The position numbers and the translations under genes are program-made. Source: an archaeon (lineage in GTDB: Archaea > Thermoproteota > Nitrososphaeria > Nitrososphaerales > CADDZS01). From it: DNA of 64,000 nt. Shown here in pieces: positions 1 through 64,000 of the stretch (the first letter of the stretch is position 1; each line of letters starts with the position of its first letter). Under the pieces are notes generated by a model, which saw nothing but the letters and a program-made list of their open reading frames with translations, had not been told where the DNA came from and did not search any database. Location: contig JARCRS010000075.1 in assembly GCA_029850555.1 (NCBI GenBank), forward strand, positions 1-64,000, read 5' to 3'.

Positions 1-24
1 AAAAAATTCAACTGGTCAAACAGA

Positions 25-714
25 TTAAGAGCTTTTGCTCTGTTTGAAGGCTCCTGCGTATCTGTGCATAACACTGATTGCTCCAACAACTGCGACGCCA
101 AAGATAAAATCCGAGTATAGCTGGTCCATCTTCCCAACAAAGGCGAGAATAGTTACAAAAGCCGCCACGACTCCGATAAGCAACGCAAACATCATGGTCA
201 TTACAGTCACTTCGTTGGATCGGAATCCCTGCAATTCGGAAGGTCGGCGCATTTCAAATTCAGTCTGTACATCGCCTCGAACATCCTGCGCTACGAGAGG
301 AGCACTTCCGACCTGCACCGGGTGAGACCTTGATGCGGTTTGAGTTTTTTCAGCTGTCTCGGTGGAAAGCGATCTGATAGCTATCCTCCTGAGTTTAGAA
401 ATTCCTTCTTCGTCTATATTGTATGTGCTTCCGCCATCCAAGATTATGCTGCCTTCGGGCTTTAGTTCCTCAAGTAGCAGTAGAAGTACGCTAACAGCTC
501 TTGTAGTCGCGGGAAGTTTTATCCTGATCGGGTCGCTGGAAACTGTCTCGACCTTTATTCTCGAACTTTGGAATACTCTCTGGAGAAGTTGCAGATTTTG
601 GCCATCATTTCTTGCCTCCAAGACAATTTCCCGGGGGGCTTCGCTTTCGCTCATACTAAGAGAAGAAACGATGGCTTTCTGTAAAAAACCTTCTCCGCCA
701 AGGCTATTGTACAC
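25..714 (-). CDS. Membrane-anchored protein of unknown function
   Basis: I do not recognise the family. The first ~130 residues look soluble and mixed alpha/beta, followed by a polar Ser/Thr/Gln-rich linker. Two hydrophobic segments sit near the C terminus (about residues 168-190 and 202-218), so the protein is probably anchored by a C-terminal hairpin with the N domain in the cytoplasm. The GTG at 714 gives 229 residues; an ATG at 654 (MSESEAPRE) is an alternative start. It lies 39 bases downstream of the amidohydrolase gene on the same strand and may be the last gene of that operon, but nothing in the protein points to nucleobase metabolism. Confidence 0.6.
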   Translation of the reverse strand: MYNSLGGEGFLQKAIVSSLSMSESEAPREIVLEARNDGQNLQLLQRVFQSSRIKVETVSSDPIRIKLPATTRAVSVLLLLLEELKPEGSIILDGGSTYNIDEEGISKLRRIAIRSLSTETAEKTQTASRSHPVQVGSAPLVAQDVRGDVQTEFEMRRPSELQGFRSNEVTVMTMMFALLIGVVAAFVTILAFVGKMDQLYSDFIFGVAVVGAISVMHRYAGAFKQSKSS

Positions 715-753
715 TATTGTCTTACGAACCTACAACACGCCAAATCGAGAAAA

Positions 754-2160
754 TTAGTCCCTAACTCTCAACGTTTTTGAAAGAGTCAACTCGTTTAAAC
801 CTAGATCGGAGACGAGTTTCTCGGACACTCTTGACGCTTCTCTCACGATTCTCTCTTCATCCATTGTCAAGAGTTTATGATCTTCAACAACTATCTTTCC
901 ATCTACCAAAACAGTGTCGACGTTCTGAGGACCGGCATAGTAGACTATTGCCGTAGCAAGATCGTGATTAGGAGTCGTAAAGAGACGATTTAGATCAAGA
1001 ATGGCGAGGTCTGCCTTTTTCCCGGCTTCTATGGTCCCCAAGGAATTCAGGCCCAATGCTTGAGCGCCTCTGCTTGTTGCAAGCTCTAACGAAGTAAGAC
1101 ATGTTCCTTGGGTCGGGTCAAGTGTTGAAACTTTTTGCAAGAGCGAAGCTGCCTTCATTACTGAAAACATTTCATGACTATTTGCAACTGTGCCTCCGTC
1201 AGAACCCAATGCAATCGGAACTCCTTTTGAAAGTAGCTTTTCAAGGGGCAATACACCCGAGGCAAGGTACATGTTGCTGATAGGATTGTGGACAATGCAT
1301 GTCTTTGATTTTTGGCACATTTCGATTTCTGCGTCGGATAGCCATATACCATGTGCAATGACACATCGCGGACCCAAAATACCCAGATCATTCAAGAACT
1401 CAACTTCTCGCTTACCATAATCGTCGATGGTTGTTTCAACTTCTTTTCTTGACTCTGCAATATGACTGTGAATGTAGACCCCGTATCTTTCCGAAAGTTT
1501 TTTTGCTTCTACGTAGGGCTCCGGACCGCAGCTGTTTATTGCTACAGGGCAAGGACAAACTCCCACGCGATCTTCGCCCATCTTTTGCCATTTTTTAATT
1601 AGGCGTTCTGTAATTTCAACGTCCTCCTGCGTGCTGTATGGAAAATACTTTGGAGTTGTTCCCCATATTTCGTGGCGTTTGGTTCTTTTGGTAAAGCCTC
1701 TCGCTACAACTCCCCTTATTCCGGCTTTTAGGAACACGTCGGCAACCGCGTCAACAGTTTCCTCGCTAGTATTGAGATAGAGATTGTCGATTAGAAAAGA
1801 GGAACCCGACTTGAGAGCCTCTACGCAGCTTAGCATCGCTCCGACTCTCGCCTGCTCAGTGGTCAGGTTACCCGCTAAGGGATGGATTGTCGCTTTGAGC
1901 CAGTCAAGGAGAACTAATCCGTCGCCCAGTGTCTTGAGTAAGGTCTGATAAGTGTGAGTATGCGCATTTATGAAATTTGGAACAACTATTCTTCCCTTTG
2001 CTTCAATGATCTTGTCGGGCTTGCCGAATTTTGTAGTTAGATCATTCTTCTCGCCAACCCCGACTATATCAGTGCCTTCAATAGCAATGCTGGCACGAAT
2101 TACCTCATGAGTTCCCAGTTTCATAGTGAGAATAGTCGGATCTTGAACTAGAATGTGCAT
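754..2160 (-). CDS. Amidohydrolase, ATZ/TRZ-type deaminase family
   Basis: Metal-dependent hydrolase of the TIM-barrel amidohydrolase superfamily, closest in motif pattern to the SAH/MTA deaminase, guanine deaminase and triazine hydrolase branch. Visible metal-site motifs are HTH at residues 67-69, HSHIAES with the third-ligand His, VIAHG, and GSDGG with the catalytic Asp. Length (468) is normal for this group. It probably deaminates or dechlorinates a purine- or pteridine-like ring; the exact substrate cannot be read from sequence. It lies 16 bases downstream of carbamate kinase in the same operon as a xanthine-dehydrogenase-type subunit, which fits a purine-ring deaminase such as guanine deaminase. 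The alternative is S-adenosylhomocysteine deaminase, a housekeeping role in archaea. Confidence 0.85.
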
Positions 2161-2176
2161 TTCATTCTGGCCTTTG

Positions 2177-3157
2177 CTAGCTTTTGTCAGGCAAAATTGT
2201 AGTGCCTGAGCGACCTTGAAGGGCTCCTATCACTTTCGATAGTTCGCAGATTATCGCTGATTCGCCTTGGTTTTCAACGAATCTTATCCCGGCTAGAACC
2301 TTGGGTTCCATGCTTCCGGCCGAGAATTGACCTTCCTTCAAGTACCTCTTGGCTTCTTTCGCAAAAATTTTGTCAAGCTGTTTCTGCGAGGATTTTCCAA
2401 AATTAATGTAGGCTGCATCAACATCGGTGAGGATAACGAGTCTGTCTGCTTTAATCAATGTCGCGAGCCTTTCGCTGGCAAGATCCTTGTCTACGACTGC
2501 CTCGATTCCGACGCCACGCCACCCCGCTTCCTCTACTACTGGAATCCCTCCTCCGCCGCACGCGATCACGGTGCATCCTGATTCGACTAGCATTTTGATT
2601 GCAGATTGTTCTGCTATTCCTATCCTCATAGGATTTGGCGATACGACAAGTCTACGCCAACCACCTCTCGCTTTATCCTGAGCAAACTGGTAGTCGGGGT
2701 GTCGGTTTTGAAATTCTTTCAATTCTTCCATTGAGTAGAATGGTCCGATTGGTTTCGTCGGTTTTTTTAACTCCTTATCTCGTTTGTCCACGATAACCCT
2801 CGTGAGCATTGAAAGAACAACCCTGTTCAGCTTTCGTCTTTTTAGCTCGCTTCTAAGAGCCTGCTGTATCATATATCCAATCGATCCTTGAGTTTCTGCG
2901 ACGCAGACATCCATAGGGAGCGCAGGAATGCTGAACATCTTTTGGCCCGCCTCATGTCTCAGCAAAGTGTCTCCGATTTGTGGGCCGTTGCCATGGGTAA
3001 CTACAAGCCTGTAACCCTCTTCGATCAGATCTGCCAGGTGTCTCGAAGCATCACGAATGTGTTTGTTTTGGCTTTCAAAGGTTCCCTTCTCGTCACTCCT
3101 AAGGAATGCGTTTCCGCCCAGGGCGACTACAAGTAATTCCTTTCGCTTTGGCTTCAA
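2177..3157 (-). CDS. arcC: Carbamate kinase
   Basis: Transfers phosphate between carbamoyl phosphate and ADP, giving ATP, CO2 and ammonia in the catabolic direction. The amino-acid-kinase fold is clear: [10 protein letters not shown] near the N terminus, [10 protein letters not shown] around residues 53-62, a central CGGGGIPV segment, and the [12 protein letters not shown] and GSMEPKV motifs near the C terminus. Length 326 matches the family. Its start overlaps the end of the upstream molybdenum-enzyme gene by four bases, so the two are translationally coupled. In the same operon as a PyrB-like transcarbamylase it would close a pathway that makes ATP from carbamoyl phosphate. Some archaeal carbamate-kinase-like proteins instead make carbamoyl phosphate, so direction is inferred from context. 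Confidence 0.92.
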
Positions 3158-5541
3158 ATACTATCTGAATCCGAGTGTTTGATCAAGCTCAGAATTTTCT
3201 CTGGGGTCATCGGAGTTTCGGTAATCTTGACTCCCAGATGAGATAGGGCGTTCTCAACTGCGCTTGCAAGTGCAGCGGGCGGTGCGATCGCGCCGCCTTC
3301 TCCTACTCCTTTTACTCCAAACGGATTCATTTTCGAAGGCGTCTCGGTATGTTCAATTTCAATGCCCGGGACATCAATCGCTGTTGGGAGAAGATAGTCC
3401 ATAAAGTTCGCAGCCAGCAATTGTCCCTCAGAGTTGTATTCTAGCTCCTCAAGTAAAGATCCTCCTATGCCTTGGGCGATTCCCCCTTCGAGCTGCCCCT
3501 CAACTATAGTCGGGTTAATCATAGTGCCACAGTCGTGAACGACAATGTATCTTTGCAGAATTATTTTGCCGCTGTTCGGTTCTACTTCAACGATCGGCAC
3601 GTGAACACCGTAAGCGTAAGAAGGCGATGGAGGATCGTAAAAGGACGTAGCCGAGAGTCCAGGTTCCATACCGTCTGGCAAGTCCGATGCACTATAGGCG
3701 ATCTCTGCGACTTCGTTAAGGGAAAGAGCTCGTTGCGGATATCTCTTCGCATAGAACTTGCCCTCGTCAAATTCGATATCTTCTTTCTTAACCTTCAGGA
3801 TATGCGCAGCGATTTGTTTAGCCTTTTCTTTCACTTTTTCAATGCTCATCTTCATAACTGTGCTTCCAGTGATCGCACTTCGACTTCCCCAAGTGCCGAA
3901 TCCATAAGGCGAAGTCATCGTGTCACCCCAGTTGAGGCGTACGTCCTCAACCTGAAGCCCGAACTCGTCCGCACAAATCTGCGCCAAAGTAGTATCGAGC
4001 CCTTGTCCGTGTGGAGAAAGTCCAGTAAGTACAGTTATTGAACCCGATCTTTCCACCCTAACCGTCGCGTTGTCGTATCCAGCGTAGACTTTGAAACCAT
4101 CTCTTGCCATTTCCTTAGATGATCCTATTCCTGTTGATTCAACAACGAAGGACATTCCAAGTCCAATGAGTCTTCCTTGCTTTCGTAGTTCGATTTGTCT
4201 TTCTTTGAAGCTGTCGTAATTGGCTATTTTCAAACCTCGCTTAAGGCATTCTGCGTAATTCCCGCTATCGTACTCCGATCCGAGAGCAGTCGTATAAGGA
4301 AACTCACTATCTTGAATGAAATTCTTCAGCCTTATTTTGGCCGGGTCGAGTTTTAGCTCGCGCGCAATCAAATCAACAGATCTTTCAAGAACAAAATTTG
4401 ACTCGCTTGCTCCAAACCCCCTGTAGGCCCCGACCGGAGTCTTGTTAGTAGTAATACAATGTAACTGGATATGCCAGTTCTTGATCTTGTAGGCTCCAGG
4501 GAGTGTACCAATCGTCACGAGTTGAGGACCAATACTCATTGTGTGGAAAGCGCCGAGGTCAGCGAGGATTTCGTCTCTTACAGCTAAAAGGGTTCCGTCG
4601 CGGGAAACCGCAAATTCGACATTGTGAATTTGATCTCTCGCATGAACCGTAGAAAGAAGATCTTCGCTTCGACTAGCTACCCACTTTATTGGCCTTCGAA
4701 TTTTCCTTGAAAGGTACGCAGCAATTATTTCCTCAGGATAAACATCTTGTTTGTTTCCAAAGCCTCCTCCAACATCCGGGGCTATCACCCTAATCTTGTG
4801 CTCTCCAATTCCAAGCATCAGGGACAAGACAGTTCTTACCATGTGTGGCCATTGTGTGCTGCTGTAAACTGTGAGATAATCAGTTCCTGGGTCGTATGAA
4901 GCGATAACCCCTCGTGGCTCCATCGCAGATCCATATTGCCTTTGAATTTTGAACTTCTCTTTTAGGACAAAATCTGCCTTCGCGAAAGCTTCGTCAAAAT
5001 TGCCAGTCTTTATTTCTCTGAAATACGCTTCATTGGTTCCCCATTCATCGATAACTAGTGGACTATTGGGCTTCAGAGCATCCTCTAAGTTGATGACAGG
5101 ATCCCTTGCCTCATATTCAATACTCACAGACTCGGCTCCATCTTCTGCGGTTGACCTAGATCTACCAATGATCGCTGCGACAATCTCTCCTACATATCGC
5201 ACTTTTCGAACTGCAATCGGATATTTGCTGAAAGGACGGATTCCGTCGGGTGAAGCGAATATAGGAAATGGTTGTATCTCACTAACGATGTCATCTCCAG
5301 TAATTGCGCCGAGTACTCCATCCTCATCAAGAGTTTTCTTGAGGTCTACGCCTGCTAGCCTTGAATGCGGCGCGGTACTTCTTGCAAAGGAAAGGTGCAA
5401 CATTTCTGGCAGCTTTATGTCATCCACGTAAGATGTCCTGCCCAGGAGGACTCTTGGGGCGCTGACTGATTTCACTCTAGCTCCGAGAAACTTTTGTTTC
5501 GTGACAAGCGCCTGAGTCATGAGTTCAGAACTACCACTCAA
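3154..5541 (-). CDS. Xanthine-dehydrogenase-type molybdenum-binding subunit
   Basis: Large subunit of a molybdenum hydroxylase, which inserts water-derived oxygen into an N-heterocycle or aldehyde. It has the GGGFGNKQ pterin loop, the AYRGFG loop typical of xanthine dehydrogenases rather than CO dehydrogenases, and the C-terminal KGVGEGG motif carrying the catalytic Glu. Length (795) is normal. No iron-sulfur or FAD subunit gene accompanies it here, unlike the two coxMSL sets later in the window, so its electron-transfer partners must be encoded elsewhere or shared. Between the SHMT-like gene (1-base gap) and carbamate kinase (4-base overlap), it most likely oxidises a purine or related ring. 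The exact substrate is not certain. Confidence 0.9.
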   Translation of the reverse strand: MSGSSELMTQALVTKQKFLGARVKSVSAPRVLLGRTSYVDDIKLPEMLHLSFARSTAPHSRLAGVDLKKTLDEDGVLGAITGDDIVSEIQPFPIFASPDGIRPFSKYPIAVRKVRYVGEIVAAIIGRSRSTAEDGAESVSIEYEARDPVINLEDALKPNSPLVIDEWGTNEAYFREIKTGNFDEAFAKADFVLKEKFKIQRQYGSAMEPRGVIASYDPGTDYLTVYSSTQWPHMVRTVLSLMLGIGEHKIRVIAPDVGGGFGNKQDVYPEEIIAAYLSRKIRRPIKWVASRSEDLLSTVHARDQIHNVEFAVSRDGTLLAVRDEILADLGAFHTMSIGPQLVTIGTLPGAYKIKNWHIQLHCITTNKTPVGAYRGFGASESNFVLERSVDLIARELKLDPAKIRLKNFIQDSEFPYTTALGSEYDSGNYAECLKRGLKIANYDSFKERQIELRKQGRLIGLGMSFVVESTGIGSSKEMARDGFKVYAGYDNATVRVERSGSITVLTGLSPHGQGLDTTLAQICADEFGLQVEDVRLNWGDTMTSPYGFGTWGSRSAITGSTVMKMSIEKVKEKAKQIAAHILKVKKEDIEFDEGKFYAKRYPQRALSLNEVAEIAYSASDLPDGMEPGLSATSFYDPPSPSYAYGVHVPIVEVEPNSGKIILQRYIVVHDCGTMINPTIVEGQLEGGIAQGIGGSLLEELEYNSEGQLLAANFMDYLLPTAIDVPGIEIEHTETPSKMNPFGVKGVGEGGAIAPPAALASAVENALSHLGVKITETPMTPEKILSLIKHSDSDSI

Positions 5542-5542
5542 T

Positions 5543-6718
5543 TTAGGAATTCAAAGTATATCGAATTTTCTGGTAACGAGAAATTAACATGCGAACTTGT
5601 CTCCTTACTTTCATGCTATTCGGTTCTGATAGCGTCTGGCTTATCAGATGAGCAATTTCGCTCATATCTCTAGTCGCCATTCCTTTTCTTGTAACTTCAT
5701 TTGTGCCTAACCTTATTCTTGAGTCTGAAATTATGCCGTTTGTTTCAAGTATCTCTCTAATTTCTGTTCCTCTTTTGCCATAATTTAGAAAGATTTGATG
5801 GGACCGGGTGAAACCGTTTTTCTTTCCCTCGACTGGAATGCCTTCTTTAAACAATGCAGTAGCTAGAGCCTTTGAATTCTGAACTACCTTCTTTGCATAA
5901 AAACGGCGATGAATTTTTACTTCCTCAAGTGCAACTCCAAGTGCTGCCACTCTGTTTAGATGGAAATTATCGACGAAAGTATACAAGCTATGCTGTTCGA
6001 TCTTCATTGCGATATCCTTGTCGTTCGTGAGTATCAAACCACCCTGAGGCCCAAAGAGTGTTTTGTGAGTTGAACCGAGAAGCACGTCTGCCCCTTCTCT
6101 CAATGGATCTTGAAAACATCCTCCCGCAATGAGGCCGAGAACGTGTGAACCATCATAGATTAATTTGCCACCGTATGAGTGAACAATTTTTGCAATTTCC
6201 TTTACTGGATGCGGGAAGAGAAATACGGTAGCGCCCAATATCACAAGCGAAGGTTTGTCCTTCTCCAGTTGCTCGAGAGCCCTTGGTAAATCGATGTTCC
6301 ATGATTTCACATCAAAGGGGAGATAACTTACATTCATTCTCATCACTTCCGGAATGTGTCCGGAATTATATCCCATGTATCCTCCATAATGAGCCGCGAT
6401 CGTCGCAAGGGTCGTGCCATTTTTGCAAAGAGAATCTATTGCAATCATACCCGCAATATGTCCGGAAACAGGCAGGACTGTTGCGTAACCACAATGAAAG
6501 ATTTCAATTGCAAGCTCTTCGACATTGGTCCAAAGCTCTTGGAAGATTTTAGCGCCCCCATACGATTCGGGCCTTCCGGAGTATCTAGAGGCCATTCCAG
6601 AAGCCAGAGCTTTTAGAACATCGTGGCTGAGCACGTTTTCGCTTGGAATCAGGTTTAATGTTGAGTTCCGATAATTGTCGTAAGCAGAAACAAGTTTCAG
6701 GATGCGGCTTTTTGCCAC
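5543..6718 (-). CDS. Serine hydroxymethyltransferase-like PLP enzyme
   Basis: Fold-type I PLP enzyme of the glycine/serine hydroxymethyltransferase family, which interconverts serine and glycine with a tetrahydropterin C1 carrier. Seen: LIPSENVLS at 23-31, the DGSH pair (D189, H192) stacking on PLP, and STHKT with the Schiff-base Lys at 219. The C-terminal RLGTNEVTRKG segment carries the carboxylate-binding Arg. At 391 residues it is shorter than usual, and the segment normally reading EGYPGKRYYGG is changed to SGRPESYGG. It may therefore be a paralogue acting as an aldolase on another amino acid. It sits in the PyrI-to-carbamate-kinase operon, suggesting it handles a C1 unit or glycine released by ring degradation. 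That role is inference. Confidence 0.8.
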   Translation of the reverse strand: MAKSRILKLVSAYDNYRNSTLNLIPSENVLSHDVLKALASGMASRYSGRPESYGGAKIFQELWTNVEELAIEIFHCGYATVLPVSGHIAGMIAIDSLCKNGTTLATIAAHYGGYMGYNSGHIPEVMRMNVSYLPFDVKSWNIDLPRALEQLEKDKPSLVILGATVFLFPHPVKEIAKIVHSYGGKLIYDGSHVLGLIAGGCFQDPLREGADVLLGSTHKTLFGPQGGLILTNDKDIAMKIEQHSLYTFVDNFHLNRVAALGVALEEVKIHRRFYAKKVVQNSKALATALFKEGIPVEGKKNGFTRSHQIFLNYGKRGTEIREILETNGIISDSRIRLGTNEVTRKGMATRDMSEIAHLISQTLSEPNSMKVRRQVRMLISRYQKIRYTLNS

Positions 6719-6736
6719 GAGAGATCACGTTTCCCT

Positions 6737-7159
6737 TCAAGCGAGCTGAGAAATTAAAGAGGCCTGTTCAATGTACCGGCCGCAATAAAAGCATTGGATT
6801 TTTGGTGGTTTGATGCTAACAACCTTGAACTTAGGTTTCGTAGGTTCCTTTGGCTGAGCTGTAATGCAATTCTTGTTAGAGCACGTCACAATCCCTTCAA
6901 TCAATTCTGGAAAAATGTCAGGGACTTCCTTTTCCATACCATTCTTTCTTTCTCTAATCACTGCTGTTGGAGAGAGCACAGCTATCTTAAGAAGTGCGTA
7001 TGAAGGTGAAGTACTAGAAAATTCTATCACATCGCCCTTTTCCAGCTCAATCTTGACAGAATGGACGTTTGTCAAAGCGTTAAGTGATCTGCGAATGGAT
7101 GGAGCTCCTTCTGGAGGTAATTTGACTACAAAACTCTTAGTTTCTTGCATTTTTGCCAA
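6737..7159 (-). CDS. pyrI: PyrI-like regulatory chain of aspartate-transcarbamylase type, divergent effector domain
   Basis: Regulatory-chain homologue that should bind the PyrB-like catalytic trimer. The C-terminal zinc domain is intact: C93-x4-C98 and C123-x2-C126 match the PyrI spacing, preceded by the PELIEGIVTC linker. The N-terminal half is unlike classical PyrI. The NGTVIDHIPxGxAL nucleotide-binding strand and the GRKDxxKIE segment are missing, replaced by a shorter domain, giving 140 residues against about 150-155. Control by CTP or ATP is therefore doubtful, although assembly with PyrB looks preserved. It lies four bases downstream of pyrB. The family assignment is firm; loss of effector binding is an inference from the missing residues. 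Confidence 0.85.
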   Translation of the reverse strand: MAKMQETKSFVVKLPPEGAPSIRRSLNALTNVHSVKIELEKGDVIEFSSTSPSYALLKIAVLSPTAVIRERKNGMEKEVPDIFPELIEGIVTCSNKNCITAQPKEPTKPKFKVVSIKPPKIQCFYCGRYIEQASLISQLA

Positions 7160-7163
7160 GCAC

Positions 7164-8102
7164 CTAGTCTACAATCATAGAAAGGAGAGCCATTCTAACA
7201 GGCAAACCGTTTGCAGCCTGCTCGAAATATCTCGCATTTGTGGTATAATCGATCTCGAGCGGGATTTCGTCAATTCTAGGTAGGTGATGCATCACTATCA
7301 TCCCTTTCTTTGCTTTTTCTAGCATTTCTGTTGTCACGATGTAACTACCTTTGAGTTTTTCATATTCAGTTGGATCAGCGAAGCGTTCCTTTTGCAACCT
7401 CGTAACATACAGCACGTTTAGCTCTGAAAGATATGGCTCAAGAGTTGATGATTCGATATATTCTATCCCGGATGCATCCAAGTGGTCTTTCACCTCTTGT
7501 CTCATTCTCAGAGGTTCTGGACTTATCAAATACAACTTGAGGTCTTTATAGTTCGAGACCCCAAAGCAAAGTGACGAAGCTGATCTAGTCTGCCGGAGAT
7601 CTCCCAAAATCGCAATCTTAAGACCATCTATCTGACCAAACTCTTTTCTCATCGTGTATAGATCAGTCAAAGTTTGAGTCGGGTGATGTTGCGACCCGTC
7701 TCCGGCGTTCAATACTGGCATTGCCGCAACCTCGGCAGCTAATCTTGACGAACCCTCTATCCTGTGTCGCATAACAATGACATTAGAATAGGAATCAAGC
7801 ATCCTTATCGTATCTGATAATGTCTCTCCTGTAGTCATTCTTGATGTAGAAGGATCCGCGAATCCTATCACATTACCACCAAGCCTGATCATCGCAGTTT
7901 CAAAACTCAACCTCGTTCGTGTACTAGGCTCGAAGAAAAGAGTGGAAAGAACTCGATTCTTCAAAATATCCGTTCCGGATTTGACATATCTTTTCATCTC
8001 ATTTGCGATATCAAAGAGAGTTTCAAGCTCAGATCGGTTGAGGTCGAGCATGGAAATTAAGTCTCGGCCCTTCAGAGATTCACTCAATGAAACTCGAGAC
8101 AA
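7164..8102 (-). CDS. pyrB: PyrB-like carbamoyltransferase lacking catalytic Lys84
   Basis: Catalytic chain of the aspartate transcarbamylase family, which moves the carbamoyl group from carbamoyl phosphate to an amine. Conserved: STRTR at 60-64, R112, HHPTQ at 139-143, R173, and R235/Q237 of the RLQKER motif. Two changes stand out. The loop that in E. coli reads TSLGKKGET is TSRMTTGET here, so the essential Lys84 is Thr91. HPLPR is HHLPR, with Pro266 replaced by His273. Length (312) is normal. The start is close to a minus-strand TATA box, so the message is probably leaderless. With pyrI it heads an operon that ends in carbamate kinase. It could be a normal but unusual ATCase or a transcarbamylase for another substrate running catabolically. 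Confidence 0.85.
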   Translation of the reverse strand: MSRVSLSESLKGRDLISMLDLNRSELETLFDIANEMKRYVKSGTDILKNRVLSTLFFEPSTRTRLSFETAMIRLGGNVIGFADPSTSRMTTGETLSDTIRMLDSYSNVIVMRHRIEGSSRLAAEVAAMPVLNAGDGSQHHPTQTLTDLYTMRKEFGQIDGLKIAILGDLRQTRSASSLCFGVSNYKDLKLYLISPEPLRMRQEVKDHLDASGIEYIESSTLEPYLSELNVLYVTRLQKERFADPTEYEKLKGSYIVTTEMLEKAKKGMIVMHHLPRIDEIPLEIDYTTNARYFEQAANGLPVRMALLSMIVD

Positions 8103-8118
8103 TTCAACGAAGTACTTT

Positions 8119-8147
8119 GTTTAAGTTTTCTGGGAGATGACTTAAAC
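8119..8147. promoter_or_regulatory. Symmetrical divergent promoter for pyrB operon and pyrC-like gene
   Basis: GTTTAAG (8119-8125) and CTTAAAC (8141-8147) form a perfect inverted repeat with a 15-base spacer. Read on the minus strand, the first is a TATA box placed for a near-leaderless pyrB start at 8102. The second is a TATA box for the plus-strand gene starting at 8194, with a predicted leader of about 25 bases. The arrangement means the two transcription units share one control region, which supports a joint role. Confidence 0.6.
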
Positions 8148-8193
8148 ATAAGCTCTGTCAGCTCAAGTCGAAATCCCAGAGCTGAATTAATCC

Positions 8194-9582
8194 ATGCCCG
8201 CTTATGATTTGATAGTTAGAAACAGCAAGATGATCGATGGAACCGGATTCCACGAAGCTGACATTTGCATCTCAGATGGAAAGATCGCTAAAATCCAAAG
8301 GAATACTCTGGAATCGAACACATCCCATGTGGTCGATGCAAAAGGAATGCTCGTCCTTCCTGGATTAATAGACCCTCACGTTCACTTCCGTGACCCGGGG
8401 CTTACGTACAAAGAAGATTTTCTTTCCGGGAGTAAAGGAGCTAGCGCAGGCGGTGTTACAACGGTTTTCGACATGCCTACTACACAGCCCGTGGTAACTA
8501 ATGCGTCAATGTTTCAAGAAAAAGTGCAGATCGTGAAGGAAAAGGCTCTTGCAAATTTCGGATTATTCGGAGCAGCAAGTATCGATAATCTGAATGAGAT
8601 AGAAGGCCTTGCTCAATCTGGGGCAATAGCTTTCAAGACTTACATGGTTGCACCTCCCAAAGAAAGAACTCCAGAATATGCAGGGTCTTTTGTCACAAGC
8701 TCCGGACAGCTTTACAGAGTGATGCAAGCGATTAAAAGAACCGGCTTGATTCATTGCATTCACGCCGAATCAGATTCTACAATCGCTTGCCTAACAGACG
8801 AGTTGCATTCGGAGGGTCGTAAGGATCCAATGGCCCATTATGATTCTAGACCCAATTTCACTGAGGCTGAAGCAGTATTTGATGCAATAATTCTATCTGA
8901 AGCGATTCGAACCAAGATACATCTAGTTCACATTAGCACAGCGGAAGCTTCAGAATTGATTGCGAGCGCAAGGGAAAGAGGAGCGAACTTGTCGGCAGAA
9001 ACTTGTCCTCACTATCTTTGCTTTTCAAAGGAGATTCTAAATGAACGAGGGCCTTACGCCAAATACAATCCACCCGCGAGAAATCCACGGGATCTGGAGA
9101 GTTTGTACAGCGCTCTAAATAGGAATATCATTAACATGATATCTACAGATCACGCACCTCATGCGAAGGAGGAAAAAGAAAGAGGGCGGGAAGACATATT
9201 CAAGGCTCCTCCCGGCACACCGGGCGTCGAGACTAGACTGCCTATAATTTTGAAAATGGCTCATGAAGGTCGTTTGCGTCTTCAAGATGTGCCTAAATTA
9301 ACATCCGAGGGGGCCGCCAAGAGATTTGGAATATATCCCCAGAAGGGATCTATCGCGCCTGGGTCTGATGCTGATCTTACGATAGTTGATTATAATGAGG
9401 AATGGATAATCAAAGCTGCCGATCTTCAAACTAAAGCCTGGGAGACCGTTTTATTTGATGGAATGAGGGTTCGAGGAAAAGTGAAGTATACTATTTTGAA
9501 CGGAGAAACGGCCTACGAACAAGGCGTTGGATTCGCAAGGCCAGGAATAGGTCAATTTGTAAGAGGTAAACCCAGCAATTGA
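8194..9582 (+). CDS. Cyclic amidohydrolase, dihydroorotase/allantoinase type
   Basis: Dinuclear-metal cyclic amidohydrolase that opens or closes a cyclic ureide. Metal ligands are visible: HVHFRDPG with H62 and H64, the carboxylated Lys in AFKTY (K148), HAES, VHIST, and the catalytic Asp in STDHAPHA. Length 462 suits both class I dihydroorotase and allantoinase. The substrate loop reads DMPTTQPVVT at 93-102. Dihydroorotases have MPNT with an Asn that binds dihydroorotate, and allantoinases have MPLN, so this enzyme fits neither signature. Diverging from the pyrB-like operon suggests dihydroorotase. The xanthine dehydrogenase and carbamate kinase in that operon suggest allantoinase. I leave the substrate open. 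Confidence 0.85.
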   Translation: MPAYDLIVRNSKMIDGTGFHEADICISDGKIAKIQRNTLESNTSHVVDAKGMLVLPGLIDPHVHFRDPGLTYKEDFLSGSKGASAGGVTTVFDMPTTQPVVTNASMFQEKVQIVKEKALANFGLFGAASIDNLNEIEGLAQSGAIAFKTYMVAPPKERTPEYAGSFVTSSGQLYRVMQAIKRTGLIHCIHAESDSTIACLTDELHSEGRKDPMAHYDSRPNFTEAEAVFDAIILSEAIRTKIHLVHISTAEASELIASARERGANLSAETCPHYLCFSKEILNERGPYAKYNPPARNPRDLESLYSALNRNIINMISTDHAPHAKEEKERGREDIFKAPPGTPGVETRLPIILKMAHEGRLRLQDVPKLTSEGAAKRFGIYPQKGSIAPGSDADLTIVDYNEEWIIKAADLQTKAWETVLFDGMRVRGKVKYTILNGETAYEQGVGFARPGIGQFVRGKPSN

Positions 9583-9588
9583 AATGCT

Positions 9589-10809
9589 TTAGAAATTTTG
9601 AATTGTCTCGCGTTTGTTTTCGACAAGAATTTTTCCTTTCTTAATCACATATCTGGGTTTCCCATGTACTCTGAACAATTCCTTAGGCGTTCTCTCGGAA
9701 AAGACATTCAGGTCGGCATTATCACCTGGCTTAAGGCCATAATTCTTCAAACGGAGGATTTTGGCGGAAGAATAAGTCGGCATTCGCACTAAAGATTCAA
9801 TGTCAGAAGGCGAATTCATCTGTGCTCCATATGCGAGAAGGTAACCATTTGAAAGTGGATTGAAGTCGCCAAATGGATTGTACGGGTCAATGATGTTGTC
9901 GGAGCCATATGCAACGTTAACCCCAGCCTTCACCAGATCCTTGACTCGAGTTATTCCCCGACCTTTCGGAGGTTTGTGAGTAGCCCCACTTGAAATCATT
10001 GTGCAAGGATTGGTGACAACATTAATTGATGCAGCCTCTATCATTCTGATGATTTTCGAAGCATATTCTTCGTCATAGTAAGACAGGGCGATAAGGTGAT
10101 CTACTGTTGCTCTTCCTTCATAGCGGTTTCTCGAGACTTGAGTCGTGAAATACTCTATGTTCTTAAAATGTGGCAATACGTCGCAATGAACATCCAGATC
10201 GAGATCTTTTTCTTTCGCTAAGAGGAAAAGTTCGTCAATCTGCTTCTTAGAATCTCTCTCTGACGCTTCCGTTTCCGGAAGGCCTCCTATGACATTGGCT
10301 CCAAGATTTATGGCCTTCCTAAGCATGTCAAGAGTTTGGGGGTCTCTAATTGTCCCCTCTTGAGGAAACGCTACAATTTGGATATCGATGAGATCCTTGA
10401 ATTTCTTTTTCAATTCAACCATCGCCTCGACTGATGTAGTCTTTGAGTATTCATCTACATCTATATGTGTTCGAACAACAGTGACGCCGTTCTCAATTCC
10501 CCATGGAATTACCCTTTCAATTCTATCTCTCACTTCTCCCAAAGTGAATTTTTTTTTTGCGTCTCTCACCATTTGACGGGCTTCAGATATCGATCCGGAC
10601 TCTCTGAGTTTCTCTGCAAGAAGGACTTTGTCTAAATGAATGTGAGGTTCGACAAAGGTCGGAAGGACCAAGTTACCCATAGCGTCTATCTCTTCGTCAG
10701 ATTCCTCCGGAACTTCCTTGCCAATATTGACTATCTTTCCGTCATCTATATTGATCTGAAAAAGGCCCTCTCTGTCTAGCATCCTTGCATTACGAATAGT
10801 TAGATCCAA
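9589..10809 (-). CDS. Cytosine-deaminase-like amidohydrolase
   Basis: Amidohydrolase of the CodA branch, which deaminates cytosine or a related ring such as isocytosine, creatinine or an oxidised base. Seen: HIHLDK at about residues 56-61 as the first metal-binding pair, DVHCD in the middle, TVDHL with a metal His, and GSDNIIDPYNPFG, a variant of the CodA signature SDDVxDPxxPxG. Length 406 is typical. It converges on the cyclic amidohydrolase with only six bases between stops and adds another ring-hydrolysing activity to the cluster. Substrate choice in this family varies through a few pocket residues, so cytosine is a guess. Confidence 0.85.
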   Translation of the reverse strand: MDLTIRNARMLDREGLFQINIDDGKIVNIGKEVPEESDEEIDAMGNLVLPTFVEPHIHLDKVLLAEKLRESGSISEARQMVRDAKKKFTLGEVRDRIERVIPWGIENGVTVVRTHIDVDEYSKTTSVEAMVELKKKFKDLIDIQIVAFPQEGTIRDPQTLDMLRKAINLGANVIGGLPETEASERDSKKQIDELFLLAKEKDLDLDVHCDVLPHFKNIEYFTTQVSRNRYEGRATVDHLIALSYYDEEYASKIIRMIEAASINVVTNPCTMISSGATHKPPKGRGITRVKDLVKAGVNVAYGSDNIIDPYNPFGDFNPLSNGYLLAYGAQMNSPSDIESLVRMPTYSSAKILRLKNYGLKPGDNADLNVFSERTPKELFRVHGKPRYVIKKGKILVENKRETIQNF

Positions 10810-10860
10810 TTAGAGGTCACAATTGAGTCGCTGCGAGAGCTCCTGTGTTCAGCCTTTGGT

Positions 10861-11490
10861 TTAAGAAGAGTTCACGTAGTCCCTGCAAGTTTCTAGGGCA
10901 TTCTCGATTGCACTTGTCTCCCGCTCGAGCTTCATTGGCGAACTGCCGGCTCGCTTAACATTCATTTCCTCAACAGGAGGAATGTGTATGAAACCCGCGA
11001 TTGTGTTTTGATTGGTTCTTTGCGAATAATATATCGCTGAATACATAACCGTGTTACAGCAGTGTGTTCCAGCTTGATAAGAAACAAACGCAGGGATCCT
11101 CTTTTTGTTTAGGTTTGATACTATTTTCTCAGCTGGCAAGCTAGATCTAAGCGCTAGCTCCGCCCGTGCTATCACTTCATCACCTTTCGGTCTATGATTG
11201 TAGTTGTCCGGTACTGTGACATCTCCGAAGACGCTATTTTGAATATTAAGGGAAATCTTTTCGACCTTGATCTTTGAAACGTAATCCCAGCCGGTTCCGA
11301 TCACAATGTCAGGGCGAAGCCTGGGTATTAAATTGCTAAGGATTCGAGGGAGCTTGTTAAAGTCTTCAGGGAGCTCATAACCTACAACTTCTAACTCCCC
11401 GTAGGTTCTCTTATCGAGAGATTTTGCAATTTTTCCTGATGGATTCATTCTGCCTTCCCATCCTTCGAAGCCTGTAAGTAACGCGCGCAT
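10861..11490 (-). CDS. pcp: Pyroglutamyl-peptidase I
   Basis: Cysteine peptidase of family C15 that removes N-terminal pyroglutamate from peptides in the cytoplasm. The triad can be placed: E77 in the VEKISLN segment, the nucleophile Cys in GTHCCNTVMY (C145 by alignment with GTFVCN), and H169 in FIHIPP. Length 209 is within the family range. It lies about 50 bases downstream of the cytosine-deaminase-like gene on the same strand and may be cotranscribed. A 5-oxoproline ring is chemically a lactam, so a link to the neighbouring ring hydrolases is possible, but chance proximity is equally likely. Confidence 0.9.
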   Translation of the reverse strand: MRALLTGFEGWEGRMNPSGKIAKSLDKRTYGELEVVGYELPEDFNKLPRILSNLIPRLRPDIVIGTGWDYVSKIKVEKISLNIQNSVFGDVTVPDNYNHRPKGDEVIARAELALRSSLPAEKIVSNLNKKRIPAFVSYQAGTHCCNTVMYSAIYYSQRTNQNTIAGFIHIPPVEEMNVKRAGSSPMKLERETSAIENALETCRDYVNSS

Positions 11491-11880
11491 TTATCTTTCA
11501 GTATCTTTACTGAGAATAAATACTTTGACTAGAGACCTCTTTTTGTGTGCCCTAATCCAAACACTTCACTTCTGGCTCGTTCGTTCTCTCTTGAAATTAT
11601 ATTCACAAACCTAACGGTTCGTCGATCTGCGAAGAGCGCCATCATAATTTTGTATGATTAGACCGTTTTCTCAATTTGTCCTTTCTCCGGTTGCCTGCTT
11701 ATAGATCAAGCTCGATTAAGACATCTGAAAAAAGATGTCAATGTGGTTTATATCCGATTACTAGGAGTTCCGACATACATTCCTCGGACTACCCTGCTTA
11801 GCATGATTAATCGGAAGGCTTCGTAACTCGCGAAAGAGTAAATTCTGCGATCCAAGATAATTAGAGATGAAGCGTATAAA
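11491..11880. other. Intergenic region with hairpin and candidate promoter
   Basis: No gene is supported in this 390-base divergent spacer. It contains an inverted repeat GACATCT-GAAAAA-AGATGTC at 11720-11739, immediately followed by a TATA-like TTTATATC near 11747. This could be a promoter with an overlapping operator for the transporter gene that begins about 130 bases later. The rest is AT-rich with no recognisable RNA. Confidence 0.4.
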
Positions 11881-12855
11881 ATGGAAGACAAAGGAGTACT
11901 GACCATCGCCTCTTCCGGAATCCTTTACGGTCTGGTGACAGTCGGAGGAAGTCTCCTCTCGAAGGGAGGCTTTAGCGTTCTTGACATTTCATTTTTCTTC
12001 ATTTTCTTTTCGATACTAGTTCTCGCCCCATTCTCCCTGAAGAAAGATTGGAAGGTTTTCTCAATGATGAAGCCCAATTGGAAATTTTTCTTATCGTATG
12101 CACTCGTGAATCTCTTCATACTATTGTCACAATTCGGTAGTCTCTCCCTCGGACTAAATCCTCCCGTCGTGGCACTTCTACTCTATACGCAGCCGATCTG
12201 GACAATAATATTCGGCCGTTTTGCTTTCAAGGAAACGATCACTTCGATCAAACTCGGGATAATTGTCATGGCTTTGATTGGCGTTTTTCTTTTGATGAAT
12301 CCCTTCTCTTTACTAGCCAAAAGTCAATCCCCATCAGCGGGTGGCTTGCTACCTTCAACGAATCTATTGTTTGCAGAGTTTCTCGCATTGACCGGCGGAG
12401 TGTTTCTCTCTCTTTGGGTTATTCTTGGAAAGAAAGGAAGAGCGAATAGAATCAAAGAGCCCGTTTCTCTAACTTTCGCAGTTAGGACTTTTTCCCTGAT
12501 TCCAATCGGGGTAGTCTCTTTAGTTGCTTATGTTTTTAGAACTGGTCTCTTTCTTTCGAGCTCGGCCGATTTTTCGTTTGATTTGATCTATCTTGTTCTC
12601 TTTGCTGTCTTCGCAGGCGCAATTCCGGACTATCTCTTTTATCGGGGAATCGACAAAGTTCCAGCAACGCAAGCAGGTGTCATCCTTCTCTTAGAGCCAG
12701 TTTCTGCGTCGATTCTAAGTGTCATCCTTCGGATCTCAGTTCTTTCCTGGTTGCAATTAGTTGGTGGGGCAATAATTCTTCTCTCAAATTATTTGGTGAT
12801 GTTGGAAAGGAAAAAAGTCCAAAGCCAAAGCGAGACCAAGGTTATCAAGTCGTAA
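11881..12855 (+). CDS. EamA-family drug/metabolite transporter
   Basis: Integral membrane carrier with about ten hydrophobic segments in two repeated five-helix halves, the layout of the DMT superfamily (EamA domains at about 10-140 and 165-310). It is expected to export or import small metabolites such as amino acids or nucleobase derivatives; the substrate is not predictable. Length 324 is slightly above the typical 290-300 because of a polar loop near residues 145-165. A short charged tail faces the cytoplasm. It stands alone, reading away from pyroglutamyl peptidase. A second EamA protein, only distantly similar, is encoded at 35531-36466. Confidence 0.85.
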   Translation: MEDKGVLTIASSGILYGLVTVGGSLLSKGGFSVLDISFFFIFFSILVLAPFSLKKDWKVFSMMKPNWKFFLSYALVNLFILLSQFGSLSLGLNPPVVALLLYTQPIWTIIFGRFAFKETITSIKLGIIVMALIGVFLLMNPFSLLAKSQSPSAGGLLPSTNLLFAEFLALTGGVFLSLWVILGKKGRANRIKEPVSLTFAVRTFSLIPIGVVSLVAYVFRTGLFLSSSADFSFDLIYLVLFAVFAGAIPDYLFYRGIDKVPATQAGVILLLEPVSASILSVILRISVLSWLQLVGGAIILLSNYLVMLERKKVQSQSETKVIKS

Positions 12856-13015
12856 TGCTAAACTGTGACTAAAGTTTCTGGCCAGCAATTGCGATCCCTT
12901 GGCCTGAAGAATAAACTATGCAATTGCCAACTTTCTTTCACTGACATTGGCCTGCTGAGAGAACGCTTTGCTTGTCAACTGCGGGCCAACAAGGACCAAT
13001 ACGGGTTTGTTCTTA

Positions 13016-13035
13016 CCGTCAACAATTGTTGACGG
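13016..13035. promoter_or_regulatory. Perfect 20-bp palindrome upstream of AbrB/B3-like gene
   Basis: CCGTCAACAATTGTTGACGG reads identically on both strands over 20 bases. It lies 53 bases before the ATG at 13089 and just upstream of an AGATAAATG TATA-like element at about 13043. A dimeric repressor or activator is the likely ligand, and the encoded DNA-binding-like protein is the obvious candidate for autoregulation. Confidence 0.6.
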
Positions 13036-13088
13036 AAAGCTAGAGATAAATGCACTTTGGCCCAGGCCATCATCTGATAATTCCTAAC

Positions 13089-13496
13089 ATGAGCGCAGAA
13101 AATTCAGAGTACGCAAACACCCGTTCCGAAATCTCTTCGCAAAGAAACGAATCATCGCAGCAGCAAGTTATGTCCGCCGAATTCGAAGTCACCGTTAAAG
13201 ATTGGTGGATCGAAGGAGGAAGACTTGTGGTGCCGAAAGAATTCCGGCAGTACTTCCCTACTCCAGGAGAAGCGATCGTCCTAATTGATTATGAAGGACG
13301 CATGTATAGATCGAAGATGCATAATTTGTGGCAGGGAGTAGATGTGGGAAGGATAGACGGCATCAAACCATTCTACAGAAACCACCCAATCATTGTGCCA
13401 GGCACGAAACTTCGCATAAAAGCAACGGGGAAGGATACGGCGATCGTCTTGATGGGAGATAGGCCCAGCCGGCAGATTTCGTCAATCAGTCGTTAA
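13089..13496 (+). CDS. Small AbrB/B3-like protein, putative transcription regulator
   Basis: A 135-residue protein with a polar Ser/Gln/Asn-rich N terminus of about 35 residues and a compact beta-rich domain. The domain contains LVVPKEFRQYFP, then a strand-rich segment with RMYRSKM and a PGTKLRIKA end. This pattern of an IPKEF-type strand, a turn and a PGxxLxI strand resembles swapped-hairpin AbrB and B3-type DNA-binding folds, so I suggest a DNA-binding regulator; the match is by eye. The ATG at 13089 is preferred because a TATA-like element lies about 40 bases upstream, with an alternative ATG inside at MSAEFEV. A perfect palindrome precedes the promoter and a T-rich terminator follows the stop. 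Confidence 0.6.
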   Translation: MSAENSEYANTRSEISSQRNESSQQQVMSAEFEVTVKDWWIEGGRLVVPKEFRQYFPTPGEAIVLIDYEGRMYRSKMHNLWQGVDVGRIDGIKPFYRNHPIIVPGTKLRIKATGKDTAIVLMGDRPSRQISSISR

Positions 13497-13517
13497 AGTC
13501 AGATTCTTCTGGGACAA

Positions 13518-13545
13518 GGGGCGTTTGTTCGCCCCAGAATTTTTT
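13518..13545 (+). terminator. Hairpin plus T-run terminator
   Basis: GGGGCG-TTTGTT-CGCCCC (13518-13535) is followed by AGAA and six T residues. It sits just after the AbrB/B3-like gene. The T-run falls at the end of the convergent nop10 gene, so transcription from the left would stop before running into it. Confidence 0.65.
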
Positions 13546-13717
13546 ACTTATTTCCTTTCTCTTCATACCTTTCTTGCATTCTGTATCTTAGGTATTTATC
13601 ATCCAGAGAAAATTTTGGAGGATGAGGCGACACAGTAGGTTCAGAACCGCATTTAGGACATTTGCTTACGAGAGTATACGTCCCACAATTCTTGCACTTA
13701 TGCAGGAGCCGATTCAA
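13544..13717 (-). CDS. nop10: H/ACA ribonucleoprotein Nop10
   Basis: Small zinc protein of the H/ACA RNP, which guides pseudouridine formation in rRNA together with Cbf5, Gar1 and L7Ae. The family pattern is plain: HKCKNCGTYTL, then CPKCGS, then SPHPPKFSLDDKYLRYR. I place the start at a TTG at 13717, giving 57 residues as expected for Nop10. An upstream ATG at 13771 would add 18 residues and overlap the aIF2 alpha gene far more. With the TTG the overlap with aIF2 alpha is 20 bases, and a GGAAGGATCA element lies upstream. It is the last gene of the eL44-eS27-aIF2 alpha-Nop10 operon, a conserved archaeal order. Confidence 0.93.
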   Translation of the reverse strand: MNRLLHKCKNCGTYTLVSKCPKCGSEPTVSPHPPKFSLDDKYLRYRMQERYEEKGNK

Positions 13718-14522
13718 CTTGTTTTCTTGATCCTTCCCGTATAAAGTTGAATTTTCCGCGGCTCTTTTCAATTGCGGCCTGAATTTTTTCTCTCGCGTTT
13801 TGAAGAGCTCTCTCTGCCACTTTGTAGTTTTCCGCTTTTACGGTCAATCTGTACTTCGGCGTTCCCAAATAAGTCGTTTTTACTTGAACACCGGAAGAAG
13901 ATCTTGATTCTTCTGCCGAATGAAGCGCGTTTCTGATGACCTCGATGCCATCCGGAGTTTTCACCCGGATATCCATAATTCCCCTAACCTCAACAATAGG
14001 GATCGTAATTTTTTCAGCAGAGACTGTCTCGAGAATCTGTGCATAATTTTGCGGCAGTCCTTCGATTCTTTGTATGGCTTTTTGGCCCCGTCTTGCAATG
14101 TCGTCGAACGCATCATACAAGGTGTCGTATTGATCGAGAAGAATGTTTTCAAGCTTCGCGATTGCCCCCTCATCGAGATTGAGGCTCTTCTTCAATGCTT
14201 CGACGATCGATTTTGCTTTCTCGCTCTTTTTGACTTCGATTATCTTCTCTTTCCTTTCTTCTCCGCTGACCTGTCGAAGTGAAAGGTCGATCTCCTTTCT
14301 CATTTTATTGATTCGAATAACTTTGAGCACGATTTTTTGGCCAGGCTTTGCATAACGTTCTATATCTCTCACCCAGCCGGTCGCTATCTCGCTAATGTGG
14401 AGAAAGGCAGGTAATCGGCCGTACTCGTCAAGGGTAACATAAACGCCATGTGGACTAATCTCGGTAACAGTCGCAAGGACTAGTTCTCCCTCATCAGGCA
14501 TACTCATCGGTTGGGTACTCAA
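13698..14522 (-). CDS. eif2a: Translation initiation factor aIF2 subunit alpha
   Basis: Alpha subunit of the heterotrimeric aIF2 that brings initiator Met-tRNA to the ribosome. An N-terminal S1/OB domain (about 10-90) contains GVYVTLDEYGRLPAFLHISE and the KMRKEIDLSLRQV end. A helical domain follows (about 95-175), then an alpha-beta C-terminal domain that contacts the gamma subunit. Length 274 is typical. The Ser51 region regulated in eukaryotes is not conserved in archaea and no regulation is implied. It sits between eS27 and nop10, overlapping nop10 slightly. Confidence 0.96.
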   Translation of the reverse strand: MSTQPMSMPDEGELVLATVTEISPHGVYVTLDEYGRLPAFLHISEIATGWVRDIERYAKPGQKIVLKVIRINKMRKEIDLSLRQVSGEERKEKIIEVKKSEKAKSIVEALKKSLNLDEGAIAKLENILLDQYDTLYDAFDDIARRGQKAIQRIEGLPQNYAQILETVSAEKITIPIVEVRGIMDIRVKTPDGIEVIRNALHSAEESRSSSGVQVKTTYLGTPKYRLTVKAENYKVAERALQNAREKIQAAIEKSRGKFNFIREGSRKQVESAPA

Positions 14523-14568
14523 ATCCGATCACCGTATGTGAGACCTAATGTCATTCTGCAAAAAAATA

Positions 14569-14784
14569 TTACGCGTAATCCAAGCGTTTTATTTCTTCGC
14601 CCAAGTTCTCTGTAATTTCGACACGGCCTCCAGTCTTGTAAGCCAAGATTTCCCCGCATTGTTTGCATTTTACGTCATGGCTTGCATTCGAGTAAAAGAT
14701 GTTCTCTGTTCCACATTTGACGCATGTTCCAGAGAGAAACTCACTTTTTGGCTTGGGGGTGAAAACTCTTTCTTTCTTTACCAT
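14569..14784 (-). CDS. rps27e: Ribosomal protein eS27
   Basis: Small-subunit ribosomal protein with a four-cysteine zinc ribbon: CVKCG and CKQCG about 18 residues apart, followed by the GGRVEI signature near the C terminus. At 71 residues it is slightly longer than the usual 60-65 because of a basic N-terminal extension (KKERVFTPKPKSEF). It lies 12 bases after the eL44 gene and 46 bases before aIF2 alpha on the same strand. Confidence 0.95.
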   Translation of the reverse strand: MVKKERVFTPKPKSEFLSGTCVKCGTENIFYSNASHDVKCKQCGEILAYKTGGRVEITENLGEEIKRLDYA

Positions 14785-14796
14785 CTATTCTCAACT

Positions 14797-15075
14797 CTAT
14801 TGCTCTATCTCTAGTTTCCTTAGTCTGATTCCTAGTCTCTGGACAAACTTCCCGCAGACTTTACATTTCAATTTGATTATTTGTTTCTTTGTTGTCTTTG
14901 CCGTTCTGACCAGTTTAGGGAATTTCTGTCCACCGTATCCATGAATATCTTCCTCATGTCTCCTCGCGCCGATGGCGCTGGCTCTTTGCTTCCCTGCTTT
15001 GTAAATTGAGGCAGTATGAGAAGTGTGTTTACCGCATTTGGGACAAAAAGTGTTCATTTCCTTAACAAACTTCAA
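14797..15075 (-). CDS. rpl44e: Ribosomal protein eL44
   Basis: Large-subunit ribosomal protein near the E site. Two CxxC pairs (CPKCGKHTSH near the N terminus, CKVCGK near residue 75) form the zinc site, with the basic GYGGQKFPKL segment between them. The ATG at 15075 puts FCPKC at residues 10-14 as in other archaeal eL44 proteins, so I keep it over the internal ATG at 15057. It is the first gene of the translation operon. A TTAATAAAG element on the minus strand near 15120 is a plausible TATA box. Confidence 0.95.
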   Translation of the reverse strand: MKFVKEMNTFCPKCGKHTSHTASIYKAGKQRASAIGARRHEEDIHGYGGQKFPKLVRTAKTTKKQIIKLKCKVCGKFVQRLGIRLRKLEIEQ

Positions 15076-15273
15076 TGTCTAAAAACACCGTGGGATTTCA
15101 AGCATTAGTCAACATCCCTTTATTAACTCATCGCGCACGACAAGAAAAGGAAACAAAGGACAAAGATGCTATAATTCAGGAATCTGAGCAGCCGGCTGTT
15201 GTAAGTCTCCATATTGAAAAGCTCGGAAGAAATGGTCGTGCAACAAGAGTACGATGGAACGTACGCCATCAAT

Positions 15274-15855
15274 CTAGCGTTGCTCATCAGGCTCGATCCA
15301 GTTTTTAGCAATAATTCCATTCTTCAATAAGCTCTTAGCATTCTCGAGGGGCAAAATAGCGACATCTTCTGGTTCAAACGGACCGTATGTCGCGAGATCA
15401 ATTCCAGAAATTGCGGCATAAGGCTGGGAGAACCTCACATATACGTACTTTTGTTTCACTGATTCCGACAAGTGGGCCAATTCGCCGATCTGTCCGTTGA
15501 ACATACTTTCTCCAATCCTTTCAAACCTTTTCCGAGATTGTATCAGAGGCTCGATGATGTACCTCTCCTCTAGTGACAAATTTGTTACGTCTGCCTCAGG
15601 ATCACGATTGAACTTCTGGATACGCAGACCAATTAATCTTCGCGCGATATCGGACAAAATCTTCCTTTCAGCAATTGAAAGCTCCGCAGCAAGGCTCTTC
15701 TCCTTCTCTGAACTTTCGGCTCTTATCGTTTTAATGTGCGCCGCAATTTCTTGATAAGTGTCTTGCGGGATCTTTAGGAGTTCTTTTGAGTTATTCTCAT
15801 CCTCAAGCATCCTGTACAACTTGTCAGCTCGAGTTTCGATCATTTGTACTATCAC
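15274..15855 (-). CDS. gins51: GINS complex subunit, Gins51 type
   Basis: Replisome factor that links the MCM helicase, GAN/Cdc45 and primase. A long helical A-domain occupies about residues 1-130 and a small B-domain lies at the C terminus, recognisable by YVYVRFSQPYAAISGIDL and the YGPFEPEDVAILP signature. The A-then-B order marks the Gins51 (Psf1/Sld5) class. Length 193 is normal. It begins three bases after the priS stop in a priL-priS-gins operon, an arrangement seen in many archaea. Confidence 0.88.
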   Translation of the reverse strand: MIVQMIETRADKLYRMLEDENNSKELLKIPQDTYQEIAAHIKTIRAESSEKEKSLAAELSIAERKILSDIARRLIGLRIQKFNRDPEADVTNLSLEERYIIEPLIQSRKRFERIGESMFNGQIGELAHLSESVKQKYVYVRFSQPYAAISGIDLATYGPFEPEDVAILPLENAKSLLKNGIIAKNWIEPDEQR

Positions 15856-15858
15856 ATC

Positions 15859-17052
15859 CTACTGATTGCCTAGACCTTTGGTTTGTGCCGCAATCTCTTC
15901 GCCCTTCCCCGAGACAAACTTACCAGCTCCTTTTGATGCGATATAAACGCCAATGTACAACGGCAGCTCCAGTGTTTCTGATTTGAATGGCCCATAGGAT
16001 CTTCCTCCCAGTTCGATCTTGGGACACATATCGACAAAAACCTGAGCCTTTTGTTCTTCGTCTTTAAGCGCTACCGCTTCACTCAGAGGATCAAATTCAG
16101 CCAAATTGTTTCCGCATTCTCGCTTGACAAGGCCGGTCTTATTATTGAGTGTTTCAGGCATTCTAAATATGCGGTGTACATCTGTTGTAACCATAGAATC
16201 AATTCTCACAGCATTTTCCGACAAAAAGCGATTCATGAATGACTCGATCTGCTTCTTAGAAAATTCATTTGCAAGTTCCGACAGGCGATTTTCAAATTGG
16301 GATCCTGAGTTGAAGGTCTGATCGTCTTCAGGCAGATCACGAATGTATCTCGCCAGTCTTCCACGCCACCCCGGATCGGTCGGAAGCAATCTTTGGGAAG
16401 CAAATATCGAGGGAGTCAGACCTCGACCCGAAAGGTAGTCTGCGATTTCGGCTCTTCCATGAGTGTCCAGTGTTTCATATGCGCTTTTCTCGACATTGAT
16501 ATGATACCCCGCATTTCCAGAGAAGTATACCTTGGTCTCGACTGGGGCGATTCCCAAGTCAAATTCCAGAAAATCGAGCAAACGGAAGGTCTCTTTCTTA
16601 GCAGCATCAAGACACATAGGACATGCCCAAGGAAGCTCGAGCAACCTGTTGCTCTTGCAGCTCCGACAGATATCTGGTCTGAGCCCGAATTCTTTTCGAC
16701 CGCAGCTCTTGCATAGCCAAATGTCATGCACTTTCTTGCATGGCTGCTTCAAAGCATCCGCATCAATGTCGAAAATTAGCTCAGCCTTTTTCCAGCCTTT
16801 TAGGTGCATTTCAGCCGTAGGATCCACGTAAAGAGAATTTGAGCAATATGCGCCTGCGGGAACTTCCCTAACAAGCATAGCGCGCAACGCGCCAATATCC
16901 TTGAAGCTCAGATGTCTGACCATCATTGCTCCAAATGGAAGATATCCAAATTCTCTCGATCCGATATCGCTAGGGGATTTTATTTGGGTACCATGACGAA
17001 AATAGTACTCCTTGAAATATCGCCTGACTATCTGCGTCGAGTTTTCGTCCAA
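15859..17052 (-). CDS. priS: DNA primase small (catalytic) subunit PriS
   Basis: Catalytic subunit of the archaeo-eukaryotic primase, which makes RNA/DNA primers at the fork. The metal-binding aspartates are in ELIFDIDADAL (D95, D97). An SGNAGYHI motif lies near residues 183-190. A cysteine-rich insert with several CxxC pairs at about 104-153 forms the zinc site. Length 397 is in the family range. The start overlaps the end of priL by 25 bases, so the two subunits are translationally coupled; gins51 follows three bases later. Confidence 0.95.
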   Translation of the reverse strand: MDENSTQIVRRYFKEYYFRHGTQIKSPSDIGSREFGYLPFGAMMVRHLSFKDIGALRAMLVREVPAGAYCSNSLYVDPTAEMHLKGWKKAELIFDIDADALKQPCKKVHDIWLCKSCGRKEFGLRPDICRSCKSNRLLELPWACPMCLDAAKKETFRLLDFLEFDLGIAPVETKVYFSGNAGYHINVEKSAYETLDTHGRAEIADYLSGRGLTPSIFASQRLLPTDPGWRGRLARYIRDLPEDDQTFNSGSQFENRLSELANEFSKKQIESFMNRFLSENAVRIDSMVTTDVHRIFRMPETLNNKTGLVKRECGNNLAEFDPLSEAVALKDEEQKAQVFVDMCPKIELGGRSYGPFKSETLELPLYIGVYIASKGAGKFVSGKGEEIAAQTKGLGNQ

Positions 17053-18176
17053 TCCCTCTTACTTCTCTCCTTAGTTTGCGTTGAGCTTGATTTTGCTCTG
17101 GTCGATTTAGAATTCTTGTCAGCTGATGCCTTTGCGAGCTCAGGGCTTTTTCTCGAAGGATATTGAAGCGGGCTAGTTATCTGGTAGCACTTTATTGGAT
17201 CCATAAAACAGAACTGATGTGTCTGCAAGGTGTTGCAGGAGGGCACTCTGTATCTGGTTCTGCCCCCCTTGAGTCCAGCTAGGTGCTCGACCTGATACCT
17301 CGTAACATTCTGCTTGAAGTCCGGAGCCTTCGGAAACAGAGCGACGATATCGTCAACACTTTTGCCTACGCTCAGCAGATAAGTCGCCATCAGGAATCTT
17401 CCATAATGGGGAACGTTTTCGCCTTTGTCTAACATATCCAAAGCTTTTCTAACGCAAGGCGGATAATTTTCTGGTGCAATGTGGATAATTGTGTAAGGAC
17501 TTTGAGGTGGCGGAGGCGCAGCTCTAATTATTTCTTTGACAACTTCCTGCAGATTTTCAGGAAGCTTTGAAACTTTGATCTCCTTCAATCTTGCCATAAT
17601 CATGATTCGGATTTCTTCTCGAATCAACCTAATGAGATCATCTTGGATCAAAAAGACCTTACCTTCACCAACTAGTCGATTTACGAGCTTCCACTCAGTC
17701 TTGTGGAACTCGCTCGCTCTTCGCAGGTACTCTTCTAGTGGAATTTTGAAATCCGGCAGCGACGGGTTCTGGTAGTTATGCTCCAATTCCAAACCAAGCG
17801 ACGTTTTGAACAATTCTTCAATTATCTTGCCATTTCTTTCTCTTTTCAGAAACTGCTCCACGCGGATCGCTTCGGCTAGTGCAAAGCGTGACATTACATG
17901 TTCGAGGTTTGTAGATTTGACTAGCATGAGGGCAACAGGAAAGGACATTATCTCAATTTCTCTGTCGCTGATGTCTTGAGAAATCTTTGCATCCTTCATT
18001 GCCTCAAGAACTCTTTGTTCGGCGCGCTTTACGACTTTTTGGTAATCATTGCTCGCCAGGTCCGAAATAGAAATGCCCTGAGATCTGATAAAATCTCCTG
18101 CCTGAGGAAGAAAAGTATATTTTGCCAAGTCATCTGAGCCGAACTGCAAATTTTGCGTCGCGTCATTTGATATCAC
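17028..18176 (-). CDS. priL: DNA primase large subunit PriL
   Basis: Regulatory subunit that binds template and helps start and count primer synthesis. The N-terminal half is helical. The C-terminal domain contains the four cysteines that hold the 4Fe-4S cluster: C241 (YPPCVRKAL), C314 (VPSC), C323 (QFC) and C330 (IKC). The tail after residue 345 is basic and Ser/Lys-rich. Length 382 is normal. It is the first gene of the priL-priS-gins51 operon, about 80 bases downstream of moaE on the same strand. Confidence 0.93.
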   Translation of the reverse strand: MISNDATQNLQFGSDDLAKYTFLPQAGDFIRSQGISISDLASNDYQKVVKRAEQRVLEAMKDAKISQDISDREIEIMSFPVALMLVKSTNLEHVMSRFALAEAIRVEQFLKRERNGKIIEELFKTSLGLELEHNYQNPSLPDFKIPLEEYLRRASEFHKTEWKLVNRLVGEGKVFLIQDDLIRLIREEIRIMIMARLKEIKVSKLPENLQEVVKEIIRAAPPPPQSPYTIIHIAPENYPPCVRKALDMLDKGENVPHYGRFLMATYLLSVGKSVDDIVALFPKAPDFKQNVTRYQVEHLAGLKGGRTRYRVPSCNTLQTHQFCFMDPIKCYQITSPLQYPSRKSPELAKASADKNSKSTRAKSSSTQTKERSKRDWTKTRRR

Positions 18177-18255
18177 ATGTTTTCTGGTTCTTATGCCTTG
18201 AGCTTACAAGTTCCTAGAGAGATCCGCCAAAAGGGAAAACACCGAACTTTTGGTT

Positions 18256-18687
18256 TCATTCAATCCAAGCCGAAGATCCGTCTGAATAGATTTCTTGCTT
18301 GAAAAGCGCTGGCTCTTTTTTGTACCTCTCAACGGTTTCCCGAAGAGCTTTGAAACCGATGTCTCTACGTGGAGCAGACAAGGCAACCAGTACAACTGGC
18401 TCTCCGGGCTTGAACCGGCCGAGCGCGTGTACAATAAGAATATCATTCAAGTGGAACTTTCTCTTTGTTTCTGCGCATATATTTCGAAGAACTTTGTTTG
18501 CGTGTGTTTCGTAGGACTCCATCACAAGGGTCTTGATCTTTTTAGATCCGTCTGAGCTCTCTTTTCTTGCGACTCCCAAAAAACTGGTGACACAGCCTGT
18601 ATCTTCCGATAGCTTTGAAAGAAAGTCACAATAGATTCGACCGAAATCAATACGCTCCTTTGAATAAACGCCTGTTTCGATTCGCAT
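18256..18687 (-). CDS. moaE: Molybdopterin synthase catalytic subunit MoaE
   Basis: Works with MoaD to insert the dithiolene sulfurs into precursor Z, the second step of molybdenum-cofactor synthesis. Seen: the central ALGRFKPGE motif, APRRDIGFKA, and the C-terminal RYKKEPALFKQE segment containing the catalytic lysines (K123/K124 and K130). Length 143 is typical. It lies 15 bases downstream of moaB in a moaC-moaB-moaE operon, while moaD diverges from that operon. The product feeds three molybdenum hydroxylases encoded in this window. Confidence 0.93.
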   Translation of the reverse strand: MRIETGVYSKERIDFGRIYCDFLSKLSEDTGCVTSFLGVARKESSDGSKKIKTLVMESYETHANKVLRNICAETKRKFHLNDILIVHALGRFKPGEPVVLVALSAPRRDIGFKALRETVERYKKEPALFKQEIYSDGSSAWIE

Positions 18688-18702
18688 TTCTCGATCGATC
18701 TT

Positions 18703-19233
18703 TCATGGCTTACTATTGGCAATAAACACGGCGTGAGGCAATTCCTTCAGTGCAAGGCTCAATCCAAGTTTGACGCCGTCGGGAGAGCCCGGCAGACAAA
18801 AGATTGGTTTGTTCCCTATCACGCCGGCAAGAGCTCTCGTCATAATAGAGGCAGAACCTATAGAGTCATAACTTAATCGTCGAAAACCTTCGCCGAACCC
18901 TTGGAGTTCTTTTTCAAGAAGAAGTGAAATCGCCTCAATTGTAACGTCTCGTGGAGCTATTCCTGTTCCACCCATTAGAATTATTGCATCAGCATTTCTT
19001 TCAAAAAGTGCTTTCAGGACGCGCAACCTGATCATTTGTTTATCATCATCGACTAGCTCGAGGAAGGCATCATGCCCCGCTCTCTTGCACATGGAGAGGG
19101 CCAGTTCACCAGAATCATCCTTGATTGAGTGGTCTCTGAATCTACTGGAACTAATTGTTACAAGTGCAATTGTCAGTTTTTTCGGTGACTCATGCTTGTG
19201 CTTCTCCGGAGCGCGTGATTTATGGCCGGGCAA
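18703..19233 (-). CDS. moaB: Molybdenum cofactor protein MoaB/MogA family
   Basis: Adenylates molybdopterin before metal insertion, or plays an equivalent role in archaea. The MoCF-binding domain shows TISSSRF near the N terminus, the GGTGIAPRDVTIEA signature at about 93-106, and LPGSPDGVKLG near the end. A 20-residue basic tail precedes the domain. Length 176 matches MoaB. It starts four bases after the moaC stop. Confidence 0.92.
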   Translation of the reverse strand: MPGHKSRAPEKHKHESPKKLTIALVTISSSRFRDHSIKDDSGELALSMCKRAGHDAFLELVDDDKQMIRLRVLKALFERNADAIILMGGTGIAPRDVTIEAISLLLEKELQGFGEGFRRLSYDSIGSASIMTRALAGVIGNKPIFCLPGSPDGVKLGLSLALKELPHAVFIANSKP

Positions 19234-19236
19234 ATT

Positions 19237-19707
19237 TCAATACGACCCCTCTTTCTTCTTTTTCACTACATGAATATTCGTAATTTTCGTCTTAGGATAC
19301 TGGCCCTTTGAATCCTTTTCGTACTTCTTAACGACATCCCAAACATTGAGCAGTGCATTTGTCACCGAATTCAGGGCTTCCATTTCCACGCCAGTTTTGC
19401 TTGATGCAACAACTGTTGCTCGCGCGGTGATGGAATTCTTAGCTTTGAACAACTCGACCGAGATACTTTCAATTGGAATAGGGTGACACATGACTAAGAC
19501 TCGAGGTGTCGACTTGACCGCTTGAATCGCACCAATAGTAGCTATCTGAATAGGATCTCCCTTCTCGATTTCGCCCTTTTCGATGAGTACAAGCGTAGAC
19601 CGCTTGAGTTCGATCTTCCCTTCGGCAATAGCTTCACGTCGAACTACGGGCTTGTTTGATATGTCAATCATCTTCGGCAGAGTAGTCGACGAAATAGATG
19701 TTTTCAA
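19237..19707 (-). CDS. moaC: Cyclic pyranopterin monophosphate synthase MoaC
   Basis: Second enzyme of molybdopterin synthesis, converting the MoaA product to cPMP. Seen: MIDISNKP near residue 13, the MCHPIPI motif with the conserved His at about 99, the GVEMEAL motif with the catalytic Glu at about 131, and a C-terminal basic tail. Length 156 is usual. It is the first gene of the moaCBE operon, and its start lies about 140 bases from the divergent moaD. Confidence 0.94.
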   Translation of the reverse strand: MKTSISSTTLPKMIDISNKPVVRREAIAEGKIELKRSTLVLIEKGEIEKGDPIQIATIGAIQAVKSTPRVLVMCHPIPIESISVELFKAKNSITARATVVASSKTGVEMEALNSVTNALLNVWDVVKKYEKDSKGQYPKTKITNIHVVKKKKEGSY

Positions 19708-19845
19708 CGGGAATCTCGCTGTTCATTAATTGCGCAAACTGGCAACATTATTGTCTTTCGGAGCTCTTTCGATTTTCGGTAGGAAGTGTCGGTAAGAAAG
19801 GAAAGAAAGCTCTTAATTCATCTAAGATACGAATTGCATCCTACT

Positions 19846-20142
19846 TTGGCCGACATTGGTATCCGCTATTTCGGTGCTCTTCGTGAGATAATGGGTAAGA
19901 GATCTGAGAATGTCATGATTTCAGATTCTGCAAGCCTGATGGATCTCTTAGATAAATTGGGAGATAAACATGGGACAAAATTTCGAAACTTTGTCTTTGG
20001 GTCTGGCGGAAAGATTCGCGAAGGGATAGCGTTTGCCGTCAATGGAGACACGATTGCGAGCTCGAGACTTCGTGATGTACCCTGCAAGAAAGTCAAAGAA
20101 TTTGTTATTTTGCCTCCGATAAGTGGAGGATGTTGGATTTGA
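19846..20142 (+). CDS. moaD: MoaD/ubiquitin-like sulfur carrier with C-terminal extension after GG
   Basis: Beta-grasp sulfur carrier that forms a C-terminal thiocarboxylate and donates sulfur in MoaE, and in some archaea also modifies proteins. Seen: GIRYFGALREIMG at the N terminus and PPISGG near the C terminus, both typical of MoaD. Unusually the protein does not stop at the di-glycine: GGA GGA is followed by TGT TGG ATT TGA, adding Cys-Trp-Ile. The tail would have to be removed before activation, as in ubiquitin precursors. I prefer the TTG at 19846, which gives 98 residues and a normal MoaD N terminus; a GTG at 19786 would add 20 residues. The gene diverges from moaC. Confidence 0.85.
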   Translation: MADIGIRYFGALREIMGKRSENVMISDSASLMDLLDKLGDKHGTKFRNFVFGSGGKIREGIAFAVNGDTIASSRLRDVPCKKVKEFVILPPISGGCWI

Positions 20143-20197
20143 TTCTAATCTCAACCAAAATCATTCTAGTCTGGCGCAAAGCTAAATTGGATAAAAG

Positions 20198-20536
20198 ATG
20201 GCTCAACCCATTGGAATAAACTTGAACTCTATCTTGATAGTTTCAGCGGATGTAATCGCGGGAAAGGAAGAAGAATTCAACAAATGGTATGATGAACATC
20301 ACATACCGGTGTATTCGGGTAAAATGCCTCTCCTCAAATCTGTAAAAAGATTTTACTCAAAGAAATCTACACCACAATTCATTGCAATTTACGAATATGC
20401 TTCTTTTAGCGATCTAAAAAATTCAATGGCAAGTAAAGAGTCAGAACTAGCTGGGAAAGACGCGGATGAGCAGGTCGGAATTTTAGTAAAGTCGTTTGCG
20501 TACAACATGTACTCGCAAATATACCCGATACAATAG
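20198..20536 (+). CDS. Small dimeric alpha-beta barrel (EthD-like) protein
   Basis: A 112-residue protein with the EEEFNKWYDEHHIP motif of EthD and related ferredoxin-like dimeric barrel proteins. A KSVKRFYS strand, an IAIYEYASF strand and a helical NSMASKE region follow. Members often act on or bind aromatic or polyketide-like compounds, but many have no known role. It lies 56 bases after moaD on the same strand. No catalytic residue can be named with confidence. Confidence 0.7.
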   Translation: MAQPIGINLNSILIVSADVIAGKEEEFNKWYDEHHIPVYSGKMPLLKSVKRFYSKKSTPQFIAIYEYASFSDLKNSMASKESELAGKDADEQVGILVKSFAYNMYSQIYPIQ

Positions 20537-20650
20537 TACGCTTTGCTTTGAAATTAGTCAACTTAAGAGATTCGACAAGTGTTCAGTGCTTCTCGTTTTT
20601 CTGCGAGCAATTAAATAATACCTGCGGAGTTTGCTTATCTAGAAAAAGAG

Positions 20651-21235
20651 ATGTCAGCACAAAACCAGCTAGATCAACTCGATTCGCTGAAAGAGTCCCT
20701 CGCGAAAACCATTGAAGCGCTTCGTTCTTCGAACCCAGCATTCGAGCATGCATACGAGACATACATTCAACAATACGGCAGAGACACAGTTTCGATCATT
20801 GATCCAATCAACCTCGTAGATACGGTCGATCCAGTGATCTTAGTTTTCGGAAGGAATACAGCAATCAGATACTTTGACTCAAAGAAGTTAATCTCTGGTT
20901 CTTTCGGCTCTTTAAATCTAAAGCAGGGAACAGAGTACATTATTGGTCGTAGACAACCACAGGATTCAAAATTAATGATTTGGAGTCCTAAGGGCGACGA
21001 GGTGGAACTAGAAGGTTACAATCCAGAGGTCGGAATAATACCCTCACGCATCCATGCCACAATAGTCTTTCGAGACGATCGGCATATCTTTTTCGCAGAC
21101 CTTGTTAGTTCCTCTGGTACCGTCTTAATCGGCGAATCAAAACGCCAGGCCGCTTTTGTTCGTGTCTATGATCCCGGCTCAGCAGAATTTCCAAGGATTA
21201 AGCTAACACGCGTGTACACATCGAGAAAAGACTAG
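20651..21235 (+). CDS. FHA-domain protein
   Basis: Phosphothreonine-binding forkhead-associated domain preceded by a helical N-terminal part. The domain covers about residues 85-185: YIIGRRQ carries the first-strand Gly-Arg, IPSRIHATIVF carries the Ser-Arg-x-His core, and DLVSSSGTVL corresponds to the Asn-Gly-Thr turn with Ser-Gly-Thr here. Binding of a phosphorylated partner is expected, perhaps in DNA repair or signalling. No kinase gene is adjacent. A TTAAATAATA element at about 20610 is a plausible TATA box for this single gene. Confidence 0.75.
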   Translation: MSAQNQLDQLDSLKESLAKTIEALRSSNPAFEHAYETYIQQYGRDTVSIIDPINLVDTVDPVILVFGRNTAIRYFDSKKLISGSFGSLNLKQGTEYIIGRRQPQDSKLMIWSPKGDEVELEGYNPEVGIIPSRIHATIVFRDDRHIFFADLVSSSGTVLIGESKRQAAFVRVYDPGSAEFPRIKLTRVYTSRKD

Positions 21236-21294
21236 TTTCAACTAGTGCATATTTCCCCTGTTTTGGTCGAGTACAAAGTATAAATCTGGGAAAT

Positions 21295-21501
21295 TTGGCC
21301 CCAATTTTCGGTGTTAGAGTTTTGAGAGCTTCTGAAACACTCGGATTCGCATGCATAGTTGTCAGCATAATCATTTTCGCTATTCTTATGGTGTTCCTTT
21401 TCGTTCCTGGGATTGCAATTTATTTGCCAGGGACTTTGATTGGCGTAGGCAGTATTGTTGCGGTTATTTTTCTCGCGGTAGGTTTGCTAGGGAAAGAATA
21501 G
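21295..21501 (+). CDS. Small two-helix membrane protein
   Basis: A 68-residue protein from a TTG start with two long hydrophobic stretches (about 17-41 and 45-64), so a helical hairpin in the membrane. No family recognised. A GTATAAATC TATA element lies at 21275-21283, too close for a leaderless TTG start, so the true start may be a little further in. It lies between the FHA gene and a small zinc protein gene on the same strand. Confidence 0.45.
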   Translation: MAPIFGVRVLRASETLGFACIVVSIIIFAILMVFLFVPGIAIYLPGTLIGVGSIVAVIFLAVGLLGKE

Positions 21502-21526
21502 CAGTAATTCTGTAGATAGGCGCTCT

Positions 21527-21763
21527 GTGTTTGCTTATTTTCTAGCGAACACTGCGATGCATTTAATCGGAGGATTACGATATGTATCCCGAAACCGGGT
21601 GATCGTTAGTTCGCAACTAGTAATTTGTCCAAAATGCGGAGAAGCTTTTGAGATTGACAAAGTAGAGCCTCATGTAAGGATCTGCCAGGGACGTCGGCCC
21701 GATAAATCTTCCAAGCTCCCCAGCCACGAACCAAGTCATGAAATGAAAGAAGGGGGGGCGTAG
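21527..21763 (+). CDS. Small protein with a CxxC-x-HxxxC zinc finger
   Basis: Up to 78 residues from a GTG start. The convincing part is CPKCGEAFEIDKVEPHVRIC, a C2HC-type zinc finger like those in UBZ-like and other small binding proteins, followed by a basic then acidic tail ending in GGA. The first 25 residues are less convincing, and the start may be a GTG near 21600. No function assigned. Confidence 0.45.
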   Translation: MFAYFLANTAMHLIGGLRYVSRNRVIVSSQLVICPKCGEAFEIDKVEPHVRICQGRRPDKSSKLPSHEPSHEMKEGGA

Positions 21764-21845
21764 CTTCTCTATTCTATAGGCGCCGTATCTTTCCCGATCA
21801 TAACGAGATGAGATGGAGAAAAGGCCACACATTGTAGTCCAAAAG

Positions 21846-22220
21846 TTAGAGCAAATCGTGAAAGAAATCTATAGCTGTTAAAGCAGTTAACCAAGAGGCT
21901 CCGATGATCTTGTAGGACGAAGGGATTCTCAGGAGCCACTCAACAGAAAAGTAACCAACTAGTAGAACAAAGCCAAACGCAACGAAATAATCCGTTCCCA
22001 TCATGTAGTATAGCGGGTTTCCTTCTTGCCCGATTCCCGCGAACATGATAATTCTAGTCAGATACATCGCGAAGAAATGCATCAGGATACCTGAGATCGA
22101 GAGTGTCAAGAAAGCGATCTTGAGCCGAGAACTGGCTTTTTTACCATGTTTCTTGAATTTTTGCGACATGAACTCATCTTGAGAACCCAATTTGGAACTT
22201 ATTTCTTCTTGACCTTGCAA
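21846..22220 (-). CDS. Small membrane protein, three predicted helices
   Basis: A 124-residue protein with a polar basic N terminus (about 35 residues) and three hydrophobic segments near 35-58, 72-95 and 100-120. The segment NPLYYMMGTDYFV before the second helix resembles small DUF5658-like membrane proteins, but I would not name the family. It converges on the zinc-finger gene and diverges from the DUF971 gene. Confidence 0.6.
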   Translation of the reverse strand: MQGQEEISSKLGSQDEFMSQKFKKHGKKASSRLKIAFLTLSISGILMHFFAMYLTRIIMFAGIGQEGNPLYYMMGTDYFVAFGFVLLVGYFSVEWLLRIPSSYKIIGASWLTALTAIDFFHDLL

Positions 22221-22396
22221 AAGATCTCTTCCGGAGAAACTTGATTAAAAACGGAAGAACCTTCGCTTATGCCTGAATTAGATTCGCTGCAGATCAGGCT
22301 ACAGTAAAAGTAAAGCAGCTAAGGAGTACAGATTAGTTATTGAAAGCGAGTGAATGGGCTCATTTAAGTGCTCGGGCGTTCAGATAAATTTAGTTG

Positions 22397-22744
22397 ATGG
22401 ACCCAAAAAAATTAGAAGTTTCTACCATCGATGGCACTATCTCAATATTATGGTCGGATGGGCACGTCTCGAAATACTCGCCTCTCAACTTGAGAAGAGA
22501 GTGTCCTTGTGCGATGTGCAAGGGGGAACCAGGAGTGTTTGGAAGACATTATGCAGTGGAAAAGTCCAATGTTGACCCTAAAGTTCAGCCGGAAGAAATC
22601 GAATCTGTCGGGAGATATGGCCTCAAAATCGCTTGGAGCGACAGACACGACCTTGGCATATACACGTTCGAATATCTAAGGGATCTTTGTGAATGCGAGG
22701 ATTGCGAAATCAGTAGGAACGCACAGCGAGGGGAAAACGAATAA
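22397..22744 (+). CDS. DUF971 / GBBH-like N-terminal domain protein
   Basis: Stand-alone domain with a zinc or iron site, seen in proteins tied to iron-sulfur assembly (often fused to or near Mrp/ApbC ATPases) and at the N terminus of gamma-butyrobetaine hydroxylases. The signature ILWSDGHVSKYSP, then LRRECPCAMCKG, is clear. A second strand set IAWSDRHDLGIYTFEYLR ends in LCECEDCE. The ATG at 22397 follows a GATAAATTTAG TATA-like element, so the message is probably leaderless or nearly so. The next gene starts at its stop codon, forming an operon. Confidence 0.8.
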   Translation: MDPKKLEVSTIDGTISILWSDGHVSKYSPLNLRRECPCAMCKGEPGVFGRHYAVEKSNVDPKVQPEEIESVGRYGLKIAWSDRHDLGIYTFEYLRDLCECEDCEISRNAQRGENE

Positions 22745-23482
22745 TTGGATGATCTCATACTGGAGCTTTACTTCGATCAGGCCGCCTCCTACAGGGAAGA
22801 CTTGGTCGATATCAGAAATCGATGCAATAATCTACAGAAGGATCATAATGCCACTTTTCTTCAAATTGAGAGAGGCGGCTTATCCTCAGTCAGAACGAGA
22901 CTAGTAGAAAATGCTATTCGTGGCCTCATTCCTCAAGAACGGGGCTCTATAGTCACATCCCGAGGATTTCTTCTGCCACTCTCGAATTCAAAGAATCTCA
23001 ACTTGACAAACACCCCAGTTCTTTTGGTCAAATCCAAAGAAAAACTGTTCTATGTTTTCCCGTGTTTGATCGGGGAGACCTATTTTAGCGTCACAGGGGG
23101 CCTAGTTCACTTACTTCTTAACCTCCCAGCGCTTCCTCCCCTAATTGGACAGATGGAAGAAACAGTCTCCGACCGCGTTTTGAATGACATTGACAGCTTT
23201 GAGAAGGGATTGAGACTGGAAGGTCGGGATGTCGATACCTCTGCTGGTACTGCCGATCTTGTCTTCCTTGATTATCGAGGAAAACATGTTGTAGTTGAGA
23301 TTGAGAGAGAAGCGACCGATAATGCTCTTGGTCAAATACTTCGTCTTTGTGCTGCTTACGAGAAGAAATTCGGTCTTGCTAGAGACGACGTGAGAGCAGT
23401 GATAGCCTGCTTGAGAATCCATGAGTACATTAGGGAAGCCTCAAAGAGAGCTGGCGTCGAGATCTGGGTGGCCAAAACGTAA
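22745..23482 (+). CDS. NucS-like PD-(D/E)xK nuclease-domain protein with an ExE active-site variant
   Basis: The C-terminal ~100 residues match the nuclease domain of NucS/EndoMS: EKGLRLEGRDVDT, then GTADLVFLDYRGKHVVVEIE, then ALGQILRL. Metal-site residues D171 and E185 and the downstream Q197 are present, but the lysine of the ExK motif is Glu (E187). BamHI shows that an ExE site can still cut DNA, so this may be altered rather than dead. The N-terminal 140 residues do not look like the NucS beta barrel and I cannot assign them. The TTG start directly abuts the DUF971 stop. DNA mismatch or branched-DNA cleavage is the family role; here it is only suggested. Confidence 0.7.
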   Translation: MDDLILELYFDQAASYREDLVDIRNRCNNLQKDHNATFLQIERGGLSSVRTRLVENAIRGLIPQERGSIVTSRGFLLPLSNSKNLNLTNTPVLLVKSKEKLFYVFPCLIGETYFSVTGGLVHLLLNLPALPPLIGQMEETVSDRVLNDIDSFEKGLRLEGRDVDTSAGTADLVFLDYRGKHVVVEIEREATDNALGQILRLCAAYEKKFGLARDDVRAVIACLRIHEYIREASKRAGVEIWVAKT

Positions 23483-23551
23483 GATCATTGACAGGAATTT
23501 TTTTCAAGAAGGTAACTAGAACTCACTCCTCGGAGCCCTAAGAGCTCGAAC

Positions 23552-25159
23552 ATGGTTCTGATTGCCCCTACGTACGAAGTTATCATAGCCGGATTGCTCG
23601 GCTTGATGATGGTTGCTTCCTTTGTCGCCCTCAAAACCAAACTACCTTACACACTGATACTCGTATTCATAGGACTGGCTATCGCGGGTTCAACTGTTTC
23701 TCGTTTCATAGGGGCAAGCCTGATCACTAACCTGATTCAGGGCGGACTTTTTGTTTCGATCATAGTGCCTCCGCTGATTTTTGAAGCGATGATTCACATC
23801 AAGTCGGCTGACCTCAAAGCTGTCATTCGTCCTTCTTCGATTCTTGCAACATTAGGCGTCGTCATAGCAACTCTTGTTTGTGGAGTAGCCCTTTGGAAGA
23901 TCGCAGGCCTTCCATTCTATGTTTCTTTTCTATTCGCAGCTCTCATTTCTCCTACCGATGCCGCCACGGTTCTTGGAATTTTTAGAAGCGCCAAGGTTCC
24001 GGCTAAGCTCTCGGCTCTAATTGAGACAGAAGCCGCCTTTAATGACGCAACAGCCGTCGTCGTTTTTTCGGTTGTTCTTGCTTCCATCCAAGTGCATAGC
24101 GTCTCAATAATTGGCGAATTGGAACATTTTGCACTGATTGTGGGCGGAGGGCTAGCCATCGGATTCATAGTCGCTTTTGTCGCAGAACTGTCGACAAGCT
24201 TAGTGCAGGACAGAGCCTCAGAGACAGTTCTTACAATTTCAGCTGTATACGGCTCGTATGCTGCAGCATCTGCTTTGGGATTCTCCGGACTTATTGCGGT
24301 GGCAATTGTTGGTTTGTATTTCGGAAATCTAACAGTCAGAACCGCAATGGGTCCATCGACAAGAGAAGCGCTATCTATATTCTGGGAAGTCGCAGCTTTC
24401 ATAGCAACTTCAGTAGCATTTCTTGGCATAGGCCTCAGTACGGAGGTCACTTCCTTCGCATCAGTTGCAACTCTAGCTTCCATTTTCATTGCTTTCGCCG
24501 CCGTAACAGCTTCCCGAATTGCTTCCGTTTATCCAATTCTTTCATTTTTCAATCGGTTTGGTGAAAAAATACCTTGGAAGTGGCAGAATGTAACAGTCCT
24601 TGGAGGAATGAGAGGCGCGCTCTCTGTCGCTCTCGTATTTTCAATAACAACGAGCGCAGTAATTAGTGCAACCGATCTAACGAAAATGCAGGCAATGGTC
24701 TTTGGAGTCGCTTTTATTTCATTGTCTCTTCAGGCGGCCCTACTTTTCGGCTACATCTCAAGAAGGTTCCCCGAGGAACAAGCTGCTCACGCCGAGGAGC
24801 TGAATGTAAAGCTCGCAAGAGCTGTCTCCGCAATAGAATCACTACAAAAAACGAGAGAAGAGAGCAAGATTTCAGAAGAGGATTTTGCCACGGAACTTGA
24901 GAAAGACAAGGATCAACTGCGGGAAGTTCTTGGAGAGGTGAAGAGTACCATAGGAACAACGGAAATTCTTAAGACACGTGCATCTAATTTGTATTCTTCA
25001 ATAATTACTCTACCAATGTCTAGAGCAATGCGTATTCTTCACAGCAGGAACATGGACTCTAGCATTCAAACGATGATTGAAAACACTACTTCTCCAAAAA
25101 ATAAAGGGTCCGAGAAACAGGAAGGAAAGAGAGAGGAAAACCCTTCAGGGCCCTCTTAG
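23552..25159 (+). CDS. Sodium/proton antiporter, CPA1 family
   Basis: Membrane cation/proton exchanger with about twelve hydrophobic segments in residues 1-405 and a charged coiled-coil cytoplasmic tail (about 410-535). The transport core is visible: PPLIFEAMIHI, AALISPTDAATVLGI and ETEAAFNDATAVVVF with the Asn-Asp pair of electroneutral CPA1 antiporters. A GGMRGALSVAL segment follows in a later helix. Length 535 matches NhaP/Nhe-type proteins. It stands alone between the NucS-like gene and glutamate dehydrogenase. Its role is pH and sodium homeostasis. Confidence 0.9.
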   Translation: MVLIAPTYEVIIAGLLGLMMVASFVALKTKLPYTLILVFIGLAIAGSTVSRFIGASLITNLIQGGLFVSIIVPPLIFEAMIHIKSADLKAVIRPSSILATLGVVIATLVCGVALWKIAGLPFYVSFLFAALISPTDAATVLGIFRSAKVPAKLSALIETEAAFNDATAVVVFSVVLASIQVHSVSIIGELEHFALIVGGGLAIGFIVAFVAELSTSLVQDRASETVLTISAVYGSYAAASALGFSGLIAVAIVGLYFGNLTVRTAMGPSTREALSIFWEVAAFIATSVAFLGIGLSTEVTSFASVATLASIFIAFAAVTASRIASVYPILSFFNRFGEKIPWKWQNVTVLGGMRGALSVALVFSITTSAVISATDLTKMQAMVFGVAFISLSLQAALLFGYISRRFPEEQAAHAEELNVKLARAVSAIESLQKTREESKISEEDFATELEKDKDQLREVLGEVKSTIGTTEILKTRASNLYSSIITLPMSRAMRILHSRNMDSSIQTMIENTTSPKNKGSEKQEGKREENPSGPS

Positions 25160-25186
25160 GATTCCGACAAAGCCAACAGTTTTTTT

Positions 25187-25195
25187 CTTAAATAC
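25187..25195 (+). promoter_or_regulatory. TATA box of glutamate dehydrogenase gene
   Basis: CTTAAATAC preceded by a T-run lies about 36 bases before the TTG start at 25227, giving a short leader of roughly 10 bases. Confidence 0.5.
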
Positions 25196-25226
25196 GCAGC
25201 GAATCAAAGACTGACGATAGAAAATC

Positions 25227-26489
25227 TTGGAATATGAAGATCCTTTCGCGAACGCTCTGACGCAATTAGCTTCAATCACAGATATTCTTTCAGTTGACCC
25301 TGAATATTACGAGATGTTGAAGAGTCCGATACGCGAAATCACCGTTTCGCTCCCGCTTAAATTGTCGAATGGTAACGTGGTCACCTTTACTGGATATCGA
25401 GTACAGCACAACAATGCTCGAGGACCGTACAAAGGAGGCATCAGATATCATCCTAAAGTGTCGCTCAGCGAAGTGAAAGCTTTGTCCATGTGGATGACGT
25501 GGAAGTCTGCCTTAATCGATATTCCATTCGGTGGTGCAAAAGGAGGGATAACGGTAGATCCAAAAAAACTCACGAATGATGAGTTAGAGCGTCTAACCAG
25601 GAAATACGTGGATGCAATAGAAGAAGAAATCGGGCCAGAAGTGGATATTCCAGCTCCTGATCTTAACACAAACGCGCAAACTATGGCTTGGATAATGAAT
25701 GAATATTCTCGACTTAAGGGACATAACGTTCCCTCAGTCGTGACAGGAAAACCTATCGAGCTTGGTGGATCCGAAGGAAGGAATGCCGCGACAGGAAGAG
25801 GCGCAGGTATATGCGTGAGAGAAGCAGTTCAATCCTTTCTGCATAAGGATGTGAAAGATGTTACTGTTGCAGTCCAAGGTTTTGGAAACGTTGGCACGAA
25901 TACAGTGAAAACTCTGATGGGAATGGGCGCGAAGATAATTGCCATAAGCGATGTTGTTGGAGGAGCGAGATCAAAATCATCAAGCGGTCATTTCGAACAA
26001 TCGTTTGACGAACTGCTAGATAGATCAACAAAAGCCGGTTCAGTTTGCAAGATAGCTGAAGTCGAAGAGATATCAAACAGCGAGCTCTTGGAATCAGATG
26101 TTGATGTTTTAATCCCGGCTGCGCTTGAGAACCAAATAACAGAGAGGAACGCCACCAAAATTAGAGCGAAGCTAATTGTAGAAGCTGCAAACGGTCCGAC
26201 AACGCCCATGGCCGATAAGATTCTTGGAAGGATGGGAGTGAATATAGTTCCAGACATTCTTGCAAACTCTGGAGGAGTGCTAGTCTCATACTTCGAATGG
26301 GTACAGAATTTAAACAGGGATCACTGGTCTGAAGAAGCTGTAAACGATCGTCTTGAGGGCAAAATGAAAAAGGCATTTTACGATGTTTTGTCATACTCTA
26401 GGAAAGACAATATCGATCTGAGAAGAGCAGCTTTGGTTCTAGCAGTTGGCAGAGTTGTCTCTGCGATGAGACTCTCTGGTTGGCACTAA
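25227..26489 (+). CDS. gdhA: Glutamate dehydrogenase
   Basis: Interconverts glutamate and 2-oxoglutarate plus ammonia with NAD(P)H. The catalytic domain shows VQHNNARGPYKGGIRYHP, the GGAKGGI loop with the catalytic lysine, and PAPDLNTN. The nucleotide domain has GFGNVG at about 214-219. Length 420 matches hexameric archaeal enzymes. The TTG start is supported by the TATA box just upstream. It would assimilate the ammonia freed by the deaminases and carbamate kinase encoded earlier in the window. Confidence 0.96.
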   Translation: MEYEDPFANALTQLASITDILSVDPEYYEMLKSPIREITVSLPLKLSNGNVVTFTGYRVQHNNARGPYKGGIRYHPKVSLSEVKALSMWMTWKSALIDIPFGGAKGGITVDPKKLTNDELERLTRKYVDAIEEEIGPEVDIPAPDLNTNAQTMAWIMNEYSRLKGHNVPSVVTGKPIELGGSEGRNAATGRGAGICVREAVQSFLHKDVKDVTVAVQGFGNVGTNTVKTLMGMGAKIIAISDVVGGARSKSSSGHFEQSFDELLDRSTKAGSVCKIAEVEEISNSELLESDVDVLIPAALENQITERNATKIRAKLIVEAANGPTTPMADKILGRMGVNIVPDILANSGGVLVSYFEWVQNLNRDHWSEEAVNDRLEGKMKKAFYDVLSYSRKDNIDLRRAALVLAVGRVVSAMRLSGWH

Positions 26490-26505
26490 TTCCAAAAAGA
26501 GCAAT

Positions 26506-26727
26506 CTAACCCTGCTGGGTGGATTCTGTCTCGTCTGACGTTTCATGGACTTGCTGGAGCTTCCTACTCTGCCTGATTGTGTTTCCCCAAATATAGAACA
26601 CGCCTACTATGAATAGCAAGATGAAGATTCCACCTATGTAGAACTCTATCTGCGGAATCAAAAGAGCTGCCACGATAAGCCCGAACGAGCCCAAGAGAAA
26701 GAGCCCGATCCCGGCTGCTATCTTCAT
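26506..26727 (-). CDS. Small two-helix membrane protein
   Basis: A 73-residue protein with two hydrophobic helices (about 4-24 and 28-48) and a polar, Gln/Glu-rich cytoplasmic tail. No family recognised. It converges on gdhA with 16 bases between stops. Confidence 0.5.
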   Translation of the reverse strand: MKIAAGIGLFLLGSFGLIVAALLIPQIEFYIGGIFILLFIVGVFYIWGNTIRQSRKLQQVHETSDETESTQQG

Positions 26728-26800
26728 AGTCGAGTAACTTCTCCAAGAAGAATCTTAGTGAGTCGCCTAATAAAATTCTCTCCATGGAGCTGTCCGAAAT

Positions 26801-27328
26801 TCATTTCTTTTCGTCGAGCCACACGTAGTGCTTGTCGATATATAGCAATGGGCGTTTTTTCTCTGCTGCTAGCTCTAAGGCCTGACCTATGAACAAAGTA
26901 TGGTCCCCGAGAACTATAGTTTCAGCCAACTTACAATCAATGTATCCTATGCAACCTTGTAGTATAGGGCTACCTCCTTTTCCCATATAGTAGTCCAAAT
27001 TTTCGAATCTACCGCCTTCACCTTGAAGAGAAAATTTTTCTGCAATAGATTGCTGATCTTCCGCGAGAATATTAACGCAGTATCTCTTAGCCTTCTTGAA
27101 GAGATCTGTTGCGGTGCTTTCGTTTCGAATACAAATCAAAACGAGCGGGGGGTTCAAAGAAACCGAAGTAAACGCCGAAACTGTCAATCCGAACCGTTCT
27201 CCGGAATCAAGAGCACTGGTTACAACGGTTACGGCGCTTGCGAAATATCTCATTACATTTCGCAAATCAACTAATGGAGGTGGTTGAGACTTTTTGATTT
27301 CGCCAGTGAATATTGATGGTTTGGACAA
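26801..27328 (-). CDS. Flavin reductase-like FMN-binding protein
   Basis: Split-barrel FMN protein of the flavin-reductase family, which reduces free flavin with NAD(P)H or acts as the reductase partner of two-component monooxygenases. Seen: FASAVTVVTS, then GLTVSAFTSVSLNPPLVLICI, the FMN-phosphate-binding strand typical of the family, and the C-terminal GDHTLFIGQ motif. Length 175 is normal. It is monocistronic here, with no monooxygenase neighbour. Confidence 0.9.
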   Translation of the reverse strand: MSKPSIFTGEIKKSQPPPLVDLRNVMRYFASAVTVVTSALDSGERFGLTVSAFTSVSLNPPLVLICIRNESTATDLFKKAKRYCVNILAEDQQSIAEKFSLQGEGGRFENLDYYMGKGGSPILQGCIGYIDCKLAETIVLGDHTLFIGQALELAAEKKRPLLYIDKHYVWLDEKK

Positions 27329-27500
27329 ACTTAGCTAGACACTTCTCAGGACGGGCGAGAATCGAAGGAAATGTAATGTTCTCCATCTTCGTTCCGGCAT
27401 CCGCTTTTATAATGATTCTACTCCATAGCGGCATAGCGACGTTGTATTTTTATTGAGATATTGAACAAACCTGATGCACAAGATGTGCAAAGGGGAAAGT

Positions 27501-27851
27501 ATGGGAAACTATAGAATCATAAGCGGATCGAGAAATCTCATTTCTTGGCCGATGTTCTTCGGTATTTTGCTTATTGAAATTGGACTTTCGGCTCTAGTAG
27601 GCCTCGAACACTTGTTCAATCTGAACTTTTACAACTCTTTTGATATCATGTTCGGTGCTTTACTGCTAGCTCACGGACTTTTGAAACGGGGCTATCCCTA
27701 CAGGATTGGAAGATTAGGAACTTTCCTCGGAATCCTTTTCTTGGCCGTAGGCGCGGCAGATTACTATGGGGGCGGCGGATACAGCTGGGCGATTTTCTTT
27801 ATACTTTTGGGAATCGTAGTGATAGCCGCTGCAGTCAGTCGGCAGTGGTAG
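27501..27851 (+). CDS. Small four-helix membrane protein
   Basis: Hydrophobic protein of 116 residues with about four membrane segments and a Gly-rich loop (YYGGGGYSW). I choose the ATG at 27501, which follows an AGGGGA ribosome-binding site; an upstream ATG at 27474 would add nine residues. A TATA-like GTATTTTTATT lies near 27443. No function assigned. Confidence 0.6.
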   Translation: MGNYRIISGSRNLISWPMFFGILLIEIGLSALVGLEHLFNLNFYNSFDIMFGALLLAHGLLKRGYPYRIGRLGTFLGILFLAVGAADYYGGGGYSWAIFFILLGIVVIAAAVSRQW

Positions 27852-27867
27852 TCGACTTGAAGGTCTC

Positions 27868-28032
27868 TTAGAGATCCAATAGAACGACTATCACAAATGA
27901 AACTATTATTCCGACTACGGCGAGAATTACCCAGATTTTGTCCTTTGTTGCTAGTCGGAGCTTTTCATCAGACCCTTCACTTTGATTCTTTTGATCGACA
28001 AAAGGCGTCTGGTGGAACTTGAATCCCGCGCC
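27868..28032 (-). other. Open frame for a short membrane peptide without a normal start codon
   Basis: Between stops at 28033 and 27868 the minus strand encodes a polar segment (FKFHQTPFVDQKNQ), a charged stretch and one clean hydrophobic helix ending in LLDL, the layout of a Sec61-beta-like tail-anchored peptide. No ATG, and no GTG or TTG in a useful place, was found. It may be a decayed gene, use a rare start, or be chance. Confidence 0.25.
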
Positions 28033-28063
28033 TTAATTAGTTAGCCATCGAGTCTCTTCATGA

Positions 28064-28429
28064 ATGCCAAAAGAAAAGAAGAATCAATATCTGCTTCCCC
28101 CGAAGAGGGAACGCGGCCTCAGAAAAACCGGCTATTCTATTGTGGGTTATCCTTTTGCCCAGTTTGGGGTTCCTACGATAGTGCATGCAAAGAAGGTGAA
28201 AGCAGAAACTAGCGGATGGAAGGAGACCGATCTAGACTGCGGCGGATTGATGAAGCCGATCAAGATTTGGGTGAATGACTTGCCAAACGGCTATGACGTT
28301 GTTATAGGATTAGAATGCCAGGAATGCAAGTATTCTGACGCGATCAGGTTCCCTTACGTCGGGCATAAACAGTTGTTTAACAGTACTTCGAATCGTACTT
28401 GGGGGCTAAACGGAAGCTTTCAGCATTGA
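28064..28429 (+). CDS. Conserved-looking hypothetical protein with a CxxC
   Basis: A 121-residue soluble protein I do not recognise. It has a basic N terminus, a central beta-rich part (GYSIVGYPFAQFG, IKIWVNDLPNGYDVVI) and LECQECKYSDAI, whose CxxC together with an earlier Cys (LDCGG) could bind a metal. It precedes a small membrane-protein gene on the opposite strand. Confidence 0.55.
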   Translation: MPKEKKNQYLLPPKRERGLRKTGYSIVGYPFAQFGVPTIVHAKKVKAETSGWKETDLDCGGLMKPIKIWVNDLPNGYDVVIGLECQECKYSDAIRFPYVGHKQLFNSTSNRTWGLNGSFQH

Positions 28430-28440
28430 ATGGATGGTTT

Positions 28441-28632
28441 TCAACTTCGATCCTTCTCGCTAGAATGTTTCTGATCCGCCTTAGACCTTCTAAAAGCACC
28501 CATCAGAAATAGGCCGAAGGCAAACGTGACCACAGCAGCTATTAACAACAAATCATTCCTACTGTAATAAAAGAGAACTATGCAGATTAGCCCAATTATG
28601 GCAAGGATAGATCTCAAGGCGCCTGAACGCAA
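28441..28632 (-). CDS. Small two-helix membrane protein
   Basis: A 63-residue protein with two hydrophobic segments (about 6-24 and 28-46) and a basic, Ser/Lys-rich tail. Family unknown. It converges on the CxxC protein gene. Confidence 0.5.
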   Translation of the reverse strand: MRSGALRSILAIIGLICIVLFYYSRNDLLLIAAVVTFAFGLFLMGAFRRSKADQKHSSEKDRS

Positions 28633-28700
28633 AATGAATCTTACTTGCCCACTAAAAGAGCAAGAACTAATCCGTATTAAACAACTTTGAAAAATTTGGA

Positions 28701-28727
28701 AGGAGCTAGAGTAATTAGATAGCTCCT
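28701..28727 (-). terminator. Terminator-like hairpin after the coiled-coil gene
   Basis: AGGAGCTA and TAGCTCCT form an 8-bp stem with an 11-base loop. Read on the minus strand it begins 26 bases after the coiled-coil gene stop and is followed by TCCAAATTTTTC, so it is placed to end that transcript. Confidence 0.5.
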
Positions 28728-28752
28728 AATTGTCGAGATTTGAAAGGCGAGA

Positions 28753-30054
28753 CTATGCTCTATATCTGGGTGCAATAACTGCGACCATCATCGTTCGCAA
28801 CTCTTCGCCAGATAAATTGCGTTCTCGTATTTTCTGGAGTGACTGGGCGGAGGTTTCGTCTGCTAGAACGTCTTTGAACCAACGTTCAAAGTCTCCACTT
28901 TGGAAGTGAGATGCGACGACAGATATGTCGACTTTCTCGAGATCTTCTAGGAATTCCATTCCAGATCTTGCGCAGAATTCTGTATTGCTGAATCTAAAGC
29001 CTCTTTCGGCTTCTACCGTCGTTGGAGTAGGTGTAGGAGAAATAGAGCTAGCGCCGGTTTCGATGGCAGAGTGAATTTCCGAAAGCTGTGATTGCACTTC
29101 GGCTATCTCTTGAGGGTGTGATTGCACTTCTGCCTGGGCTGGTGTTGGTGTAGCCACTGACTCTACAATTGGAGATTCGGGTGCGTTCTGTGCTACTTCA
29201 CTTTGTTCTTTGTGAAACTCTGCTTGGGTTACCTCAACTGCAATGGCAGGCACTTCAGTCTGAAGAGTCACAGGCGAGGTCGATACAGGAACTTCTGCCA
29301 CCGTTGCTGTTGCATCTGGCGCAGTAACCGGTACCGGAGTTGGTTCTAACACAACTGGTGATTCTAATCCGATCGCAGCGGATGCTCTACTCGCTAGTTC
29401 GATTGCTTCTTTCGTTATCTGAGTAATTTTTCCTGCAAGCTCTTCGAAATCCGCTTTTGGTACACTCTCCTGCAGGACCTTGTCAAGTTCGCTGATTCGA
29501 GATTGGGCAACACTCAATTCTTCATTGAATCTTTTTTGTAGGTCCTCGTATTTTTGGGCAGGTACGGAGTTTGCTAATTCTTCCTGAATAGCTGAAAAGT
29601 GAGCTTTAGGAACCATGTCCGATACCTGCTGTTCGAGCTCCGCACACCTTTTTTGCGCTGAGGCGAATTCTGTTGCATCGACCATAGAAGAAATCTTTGA
29701 TTCTAATTCCTGTATTTTTGAAACAGCCTGAGAATATTGGATAGCCGTGGCGGCGCTTTCAGATAACTTTGCCGTGAGCGAGTCAATTGTTTTACTCTGC
29801 GAAGTAATTACCTCGTTTTGGGATGCAATCTGACTTTCCAAACCTGGGATTCTTTGGCCAATGGATGTTGTCTTTTCCAGTTCTGCCTTAGTCCTCGTGA
29901 GATCGTCAGTCAATGAATCTATATTGCCTTGCATTTTCGTGGCGACTTCCTGATGGAACTTTTTAGGGACAGACTGTTGCAGCTGTGCCTCAAGACTGCG
30001 ACAAGTAAGTACTAGTTTCCTAACTTCGCTTGTGATTTCCTCTACCCTGCTCAA
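28753..30054 (-). CDS. Coiled-coil protein with repeated SVPK motifs and a DUF5752-like C-terminal domain
   Basis: A 433-residue three-part protein. Residues 1-225 are a long coiled coil with a recurring S/M-V-P-K motif at 28, 147 and 197 and variants at 124 and 163, each followed by a short F/Y-containing segment. Residues 233-350 form a Pro/Thr/Val/Ala-rich linker. Residues 350-433 are a compact domain (EFLEDLEKV, SHFQSGDFERWF, SAQSLQKIRERNLS) with the same pattern as the 103-residue protein at 40249-40560. I take that shared domain to be DUF5752-like. It looks like a structural or scaffolding protein. No signal peptide or membrane helix is visible. A hairpin terminator follows. Confidence 0.75.
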   Translation of the reverse strand: MSRVEEITSEVRKLVLTCRSLEAQLQQSVPKKFHQEVATKMQGNIDSLTDDLTRTKAELEKTTSIGQRIPGLESQIASQNEVITSQSKTIDSLTAKLSESAATAIQYSQAVSKIQELESKISSMVDATEFASAQKRCAELEQQVSDMVPKAHFSAIQEELANSVPAQKYEDLQKRFNEELSVAQSRISELDKVLQESVPKADFEELAGKITQITKEAIELASRASAAIGLESPVVLEPTPVPVTAPDATATVAEVPVSTSPVTLQTEVPAIAVEVTQAEFHKEQSEVAQNAPESPIVESVATPTPAQAEVQSHPQEIAEVQSQLSEIHSAIETGASSISPTPTPTTVEAERGFRFSNTEFCARSGMEFLEDLEKVDISVVASHFQSGDFERWFKDVLADETSAQSLQKIRERNLSGEELRTMMVAVIAPRYRA

Positions 30055-30204
30055 TTTTACTCAAAACACACTCTTCGGTACTTTGTAACGTATTGAATGC
30101 CTGAATTATGAGAGAAATATCTAATGGACAGGGTCAACACTTGTTAACAATGAGCTCTAGTTTCGTTCCAGCAGGTTTGAAAAATAAAGCACTTGGCGAT
30201 TAGA

Positions 30205-30447
30205 CTATGCGGCTGCAGCTGGAAGATCCAAATAATCATCCTCATCTGTCCTAACCCCCTCTGCGGCGCATCTTAGACAATCATCGCATTCACAGTCATG
30301 ATCGCAACAGTCCTTGGCGCATGAGCCGAGATCGAATTCATCATCCTCATCGTCTTCAGATTCTGAATCATGTTCCTCACCTTCATTCGGCTTGTCAAAG
30401 TAGCGAAAGCCGTAGCTTTGGGCTTCCGATTGATTTGGTGTTGACAT
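30205..30447 (-). CDS. Acidic mini-protein with a seven-cysteine cluster
   Basis: An 80-residue protein with an Asp/Glu-rich block at 23-39 and seven cysteines in 18 residues (C43, 47, 48, 52, 54, 57, 60) plus one His. The ATG at 30447 is preferred; a longer reading to 30627 runs through the opposite-strand gene and looks noncoding. The Cys spacing suggests metal binding, metallothionein-like or an iron-sulfur site, and the tail ends in four alanines. I know no family that fits. Confidence 0.55.
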   Translation of the reverse strand: MSTPNQSEAQSYGFRYFDKPNEGEEHDSESEDDEDDEFDLGSCAKDCCDHDCECDDCLRCAAEGVRTDEDDYLDLPAAAA

Positions 30448-30529
30448 GGATTCGCGCGCTCGCCAACTAATCAAAACCCGCAAAGGATGTATAAAATAGT
30501 GCTCCTTGCAGATAGACTGCGATCCGATA

Positions 30530-30961
30530 ATGCGAGTTGACCTAGCGGACAAGAAGTTACTGAGCTTTCTTACAAGTGGCAGACCAAAACTGCTGAGATT
30601 GGCTGTTATCCATCCAAAAGAAAACAAACCTCATGTTTCTTCTGTGTGGTATCTTTTCAGCGACGGGTCTTTTTGGATCTCAACAGCATCAGACAGATTG
30701 AAAGTGCGGGCTATACGAAGAAATCCAAAAGTAGCATTAGTTATTGACACTGATGTCATGCCATATGAGGGGATCATTGTTGAAGGAATAGCGAAACTAA
30801 CAAAGACAGATCTCGAGAGAGTCACTCTTGCGATTGTTAGGAAATATATCGATAGAAAAAACGTTGAAAAACAGTTTCGTTCGTTAATGAGATCTCCGAG
30901 GATATTAATTCGGGTAGAGCCACTCAAAGCCCTTGATATAATGTCCTATCAAGAACACTAA
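30530..30961 (+). CDS. PPOX-class FMN/F420-binding split-barrel protein
   Basis: Pyridoxamine-phosphate-oxidase-like domain, used by flavin- or deazaflavin-dependent oxidoreductases. Seen: SFLTSGRPKLLRLAVIHP, PHVSSVWYLFSDGSFWI, then SDRLKVRAIRRNPKVAL, the standard three-strand FMN-binding pattern. Length 143 from the ATG at 30530; a TTG at 30506 would add eight residues. The substrate is unknown. It diverges from the acidic Cys-rich gene with 82 bases between starts, which must hold both promoters. Confidence 0.8.
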   Translation: MRVDLADKKLLSFLTSGRPKLLRLAVIHPKENKPHVSSVWYLFSDGSFWISTASDRLKVRAIRRNPKVALVIDTDVMPYEGIIVEGIAKLTKTDLERVTLAIVRKYIDRKNVEKQFRSLMRSPRILIRVEPLKALDIMSYQEH

Positions 30962-31088
30962 AACCGAACCGAACCATTTTCGGAAAGCATCGGAGATATG
31001 CTTGCGGGAAAGCCCGTAGGAGTGACTGAAGCGACCTTTCGGAGATAGCATCAAGTGGAAGAGAGTTCCGAGCCCTTCATATTTTTCA
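30962..31088 (+). other. Structured spacer between convergent genes
   Basis: Contains a GCGGG-AAAG-CCCGT hairpin near 31004-31017, whose G-U pair favours plus-strand RNA. Two related stretches, TTTTCGGAAAGCATC and TTTCGGAGATAGCATC, lie about 57 bases apart. It may be the 3-prime end of the PPOX transcript. It shares the 10-mer GAAAGCCCGT with the spacer at 33203-33330. Confidence 0.3.
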
Positions 31089-32434
31089 TTACGATGCTTT
31101 GAGAGATTCCTCGAGGATTCTTGACCCAGTCTCAAGGTATTCGGCCGGGATATTTAGAGATCCCATGAACCGAAAGACGTTTCCGAAGTGACCGCAAGTA
31201 TGCATCAGGAGGCCTTTGCCTAACATCGTATGTTTGATCGAAAGCATTTTTGTCTTTGACAATGGTTTTTTGTTTTCAACGAGTTCAACGCCTATCATGA
31301 ATCCTTTTCCCCGAACGTCGCCGATCAAAGGAGATCCGATCTGACCAAATCTCTTTTGCAAATTTCCTCCATCAGAATTTACGCGATCAAGATACTTTGG
31401 TATCTCTCGGAGCACGGCTGTTCCGGCGGCGAGCGCTAGCGCATTCCCTCGGTAAGTTCCCAAATGAAAAGGAGTAGGAAGTTTTTGGTCATAATCCTCT
31501 CTGTAATACACAAGAGAAAGAGGTATGCCGCCTCCTATCGACTTGCTGACACAGACAATATCGGGTTGAATTGAATCCCACTCAAACCCCCACATTTTGC
31601 CAGTTCTTCCCAAGCCGGTTTGAACCTCATCGATGATCATTATCATGTCATTTTTATCGCAGAATTCGCGCAACGCTCTCAAGAATCCCTCTGGAGGAAC
31701 AATGTAACCACCTTCTCCTTGAACTGGTTCGACAATCAATGAATCAGGTTTTTCGTATCCCGCTTCAGGATCATTCACAGCTTTTTCCAAGAAACTGAGC
31801 GTATCGTTTGTGTCGTAATCATACCACATTTCATACGGATATGGGGCTCGTATTATGTTCATTCCTGAACTGATTACTGGAGTCTTGTAGACACGGCCAG
31901 CAGTTGCCGAAATTATTCCGCCATGAACCCCATGGTAGGCTCCTTCAAAAGCTACAGTTGAGGCCTTTAACCCCGAGACGCTATGTGCCAGATTCATCGC
32001 GGTTTCGCATGCATCTGCTCCGCTTATCCCAAACATTGTCTTGTAGCTTCTCATGTTCGACGGGAAGCTCTTTCTTAGTTCTTTCATGAACTCCACTCGC
32101 GTTTCGCTAGGAATTTCTAGTGTGTGCCATACCTTGCTAAGCTGTTTTGAAATAGCCTTTCTAATCAGGTCGCTATGTCCTAAATTCAGCACTGAGATTC
32201 CGGAAACCCAATCAATGAAATAGTTGCCATCAACATCCTCGATGACAGAATTTTGGGCTCTCTTAATCGCAATTGGGAAAGATTTGGGATATATTACGGT
32301 CGAAGTCTCGAGCTCCTTCTGCTCCGCAAGTATTTTTTGCTCTTTTCTCCGGGGATCGAAGTTTTTATCAGAGGAATCTTGCTTGGTAGTACAAACGACT
32401 CTTGTTCAAAGGTTACTACATTTGTCGTGGGCAT
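31089..32434 (-). pseudogene. Class III (omega) aminotransferase gene with a frameshift
   Basis: PLP-dependent aminotransferase of the GabT/ornithine/DAPA group. The body is intact: FGISGADACETAMNLA, AYHGVHGG, VEPVQGEGGY, IDEVQTGLGRTGKMW and SKSIGGGIP with the PLP lysine. The N terminus is in another frame. ATG at 32434 starts MPTTNVVTFEQES and runs past KIPLIKTSIPGEKSKKY, then the expected sequence (LAEQKELETS, PKSFPIAIKRAQNSVIED) continues in the -1 frame. The break lies next to a run of six A on the minus strand (32333-32338). Restoring one base gives about 448 residues, the family length. It could be a real mutation, an assembly error, or slippage. Confidence 0.8.
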
Positions 32435-32527
32435 GTTGATCTATCACCCGGAAGCCTCGTAAAACACTTTCTAGTTTGCATCGAATGAAAGGGTGAAATA
32501 GGCTATTTTTAGAATCCGTGAGAGTAG

Positions 32528-33202
32528 ATGCCACGAGCAGGCAAAGACCAAACGGAGCTAAAAACACTCCAGAATATGATCGAGTGGTTAGATGGATACG
32601 CTGCTTGCTATAACGCAGACCCTTTCAGAATAGAAAAGCTTGTGAACAAGAGAAGAGACGATGACGACGTTAGTAAAGCTTGGTCAGAAATTAGATCTGA
32701 TGTTTCTGATGTCATAACCTTGCCTGATTCTTCTGAAGAAATTAAAGAAAAGCAGAGAAAAGTACGGATTTACCGACCGCTATCTGCAGTGTTGATTTTT
32801 GGCTCCGGACTTTCTCTGTTAGTAATCTCAGGTCTTCATCTTAGTATGAACAAGCTTAATCTGATCTTTGCGTTGATTATTCTTCTTGCAATTTATGCAA
32901 TCGTATTGTCTCTTTGGTTCCGGGCCTCACGGAGTTTATATCGAATGGTCAGAGATTATTATAGAACGTATGGAAATAGGGTTTCAAAACAGCGAGCTCA
33001 TATCAAGACGGTGAACCAGCGCTTAATTGATTTACTAACAGTCGCTATTCGGAATAACAAGCTTGACCCTGAAAAGTACAAGATGAAACTTCTTCATAAC
33101 GACTACTCGAACGTTCGAGTCATAAACGAGACAAATCCTAAAAACATGGATCGACCTCTTTATGCGTCGATCGTAAAAGCGCGTAGTCCGTCTCAAGACT
33201 GA
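32528..33202 (+). CDS. Membrane protein with two helices and charged flanks
   Basis: A 224-residue protein I do not recognise. A charged soluble N-terminal part (about 1-85, with a DDDD stretch) is followed by two hydrophobic helices (about 88-108 and 112-135) and a basic C-terminal part of about 85 residues that is predicted helical. Its 3-prime end is followed by a structured spacer. Confidence 0.65.
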   Translation: MPRAGKDQTELKTLQNMIEWLDGYAACYNADPFRIEKLVNKRRDDDDVSKAWSEIRSDVSDVITLPDSSEEIKEKQRKVRIYRPLSAVLIFGSGLSLLVISGLHLSMNKLNLIFALIILLAIYAIVLSLWFRASRSLYRMVRDYYRTYGNRVSKQRAHIKTVNQRLIDLLTVAIRNNKLDPEKYKMKLLHNDYSNVRVINETNPKNMDRPLYASIVKARSPSQD

Positions 33203-33204
33203 TC

Positions 33205-33330
33205 AAAAAGAGCTGCTCGGAGGCGAGAATGGCCCCCTAGGTCTCAGTGGACGAGTGGCTCTGGAGGCGCTACGGTGCCTCCGAAGAAAGCCCGTCTTTT
33301 GGGAAAAGAAAAATGAATTCATTTCCAAAT
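33205..33330 (+). ncRNA. Candidate structured RNA with a cUACGg tetraloop hairpin
   Basis: GGAGGCGC-TACG-GTGCCTCC at 33263-33282 forms an 8-bp stem closed by C(UACG)G, an extra-stable UNCG tetraloop, on plus-strand RNA. The one G-U pair becomes an A-C mismatch on the other strand, so the plus strand is favoured. A smaller hairpin CTCG-GAGG-CGAG lies at 33216-33227. The spacer is between two convergent genes, so it may be a terminator or a 3-prime-UTR-derived RNA. No known RNA family was recognised. Confidence 0.35.
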
Positions 33331-34245
33331 TTATGCCTCTGTTGGTGTTACTGTTAGCTCTGTGAGCTTTTCGCCGCGAAGTACCGAGAGGCTCGTAGCT
33401 TTTCCGATGACCTCTGAAGTCAGGAGTTTTCGTAGATCGTAAAAATTCCAGACTGGCGTTGAATTTAGCTTCACTACGATGTCCCCGACCGCAACCCCCG
33501 CTTTTTTCGCTGGAGTCCCGCTTTCGACCGAGTAAACAATCAGTCCCTCTTCCTGTTTGATTTCTTCTGCAACGTCTTCAGGGAGTGAAATTGTGTCGGA
33601 AACTATTCCGAGGTAGGCTCTCTTTACTCCGCCTTCGATAGACAGATTCTTTACCGTCTCACTTAGATCATTGACCGGAATCGAAATTCCTCTGTTTGCA
33701 AAGTAGGCCGCATTCATGCCGATCATCTTTCCAGATGCATCGACCAAAGGTCCGCCGGAGTAGCCGGGGTTAAGCTTTGCATCGCTAATTATGACGTGAT
33801 CTGACCATGGCATTCTTCCTCCGATCGTCGCACCTGCATTTGTGATAATCCCGAGAGTAGCCCCTACTTTTTCTCCAAGGGGGTTAGCAAGCGCAAGAAC
33901 AAATTGTCCAGTGGCGAGTTTCGTAGAGTCTCCTTTGTTGATAGGGCGAAGCTTTGATTTTCCCGCGCCTTCAACTAGAAGCAGTGCCACGTCCGAAAAT
34001 CGGTCTTGACCGATGACTTTGGCTTCGTAGCTTTTCTCGCCGTCGCCTTCGAAGCTAATCTCTACACTATTTGCCCTCCCTACGACATGTGCGTTTGTCA
34101 CAATATGATCATTATTATCCCAGACAATGCCAGAACCGTATCCCCTTCGACCATTACTCACCTGCACAACCGAAGGCGAAACTTGTTTGACTACATCTAC
34201 TATTCCATCCGACAATAATTGAAGCGAACTATTACTGTTGCTCAT
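33331..34245 (-). CDS. HtrA/DegP-type serine protease with PDZ domain
   Basis: Trypsin-like protease domain (about 10-205) plus one PDZ domain (about 215-304). The triad is complete: H53 in TNAHVV, D85 in FSDVALL and S163 in NPGYSGGPLV. Canonical HtrA has GNSGGPL; here the residue before Ser is Tyr, as in several archaeal homologues. No signal peptide or membrane anchor is visible at the N terminus, so it appears cytoplasmic. It probably degrades or refolds damaged proteins. It is monocistronic and converges on the membrane-protein gene at 32528. Confidence 0.92.
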   Translation of the reverse strand: MSNSNSSLQLLSDGIVDVVKQVSPSVVQVSNGRRGYGSGIVWDNNDHIVTNAHVVGRANSVEISFEGDGEKSYEAKVIGQDRFSDVALLLVEGAGKSKLRPINKGDSTKLATGQFVLALANPLGEKVGATLGIITNAGATIGGRMPWSDHVIISDAKLNPGYSGGPLVDASGKMIGMNAAYFANRGISIPVNDLSETVKNLSIEGGVKRAYLGIVSDTISLPEDVAEEIKQEEGLIVYSVESGTPAKKAGVAVGDIVVKLNSTPVWNFYDLRKLLTSEVIGKATSLSVLRGEKLTELTVTPTEA

Positions 34246-34328
34246 CTTTTACGTTTCACTTATAGAAGAGTAAGGAAAGCGCTGATAGAAGTTGACTAGC
34301 CCAAAGCTAGCCTTAGTCACAGCCTAAT

Positions 34329-35534
34329 TTGAAAGCAAGATCGAAAGACAACGCATTATTAACTCTGTTTCATGATATATTCGGAAAAAGAACTGCCTTG
34401 AACTGTCTCATTACACAAGATTTGATTGCAGGTGACTCTGATACCAAAGAATGGTTCTGGAAAGCACTCAAAACTCGAGATCCAAAGTATTATTCGAGGT
34501 TTGTTTACGGAGTGAATTCTACGGGAATCTTCTGTCGTCCTACTTGCGCATCCCGCAAGCCAAAGGCTCGAGAGCAAGTAGCTTTCTTTGCCAATGCTTC
34601 TCAAGCCAAAGAGGCTGGCTTTCGAGCATGTGAGAGATGCAAACCAGATGAAAATCACTCTCCAAGCCAAGTTCAAACAATTCAGAAAATATGTGAATTC
34701 ATAAACGAAAACGCTAGAGAGAAACTAACCCTCGAGCGGCTCTCCCAGGAATCAGGTATAAGTCAATTCCACCTTCAAAGAATATTCAAGAAAGTAACCG
34801 GAGTAACACCCAGAGAGTACACTGAGGCAGTGAGATTAGGCCGCCTTAAACTCGCTCTGAGATCAGGGAATTCTGTCAGAAGATCGACATATGGAGCAGG
34901 TTACAATACTTCAGGATGGCTTTACTTTCGCCCTAATGAAAAACTGGGCATGAGTCCTTTGAATTATAAGAACGGAGGAGAGGGTTTCACTCTTAATTAT
35001 GCTATTTCGGATACCCCACTTGGAAAACTGCTCGTAGCTGCAACGGAGAGAGGGGTCTGTTTTGTAACGCTCGCGGATTCAAGTCAAAAGCTCGTCTCAT
35101 ATCTTCGGTCCGAATATCCAAAGGCAAAGCTTGAGCCTGCGACGAATGTCCAAAACAAGAATCTTTCTCTTTCAGTTGAAAAAATAGTAGATTATATTAC
35201 GAAAGGGATTGATCTTGAGAATTCAAACCTCCCCCTTGATCTTCACGCAACTGCCTTCCAATGGAGGGTCTGGAAAGAGTTGCGAGAAATACCATACGGA
35301 AGCGTTAGATCCTACAGCGAGGTTGCTCGAAGAATTGGTCTTCCCAAGGCTATTAGAGCTGTGGCAAATGCATGCGCTTCAAATCCAGTCCCCCTCGTTA
35401 TCCCGTGTCACAGAGTAGTCCCAAAGACTGGAGGAGTTGGCAACTACGGACTGGGAGTCGAAAGAAAGAAAATCTTACTTGCGAAGGAAGGTGTTGACCT
35501 TGCCAAGCTCGACAGAAAAGGGGCTAGTCCTTGA
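34329..35534 (+). CDS. ada: Bifunctional Ada: methylated-DNA transferase and AraC-type regulator
   Basis: Full-length bacterial-style adaptive-response protein. An N-terminal methyl-phosphotriester domain has the zinc cysteines C69, C73, C101 and C104. An AraC-type double helix-turn-helix covers about 120-215 (LTLERLSQESGISQFHLQR, then SVRRSTYGAGYNTS). The C-terminal O6-methylguanine methyltransferase has VIPCHRVV with the acceptor C360. The first ~45 residues precede the usual Ada start, so the real start may lie downstream of the TTG at 34329. AraC-fused Ada is uncommon in archaea, and transfer from a bacterium is likely. The next gene overlaps the stop, so a transporter may be co-induced. 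Confidence 0.92.
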   Translation: MKARSKDNALLTLFHDIFGKRTALNCLITQDLIAGDSDTKEWFWKALKTRDPKYYSRFVYGVNSTGIFCRPTCASRKPKAREQVAFFANASQAKEAGFRACERCKPDENHSPSQVQTIQKICEFINENAREKLTLERLSQESGISQFHLQRIFKKVTGVTPREYTEAVRLGRLKLALRSGNSVRRSTYGAGYNTSGWLYFRPNEKLGMSPLNYKNGGEGFTLNYAISDTPLGKLLVAATERGVCFVTLADSSQKLVSYLRSEYPKAKLEPATNVQNKNLSLSVEKIVDYITKGIDLENSNLPLDLHATAFQWRVWKELREIPYGSVRSYSEVARRIGLPKAIRAVANACASNPVPLVIPCHRVVPKTGGVGNYGLGVERKKILLAKEGVDLAKLDRKGASP

Positions 35535-36466
35535 GCTCAGAGACGGCTAATGAGGTCGAAACAGAATCAAGGTATTCTGCTGACATCCTTAGACATCTAA
35601 GATCGTATTCGCTTCTGACTGTCCTGAGCATAATCTGGGGAGTTGCGTTTGTCGCAATTCGAGTCGCAGATTCTCTTCTTAGCCCCGTCAATCTGGCCTT
35701 ACTTCGATGGTTCATTGCTGGCGCAGGTTATCTCACAATATTGCCTTTCCTTGGAAAGACCAAAGTCAAATTCGACTCTAAAGATCTCCCGAGGCTTTTA
35801 GTCATCTCCTTTGCAAATGTTCCACTCTATCACCTTTCGCTCAACTTTGGGGAAACGAGTGTTTCTGCAGGCCTTGCAGGATTACTAGTTTCTCTTGGAC
35901 CGGTCCTGATCGTACTTCTTTCGAGAATTTCGTTGAAGGAGAAGATTGGAAAGAAATTAGTGCTTGCTCTTGTTATCGCCACGGTGGGAGTTGTCGTACT
36001 CTCAATTCCTGATTTAACAGGCCCAGCAGGGTCCGTGGTAGGAATTCTCGAAGTCGTGATTACAGCTCTTGCCTATGCATTGTTTGCGGTTTTGTCAAAA
36101 CCCCTCGTCTCAAAATACGGTGCTCTACCGATCGCGATCAGAGCAGGAACACTTGGAACAATGATGCTGCTTCCTCTTCTTTCTTTGAGTTTCTTTACTC
36201 AGGTATCAAGGCTCTCCTTTAACGGCTGGATTTCAGTTCTATATCTAAGCATACTAAGCACTGTGATTGGATACTCTATGTTTTATACTCTCGTGAGCAG
36301 AGGGACCGTCTCTAGACTCTCAATTCAGCTTTATCTGATTCCAATAATCAGTGTGATTAGCGGGTTTCTGATCTTGGGAGAGCAGATTACGCTTTACACT
36401 TTTGTTGGCGGAGCAATCCTTCTAGTTGCAATAGCACTTGCTACGCGCACTCAGGCAAAGAAATAG
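35531..36466 (+). CDS. EamA-family drug/metabolite transporter
   Basis: Ten-helix DMT-superfamily carrier of 311 residues in two EamA repeats. Characteristic segments are IIWGVAFVAIRVA at the first helix and LVSLGPVLIVLLS near the middle; the second repeat ends in VGGAILLVAIAL. The TTG start overlaps the ada stop by four bases, so the genes are translationally coupled. Export of a toxic alkylating compound would fit, but this is inference. Confidence 0.85.
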   Translation: MSSETANEVETESRYSADILRHLRSYSLLTVLSIIWGVAFVAIRVADSLLSPVNLALLRWFIAGAGYLTILPFLGKTKVKFDSKDLPRLLVISFANVPLYHLSLNFGETSVSAGLAGLLVSLGPVLIVLLSRISLKEKIGKKLVLALVIATVGVVVLSIPDLTGPAGSVVGILEVVITALAYALFAVLSKPLVSKYGALPIAIRAGTLGTMMLLPLLSLSFFTQVSRLSFNGWISVLYLSILSTVIGYSMFYTLVSRGTVSRLSIQLYLIPIISVISGFLILGEQITLYTFVGGAILLVAIALATRTQAKK

Positions 36467-37424
36467 AAGCACATGTTTCATTCGGGCTCCAAGGAAAAGA
36501 CTTCGCTTGCGGCCCCTCAATTCAAGGATCAAACTCCTCATCATCCTCTTCATAATGGGAGTTTCAATATCACTAAACTTTCTTACTCTGGTGCAGGCCT
36601 ATCCTGAAACGCAAAAGATTGATTCGGGATGCTGCGCTCCAAAAGGGACATTGTTAGCGAAAGATTTCTCTGCATTTTACTTTGGCGCTTGGAATTTGGT
36701 TCATGACCCTTCCGCAATTTATCAGAGGGGATCTTCCGTTAATGCATCTTTTTTGGGAATAACTCCCCATCCTGAATCTTTCAAGTACTTGCCCTCTTTT
36801 TTGATTTTTATTGTACCGTTTCTCGTTTTAAGTTACCCGAACGCACTTTTCGGATTCGGCATAGCTCAGTTTGTCTTGTTATTTCTGATCGCATTCTTGG
36901 TGTATCGATTGCTCAAGGGAAAGAATGTTGGCGTCATAGGTTTCGCGAGTGTCATCGCTCTTTTGTTGCCTTTTACGACTGTCCCGAGCTGGGGAATATC
37001 TGAAGCGTACTTCTGGCAATGGGCAGAGGGTCAGGACAAGGTCTTGGATCTTGCGCTAATTCTCCTTGCGTTATACTTTGGAATGAATAAGAGACCTGTC
37101 TCTTCTGGAATAATCTTTGGTCTGTCATTCTTTGATCCGAGATTTGCTCTTGTTGCAGTCCCTCTTTTTGTAACTATAAACAGAGAAAAGTTCACCCAAG
37201 CCACTATCGTTACCACTTCCGTCATAGCTATAAGCAATGTTCCAATACTGGCTTATCCTGGATTGTTCCCCAGTTTTCTTCAGATGCTCTTATCTGTTGG
37301 AGTAACTACTCCTCTCTATTATTACTCATATATTCCACTCTTGACGGTTTTGATATTGAGTTTTGCGAAATGGAAGGAAATAGCCCAGACTTTCTCGCGC
37401 CATAGCGGAATAGGTGGAAACTAG
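36438..37424 (+). CDS. GT-C-like membrane glycosyltransferase (DUF2029/GT87-like)
   Basis: Multi-span membrane protein of about 8-9 helices with the loop KDFSAFYFGAWNLVHDPSAIY after the first helix. That loop resembles DUF2029-type polyprenol-phosphate mannosyltransferases, where the Asp is catalytic. The catalytic assignment is by resemblance only. The TTG at 36438 overlaps the transporter gene by 29 bases and gives a basic lead segment; a later start near 36509 is likely. A soluble glycosyltransferase gene converges from the right, so both may serve glycan synthesis. Confidence 0.6.
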   Translation: MLRALRQRNRSTCFIRAPRKRLRLRPLNSRIKLLIILFIMGVSISLNFLTLVQAYPETQKIDSGCCAPKGTLLAKDFSAFYFGAWNLVHDPSAIYQRGSSVNASFLGITPHPESFKYLPSFLIFIVPFLVLSYPNALFGFGIAQFVLLFLIAFLVYRLLKGKNVGVIGFASVIALLLPFTTVPSWGISEAYFWQWAEGQDKVLDLALILLALYFGMNKRPVSSGIIFGLSFFDPRFALVAVPLFVTINREKFTQATIVTTSVIAISNVPILAYPGLFPSFLQMLLSVGVTTPLYYYSYIPLLTVLILSFAKWKEIAQTFSRHSGIGGN

Positions 37425-37456
37425 GGAGAATATCTCGAAGGTTTAGCTAGAACGTG

Positions 37457-38821
37457 TTAACGCTTGTAAATGTTTACTGCTTCATCAAAAACGGCTTTTT
37501 CGCGCTCAAGCGCGCTGTCAATGTAGCACTGCCGGCAGGTTTCAAATCCGTTTTCTCCAATTTTATCTGAACTGGGTTTGAGTGTTTTGACGATTGCTTC
37601 AGAGGCTTCGATGTAATTTCCAGGGGAAAATGTAAAGCCGTTTGACCCGTCGACAACAAGTTCTGAAGAGCCAGCTCCTTTACTAACAACAACAGGTTTC
37701 TTGTTTATCCACCCTTCAAGCACGCTGATTCCAAATCCTTCGAGTGCAGAGGTTAACAAGACCACAGACGAAATGGAGTAAGCTGCTTTAATCTCCTCAT
37801 TAGATGCGTGTCCCAAGAAAGAAACAGAGTTCTCCAAGTGAAGATTCTTCACAAGGGACTCTAGATCGGCTCTCCACCTGCTCCCCTTTCCATGTCCCAA
37901 TCCACCTTTCTTTGATGATGAGAAACTGCCATTTCCAATCAACGCAAGTTTAAGCTTGCCACCATTGATATCTTTCAGGCGAGAAAAGGCCTTGATTGCG
38001 ATGTCATGTGATTTAATTCTGTCCATACGAGCCACCATTAGGAGTAGCTTTTCATCTGGCTTCAATCCAATTCGTTGACTAACCTGCTCAATCGCCTCTT
38101 TCGAAGGGGTTACTCGCCAGTCCTCAGGATCTACGAAAGGATAGAGCTGATGAGCTCGGCCCCTGTAACCAACTTTGATCAGCCCTTCGAGGTCTCGACG
38201 AGTACTTACTATCACCCCATCAAAGTCTTCGATCCATCTCACTATTGCACGGCGAGTCAAAAATGGAAGGGTTTCAGGAACGAAAGGGACGTGCCATCGC
38301 ATTATCGCAGGTGCCGGTGGTCCAATCAAAGCTCCCGTAGAGAGTAGCTGGTAATCCTGAACGTAGAAGATATCAGTATCGTTCCAGAACTCTAGCATAG
38401 AATCAGCATTTATCCAGTTGAAGCGCGCGTATCCCTCGTAAGATGAATCAAAAATGTTAGGCGTTGCTGACAATCCATGAATTTGAGACCATAGATTTTC
38501 TTTGAAAATCGTGTAACTCCGAAGCACATTATCAGGTATCTCAAGATGAGAAACTAGGATATCACCAACCCTGACTTTGGGAGGATACTTTACCCCGAGG
38601 CTGACCCAGTTAACCTTTGAGAGTGTGCGCTGAGCCAGCATTTTCTTCAGGAGCGGATAAATCATTGCAGTGACACCCCCAGGCGAAAGATCATAATCTA
38701 TACCCTCTTCAAGATCATTAATATCCACGGGATCCGGAAGTGAGCCGTACTTTTCCAGAAGCTCGCTATATGTCAAGTTGAACTTGATGAAAGGTGTCTG
38801 GCTATTGACGCATGCTCGCAT
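37457..38821 (-). CDS. GT-B glycosyltransferase (GT4 family, OtsA-like acceptor half)
   Basis: Soluble two-domain glycosyltransferase of 454 residues. The N-terminal half contains IFYVQDYQLLSTGALIGPP and MRWHVPFVPE, a pattern shared with OtsA/GT20 trehalose-phosphate synthases. The C-terminal donor-binding half has LLLMVARMDRIK, LALIGNG and the GT4 signature ALEGFGISVLEG. It probably transfers a nucleotide-activated sugar to a small acceptor or sugar phosphate. Trehalose-type synthesis is a possibility, but the substrate cannot be fixed. Confidence 0.85.
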   Translation of the reverse strand: MRACVNSQTPFIKFNLTYSELLEKYGSLPDPVDINDLEEGIDYDLSPGGVTAMIYPLLKKMLAQRTLSKVNWVSLGVKYPPKVRVGDILVSHLEIPDNVLRSYTIFKENLWSQIHGLSATPNIFDSSYEGYARFNWINADSMLEFWNDTDIFYVQDYQLLSTGALIGPPAPAIMRWHVPFVPETLPFLTRRAIVRWIEDFDGVIVSTRRDLEGLIKVGYRGRAHQLYPFVDPEDWRVTPSKEAIEQVSQRIGLKPDEKLLLMVARMDRIKSHDIAIKAFSRLKDINGGKLKLALIGNGSFSSSKKGGLGHGKGSRWRADLESLVKNLHLENSVSFLGHASNEEIKAAYSISSVVLLTSALEGFGISVLEGWINKKPVVVSKGAGSSELVVDGSNGFTFSPGNYIEASEAIVKTLKPSSDKIGENGFETCRQCYIDSALEREKAVFDEAVNIYKR

Positions 38822-38830
38822 TGCTCGCTT

Positions 38831-39103
38831 TCACCTAGAGGAGAAACTGAACTTCTTTCTTAGGCCCCCTGACGCAATTCTATTCGATCTGAACGCCAGC
38901 CTGAATGGGGAATCTGAGAAATGCAGGACCAATCTATCAATTAATCGTAGTTGAGCCCAAACAGAGCGATAGTATGATGTCCCGCGAGTCTTTGATCTTG
39001 CTAGATATTCAACATCGAAAATGGCCTTCTCGCAGTGCGAACTGGGGCCTCCGTATCCTTTGAGTTTTCTTACTAAGCTTATTCGCATTACACTGACTGG
39101 CAA
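38831..39103 (-). CDS. Small basic protein of unknown function
   Basis: Up to 90 residues, rich in Arg/Ser, ending nine bases before the glycosyltransferase start, which suggests an operon. The start may be at the second Met (MRISLV). No motif recognised and coding status uncertain. Confidence 0.35.
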   Translation of the reverse strand: MPVSVMRISLVRKLKGYGGPSSHCEKAIFDVEYLARSKTRGTSYYRSVWAQLRLIDRLVLHFSDSPFRLAFRSNRIASGGLRKKFSFSSR

Positions 39104-39157
39104 GATCTGACAACAACGTTATTTCCTAATTATGTCAACTCATGGATTTGAAGTTTA

Positions 39158-39289
39158 TCAAGGATTTTCCCGTTCAAATTCTTCCTTGCCTTCTTCCTCT
39201 TCGGTTTCAACCGTCTTTGCTTCCTTTTCCAGAGTCTTTTCTTCTTCTTCTGAGGATCGTTTAGTGTTCTGTTTACTTTTCTTTGACAC
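39158..39289 (-). CDS. 43-residue Lys/Glu-rich protein
   Basis: A GTG-started frame of 44 codons on the minus strand encodes a highly charged peptide: a basic start (SKKSKQNTKR), then SEEEEKTLEKEAKTVETEEE and a short end. A GGTGA element lies eight bases before the GTG. Composition and reading frame look like a genuine intrinsically disordered mini-protein. No family. Confidence 0.45.
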   Translation of the reverse strand: MSKKSKQNTKRSSEEEEKTLEKEAKTVETEEEEGKEEFERENP

Positions 39290-39343
39290 GATATTTTCAC
39301 CATAAAGATTCAGACAGAGCTCATGCCATAATTGGCAAGCCTC

Positions 39344-40183
39344 TTATTTATCACCTCTCTTTAGAAACTGGACAACCGTTTCGTTGAATAGCTTCGGGTT
39401 GTCCCAAATAACTCCATGCGAAGACTTTGGTATAGTTACGAGCTTGCAGTTTGGAATACATTTTGACAGCTCAATGGTTATCGATTGAAGGACTTTTGGG
39501 CTATCCTCGCCTTTCACGAGCAATGTTTGAGAATTGACTCGACCTGCATCAGTGCAATCAAAGGGATCTCGCTCAGGAGTTATCTCTATTTCAGCCAACG
39601 CTGTTTTAGAATTATCTAATATAATTTGGCGAAACGGCGGTTTTAGTCTGTCATAGACTCCGTTTATGCCAGTGATTCCATCTAAGAATACCCTAACGGC
39701 AGACTCGAAATCATTTGTCCTTAGATATCGTCTTGCTGGCTCGATGATTTCCTTGAGGAACTTGAACCCTAGTTCCAGATTCTCTCTTCCTTTATCCTCT
39801 CCGAACACTGTGAAAATCGGGGGCTCTATGAGAACGAGTTTTCTAACATAGCCCGGATAATCTCTTGCTACGAGCGCTGCTACGTACCCACCATAAGAGT
39901 GACCGACCAGATTTGCAGGTTCGCCAAATTCCTTGAGAAGCGCAAGGAGGTCGTCTCTTTCAGCCAAAAGCGAGTAGTTTCCTGGATAGTCTCTCCAGCT
40001 ATTTGGATAGTGATTTCTTCGGCTGTACACTACGGTTTTGAAACCAGAATTTGAAAAGTAAGTAAGTTGGTTACCCCAGTCCCTATAATCTCCCAAGCTA
40101 CCATGAATGAGAACTAGAGGTTCTCCCTGCCCATGTTCCTCGTAGTAGAGCCTTACATCATCACTTGAAAGAGCGTAAGGCAT
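39344..40183 (-). CDS. Alpha/beta hydrolase
   Basis: Serine hydrolase of the alpha/beta fold, 279 residues. LVLIHGSLGDYRDW gives the oxyanion hole, GHSYGGYVA contains the nucleophile Ser (about residue 96), and SSHGVIWDNP supplies the catalytic His. An Asp is available in the preceding strand. No signal peptide. It could be an esterase, C-C hydrolase or epoxide hydrolase; the substrate is not predictable. Confidence 0.88.
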   Translation of the reverse strand: MPYALSSDDVRLYYEEHGQGEPLVLIHGSLGDYRDWGNQLTYFSNSGFKTVVYSRRNHYPNSWRDYPGNYSLLAERDDLLALLKEFGEPANLVGHSYGGYVAALVARDYPGYVRKLVLIEPPIFTVFGEDKGRENLELGFKFLKEIIEPARRYLRTNDFESAVRVFLDGITGINGVYDRLKPPFRQIILDNSKTALAEIEITPERDPFDCTDAGRVNSQTLLVKGEDSPKVLQSITIELSKCIPNCKLVTIPKSSHGVIWDNPKLFNETVVQFLKRGDK

Positions 40184-40248
40184 ATTCAGAAGGATTACTC
40201 TACAGTAGAAACGAAATCACAGTCCCTTTTCTTCCGTTCCTTTTTGAC

Positions 40249-40560
40249 TTATGCTTTCCTTAGCTTCCCCAGACGTAATCGAACAACTCGGACGAGCTGT
40301 GTCTTAAGCTCTGCATCGGACAGTTTCTTGCTTCGAAGATTCGAAATTTGCTTTGCAAGAGTAGGATCTCCTAGCATGCTTATCCAGTTCTCAAAGTCCT
40401 GACGGCCCAAATGGAATCTTATTGAGCTGGGATCAACTGTTTCCAATTCCTTGGAAAACTCTTCCAGGCTGTTTGCCCTTAGACCGATCGGGGAACCAAG
40501 AGATTGGTAAAAGTAGAATCCATTCTCGTCGGGAACGGTTCGTAACACGCTGTTAGGCAT
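40249..40560 (-). CDS. Stand-alone DUF5752-like protein
   Basis: A 103-residue protein whose pattern (GFYFYQS, SLEEFSKELETV, SIRFHLGRQDFENWISMLGDP, LRSKKLSDAEL) matches the C-terminal domain of the coiled-coil protein at 28753-30054. The likeness includes the His, the DFE-W core and the helical end. Function unknown. The two may be interaction partners or paralogues. Confidence 0.65.
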   Translation of the reverse strand: MPNSVLRTVPDENGFYFYQSLGSPIGLRANSLEEFSKELETVDPSSIRFHLGRQDFENWISMLGDPTLAKQISNLRSKKLSDAELKTQLVRVVRLRLGKLRKA

Positions 40561-40640
40561 TATAAAGTGAAATCGGAAGACTTCTAGGCATTAAATTTAG
40601 CGTTGACAAGCTAATGCCTTACTAGACTTTTGATTGTTTC

Positions 40641-41150
40641 TTATAGGGAGGCACCAACCACCATGAGGATCAGAACCAAAAACAATAGAACAGTGACGCT
40701 CACTGTTCCTATTCTTACTCTTGACTGCATTGACGCCATGACCATAGCTTTTCCTTCCGGCGCGGGAGCTCCACTTTTTCCCTCACTCAGCATTCGGCCC
40801 ATGGTCTTAGCAGTAGGTATCACTAAACCAAGAGAGACAATTAGAGCGATAAGTCCGACAAGTGCCCCGGCTTGAAGTAAACTTAGCGCGAGTCCTGAGG
40901 GCAGGTTCTTTGCATATTGGAAGGCGTATCCGTAGAGGGCGACTCCAAAGACTACTGCAGTCAATGAGGTTGCCATAACGTACCTTGTGTATCTCGGAAT
41001 AATTTTACTCAGAAACTCTGCTCTTCCGCTTGGCTCCATGTGGGATAAAGAAGGTCCTAAGACTGAGCTGAACAGGAAAGCTGCACCCATCCAACCGACG
41101 ATAGCCAAGATGTGCACGACTAGCAATGTAAGAAAAATATAATCAGGCAA
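40641..41150 (-). CDS. Four-helix membrane protein, CopD/DUF2269-like
   Basis: A 169-residue protein with four hydrophobic helices. HILAIVGWMGAAFLFSSVLGPSL resembles the His-containing first helix of CopD/DUF2269 and HemJ-like proteins, which hold heme or copper. A polar loop (SEGKSGAPAPEGK) lies before the last helix. The metal role is a suggestion from the single conserved-looking His. Confidence 0.6.
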   Translation of the reverse strand: MPDYIFLTLLVVHILAIVGWMGAAFLFSSVLGPSLSHMEPSGRAEFLSKIIPRYTRYVMATSLTAVVFGVALYGYAFQYAKNLPSGLALSLLQAGALVGLIALIVSLGLVIPTAKTMGRMLSEGKSGAPAPEGKAMVMASMQSRVRIGTVSVTVLLFLVLILMVVGASL

Positions 41151-41545
41151 GGTGTAGTATCTTCATCTCAATAGTGCGTTATTCATTAGAATTAAGTTTG
41201 TCTCTTTCCTGTTTAGCTTTAAAGAAATAGAAATCTTTCTCGAATCCGCCATTCAATCGCCTTTCTCCGCAGTATGTGGAGGATATAAGAACCAATGATC
41301 AAACCCGGCCGGGAAAAAAAGCTAAGCTAAAACCAACGCTTGCTTTGGTCGAAATTATAGATTCGGGCTCGGATAACCTACATTATCACTAAAGGCCAAA
41401 TGTAAATGAATTATTTCAAGCCCAAGTTGGAAGAAAGTATAGGGCATTACAATACTCCCCAATGTCCTTTTTAGAGTAATCAGCGGGGTAAAAAACCATT
41501 TTTTAAAAATTTTCTGATACAGTGTAATTGTCTGGAGTGCTCTAA
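41151..41545. other. AT-rich spacer with a CCCGGCCGGG palindrome
   Basis: No gene supported. The palindrome at 41304-41313 is followed by seven A residues. A minus-strand open frame at 41355-41603 has no protein-like pattern and overlaps the decayed endonuclease V gene. Confidence 0.4.
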
Positions 41546-42171
41546 ATGCAAACCGAACGTGTTGACAAAGCAGAAGTCGAATTCTTCCAACAAATTTAAT
41601 CACTGGTAAAAGCAGTTCCTACTTTTGTGCCTGAACATTTCAGCAAGATATGTGGTGTAGATGCAGCCTACTCTAAGAAAGATAAGCGAGTGGTCGCAAC
41701 AGTAGTTTTATTCCGAGATGGTTTAATAAATGAAGTAAGAACGCACAAGGGAGAGTTCGCATTTCCCTACATCAGCGGTTTATTTTCCTTCATGAAGGCC
41801 CGTTCGTTGTTGCCGCCTAAAGAAACTAGAAATCAGACCAGACCAGATTTAGTTTGTTTTGATGCTCATGACCTTGCACAGCCGCGCTCATGAGGGCTAG
41901 CAACCATTTGTGGAATGGTACTAGGAATCCCGAGCATAGGGATTGCGAAAAGCGCTCTTATTGGAAAGAAACTAGATTACAAGATAGGGCTAGAAAAATT
42001 AAGCTGCTATGATCAAGAGTGGGATTTGACACAACATTTAATGATCATAGGTTCTGGAGTCCTGGATACTGCGTAAGTCTAAAGAATCTCGAGGAGATAA
42101 CTTCGCATTATGGGAATACTTGCCTTGAGGCAATGAAAGTAGCACACAAATTAGCGAATGCGCAGTTGTAA
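41546..42171 (+). pseudogene. nfi: Decayed endonuclease V gene
   Basis: Remnant of endonuclease V, which nicks DNA beside deoxyinosine. Recognisable pieces in order: KICGVDAAYS with the first metal Asp, VATVVLFRDG, FPYISGLFSFMKAR, PDLVCFDAHDLAQPR, GLATICGMVLGIPSIGIAKS and FWSPGYCVSL. The frame is broken by an in-frame TAA at 41597-41599 and TGA at 41891-41893, then by a frame change near 42045. In addition the catalytic Glu of the FxEAR segment is Lys. The gene is therefore dead, although its whole length can still be traced, so loss is fairly recent. An ATG at 41546 is the former start. Confidence 0.88.
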
Positions 42172-42193
42172 ATTTGAGACTCCCACATCTGAA

Positions 42194-42355
42194 CTAAATA
42201 GATTCAAGACAACGGGGACAGACGCAATCGTTGGCTTTCATCGAAATATTTGCAAGGTCCTCTTTAGTGGTTATGACATCAGAGCACCAGCATCTCGGAA
42301 ACCCTTGACATTTGAATTCAGATCCGCAAATTTCACATACGAGTTGTCTGGCCAT
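42194..42355 (-). CDS. 53-residue Cys-rich protein with a CWC motif
   Basis: Small minus-strand gene encoding seven cysteines: VCEIC near the N terminus, FKCQGFPRCWC in the middle and VCPRCL near the end. The pattern matches the Cys-rich CWC small proteins, probably zinc-binding. It lies just beyond the 3-prime end of the decayed endonuclease V gene, convergent with it. The ATG at 42355 is clean. Confidence 0.65.
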   Translation of the reverse strand: MARQLVCEICGSEFKCQGFPRCWCSDVITTKEDLANISMKANDCVCPRCLESI

Positions 42356-42401
42356 TTTTAGTCAACAGCTAGACTCAAAGGAGGCTAGTCTTACTTAAGA
42401 T

Positions 42402-42530
42402 TCAATCTTCTTCGTCTTTCGGGGTAGTGCATCTAGCGCAGAGCCGGGTATTTACTTCTACTTCCTCGTCGGGCATTAGGCTACCACACTCTTCGCATCT
42501 TGATCTTCCTTTCATTGCCTCCAACTTCAT
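42402..42530 (-). CDS. 42-residue zinc-ribbon protein
   Basis: Minus-strand frame with CEECGSLMP and LCARCTTP, two CxxC pairs 17 residues apart, followed by an acidic tail. It looks like a minimal zinc ribbon, similar to small archaeal DksA/TraR-like or rubredoxin-like ribbons. ATG at 42530; no start codon lies further upstream in frame. It reads toward the CWC protein gene on the same strand, so both may be cotranscribed. Confidence 0.55.
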   Translation of the reverse strand: MKLEAMKGRSRCEECGSLMPDEEVEVNTRLCARCTTPKDEED

Positions 42531-42647
42531 CTCGAGCCTCTTCTCAGATAAAGTAGAAGAAGCATACTAACCTTTCGAAAATGAGCTCTGCGAGCCGTAA
42601 GAAAGGATCATAAAGATTTTAATCAACTTCCCTTCACGAGATCAGGC

Positions 42648-43817
42648 GTGCAAGCTGTAAAAACAGTAAAGCAAAGTTTCCATCCCTCAGAGGAAGTTCT
42701 TGGATTATTCGAAACATTTCGTTCAATGATGAATGAAGCAATCAGGGTCGGAATCGAGAACAACATATCTTCAAGATTCAAGCTGTCAAACAAAGTGTAT
42801 CATTCATTTAAGAATGATTTGCATACTTGGTACAGGCTCTCAGCAATTGAAATCGCATCTTCCCTCTTGAAGAATTATCGCAGAGAAAAACGAAAGAATC
42901 CAAATGCCAAGAAACCCTATGTCTGGAAAAAATTTGCGAAGATTGGGAATCAAGCATACACAATCAAAAATAACATTCTAAGAATACCAACTCAACCAAG
43001 ACATTTCGTAGAAATTCCTCTGGCTAAATATACGCAAAGAGTTCTGTCTGATCCGAGTCTAAAGCTTGGTTCAGTCTCACTGACATCTCGCACAGTCTGT
43101 ATAGCATTCTCGAAAGAGATCGCCGAGGTTGAACCAACTGGATACATCGGAATCGACAGGAATCTTGAGAACGCAACGATTGCCTCAAGTGATAATTTCA
43201 TCAGGAAATTTGACACTTCTAGAATCTTACGAAAGAAAGAAGCCTTCTCGGAAGTAAAATCCCATTTCAAGAGAAATGACCATCGAATCCGAAACAGAAT
43301 CTATTCAAAGTATGGAACAAAGCAGTCGGAAATTGAGAATCAAGAATTGCACAAGATTTCAAAGCAAATAGTGGAGAAGGCAAAGTCTGTAAACTTTGGA
43401 ATCGTCATGGAGAATATCAAAGGGATAAGAAAGCTCTATCGAAAAGGCAACTTCCAAGGAAACAAATATCGTAGAAGGCTCAACTCATGGTCTTTCTACA
43501 AGCTTCGGAAGATGATTGAGTATAAAGCTAGGTGGCTAGGACTCAAGGTTATCTATGTCCCACCACACAGGACTTCGACTTTCTGCGCGATATGTGACTC
43601 AAAAGTAGTCGAATGCACAGAGAGGAAGGTCTGGTGTCCAAAGTGTAAGAGACTTGTGGATAGGGACGAAAACGCAGCCAGAAATATTCTGGCACGAGGG
43701 ATGAGGTTCATCCCAATCGGACTGTCAAGCGAAGCTGCGAATGGGAATCCGATGAAGGAGCTAACGACCGAGGTAATCCTTCGAGCAGATGGCAGTCAGT
43801 TGACTCAAAAATCATAG
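42648..43817 (+). CDS. tnpB: TnpB RNA-guided nuclease of an IS200/IS605-type element
   Basis: Transposon-associated, Cas12-ancestor nuclease guided by an omega RNA made from the element end. The RuvC site is complete: D170 (IGIDRN), E255 (IVMENIKG) and D340 (DRDENAARN). A four-Cys zinc finger (C313, C316, C330, C333) sits before the last motif. Length 389 is normal and the frame is intact, so it is probably active. No TnpA gene is nearby, so this is a solo TnpB. The GTG start follows an AT-rich segment. A hairpin overlaps the stop codon and may mark the omega RNA or right end. Confidence 0.93.
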   Translation: MQAVKTVKQSFHPSEEVLGLFETFRSMMNEAIRVGIENNISSRFKLSNKVYHSFKNDLHTWYRLSAIEIASSLLKNYRREKRKNPNAKKPYVWKKFAKIGNQAYTIKNNILRIPTQPRHFVEIPLAKYTQRVLSDPSLKLGSVSLTSRTVCIAFSKEIAEVEPTGYIGIDRNLENATIASSDNFIRKFDTSRILRKKEAFSEVKSHFKRNDHRIRNRIYSKYGTKQSEIENQELHKISKQIVEKAKSVNFGIVMENIKGIRKLYRKGNFQGNKYRRRLNSWSFYKLRKMIEYKARWLGLKVIYVPPHRTSTFCAICDSKVVECTERKVWCPKCKRLVDRDENAARNILARGMRFIPIGLSSEAANGNPMKELTTEVILRADGSQLTQKS

Positions 43818-43825
43818 AGATTTTT
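43807..43825 (+). repeat. Hairpin at the tnpB 3-prime end
   Basis: AAAAATC-ATAGA-GATTTTT spans the tnpB stop codon: a 7-bp stem with a five-base loop and a final T-run. It may be the right-end hairpin of the insertion element, part of the omega RNA, or a terminator. Confidence 0.45.
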
Positions 43826-43944
43826 ATCCATGACCCCAAGAGTTAACAGAACCCGAAAATGTAGCTACGAATTCACTTTGAGGTAAGAGATAGTAGACTT
43901 GGCCTGCTTTGAGACAAGTCCGGCTACCCAAGTCCGAACAGAGA

Positions 43945-44295
43945 ATGGGTTTTGTTTCCGAAGCGATGCTGCTTATGAAGATGAATAGCTTTGAGGCAGC
44001 GGCAAAAATGTTAGAATCTCACCTCAATGATGCGGGACTGAAATCCAGCGCAAAAGTCGGCATAATGTCCTGGATCTCGGAGTGCTACCTAAAACGGAAC
44101 GATAAGGAGCAGGCTGCAAAATGGGCTGAGCAAGCCGGAAAAGCAGCCCTAGCTTGCACGGGCATGTCCAACGAAGAGAGAACAAGGAGAGCTCGAGAAG
44201 AATTCGAACGCGCCCTCGGATATTACGAGGCGATCAATGATGTCACCGGTATGGGTCGCTTGGCCACACTCAAGTATGGATTGCATCCATCCTAA
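43945..44295 (+). CDS. Helical TPR-like protein
   Basis: An almost all-helical soluble protein of 116 residues from the ATG at 43945; a TTG at 43909 would add 12. Segments such as FEAAAKMLESHL, SWISECYLKRNDKEQAAKWAEQAGKAA and ALGYYEAINDVTG have the periodicity of tetratricopeptide-type hairpins. No functional assignment. Confidence 0.6.
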   Translation: MGFVSEAMLLMKMNSFEAAAKMLESHLNDAGLKSSAKVGIMSWISECYLKRNDKEQAAKWAEQAGKAALACTGMSNEERTRRAREEFERALGYYEAINDVTGMGRLATLKYGLHPS

Positions 44296-44330
44296 AGGGA
44301 TTCTGAAATTTCTTTCATCAAGTTGGATTT

Positions 44331-44957
44331 TCAAGCAAAATGTACTTGAAAGAATTTTTTCGCCTTTTTCGCCTCTTCTTGAGTTAGGGAATGATCTGAA
44401 GATTCCCAATTCAGCGATACATGCGCCCCGTATTTTTCTAGAAGGTCTTTGAGATCCTCGACCTGCGACGGCGAAGTCAGGCTATCAAATTTACCTGCTG
44501 ACAAAAAAATCAATTTGCCCGAAAGACGGGGTAGTTTCTCAGGAGAGAATGGGAGCATTGCACGGAAAAGAATTGCTCCACGTAAAATCTCCGGACGCAT
44601 AACTAGCAGACTAGCGGCTATATTCGCCCCATTGGAATACCCTATGGCAACAGTCAAATCTAGATCGAATCTGTAATGCTTTGAGGCTTCTTTGACAAAA
44701 TTTGCCAGCTCCTTTGTTCTGAATTTTAGGTCTTCAATATCGAAGACGCCTTCGCCAAATCTTCTGAAGTAACGTGGCATTCCGTTCTCAAGGACCTTAC
44801 CTCTTACACCCAAGAGAGAAGAGTCAGGCGCGATTTCATGTCCTAAAGGAATTAGGTCGTTTTCATTTCCACCCGTACCATGAAGAAGAAGTATGGTTTG
44901 GTTCTTACTCTCTTTCTTGCCCTGAACGAAATTGTGGGCAAAACCTAATAGCTCCAT
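44331..44957 (-). CDS. Carboxylesterase/phospholipase-type alpha/beta hydrolase
   Basis: A 208-residue hydrolase of the small carboxylesterase (YpfH/EstB-like) group. ILLLHGTGGNENDLIPLG holds the oxyanion hole, GYSNGANIA holds the nucleophile (Ser about 114), then GKFDSLT and SSDHSL supply Asp and His. No signal peptide. The substrate is unknown. Confidence 0.88.
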   Translation of the reverse strand: MELLGFAHNFVQGKKESKNQTILLLHGTGGNENDLIPLGHEIAPDSSLLGVRGKVLENGMPRYFRRFGEGVFDIEDLKFRTKELANFVKEASKHYRFDLDLTVAIGYSNGANIAASLLVMRPEILRGAILFRAMLPFSPEKLPRLSGKLIFLSAGKFDSLTSPSQVEDLKDLLEKYGAHVSLNWESSDHSLTQEEAKKAKKFFQVHFA

Positions 44958-45091
44958 CCCACCCTCTTCCTTGCCATCTACTATTTTATATCACAGGTTT
45001 TAAAAATCTGCAACTTTATTTAACCATGTTCAATCAATAGCAGGAAAACTCTGAATAAATCGCCCGGCAATTTTCGGAATAGACTAAACAG

Positions 45092-45706
45092 ATGACGATG
45101 GCACAGATTTTTCCATCGCCCTTTGAGGCGATTGTGTTTTACATTATATATGCAGCTTGGATCATAAGCGAGATAGTGGGAGCAGTTTTCCTTCCTTGGC
45201 TAAGAAGAAGATCAGGCTTTCAAGTGAAATCTATCCTCGACAGAGGGTCAAGAGGAGTAATTTTTCTCGGTCTATTTGTTGCAATTTACATCAGTTTTAG
45301 TTTCGCAGCAAATAGCGTCGCAATGTTACCGACATCAGGGCGCTCGATCCTCTTTTCTACAGGGATCCTCTTGATGTTGCTTGGAATCTTCGTAAGACAG
45401 TGGGCAATCGCTACACTAGGAAGATTCTTTTCTCTTTCAGTGAGGGTGGCCCAAGGCCATAAGGTTGTCAGCAATGGCCCATACAGGTTTGTTCGCCATC
45501 CTTCATACACAGGAGCCTTACTTTCGTTTGCGGGAATGGGGCTTGTTCTTGGAAGCTGGGGAGCTCTCCTCGTAATTCTTTTGATGTTTGGACTGGTATT
45601 CGGTTACAGGATTAGCGTGGAAGAAAAGGCGTTGCGAATTAATCTCAAAGATGATTATGTGACTTATATGAAAAAAACCAAGCGCTTGATACCATATTTG
45701 ATTTGA
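45092..45706 (+). CDS. Isoprenylcysteine carboxyl methyltransferase-like membrane protein
   Basis: Membrane methyltransferase of the ICMT family, 204 residues with about five helices. The SAM-binding C-terminal signature is clear: GPYRFVRHPSYTGALLSFAG followed by EEKAL and the DDYVTYMKKTKRLIP end. Members in prokaryotes methylate carboxyl groups of lipids or small isoprenoid compounds. It converges on the NikR-like gene with four bases between stops. Confidence 0.85.
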   Translation: MTMAQIFPSPFEAIVFYIIYAAWIISEIVGAVFLPWLRRRSGFQVKSILDRGSRGVIFLGLFVAIYISFSFAANSVAMLPTSGRSILFSTGILLMLLGIFVRQWAIATLGRFFSLSVRVAQGHKVVSNGPYRFVRHPSYTGALLSFAGMGLVLGSWGALLVILLMFGLVFGYRISVEEKALRINLKDDYVTYMKKTKRLIPYLI

Positions 45707-45710
45707 ACTG

Positions 45711-46097
45711 TTATTCGAACATGACGAGCTTGACACTTTTCAGCTTGTCTTCTTTCTGAAACTCCCTAGTCATAGAACTGATCATCTTTGCATCTCCTTC
45801 GAGAAGAAATAATTCGACGCAGTTGTTCTGGCTGATCTTGTTGTGAATGTGGGTCTTTACAATGTCTTCAAACTCGTGTTTTAATTTTGTAATCGGAGCT
45901 TCGTTTGATTCGTCGTGGGTAACGACTATGATTGCGTTCATGTGCCCTGATAGAGTATTTTTTTCCCTCGAATCCTCAAACAATAGTCGTATTGCGGCTC
46001 TGACCAATTCAGAACGACCCGCAAAGCCTCCAGATTTTTGAATCTGGTCCATTTCCTTTATCATTTGATCCGGAAACGACAAGCTGACTATGGTCAT
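45711..46097 (-). CDS. nikR: NikR-like ribbon-helix-helix metal regulator
   Basis: Nickel-sensing repressor type. The N-terminal ribbon-helix-helix (about 1-45) has SLSFPDQMIKEMD and GRSELVRAAIRLL. The C-terminal ACT-like metal domain (50-128) holds candidate ligands H74, H83, H85 and C93 (THIHNKISQNNC), matching the His-His-His-Cys set of NikR with slightly different spacing. It is downstream of the nickel/cobalt transporter gene on the same strand. An inverted repeat at the transporter promoter is a likely binding site. Nickel is the family effector, but cobalt or another metal is possible. Confidence 0.82.
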   Translation of the reverse strand: MTIVSLSFPDQMIKEMDQIQKSGGFAGRSELVRAAIRLLFEDSREKNTLSGHMNAIIVVTHDESNEAPITKLKHEFEDIVKTHIHNKISQNNCVELFLLEGDAKMISSMTREFQKEDKLKSVKLVMFE

Positions 46098-46236
46098 TTT
46101 TGATTCCCGAGCTTAAGAATACTATTGAATATGAAGTATGAGAAAGATATTATTAACATATCGAGCACTTGATAGCTTGGAAATCGCCAAAGTTGCGGAT
46201 CAGAAACGATTTCTAGTTTGCACTTTTGAGCTTGGG

Positions 46237-47160
46237 TCATGTTACGTTTGGCTGCAAACTCGCAGGTTTTCGAGTAATTTCCCTGTATCCTCGGTAGATA
46301 TTACCGAAGCCGATCAACCCAACCACGCATATCACTAGAACGGCGGCGACTCCTATCGAATCTAAATTGGGAATAGGGTTTCCAGTGCTTATGGCGATCT
46401 TATCGAGAATAGGAAATGCTACAATCAAAGCCCCAATCATCGCAAAGGCGAGTCCGCCAAAGTATAACGTTCTTGCGGCCGCAGAACGGCCTACATATTT
46501 TATTTGACTGACCGTGAGCTTCTTGACTCGCATGATATTTGCAAAAACACTTCCAAGAACTATTTGCATGCACATTGTTCCTAATCCGAAAAATAGTCCC
46601 ACAAAAGGAGCAAAAAATACAGTAGGCACTTGCGGCGCCAGAATGAAAGTGATAATCGATGCGTAAGCGCCTATACCCCATCCTGCAACAAACCCATGCA
46701 ATGTAGCCATCTTCAGCGGGACAGGTTTGATATCGGTTTCGTGAAGAGGAAGTCTCTCAGCGTCACTTGTGTGATGCTCTTTCTTGCTGCCGAACAACCG
46801 ATCTAATGGCAAATGAAGATACTTTCCTTTTAGGATGTAAGCGCCAGCCATGAACATGACAAAGCCAACAACAATGTATACCGGCCCATCCAAATTATAG
46901 ATCTTGTAAACAGCCGCCAGTCCTACGAATCCAAGAGTTGTCAGAACCGCTCGCTGACTCATAAACCCAAGAGAAAACACGAATCCTGATTTCATTCCCC
47001 CTCTAGTACTGTAACTTCCGACAGAGTAGCTGAATGTTATTGGCCACGTGTGTTCATCCGGTGTTATTCCGTGCAAAGTACCAAGAATGAATGCGATTGC
47101 CAGTATAGCAGTCATAGTCAAACCAGCCGGTGGATTCAGAAGTGTGCCTAGATCAAACAA
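46237..47160 (-). CDS. Nickel/cobalt transporter (NicO/HoxN-like)
   Basis: Membrane transporter of 307 residues with about eight helices. The first helix contains HGITPDEH, a His/Asp-rich motif close to the HxxxxDH signature of nickel permeases, followed by FSYSVGSY. A cytoplasmic loop near residues 125-150 is His-rich (KKEHHTSDAER). It imports Ni2+ or Co2+ for metalloenzymes. The NikR-like gene lies 139 bases downstream, with the putative operator upstream of this gene. Confidence 0.8.
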   Translation of the reverse strand: MFDLGTLLNPPAGLTMTAILAIAFILGTLHGITPDEHTWPITFSYSVGSYSTRGGMKSGFVFSLGFMSQRAVLTTLGFVGLAAVYKIYNLDGPVYIVVGFVMFMAGAYILKGKYLHLPLDRLFGSKKEHHTSDAERLPLHETDIKPVPLKMATLHGFVAGWGIGAYASIITFILAPQVPTVFFAPFVGLFFGLGTMCMQIVLGSVFANIMRVKKLTVSQIKYVGRSAAARTLYFGGLAFAMIGALIVAFPILDKIAISTGNPIPNLDSIGVAAVLVICVVGLIGFGNIYRGYREITRKPASLQPNVT

Positions 47161-47242
47161 AGTTCATTTCGACTCCATCTTCAAGCTTGTAATCCAGATT
47201 AAGTCAAAAACACTGCCTAAGAAGGATCCGCTTGTTATTCAT

Positions 47243-47258
47243 TACCAAATGATTGGTA
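47243..47258 (-). promoter_or_regulatory. Candidate NikR operator at the nickel transporter promoter
   Basis: TACCAA-ATGA-TTGGTA is a perfect inverted repeat. On the minus strand it lies just downstream of an AAAATATATTAAG TATA box (about 47265-47277), near the expected transcription start and 83 bases before the transporter ATG. A repressor bound here would block initiation, as expected for metal-loaded NikR. Confidence 0.5.
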
Positions 47259-47513
47259 TAGGGTTCTTAATATATTTTATCTAACTATTAATAACTCGAG
47301 CATCCGAGACATACTTGTTATGAGGAAGCCCATGTTGACATTAATAACCTCTTACCATTTGAAACGACTCCCTCTGATTTCCCGCCGACGATCTGACGCG
47401 ACTTGCACTATTAGTTTCGTTTTGTTAGCGCGACTCAACGATTATTCACTGAAAAGTATTTACTGGTGTGCCATTACAAGATCATCAGCTCAAGAAAGGG
47501 AGTAAGATGACTT
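47259..47513. promoter_or_regulatory. Divergent promoter region for transporter and nitroreductase
   Basis: Holds the minus-strand TATA box of the nickel transporter (about 47265-47277) and a plus-strand GTATTTACTG element near 47456. An AGGGAG ribosome-binding site at about 47499 precedes the nitroreductase TTG at 47514. No gene seen. Confidence 0.45.
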
Positions 47514-48026
47514 TTGGACGCATTTGACGCGATCGCAACAAAACTTGAAACTCGTCAGTTCGACAAGAAAGAAGTTTCACGGGACGTAAAGCGGAAGGTC
47601 CTTGAGGCCGCTAGGCTGACAGGAAGTTCAAACAATACTCAGCATTGGCGTTTTATTCTTCTCGAGGATGCGAAAAGTATCAACTGCCTAGCGGAAGACG
47701 CCACAACAGGACCGTGGGTCAAGGGAGCAAACTTTGCGGTGTTGATTCTCGCAAACCCCCAAGTAAATGGATACATGATCGACGTTGGCAGAGCTTTGCA
47801 AGACATGCAGCTTACCGCTTGGAATCTAGGAATCGGCTCTGGAATTTTTACAGGCTTTAATCAGGACAAGTTGAGGCAGGATTTTGCAATCCCGCAAAAT
47901 CTCGTTCCAGCGGCAGCTTTGGGGTTCGGGTATCCTGCTGTCAAGAAATCCGGGAAAAAGAAAAAGCGGAATCCTTTGAATCAAATAGCCTATTCCGAGA
48001 AATTTGGTCAAGCTCTTGCACTTTGA
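47514..48026 (+). CDS. Nitroreductase-family FMN enzyme
   Basis: Compact 170-residue member of the nitroreductase superfamily, which uses FMN and NAD(P)H to reduce nitro groups, quinones or other acceptors. Seen: ATKLETRQFDKKEVS with the RxF FMN-binding start, ARLTGSSNNTQHWRFI with the Asn-x-Gln-x-Trp motif, the central WNLGIGSG segment and LGFGYPA near the end. The TTG start is supported by an AGGGAG site. A basic KKSGKKKKR stretch precedes the C terminus. Confidence 0.87.
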   Translation: MDAFDAIATKLETRQFDKKEVSRDVKRKVLEAARLTGSSNNTQHWRFILLEDAKSINCLAEDATTGPWVKGANFAVLILANPQVNGYMIDVGRALQDMQLTAWNLGIGSGIFTGFNQDKLRQDFAIPQNLVPAAALGFGYPAVKKSGKKKKRNPLNQIAYSEKFGQALAL

Positions 48027-48145
48027 GAAAGTGCCATAAAACGTTCAAAGGGATAAGTTAATTCTACAGAGCGACTACAGGTTTTTAGAGCTTCCCTGCT
48101 TTAGGAGAACTCCCAAAATACAGCACGAATTTCCCCAAGCGATTT

Positions 48146-48331
48146 ATGGCAAAACCGAGAAAACAATTCTTTGCTGATACAATCTTGAGTGAAAGTGAGG
48201 AAGAAAGAAGAACCGGAGTCGAAGGACCCCTATCAACGCAGCGAGAAGAAATGATCCGGCGCGACGTTCCAAAGCGTGGCGCGGAACGCATTATGCTAAC
48301 TAGGAAAATAGCGGTGCAATTGCCGCGCTAA
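48146..48331 (+). CDS. Small charged protein, coding status uncertain
   Basis: A 61-residue ATG-started frame rich in Arg, Glu and Lys, without motif. It lies between nitroreductase and the HIT gene. The amino-acid composition is plausible for a small nucleic-acid-binding or disordered protein, but no ribosome-binding site is obvious. Confidence 0.35.
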   Translation: MAKPRKQFFADTILSESEEERRTGVEGPLSTQREEMIRRDVPKRGAERIMLTRKIAVQLPR

Positions 48332-48360
48332 TCGTCGGAGCTCTTGTCCCCTTTTGTCCT

Positions 48361-48999
48361 CTAATGATCCTGTGAATTCTGAATCTCATCGAAAGATTTC
48401 TTAATTGAATCTGCGATTTCTTTCATTTGTTCTTCACTCTCATATTTTTGCCGGGGCCAAAAGAATCCCCTCAGGCCGTCGCCAGATTTTCTTGGTATGA
48501 CATGGATATGGAGATGAGGAACGCTTTGGCTGATTCTGTTGTTTATGGCTATGAATGTCCCTTCTGCATGCACCCCACGCTCGACTGCTTCCGCCAGCAA
48601 CTGCACCTTTGAAAAAATTGGGGTTATCAGATCTTCTGGTAAATCATGGATTGTTTCGTAATGATTTCGAGGAATCAGGAGACTATGGCCCAGGAAAACA
48701 GGTCTCTTATCGAGAAAAGCGAGCGAAGTGTCATCCTGAAAGACGATGTGGCGAATAGGCGAACGTCCGCTGACAATTGCGCAAAACACGCAGTCGTCCC
48801 GCGCTTTGTCATTGCCTTCCTCTGATTTGGCACCTATTTCTTCGCTTTCTTCGAATAATTTCTCTTGACTTGGCCGCGTGTTGCTCATTTGTGACCTAAA
48901 TGAATTAAACAGTCCTTTCAATGCGTTCTGTCTTTTGAACCTATTTTGATAGGCCTGCCGATTCATTGGGTGATTCATCAGGTTTCCTGTTATCTTCAT
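48361..48999 (-). CDS. HIT-family nucleotide hydrolase
   Basis: Histidine-triad protein that hydrolyses nucleotide-phosphate or adenylyl bonds. The core (about 68-190) starts with CVFCAIVSGRSPIRH, contains FLGHSLLIPRNHY, and has the triad HLHIHVIPR. A charged N-terminal extension of about 68 residues precedes it. Several internal Met codons exist, so the native start may be at MSNTRPSQ. It overlaps the start codon region of the upstream membrane-protein gene by four bases, forming an operon. Confidence 0.88.
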   Translation of the reverse strand: MKITGNLMNHPMNRQAYQNRFKRQNALKGLFNSFRSQMSNTRPSQEKLFEESEEIGAKSEEGNDKARDDCVFCAIVSGRSPIRHIVFQDDTSLAFLDKRPVFLGHSLLIPRNHYETIHDLPEDLITPIFSKVQLLAEAVERGVHAEGTFIAINNRISQSVPHLHIHVIPRKSGDGLRGFFWPRQKYESEEQMKEIADSIKKSFDEIQNSQDH

Positions 49000-49613
49000 T
49001 TTGATATTTTAGATCTGAACCAACCACCAAGCATATTTCGAAGCGTCTTGAAGTAATACAGGAGTACTAGAAGTCCAACAATAACAATGATTCCGACCGA
49101 ATAGTTGACCTCAAATCCGATTAAGACCAAAGCAAAGATGAGGAATGCAAATCCAATGCTAATCGCTTTGTCCGACTCTTCATGAATATTCCATGCAGAT
49201 TTTATTCTCTCGAGATCGTTACCGACTTTGTTGTCAGCCCCGGTCCTCTCTGTTGTGAGCGCTTCTGGGATTGTGTCGCTAGTGTTATCCCGCGATTGGA
49301 GCTTGTCCACGCTTTCTTGAGAGATGTGGCTGAAATGTCTTATAGCCTGATAGGCGCCTACGGCAACAGCCAAGAAAATCAGAGTCGAAATCCCAAGTAG
49401 AAGTGCAGTGCCAAGCGCAAACACGCTCTGGGCATCCAGTCTGGCTAGCGAGTTCTTGATAGGTGAAGATTCGAAAGCTGCGAAGGATGCGAAAGTCAGC
49501 CCGCCGAGAAAGCTACTGATCGTAAGCCTATTGGACTCTTGACTTTGCAGTCTTTCGTAAACTTCTTGATAGTCCTCCCACGTCTTGGGATAGGCCTCTT
49601 TTGGTTGAGACAA
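48996..49613 (-). CDS. Four-helix membrane protein
   Basis: A 205-residue protein with helices near 28-50, 66-90, 148-165 and 168-190, in two pairs separated by a charged cytoplasmic loop of about 55 residues. Family not recognised. It is the first gene of a two-gene operon with the HIT protein. Confidence 0.65.
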   Translation of the reverse strand: MSQPKEAYPKTWEDYQEVYERLQSQESNRLTISSFLGGLTFASFAAFESSPIKNSLARLDAQSVFALGTALLLGISTLIFLAVAVGAYQAIRHFSHISQESVDKLQSRDNTSDTIPEALTTERTGADNKVGNDLERIKSAWNIHEESDKAISIGFAFLIFALVLIGFEVNYSVGIIVIVGLLVLLYYFKTLRNMLGGWFRSKISK

Positions 49614-49717
49614 AAGATCTGGATCGACTACAAATTGAGAATCTACGGCTATTCATTAGTTTCTTGCCGCATTGAGGGATTATAAAAAAAGTGTTAAAAC
49701 AAGCTGTCGATTTCTAG

Positions 49718-50071
49718 ATGTTTGATTGGGATATGCCTACAAAACAAAGCGAAAAGAAACCTGAAAATCAAATGGTCGAATTCAAAACCCTGAAAGACCT
49801 ATTTTCCTTCATCATTACAAAGTCTATCCCAGGGCAGCAGTTCCTCTCCGTGATTAGATATAGAGAGATTACATACGCTTTCACTCCGATCGGCGAATCA
49901 GTAATGGTCTTTTTCACAAAAGACGAGCCCAAGTCTCCAGTCTACGCTTGGGATTCTGATACCGACAGGTTCCTTCCCGTCCAAACTCCTGACAGGACTC
50001 GGCTGAACATTTTGGTCCAGCAGGTCGAGCAGGATACGCTCATCAGCTCGATGTTTTACTCTAGCAAGTAA
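49718..50071 (+). CDS. Hypothetical soluble protein
   Basis: A 117-residue protein with alternating strands and helices (LKDLFSFIITKSI, FLSVIRYREITYAFTPIG, SVMVFFTKDE). No motif recognised. An ATTATAAAAAAAG TATA element lies near 49680, about 35 bases before the start, supporting expression. Confidence 0.55.
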   Translation: MFDWDMPTKQSEKKPENQMVEFKTLKDLFSFIITKSIPGQQFLSVIRYREITYAFTPIGESVMVFFTKDEPKSPVYAWDSDTDRFLPVQTPDRTRLNILVQQVEQDTLISSMFYSSK

Positions 50072-50138
50072 TAATCAAGCAAAAATATAGCCGGTTCTTT
50101 TCACTGAACGATCGGGAATATCACAGAAGGGACTAGTC

Positions 50139-50405
50139 CTACGACTGCATATGAAAGAATGCAAACCACTCATTTGATTTTTCCATGAGTAGCCCTCGTG
50201 CCGAATCGAAAAAGTCAGACCTTCTATCCTTTGTCTTTAGCTTCATGCTCTCGACATCTAACTCAAGATGCTTTCGATCAACAACTCTGATTTCCTCCGC
50301 AAGTTTCATGCCCTGCTTGCTTAATTCTTCGATTGCAGATTGAATCTCGTTAGCCAGTCCAGCAAGCGATGAGCTCGCTTTCCCTATTGACATTCCCATA
50401 TTCAA
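50139..50405 (-). CDS. Small coiled-coil protein
   Basis: An 88-residue helical protein whose heptad-like segment (ANEIQSAIEELSKQGMKLAE) extends to about residue 60, with a hydrophobic end (NEWFAFFHMQ). Family unknown. Confidence 0.5.
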   Translation of the reverse strand: MNMGMSIGKASSSLAGLANEIQSAIEELSKQGMKLAEEIRVVDRKHLELDVESMKLKTKDRRSDFFDSARGLLMEKSNEWFAFFHMQS

Positions 50406-50528
50406 ATTTGAAATACCACTTGATGTGTTTCAAAAAAAGAAAGGGCTATTTCATATCTGTGAATTCGGAAAAGAGATCGGGAATCCGGATCTCAAGATAG
50501 TTTCTGTTTCGCGTGCTTTTTCTTACGG

Positions 50529-50762
50529 CTAGGCAGGCACATGCCCGTCTCTCCAATCAAATCTGCGATGGAGAGCATTAGCTTTTTTGCGTAGGTAATA
50601 TCCTCCAAAAAAAATCAGGAAGGCGATCACTTCGAGACCGGTGAGGTAGTCTGGGTATCTAAAAAGAAGAGCTCCGCAGATAGAGAGGCAAACTCCTCCA
50701 ATAAGCAAGTATTTTGAGACTTGGAACAAGAATTTTGAATCAAATTTCTCTAACGGAAGCAA
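50529..50762 (-). CDS. Small two-helix membrane protein
   Basis: A 77-residue protein with hydrophobic helices near 18-35 and 42-58 and a basic C-terminal tail (RKKANALHRRFDWRD). No known family. Confidence 0.5.
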   Translation of the reverse strand: MLPLEKFDSKFLFQVSKYLLIGGVCLSICGALLFRYPDYLTGLEVIAFLIFFGGYYLRKKANALHRRFDWRDGHVPA

Positions 50763-51371
50763 CGCATTTTCTCTAACAATGCACTAAGTATTTAGTTCGA
50801 TGAAGCGCGAGTACAGGTTTCACATCAATTCTAGACATGTTTCTTTGATCGACTAAAAGTTGGAACTAGGCGGGCAACAGGATGATGTTATTTTTTGAAC
50901 TAGTCACCTACTTTACTGACCTCATATGTCAGAAGAGGAAAGGGTAAGGTCCGCTGGTAGGGTCCTTCCAATCATTGGCCTATAATGTAGTCCGGGGTTC
51001 TCTTTGGGATGTTTCGCATCAGTTTCGTCCTGATGCCTGTTGGAGGAATTCTGGATTTCTAGTGCTCAAGGGCTAGAATAAAGCAGAGTCACGGCAAAGA
51101 AAAAAGCACCCGGCCACAAGATAGTCATGTCTGCCTGACGATCAAGTAGGTATTTGGATAATCGGTAATACTACCCAGTCAAATTTTGAAACCGACCTAC
51201 GTACATCAAAACCATCTCTCCAGCTGCAAGAGAAACGCCAGAGAACGTTAAGTATTCGTCTGACCCCGGTTGTTTCCGAAACCGCAACTGAGATTATCCC
51301 AGCCATGTTGAACGCTAGAATTAGTACTTCCATTTTTTGTAAGACGAATACAATGCAACGCAAAACATGTT
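50763..51371. other. Noncoding spacer with a 7-bp hairpin
   Basis: I see no convincing gene in 609 bases. A hairpin GCATCAG-TTTCGTC-CTGATGC lies at about 51016-51036. Two short hydrophobic minus-strand frames near 51060-51360 might be remnants of a membrane protein but show no motif. Confidence 0.4.
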
Positions 51372-53717
51372 CTATGATTCTAGTGCGAGCCCTTTCTCTT
51401 CCAGTGCCTTTCTAATCTTCCAAGGATTAAGTGGCATGTCAATGTGTGAAACTCCAGCATGCGAAAGCGCATCCACAACTGCATTCACAAAGGCGGCCGG
51501 GGAACCGACGGTTGCGGACTCACCAACACCCTTTGTTCCTAGTGGGTGGTGTGGCGACGGTGTAATGGTTTTGTCCGTTTCCCATTTCGGAGTCTCGACA
51601 GCGCTTGGGATAAGATAATCCATAAAGTTACCTCCGAACACGTTTCCTTCTTCGTCGTATTTGATCTCCTCCATGAATGCGGTTCCGTAACCCATTGTGA
51701 GAGCACCCTGGATCTGTCCGTCGACTATCAAAGGATTGATGATGTTCCCGCAATCATCTACCGCGATGAAACGTCTAACTTTTGGTTCCCCAGTTGCTCT
51801 GTCAATGTCGACGACACAGATGTAGCTTCCAAATGGAAAAGTCATGTTGGGTGGATCATAGTAGTCCACCGCTTCAAGCCCTGCTTCGACGCCCGGAGGA
51901 TGGTTGGTATACGCGGCAAAAGCGATTTCCTGAATTGTCTTTGCTTTGTCGGGAGATCCCTTGACGTAGAATCGACCTCTTTCCCAGGCCAGATCTTCCT
52001 CCCTTGCTTCAAGGAGATATGCCGCGATTTTCTTTGCCTTGTCGCGTATCTTTCGAGATGCCATCGCAGCTGCAGCACCGGCGGTCGGGGTGCTCCTGCT
52101 TGCATAAGTTCCTAGACCGTAAGGTGCAGTATCGGTATCTCCTTCTTCAACTGTTATGTCATCAGTGGGTATGCCTAGCTCTTCAGCAATTATCTGGGCA
52201 TACGTTGTAGCATGACCCTGTCCCTGAGACTTTGTTCCAAACCTAGCGATGACCTTGCCAGTTGGATGGATTCTAATTTCAGCTGAATCAAACATCTTGA
52301 GACCGAGGATATCAAAGTCATGTGAAGGACCCGCTCCGACTATTTCCGTGAAAGAGCTGATTCCGATGCCCATAAGCTCTCCTTTCTTTCTCTTCTCTTC
52401 CTGTTCTTTGCGAAGCTCCGCGTATCCTATCTTTTCCATTGCTTTCTTTAGGGCGTCCTTGTAGTTCCCGCTGTCGTAGGTCCAACCAAGAACCGATTTG
52501 TACGGGAATTTTTCTTTTGGAATAAAGTTCTTCATTCGTATTTCCGCAGGGTCCATTCCGATTTTGTGAGCTAGAACGTCGACCATCCGCTCTATAGCAT
52601 AGACTGCTTCGGTGACTCGGAACGAGCACCTGTACGTGATACCGCCTTGTGGCTTATTTGTGTAGGCGGCATCTACTTCGGCGAAAGCATTCTTCAGGTC
52701 ATATGAGCCTGTGCAAATGCTGAACAAGCCAACTGGAAATTTTGTCGGGTTTGCATCTCCGTGAAAGGCGCCATGGTCACTGATCGTCTTGATCCTGACG
52801 GCCAAAATTGTTCCATCATTGTTTCCAGCAAGCTCAGCGCTCATGTGAAAATCTCGTCCAAACGCGGTTGACGGTTGGTCATCCGAGCGGTCGTTGATCC
52901 ACTTGACAGGATGGCCGCTGACTATCGATCCAACCGCTGCAACAATATAGCCAGGATAGACATACACCTTGCCGCCGAATCCTCCACCGATATCAGGCGA
53001 AACGATACGAATCTTGTTCTCAGGTATCTTTGTGACGAGAGCTGCAACCGTCCTGACCGCGTGTGGAGCTTGGGTAGTCATATACAGTGTCAAGTGACCC
53101 TCAATTGGGTTAAAATCAGCGACGCAACCGCAGGTCTCCATATAGGAAACATGAATCCGAGGATAGTAGAGATCCTGCTTTACAGTTACGTCGGCCTCTT
53201 TGAACAATTTGTCAGTAGCGACTCGATTCCCGACTTCCCAATGAAAAATGCGGTTTGTACCTTTATCATCCCTAATGATCGTTGTATTCTCGAGGGCCTT
53301 GAAAGGATCTGTCACTGCGGGTAAAGGCTCGTATTCAACTTGAACCAAATTCACTGCATCGGCCGCAATGTATCTATCTTCAGCAACGACGCCAACGACT
53401 TCCTGCATTTGAAATACAACTTTTTCCGTCGGCAAAACCATCATCTTGTCATTTGCCAAAGTCGGAATCCAATCCAGTCCTAGGCCTTTGAGATCATTCC
53501 CTGTGATGACCGCGACAACGCCCGGAAGGGCTTTCGCTTTCTCCACATCGATATTCTTGATCTTGGCATGAGCGTAGGGGCTGCGCACAAAATCCAAAAA
53601 GAGCATGCCGGGAAGTTTGATGTCATCAACATAATTTCCCCTTCCCCGGATAAGCATCGGGTCTTCCTTTCTCTTAATCGCGGATCCCATTCCGTGAACG
53701 ACTTGTTCGGTTGCCAT
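51372..53717 (-). CDS. coxL: Form I carbon monoxide dehydrogenase large subunit CoxL
   Basis: Molybdenum-copper subunit that oxidises CO to CO2. The active-site loop reads TYRCSFRVTEAVYAIERM at 361-378. YxCSFR with the copper-ligand Cys (C364) is diagnostic of form I CoxL, the genuine CO dehydrogenase; only the first residue differs from AYRCSFR. Also seen: METCGCVADF, GGGFGGKVYVYPGY and KGVGESATVG with the catalytic Glu. Length 781 is normal. Gene order M-S-L is the canonical form I operon order, with a 14-base gap to coxS. It would feed electrons to the respiratory chain. Confidence 0.94.
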   Translation of the reverse strand: MATEQVVHGMGSAIKRKEDPMLIRGRGNYVDDIKLPGMLFLDFVRSPYAHAKIKNIDVEKAKALPGVVAVITGNDLKGLGLDWIPTLANDKMMVLPTEKVVFQMQEVVGVVAEDRYIAADAVNLVQVEYEPLPAVTDPFKALENTTIIRDDKGTNRIFHWEVGNRVATDKLFKEADVTVKQDLYYPRIHVSYMETCGCVADFNPIEGHLTLYMTTQAPHAVRTVAALVTKIPENKIRIVSPDIGGGFGGKVYVYPGYIVAAVGSIVSGHPVKWINDRSDDQPSTAFGRDFHMSAELAGNNDGTILAVRIKTISDHGAFHGDANPTKFPVGLFSICTGSYDLKNAFAEVDAAYTNKPQGGITYRCSFRVTEAVYAIERMVDVLAHKIGMDPAEIRMKNFIPKEKFPYKSVLGWTYDSGNYKDALKKAMEKIGYAELRKEQEEKRKKGELMGIGISSFTEIVGAGPSHDFDILGLKMFDSAEIRIHPTGKVIARFGTKSQGQGHATTYAQIIAEELGIPTDDITVEEGDTDTAPYGLGTYASRSTPTAGAAAAMASRKIRDKAKKIAAYLLEAREEDLAWERGRFYVKGSPDKAKTIQEIAFAAYTNHPPGVEAGLEAVDYYDPPNMTFPFGSYICVVDIDRATGEPKVRRFIAVDDCGNIINPLIVDGQIQGALTMGYGTAFMEEIKYDEEGNVFGGNFMDYLIPSAVETPKWETDKTITPSPHHPLGTKGVGESATVGSPAAFVNAVVDALSHAGVSHIDMPLNPWKIRKALEEKGLALES

Positions 53718-53731
53718 TTCTTTCTCAACTC

Positions 53732-54241
53732 CTACCTCGCTGGTACCTCAACCCTTTGCTGCTGCGTTTCTCTGAGCTTCTCTGCGGCATACTGTATAGA
53801 CTCAACTATCTTCACGTACCCGGTGCACCTGCACAGATTTCCAGAGATTCCTCTTCGAATCTCTTCCTCTGTGGGATTCGGATTCTTCTGTAACAATGCC
53901 ACTCCAGCCATCATCATTCCAGGAGTGCAGAATCCGCACTGAAGTCCATGTTTCTCCCAGAAACCCTCCTGAATCGGATGAAGTTTTCCGTTCTTTGCAA
54001 GACCCTCGACTGTCGTGACCTGTTTTCCATCAGCCTGGACTGCAAACATGGTGCATGATTTCACAGCCTTACCGTTGAGCAGGATTGTGCAAGCTCCGCA
54101 GTTCGACGTATCACACCCGATGTGAGTTCCAGTAAGGCTAAGATTCTCGCGCAAGAAATGGACTAAAAGAAGGCGTGGTTCAACATCGGCTACTCTCTTC
54201 TGGCCGTTCACGCTGACTGTGATATTCATCTTGTTCACCAT
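53732..54241 (-). CDS. coxS: CO dehydrogenase small subunit CoxS, [2Fe-2S] protein
   Basis: Electron-transfer subunit with two [2Fe-2S] clusters. The plant-ferredoxin-type cluster uses C43, C48, C51 and C63. The second uses C102, C105, C137 and C139 (QCGFCTPGM and NLCRCTGY). Length 169 is typical. It lies between coxM (five bases) and coxL (14 bases), transferring electrons from the molybdenum centre to the CoxM flavin. Confidence 0.95.
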
Positions 54242-54246
54242 TTAGA

Positions 54247-55125
54247 TCAAGCACCTCCTCCAACAGCTCGCAAGTACGCACGCTTGAGAGCACGGGAAGT
54301 AAGGACCTTGACCATCTCTTTCTTGTATTCTGCTGGACCGCGCAGATCACTAGACGGCGTAGAAGCTTGAGCGGCAAGCCTCGCCGCCGTACCAATTGTG
54401 TCCTCGGTGAGTTTCTGGCCAAGGAGAGACTGCTCGGCTTCTTCCGCTTGTATAACAGATGGTCCTACGGCTGTTAATCCGATTCCCGCTCTTGCGACCT
54501 TGCCGTCTGTGTCAAGGCATATTTGTACAGCGACGCCAGCGATCGCGAAATCGCCGACTCTTTTTTCGAGCTTAAGGTACGCTCCGCCAGTTCCAGGAGA
54601 GTACTGTGGGACGCGAATCTCAGTTAGAATTTCTCTATGCGTTAGGGCAGTAGTAAAAGTATCGACGAAAAAGTCCTTGGCTTTGATAACCCTACTTCCA
54701 GCGGGGCCAGTTGCAACAAATTCGGCGCCGAGAGCAAGCATTGTCGCGGGTAGATCATTTGCGGGATCCGCATGGCTGACATTTCCCCCTGCGGTTCCTA
54801 AATTTCTAACCGTTGGATCAGCAATATGGCTTGCAGCATCATTAATCACAGAATATTTTTTCTTGATTAGGTCGGACGACTCTAGATCGGCCATCCTTGT
54901 GAGTGCCCCGATCCTCAGGAAACTATCTGACTCACGAATGTAACTCAATCCTTCGATATTATTGATGTCGATCAGTCGAGACGGCGACCCCAGTCTTAAC
55001 TTCATCAGTGGAATCAAACTCTGCCCACCCGCAAGGATCTTTGAGTCGCTGCCAGAGGTTTCGAGGAGTGAAATCGCTTCAGAAAGCGTTTTTGGAGAAG
55101 AATATTCGAAAGAGGCCGGTATCAT
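54247..55125 (-). CDS. coxM: CO dehydrogenase medium subunit CoxM, FAD-binding
   Basis: Flavin subunit passing electrons from CoxS to quinones. FAD-binding motifs are [14 protein letters not shown] near the N terminus and TAGGNVSHADPANDLPA near residues 110-125. The C-terminal domain ends in the basic VLTSRALKRAYLRA segment. I prefer the ATG at 55125 (MIPASFEYSS), which matches family N termini and gives 292 residues; a reading to 55161 would add 12. A GCATATTA element on the minus strand near 55170 is a possible TATA box. It is the first gene of coxMSL. Confidence 0.92.
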   Translation of the reverse strand: MIPASFEYSSPKTLSEAISLLETSGSDSKILAGGQSLIPLMKLRLGSPSRLIDINNIEGLSYIRESDSFLRIGALTRMADLESSDLIKKKYSVINDAASHIADPTVRNLGTAGGNVSHADPANDLPATMLALGAEFVATGPAGSRVIKAKDFFVDTFTTALTHREILTEIRVPQYSPGTGGAYLKLEKRVGDFAIAGVAVQICLDTDGKVARAGIGLTAVGPSVIQAEEAEQSLLGQKLTEDTIGTAARLAAQASTPSSDLRGPAEYKKEMVKVLTSRALKRAYLRAVGGGA

Positions 55126-55569
55126 ACCAAATTCCCCAGTTGTTGAAAACCAATTGGACACTAATATGCATTCAGAAACTTGCGAGCGTGACGTTGCAAC
55201 CCGATATTTGCTATCATTGATTGCTAAGGTCGTATAGTTCTGACGTTGATCCAGATCGTGCTATTTTTTGCTTTTGATTCGCATAGATTGAAGTGATCCC
55301 TCGTTTCTAGTTATAGGAGATTGTGCAGATCCCTAACTTTACTAACCATAGCTATCTTTTGGAATCGAGAGTCACATGAAGGAATGTTGTTTCGTTCTCT
55401 GCCCTAACAACGTCAAATCGACTTTAAGTGCACGCGCCAAATATTTGATGCGCAATAAAACACATGTATAAGCGGGTGGGCATCTACGAACATTTTTTCC
55501 TCCGAATAGGCTTTAAATACAATCATTAAGGACCCCTCTCTTCCTTTCATCTACAGACGAGTATTCCGA

Positions 55570-55761
55570 ATAGCCATTGTTTGAGCGTGATGCCCTAAAC
55601 ACTTTTGTCTCTTTATATTATAAAAAAATTTTGGGGCATGACATACTATTTGTGAATATAGCAATTGTTTGTGCCACGCCCACGCCCAAAGTTAGGCGTC
55701 TTTCATGGTCACAGAAAAAAACGGCGGCTGACATACTATCAAGAGAAAATAGCCATTGTTT
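55570..55761 (+). repeat. Three degenerate direct repeats at 88-91-base spacing
   Basis: ATAGC(C/A)ATTGTTT occurs at 55570-55582, 55658-55670 and 55749-55761. In the second and third units GACATACTAT precedes it at 55640 and 55730, so each unit holds a CTAT-N8/9-ATAG dyad. The first unit is partial (GACGAGTATT). Spacing is too long for CRISPR. They may be binding sites for a regulator, phased by about 90 bases. Confidence 0.55.
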
Positions 55762-55916
55762 CGTTAACGCGCTCTAAAAACGATTAATCTCCTTGTTAGA
55801 GAAAAGTGGTCGCGTCGTTTATTACGGATTCCGATACGGGGCTGAAAATTGCCAACTTTATTACCTTGCCCGTTTTTCCTTATCTTGAGCAATTAAGCAA
55901 GTTTGAAAGAAGCGAA

Positions 55917-55940
55917 CATAGTTTTGTTGACAAAACTATG
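55917..55940. repeat. Inverted repeat with 11-bp arms
   Basis: CATAGTTTTGT and ACAAAACTATG flank two bases (TG), a near-perfect 24-base palindrome. It is in the coxMSL upstream region, and there is no adjacent gene end that would make it an obvious terminator, so it is more likely an operator or a cruciform-forming site. Confidence 0.5.
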
Positions 55941-56077
55941 CCCAAAAGACAGAGAAAATGTCGCTTCTAAAGCCACAACCTCTACTAACCGATCATCCAG
56001 TTTTCAAATGCGAATCTTTGCTTCACAAGTCCCTTATCACGTGATGAGCTAGAATCATCTGACAACTAAAATTGCTT

Positions 56078-56239
56078 ATGGAAGCGGAGCTTCCCGAGGA
56101 AAGGATTGAGCAAGCCCTCGCCTTTTACAAGGTACTTGGGGTTACTGCTCAATCGGGATTCAAGACGGCTCTTGCTAACTGTCGATGCCACATTTGCATG
56201 GAGATTTTACAAAGAATAGAATGCGGAGATCTCCGCTAG
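56078..56239 (+). CDS. 53-residue protein with a CRCHIC motif
   Basis: ATG-started frame encoding a mostly helical peptide (PEERIEQALAFYKVLG) that ends with ALANCRCHICMEILQRIECG, four cysteines and one His, probably a metal site. It converges on the acyl-CoA synthetase gene with a four-base overlap. Codon pattern and composition look genuine. No family recognised. Confidence 0.5.
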   Translation: MEAELPEERIEQALAFYKVLGVTAQSGFKTALANCRCHICMEILQRIECGDLR

Positions 56240-57876
56240 GCATCCCATTTCCAATCGCAGAATTGTTCTCTAAGTTTTGATTTTTGGAACTTTCCGACGG
56301 AGGTTCGGGGTATCTCGTCGACGAAAACAACTGCGTCCGGTATCCACCACTTTGCAAATTTTGGAGCAATAAATTCCAATATTTCAGCAGAAGAGACTTT
56401 GCCCTTGAACTCGTCCTTCAGAACTACCGCGGCGAGAGGCCTCTCTTGCCACTTTGGATGAGGAATAGCGATAACGGCAGCTTCTTTGACTCTTGGATCT
56501 GCCATTATCGCATTTTCGAGATCAACGGAGCTTATCCACTCTCCTCCTGATTTAACGAGATCCTTCGTTCTATCGGTGATTTTCATGTACCCCTCGCTAT
56601 CGATTGTTGCAATATCACCAGTTCTAAACCAACGATCTTTCGTGCAAGTAGAATTTGCTGAATCGTCACTTTTGTAATGCCCCCTTGATATCCACGGTCC
56701 TTTGATCTGGAGCTCACCCATCGTCTTTCCATCCCAAGGCGCCTCACCTGAATCGTTCATGACACGTATTTCCACAAACGGAGGCGGCAGACCTTGCTTT
56801 GCCCTTATAGCGTACTTCTCGTCCTCTGACAATGCATCCTTCAAGTGACTCTTTAGAACAGAAACGGTTCCTACTGGGGTGGTTTCAGTCATACCCCACG
56901 CATGAATAATTTTGATTCCGAACTTGTCAAACCCCCGAATAAGGGATTCAGGAGCTGCCGACCCTCCTACCGGCAATCTGAGTCCCGGCAACAATTTCCA
57001 GCGATTTGGTTCGCGAGAAAGAGCTTGCAAAACACCAAACCAAATAGTAGGGACTCCCGCCGCAATTGTTACCTTCTCCTTCTCCATAAGGTCAAGCAAA
57101 CTTTCAGGATCAAGATGAGGCCCCGGCAATACCTGCTTTGCCCCAACCATGGTCGAAGTGAAAGGCAGTCCCCACGCATTTGCGTGAAACATCGGAACCA
57201 CTGGAAGAACAGTGTCCTGTTGCGACATGCCGAGGACGTCGGGTATGGCTTCGCCAAAAGAATGCAATACAATTGATCTGTGGGAGTAGACTACACCTTT
57301 CGGAGTTCCAGTAGTTCCTGATGAATAACACATACCAGCAGGATCACTCTCATCAATTTTAGGGAACTCGAATCTTCCAGTAGCGGATTTGAGGAGTTGC
57401 TCGTAGTCAATTTGATCTCTGATCCCTGGCACTTGAGGAGCAGGATTGGCGCCAGCAGAGATAGGCACGACGATTAGATGCTCAATATTCACATTTGAAG
57501 CAAATTTTGAAAAGAGCGGAAGCAATACATCGTCCACAATCAGGAATTTATCCTCGGCATGTTTCACGATATACGCAATATCACTTGGATGCAATCGGAG
57601 ATTCAGAGTGTGATAAACCCCACCAGCCGCGGGCACGCCGAAGTAGGCTTCAAGATGTGCGTAGTGATTCCACATTAGGGTCGCGACTCGATCTCTTGGC
57701 TTTAGTCCGAGAGACACGAGCATTTCTGCGAGCGCCCTCGATCTCTTGAAAAAATCAGAATAGGTGTATCTGTGAAGACCCTTGGAAGGCATCCTTGAGA
57801 CTATCTCAATGCGCGGAAATAATTTCGCTGATCGCTCAAGAATATGCGTTAGCGTAAGAGGGTAATCGTCCATCAT
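56236..57876 (-). CDS. AMP-forming acyl-CoA synthetase
   Basis: Adenylate-forming enzyme that activates a carboxylic acid with ATP and CoA. The phosphate-binding loop is SSGTTGTPKGVVYSH, the adenine region includes GMTETTP, then TGDIATIDSEGYMKI and the C-terminal catalytic lysine in RTSVGKFQK. The KWWIPDAVVFVDEIP ending resembles medium-chain AlkK-type ligases. I start it at the ATG at 57876 (MMDDYPLTLTHIL), giving 546 residues. A longer reading to 58272 would overlap the divergent coxM-like gene. It lies between two cox sets; its link to CO metabolism is unknown. Confidence 0.92.
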   Translation of the reverse strand: MMDDYPLTLTHILERSAKLFPRIEIVSRMPSKGLHRYTYSDFFKRSRALAEMLVSLGLKPRDRVATLMWNHYAHLEAYFGVPAAGGVYHTLNLRLHPSDIAYIVKHAEDKFLIVDDVLLPLFSKFASNVNIEHLIVVPISAGANPAPQVPGIRDQIDYEQLLKSATGRFEFPKIDESDPAGMCYSSGTTGTPKGVVYSHRSIVLHSFGEAIPDVLGMSQQDTVLPVVPMFHANAWGLPFTSTMVGAKQVLPGPHLDPESLLDLMEKEKVTIAAGVPTIWFGVLQALSREPNRWKLLPGLRLPVGGSAAPESLIRGFDKFGIKIIHAWGMTETTPVGTVSVLKSHLKDALSEDEKYAIRAKQGLPPPFVEIRVMNDSGEAPWDGKTMGELQIKGPWISRGHYKSDDSANSTCTKDRWFRTGDIATIDSEGYMKITDRTKDLVKSGGEWISSVDLENAIMADPRVKEAAVIAIPHPKWQERPLAAVVLKDEFKGKVSSAEILEFIAPKFAKWWIPDAVVFVDEIPRTSVGKFQKSKLREQFCDWKWDA

Positions 57877-58011
57877 CGTTGATTTTAAAGTCTTGGCGGA
57901 AGACGAAGAAGTAGGCTCCTCTGTAATCTGCACGACGGAAGCTACAGTTTTACCACCAGTGTTAATTGCTATAAAGATTGGCCCAGAAAATGTGGGAGAG
58001 ACTTGGTTTCT

Positions 58012-58037
58012 TACTCTGTTTAGTAGTAAACAGGGTA
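58012..58037. promoter_or_regulatory. 26-base inverted repeat between acyl-CoA synthetase and second cox set
   Basis: CTGTTTA-GTAG-TAAACAG (58016-58033) is perfect, and it extends outward as TAC...GTA after a mismatch on each side. It lies just upstream of a GTTTATATTTTT TATA element (about 58067-58078) for the plus-strand operon. It is a likely operator for the cox-like set, the divergent ligase gene, or both. Confidence 0.5.
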
Positions 58038-58111
58038 CTTTTGATTTGAGCGTGGAATCTGAATGATCGTTTATATTTTTGTGGCCTGTTGCAAGATAGG
58101 TGTTTTCTGAA

Positions 58112-59002
58112 ATGTATCCAAAGGAATTCGAGTACGCTTCTCCTATGACAGTTGAAGAAACCTTAGGAATTCTAGGCAAATTAGGTTCAGATGCGAAAAT
58201 TTTGGCGGGCGGACAAAGCCTTATTCCTCTGATGAAATTTAGGCTCGCAGCGCCTAAATATCTTGTAGACATAAATGGAGTTTCGAGTCTCGATTACATC
58301 CGCGAAACTGGAAATTTCCTTGCCATTGGCACTTTAACAAGGCATCACACGATTGAAAGATCTGAGCTTATCAGACAAAAGTTAGGGCTATTCGCTGAAA
58401 CGGCTTCCTGGATCGGAGATCCTCAGGTTCGAAACAACGGAACGATTGGAGGTTCTCTAGTTCACTCTGACCCTGCGGGAGATTGGGGTTCATCAATAAT
58501 TGCAACGAGAGCTTTGCTAAAGGTGAAAAACAAAAAGAAAGAGCGAACTCTTGATTCAGATCACTTTTTCTCGGATACGTTCACTTCAGAAGTTGCTCCG
58601 GACGAACTTTTGACAGAGATTCGTGTCCCTATCCCACCCGATGGTGGGAGGAGCGCAGGGGCTTATGAAAAACTCGAAAGAAAGGCTGGAGATTTCGCAA
58701 CCGTTGGAGTGGCAGTTCAGCTAACTTTGAGCCGTGACAGGAGAACCTTTGAACAGGTAGGAATCGGGTTTGCTTCGCTAGGTCCGACGAATTTGAGGGG
58801 AAAGAAAGCTGAAGAAGCATTAGTGGGAAAATCCGTTAGCACGAGCTCGATAGAAGATGCAGGATTAGCTGCAATCGAAGATGTAAATCCTTCCAATGAT
58901 GCTTTGCGCGGCTCGGCCGAGTACAAGCGTGCAATGGCGAGAGTTTTCCTAAAACGTGCCCTAAAGCGTGCTGTAACAAGCGCAGGAGCTACGGGAGTGT
59001 GA
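58112..59002 (+). CDS. Molybdenum hydroxylase FAD subunit (CoxM-like, second set)
   Basis: FAD-binding subunit paralogous to CoxM at 54247-55125. Shared motifs are [17 protein letters not shown] and [18 protein letters not shown]; the N-terminal [13 protein letters not shown] region also matches. The ATG at 58112 sits about 35 bases after a TATA element. Length 296 is normal. It heads an M-S-L operon whose large subunit is not form I, so the substrate is probably not CO. Confidence 0.9.
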
Positions 59003-59009
59003 TCTTGGA

Positions 59010-59588
59010 ATGGTAAATCAGAAATCTCGGAAAAATTCACGAAACTCTCGAGCTAGGCGTTCAAGAGTCACTTTAGCCGCCGTAGATCGAAAGACTATAC
59101 ATGTAAAGGTCAACGGAAAGGAGTATGAACGCGAAGTACAAGCTCGTTTGTTGCTTGTAGACTTTCTGAGAGATAATCTAGGGTTGACGGGAACCCATGT
59201 TGGATGTGACACCTCGAACTGCGGGGCTTGCACGATCTTATTTGACGGAAGGTCAGTAAAGTCATGCTCTATGCTTGCAGTTCAGGCGGATGGAAAGGAG
59301 CTCCTCACAATCGAAGGACTTGCGAATGGAAGTGAATACCATCCTTTGCAGAAGGCTTTCTGGGAAAATCACGGCCTGCAATGTGGATTCTGCACTCCTG
59401 GTATGATTATCCAAGGCTACTGGTTCCTTAAAGAGAATCCGCATCCATCAGAGGAACAAATCAGATGGGGAATATCTGGTAATCTATGTCGATGTACTGG
59501 TTACACCAACATTGTGAAGGCGATCCAGGCAGCCTCTGAAAACATGAGTAAACAAGAAGTGCTCGTTCAAAAGGTAGCTCGGAGTTAG
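59010..59588 (+). CDS. Molybdenum hydroxylase [2Fe-2S] subunit (CoxS-like, second set)
   Basis: Two-cluster ferredoxin-type subunit with C66, C71, C74, C86 and C125, C128, C160, C162. It carries a basic, Ser/Arg-rich N-terminal extension of about 20 residues ([14 protein letters not shown]) missing from the first CoxS. That extension may not be translated if a later start is used. Length 192 from 59010. It starts eight bases after the FAD-subunit stop. Confidence 0.92.
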
Positions 59589-59603
59589 GGAGGTAGCAAA
59601 AAT

Positions 59604-61967
59604 ATGGCAGTTTCGGCAATTTTTGGCGCAAAGATAAACAGACGTGAAGACCCGCGGCTAATTACTGGTACGGGCTCGTATACAAACGACATCGTACTTC
59701 CGAACTTGGCTTATGCCGTTTTCCTACGCAGTCCGCATGCGCATGCAAAGATCAACAAGATTAACACTGAAAGAGCAAAGCAGTTTCCCGGTGTAATCGC
59801 GATTGTAACGGGGAAAGACATCGGATCACAACTGAATCCTGTACCTTGTGCATGGCCGGTCACTGGCGCTGAGGTAAAGATTCCGAAATATTATCCGATT
59901 GCAATAGACAAAGTCAGGTATGCGGGCGACCCAGTTGCAGTCATTGTGGCAACCTCGCCATATGAGGCTACGGATGCCCTCGAAGCAATAGACGTCGAAT
60001 ATGAGCCTCTGCCCGCGATCGTTGGACAAGAAGACGCGAGCAAACCTGGAGCTCCGCAGCTTTACGACGATGTTCCAAACAATATCGCATTTCATTGGAA
60101 AGTAACTGGTGGCAATGTTTCCGACGCATTCGCAAACTCAGAGGTGACAATTAAAGAACGCTTTGTTAATCAAAGGCTACAACCCACAGCATTAGAGACT
60201 CGAGGGGCAATAGCTCAATACGATCCGGGATCTGACACCTTGACCATGTGGATAACTACTCAGAACCCGCATGTTCACAGATTGCTTTTGACTTTGATGA
60301 CAGGCATTCCAGAGCACAAGCTTCGAATAATTTCAAAGGATGTAGGTGGTGGATTTGGGAGTAAAATTCCCTGCTACGGTCCGGAGGCCGTAGTCGCTTT
60401 TCTCGCAAAGAAGATTAACGTTCCCATTAAATGGATAGAGGATAGACAAGAGAACTACCAGGCGACGGTCCACGGACGCGATCATGTCCAGTATGTCGAA
60501 CTCGCTGGAAAGAATGATGGAACTATTACCGGAATTAAGGTCCTGGCGTACGCAAACATGGGAGCATGGCTTTCAACAGCAGCGCCCGGTGTGCCAACTA
60601 TACTCTTCGGATTGATTTTGCCGGGAGCTTACAAGATACCAAATGTCGAATGCGAAGTCTATGGAGTATTGACAAACACTACGGGTGTTGATGCGTATCG
60701 CGGCGCCGGGAGACCTGAGGCCACATACATCATCGAGCGGTTGGTCGACATTTTCGCCCACAAAATCGGAATGGATCCGGCTCAGGTGAGGCTGAAGAAT
60801 TTCATTTCAAAAGATCAATTTCCGTACAATACTGCGACAGGACTAGCCTATGACAGCGGGAACTACGAGGGGACTCTGATGAAAGCTCTAGGCATGATCG
60901 GGTATGATGATCTACGAAGGGAACAACAGAAACTGAGATCGGAAGGAAAGCTCGTGGGCATCGGAATTTCAAGCTACGTAGAAGTTTGTGGCTTGGGGCC
61001 ATCTGCAGTCGTCCGTGCAACCGGCTTTGCTCTCGGACTGTGGGAGAGCGCAATTGTTAGAGTCCACCCCAGCGGAAAGGTTAGCGTATTCACTGGAGGG
61101 CATCCGCACGGGCAGGGAGAGGAAACGACGTTTGCTCAGATCACAGCTAGCGAGTTAGGTGTCCCGATCAACGATGTCGAAGTTATACATGGAGATACTG
61201 ACAGGATACCTTTTGGGATGGGAACATACGGAAGCAGGACTACTCCAGTCGCCGGAGGTTCTATCGTAGTGGCTTGCAGAAGAATCAAAGATAAAGGAAG
61301 AAAAATTGCAGCTCATCTCCTAGAAGCTAGAGAGGAAGACATCGTATTCGATTCCGGCAAGTTTTTTGTTTCCGGAAGTCCTGGAGTCTCCAAGTCACTT
61401 GCCGAAGTGGCTTGGGCTAGCTATGGAGCTGGCGGAACGGAAATTCCAACGGGAATGGAGCCAGGACTCGAAAGTACAGCTTTCTATGATCCTCCAAGTT
61501 TTGTCTATCCATTTGGTACTCATATCTGCTTGGTTGAGATTGACCCAGAGAGTGGACAGGTTCACATCAAGCGCTACATAGCTGTAGATGATTGTGGAAG
61601 ACAAGTTAACCCAATGATTGTCGAAGGTCAAGTCCACGGAGGCATTGCACAGGGGATATCTCAGGCGTTATGGGAAGAAGCGATTTACGACTCAAACGGA
61701 AATTTGCTCACAGCAACACTTTCTGACTATGCAGTTCCAACCGCAGCTGAGCTTCCTAGATACGAAACATCATCGACAGAGACTCCTAGTCCGTACCATC
61801 CTCTAGGGCTAAAGGGAGTCGGTGAAACCGGGACGATTGCCGCTACCCCTGCTGTAGTCAATGCTGTCTGCGATGCTCTTTCTCCGTTAGGAGTTGAGAA
61901 TATCGACATGCCACTCCGGCCTGACAAAATCTGGCGAATACTCAAAGAGAAAGTGGTCTCGAAGTAA
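59604..61967 (+). CDS. Form II-type molybdenum hydroxylase large subunit (CoxL-like)
   Basis: Catalytic subunit paralogous to CoxL with the loop DAYRGAGRPEATYIIERL (363-380). AYRGAGR marks form II or related oxidases rather than true CO dehydrogenase. Also seen: GGGFGSKIPCYGPE and KGVGETGTIAATPA with the catalytic Glu. Length 787. The substrate may be an aldehyde, aromatic acid or heterocycle. An XdhC-like maturation factor, CoxD and CoxE follow in line, so the cluster makes its own cofactor-maturation factors, which may also serve the form I enzyme. Confidence 0.92.
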   Translation: MAVSAIFGAKINRREDPRLITGTGSYTNDIVLPNLAYAVFLRSPHAHAKINKINTERAKQFPGVIAIVTGKDIGSQLNPVPCAWPVTGAEVKIPKYYPIAIDKVRYAGDPVAVIVATSPYEATDALEAIDVEYEPLPAIVGQEDASKPGAPQLYDDVPNNIAFHWKVTGGNVSDAFANSEVTIKERFVNQRLQPTALETRGAIAQYDPGSDTLTMWITTQNPHVHRLLLTLMTGIPEHKLRIISKDVGGGFGSKIPCYGPEAVVAFLAKKINVPIKWIEDRQENYQATVHGRDHVQYVELAGKNDGTITGIKVLAYANMGAWLSTAAPGVPTILFGLILPGAYKIPNVECEVYGVLTNTTGVDAYRGAGRPEATYIIERLVDIFAHKIGMDPAQVRLKNFISKDQFPYNTATGLAYDSGNYEGTLMKALGMIGYDDLRREQQKLRSEGKLVGIGISSYVEVCGLGPSAVVRATGFALGLWESAIVRVHPSGKVSVFTGGHPHGQGEETTFAQITASELGVPINDVEVIHGDTDRIPFGMGTYGSRTTPVAGGSIVVACRRIKDKGRKIAAHLLEAREEDIVFDSGKFFVSGSPGVSKSLAEVAWASYGAGGTEIPTGMEPGLESTAFYDPPSFVYPFGTHICLVEIDPESGQVHIKRYIAVDDCGRQVNPMIVEGQVHGGIAQGISQALWEEAIYDSNGNLLTATLSDYAVPTAAELPRYETSSTETPSPYHPLGLKGVGETGTIAATPAVVNAVCDALSPLGVENIDMPLRPDKIWRILKEKVVSK

Positions 61968-61997
61968 GAACCCATGGCTTAGCTCAAACAGAATCAA

Positions 61998-63035
61998 TTG
62001 CCGAGCCGACAACCGATTTATAGGCCTAACCTGCTTCAGGAAGTAGCTTCGGATTTGTCGCATGAGATCTTGCTGAGACAATTCAAATTGGGGTCGGAAG
62101 AAAAGCCGTTCGTACTTGTTGGAGTAATAAGAACCGAAGGGCCGACTGCAATCAAGGCGGGCAATAAGGCAATAATCCTCGCGGATGGAAGTGTTGATGG
62201 CTGGATAGGCGGGCACTGTACGGAGGATGAGATTGTCAGGAATGCGTTGGACTGTTTAAAGGAGGGAACAACTCGACTTCTGAACCTAACAACGTGTCAA
62301 GGAGGTAGAATGGATGTTTATTTGGAACCCTATCTTCCAAAAAGAAGACTAGTCGTTTTTGGTCATGTGCCGATCGTCGGCGCACTAACACACCTTGCAA
62401 AATCTCTGAACTTCAATGTCACAGTTGTTGATAAACAGGCGTCAAAGGAAAGGTTTCAAGATGCTGACTCTATTCTGAGTTCCCTCGATGACGAACATAT
62501 TCAGAGTCTAGGGAAAAGCACCGGTCAAACATACGCCGTTGTTGCGACGATGGGGGAGTTTGATTTGGAGCATGTGACGAAGCTTTCTGCTCTCAGTCTC
62601 CCTTACATTGGGATCGTCGCTGGAAAGAAAAGAGCTGGTGAAATTTACACTTATTTGAAATCAGTAAACATACCAGAAGAACAGATCGAAAGGATCAAGG
62701 CTCCCGCTGGAATTTACATTCGCGCAGTAACCGCGGAGGAAATTGCTCTGAGCATAATGGCGGAAATTATAGAAGTTGCAAGATCTCAGAATAGCCAAGA
62801 TTTGCGCGAGCTCGCGCATAAATTATCAACACAAACTGTTGGCAGAGTAGCCCCAAATAGTTCAGAGAAAAATTCGTCAGAAATTATAATGGACCCTGTC
62901 TGCGGCATGACGGTCAAGGGCTCGTCCGACTTTATTTCAAATGTGAACGGACAACCCGTGTTCTTTTGCTGCGAGTCCTGCAAAGAGTCATTCGATAGCG
63001 ATCCGCAGAAGTACATTCTTGCTAAAAGCAGCTGA
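61998..63035 (+). CDS. XdhC/CoxF-type maturation factor fused to a YHS domain
   Basis: Chaperone that prepares and sulfurates the molybdenum cofactor of hydroxylases. XdhC N-terminal features include TEGPTAIKAGN and WIGGHCTED (about 46-76). A Rossmann part (VVFGHVPIVGALTHLA, about 119-134) and AGIYIRAVTAEEIAL follow. A YHS domain is fused at 298-340 (DPVCGMTV, FFCCESCKESF) with C302, C324/C325 and C328. YHS domains bind metals, and the copper of form I CODH is one obvious cargo. The fusion is unusual. A TTG at 61998 is the likely start. Confidence 0.85.
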   Translation: MPSRQPIYRPNLLQEVASDLSHEILLRQFKLGSEEKPFVLVGVIRTEGPTAIKAGNKAIILADGSVDGWIGGHCTEDEIVRNALDCLKEGTTRLLNLTTCQGGRMDVYLEPYLPKRRLVVFGHVPIVGALTHLAKSLNFNVTVVDKQASKERFQDADSILSSLDDEHIQSLGKSTGQTYAVVATMGEFDLEHVTKLSALSLPYIGIVAGKKRAGEIYTYLKSVNIPEEQIERIKAPAGIYIRAVTAEEIALSIMAEIIEVARSQNSQDLRELAHKLSTQTVGRVAPNSSEKNSSEIIMDPVCGMTVKGSSDFISNVNGQPVFFCCESCKESFDSDPQKYILAKSS

Positions 63036-63044
63036 TTTACAAAT

Positions 63045-63914
63045 TTGCCAGAACTTGGACCAAAGAGTGTCGATGAACTAGTCGAAAAGCTTCGCGAGCA
63101 CAAATATATCATAGACAGAGCTAACGCAACTCCAGTTTTCCTAGCGATGCGGCTTCAAAAGCCACTGCTAATCGAAGGTCCTCCAGGCTGTGGAAAAACG
63201 GAAATCGCGAAGACAGTTGCGAACAGTTTTGGGTTCGAGCTCATAAGACTGCAATGTTACGAGGGCCTTGACTACAGCCACGCGGTGTATGAGTGGGATT
63301 ACCCTCGGCAGCTTCTCGAAATCAAGCTGCAACAAGAAGGGGGATCGAAGAAGAACGACGAGGTGAGGCACACGATCTACAGTGAGAACTTTCTCCTAGA
63401 GAGGCCGTTGCTCAAATCAATCAGAACTCAGAATCGTACAGTGCTGCTTGTAGATGAAATAGATCGAGCTGACCCAGAGTTTGAAGGCTTTCTTCTTGAA
63501 TTCCTAAGCGAGTACCAAGTAACCATTCCCGAACTTGGCACAATCAAGGCAGAAAGTATTCCATATGTGTTCATAACATCAAACAAAACCAGGGATCTTT
63601 CCGACGCAGTGAAGCGAAGGTGTCTCTACCTAAGCCTCACTTATCCTAGCATAGATAGAGAGGTGGAGATTCTCAAGAAAAGAGTGTTAGACGTGCCTGA
63701 GAATCTTGCTCTTCAGGCAAGCCAGCTAGTTGCAAAAGTCAGGCAGGATGATGAACTAATTCGTAAACCCGGTACTGCGGAAACGATCGACCTTGTATCT
63801 TCGGCTATGGCTCTGGGTGCCTCCTCTCTGACGCCAGAAGTCCTACAGAAAACTGCAGGAGCTATATTGAAGGATGAAGGCGATCTCGCTAGGTTCCTTT
63901 CGAGCCTCTTATAG
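63045..63914 (+). CDS. coxD: MoxR-type AAA+ ATPase CoxD
   Basis: ATPase required to assemble the CuSMoO2 active site in CO oxidisers. Walker A is GPPGCGKT (45-52), Walker B VLLVDEID (133-140), sensor 1 TSN (178-180) and an RR arginine finger (191-192). Length 289 matches CoxD/MoxR. It lies ten bases after the XdhC-YHS gene and six bases before coxE, as in bacterial cox clusters. Confidence 0.92.
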   Translation: MPELGPKSVDELVEKLREHKYIIDRANATPVFLAMRLQKPLLIEGPPGCGKTEIAKTVANSFGFELIRLQCYEGLDYSHAVYEWDYPRQLLEIKLQQEGGSKKNDEVRHTIYSENFLLERPLLKSIRTQNRTVLLVDEIDRADPEFEGFLLEFLSEYQVTIPELGTIKAESIPYVFITSNKTRDLSDAVKRRCLYLSLTYPSIDREVEILKKRVLDVPENLALQASQLVAKVRQDDELIRKPGTAETIDLVSSAMALGASSLTPEVLQKTAGAILKDEGDLARFLSSLL

Positions 63915-63920
63915 AGCGTA

Positions 63921-64000
63921 ATGTTCTTGTCGGTAGAAGATATAGTCGTAGATCTTTCAGCAGAGCTAAGAAGAATGGGTCGGAAAGTTGGGGTGGAAGA
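63921..64000 (+). CDS. coxE: CoxE-like protein, partial at window end
   Basis: ATG at 63921 opens a frame (MFLSVEDIVVDLSAELRRMG) that runs off the window end. The first residues match the DLSAELRxxG start of CoxE/VWA-domain proteins that work with CoxD. It follows coxD by six bases. The assignment rests on position and the short N terminus. Confidence 0.6.
   Translation, partial: MFLSVEDIVVDLSAELRRMGRKVGVE

Follow-up and report, generated by a model that had tools for sequence, protein, structure and literature searches.

A MoaD precursor with a Cys-Trp-Ile tail in a soil archaeon and its predicted maturation by a JAMM protease

In the bacterial sulfur carriers QbsE (thioquinolobactin synthesis) and HcyS (Wolinella), one or two residues past the Gly-Gly end are removed by a JAMM protease, QbsD and HcyD, respectively. 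Haloferax SAMP1 is encoded to end at Gly-Gly. In mycobacteria, one E1-rhodanese protein (MoeZR) activates both MoaD and CysO (PMC3227635). The Haloferax volcanii protease HvJAMM1 cuts SAMP1-MoaE links and fusions to give an active molybdopterin (MPT) synthase (PMC4443979). In Caldiarchaeum, CsJAMM cleaves the CsSAMP precursors, including a MoaD, whereas CsRpn11 does not (PMC6043591). Unprocessed Caldiarchaeum pro-ubiquitin is refractory to its E1, which is blocked by the nine-residue tail (CGEPIRRAA) until the JAMM-fold protease Rpn11 cuts (PMC5654768).

The protein described here is a MoaD encoded in the DNA of a soil archaeon, in a stretch of 64,000 nucleotides (to be referred to as the window), with Cys-Trp-Ile after its Gly-Gly. 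The likeness to the Caldiarchaeum SAMP/MoaD and CsJAMM system is that of an archaeal MoaD/SAMP precursor cut by a SAMP-type JAMM, although the cleavage was shown in vitro in Caldiarchaeum (PMC6043591) and we infer it for the window MoaD. The two systems also differ in that the JAMM gene of the window's genome has cysM and a ThiS-E1-rhodanese fusion as its neighbours, and in that the tails differ in every close relative. With Haloferax SAMP1 and HvJAMM1, the window protein shares the nearest fold, a probable role as the MoaD of molybdopterin synthase, and a free Gly-Gly that would be restored by a JAMM. However, the substrates shown for HvJAMM1 are SAMP1-MoaE links and fusions, while the window MoaD carries a tail. 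Caldiarchaeum pro-ubiquitin is similar in having a short tail past the Gly-Gly, with Cys as its first residue as in Cys-Trp-Ile, but it is a true ubiquitin that works with an E2 and a RING E3, and its Rpn11 leaves the MoaD precursor uncut (PMC6043591). The mycobacterial CysO/Mec+/CysM proteins and MoeZR represent the same set of cysM, JAMM and E1-rhodanese as in the archaeal genome, except that in the latter the E1 and the carrier form one fused protein. The QbsE/QbsD and HcyS/HcyD pairs are bacterial and belong to other pathways.

The MoaD precursor and its gene neighbourhood

The moaD gene (19846..20142, plus strand) encodes a MoaD/SAMP1-like sulfur carrier precursor of 98 residues, MADIGIRYFGALREIMGKR...EFVILPPISGGCWI, followed by a TGA stop. 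The reading frame is open from 19786, and translation probably starts at the TTG codon at 19846, as the proteins of the relatives begin with MAEV or MARV there. The codons at the 3' end are ATA AGT GGA GGA TGT TGG ATT TGA (I-S-G-G-C-W-I-stop), and the C terminus of the protein reads ILPPISGG-CWI. The Gly94-Gly95 codons (GGA GGA, 20125..20130, plus strand) encode a pair that is invariant in three alignments, and the predicted cleavage point is immediately 3' of them. The tail (TGT TGG ATT, 20131..20139, plus strand) is predicted to be removed, which would leave residues 1-95 as the mature part.

A match to PF02597 (ThiS/MoaD, Pfam) covers residues 6-95 of the 98, with an E value of 1.4e-10. The NCBIfam moaD_arch and SAMP1 models cover residues 4-95 and 6-95, respectively, both under their cut-offs; the scores for TIGR01687 and TIGR01682 are 47.3 bits (cut-off 49.5) and 37.3 bits (cut-off 66.15). 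The matches to the family models end at Gly95 and leave over the last three residues. Judged by the end-to-end fit of the model, the window MoaD is divergent rather than different. The predicted structure (mean pLDDT 85) is closest to that of Haloferax SAMP1 (3po0), with a TM score of 0.80, and MPT-synthase small subunits rank after SAMP1. Sequence relatives among solved structures also place the protein as MoaD/SAMP1-type. The tail is unstructured and of low confidence in the predicted structure (pLDDT below 50 for residues 94-98). The protein therefore has the ThiS/MoaD β-grasp domain with Gly-Gly at positions 94-95, and the partner moaE and other moa genes are present. As three residues lie beyond the Gly-Gly before the TGA, it is classed as a MoaD precursor. 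The reading of the DNA together with the PF02597 and fold matches bears out the preliminary description of this locus, where a MoaD with Cys-Trp-Ile between the di-glycine and the TGA had been noted.

Upstream of moaD, and divergently oriented on the minus strand, are moaC (19237..19707, NCBIfam PRK12343 above cut-off), a gene for a moaB/mogA-type protein (18703..19233, TIGR00177 above cut-off), and moaE (18256..18687, PF02391 with an E value of 4.7e-26), the product of which pairs with mature MoaD in molybdopterin synthase. The set moaC-moaB-moaE beside moaD is complete, with its order kept, in six of the eight named relatives and partial in a seventh, at a contig end. A moaA-type gene (moaA domain) is located elsewhere in the same genome. 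Based on the adjoining moaC, moaB and moaE, their synteny in the relatives, and moaA in the genome, the window protein most likely serves molybdopterin synthase.

Downstream of moaD, the window encodes a 112-residue protein (20198-20536, plus strand) that has no match in Pfam or NCBIfam and is kept just 3' of moaD in four of the eight named relatives, with 62-70% identity. The next protein (20651-21235, plus strand; 194 residues) has no Pfam match, appears FHA-like by eye (GRRQP...SRIHATI...SSGT), and is next in order in two relatives, with 46-58% identity.

Variable tails, sulfur carriers and the JAMM of the genome

The MoaD orthologues were compared in nine genomes of the family, including that of the window; most of the relatives carry the label Nitrososphaerales MAG, and the named loci (L095-L102, the same genes as handles G001-G008) were each counted once. 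The cores are 50-63% identical to the window MoaD, with an invariant Gly-Gly. The C termini, which the preliminary description had singled out for comparison, are tailed in six of the nine genomes and end exactly at the Gly-Gly in three. Every tail is different (CWI in the window, SNYPKS, F, RMKH, LSF, and the 16-residue CSGTKFSFLLNMLLLS), and they have nothing in common. With six of nine genomes tailed, each differently, the Cys-Trp-Ile tail is, on the strength of these alignments, beyond chance or a single read error. The Bathyarchaeota-type MoaDs that were found (about three dozen) all stop exactly at the Gly-Gly, which indicates that selection normally maintains the exact end. Three Asgard MoaD-like proteins (L125, L138 and L139, from Jordarchaeia and Sigynarchaeota) all have nine-residue tails after the Gly-Gly (SLHTLHLFF, TVSRPYPSF and NIHTLHLIF). 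These are equal in length and partly alike, in contrast to the tails of the window's family, which vary.

In four of the six family moaD tails, the first codon is a single step away from a stop codon, compared to 30% expected (binomial p 0.07), and with one paralogue added the number is five of seven (p 0.03). These figures are suggestive only of an origin of the tails by stop loss. The preliminary description had pointed to a single TGA-to-TGT change at this position; the two codons are indeed one step apart and stop loss may underlie the tail, but a sequencing error as its sole cause is unlikely.

The window's genome is a fragmented draft, 88% complete, in which a second protease may be missing. 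It encodes four ThiS/MoaD-type proteins, the window MoaD and those in C88, C31 and C102. The C31 protein ends HGG-STL and the C102 protein exactly AGG, while in C88 the ThiS domain is fused in front of an E1-rhodanese and so runs past its Gly-Gly. Two of the three other ubiquitin-fold carriers thus extend past the Gly-Gly, and together with the window MoaD three of the four would need processing to expose it.

The genome search detected one PF14464 JAMM and one PF00899 E1, adjacent to each other. The JAMM gene in C88 (L392:4163-4672, minus strand; E value 2.6e-25) contains the motif HSHPNAPAKPSEFD, with an intact metal motif HSHP...S..D (canonical HxHx10D), and the PDB relatives of its product include JAMM1. 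It is part of a cluster of cysM, JAMM and the ThiS-E1-rhodanese fusion (L392:2686-5650), in which the cysteine-synthase-type (cysM-type) gene is upstream of the JAMM and E1 genes. The E1 is unfused in the relatives G003, G004 and G006; the last of these encodes its ThiS part separately, and this part carries a tail of its own, EVPSKALRRYFCKRA. In G004, a member of the window's family with no JAMM detected, all three carriers end exactly at the Gly-Gly. Another member, G005, has the RMKH tail and no JAMM was found in this genome, which is 70% complete and also has no good E1 match.

Association of tails with JAMM across two phyla

The prediction set for a wider test was that residues after the Gly-Gly require a JAMM. 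The Thermoproteota set consisted of stand-alone carriers in genomes at least 95% complete, with a tail defined as up to 60 residues and a JAMM as a PF14464 match. Tails are present in 20 of 64 carriers with a JAMM in the genome versus 0 of 29 with none detected (Fisher p 2.5e-4), and per genome in 18 of 50 versus 0 of 21 (p 7e-4), with the caveat that the Fisher tests count related genomes as independent and thereby overstate independence. Tails occur in 20 of 47 carriers from genomes with a strong JAMM match and in 0 of 17 from those with a weak one; the cut for strong matches (E < 1e-11) was set after the data were seen, and the any-match figures are the reliable ones. Counted by family, tails occur in 6 of the 12 families that have a strong JAMM and in 0 of the 7 that lack one (p 0.04).

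The Actinomycetota served as an independent set. Here, tails are found in 22 of 54 carriers with a JAMM versus 2 of 17 without (p 0.039), and both of the latter come from one genome, G482. The two sets pooled give a CMH p of 1.7e-4. No PF14464 JAMM was found in G482, nor in the 10 kb around each tailed carrier. The two carriers (L330 and L338) end GG-CT and GG-CGAAR. Two archaea without a detectable JAMM (G138 and G162) have MoaD-MoaE-like fusions (L253 and L242), which were tallied separately. Halobacteriota were dropped as a second test set, with a JAMM in 135 of 137 genomes, and an E1-ThiS fusion was not clearer than JAMM presence as a predictor of tails, there being too few genomes. The median tail length is 3 codons, whereas in untailed genes a median of 10 codons separates the end of the gene from the following in-frame stop (p 5e-5). 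The tails are therefore shorter than if they resulted from stop loss alone, and their length seems to be under some limit.

Proposed maturation and alternative explanations

We consider it likely that a JAMM cuts the MoaD precursor after the Gly-Gly, that adenylation and thiocarboxylation then make it ready for molybdopterin synthase, and that selection on the exact stop is relaxed. The Cys-Trp-Ile tail would keep the C-terminal glycine from being used until the bond between Gly95 and Cys96 is cut by the single JAMM detected in the genome. The E1 domain of the ThiS-E1-rhodanese protein would then adenylate the exposed Gly-Gly end, its rhodanese domain would provide the sulfur for the MoaD thiocarboxylate, and MoaE would use this thiocarboxylate to produce molybdopterin. 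The JAMM would be required regardless of the window MoaD, given that the same genome encodes a ThiS domain fused before the E1 and also a third tailed carrier. With the protease needed anyway, selection for a stop right after the Gly-Gly would be relaxed, and tails could come, change and go.

The precursor processing suggested in the preliminary description gains good indirect support from the JAMM of the genome, the variable tails, the co-occurrence of tails and JAMM, and the cleavage of MoaD precursors by CsJAMM (PMC6043591). Of the JAMM/Rpn11-type protease that it had proposed to look for, one JAMM with an intact motif was found, and by analogy the acting protease is expected to be of the SAMP type. 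Rpn11 was set aside, given the detection of a single JAMM and the failure of CsRpn11 to cut MoaD precursors (PMC6043591).

A possible but rather unlikely explanation is that the tail marks a ubiquitin-like modifier, which the JAMM both matures and removes, as with the SAMPs or Caldiarchaeum ubiquitin; this would be compatible with a role in molybdopterin synthesis. The nearest structures are those of SAMP1, a proven modifier and also the Haloferax MoaD (PMC4443979), and a JAMM is present in the genome. However, the sole E1 found is a rhodanese fusion, of the sulfur-transfer type, in a cysteine-synthase cluster, and several kinds of sulfur carrier are tailed, so that the tail is no signal for conjugation. 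The use in protein conjugation that was raised earlier for this protein has no more support than any SAMP-like protein would give.

Removal of the tail by another protease, a carboxypeptidase or slow general proteolysis, which would make the JAMM unnecessary, is improbable. The two tailed carriers of G482 and the tail in the incomplete G005 genome, both with no JAMM detected, are consistent with it, but the association of tails with JAMM holds in two phyla and the activity of CsJAMM on MoaD precursors is published (PMC6043591). We give still less weight to a regulatory precursor, in which the tail is retained so that the JAMM switches on molybdopterin synthesis. Maturation is a conceivable control point and the tails are shorter than expected from stop loss alone, but their sequence, length and presence are unconserved between close relatives, which fits neutrality better. 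An assembly or sequencing error, the true end being GGA GGA TGA with TGA misread as TGT, is the least credible of all: it takes one substitution in a fragmented draft, and three relatives do stop exactly at the Gly-Gly, but the orthologues in five other family genomes bear other tails of other lengths and two more carriers of the window's genome extend past the Gly-Gly, so that independent errors at one codon would be needed in implausibly many genomes.

Maturation of a MoaD precursor by a JAMM is a known kind of step, demonstrated earlier in Caldiarchaeum, and the less familiar aspect is the turnover of tails among orthologues. As a warning to annotators, tailed carrier genes should not be shortened to the Gly-Gly. 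It is conceivable, and we put this forward tentatively, that in the window's family, and more broadly wherever a SAMP-type JAMM is present, a general maturation step by the JAMM frees all ubiquitin-fold sulfur carriers from the need for an exact Gly-Gly end. Stops would then be lost and regained randomly within a short length, and the protease would be essential for both molybdenum cofactor and cysteine synthesis. Such neutral evolution of pro-proteins may be a possible route to the ubiquitin precursor. As a genomic rule, residues past the Gly-Gly usually mean a JAMM, and this rule could be of use in dating when pro-ubiquitin processing arose. The JAMM-processed MoaD precursor is probably no peculiarity of Caldiarchaeum, but a frequent and fast-changing trait.
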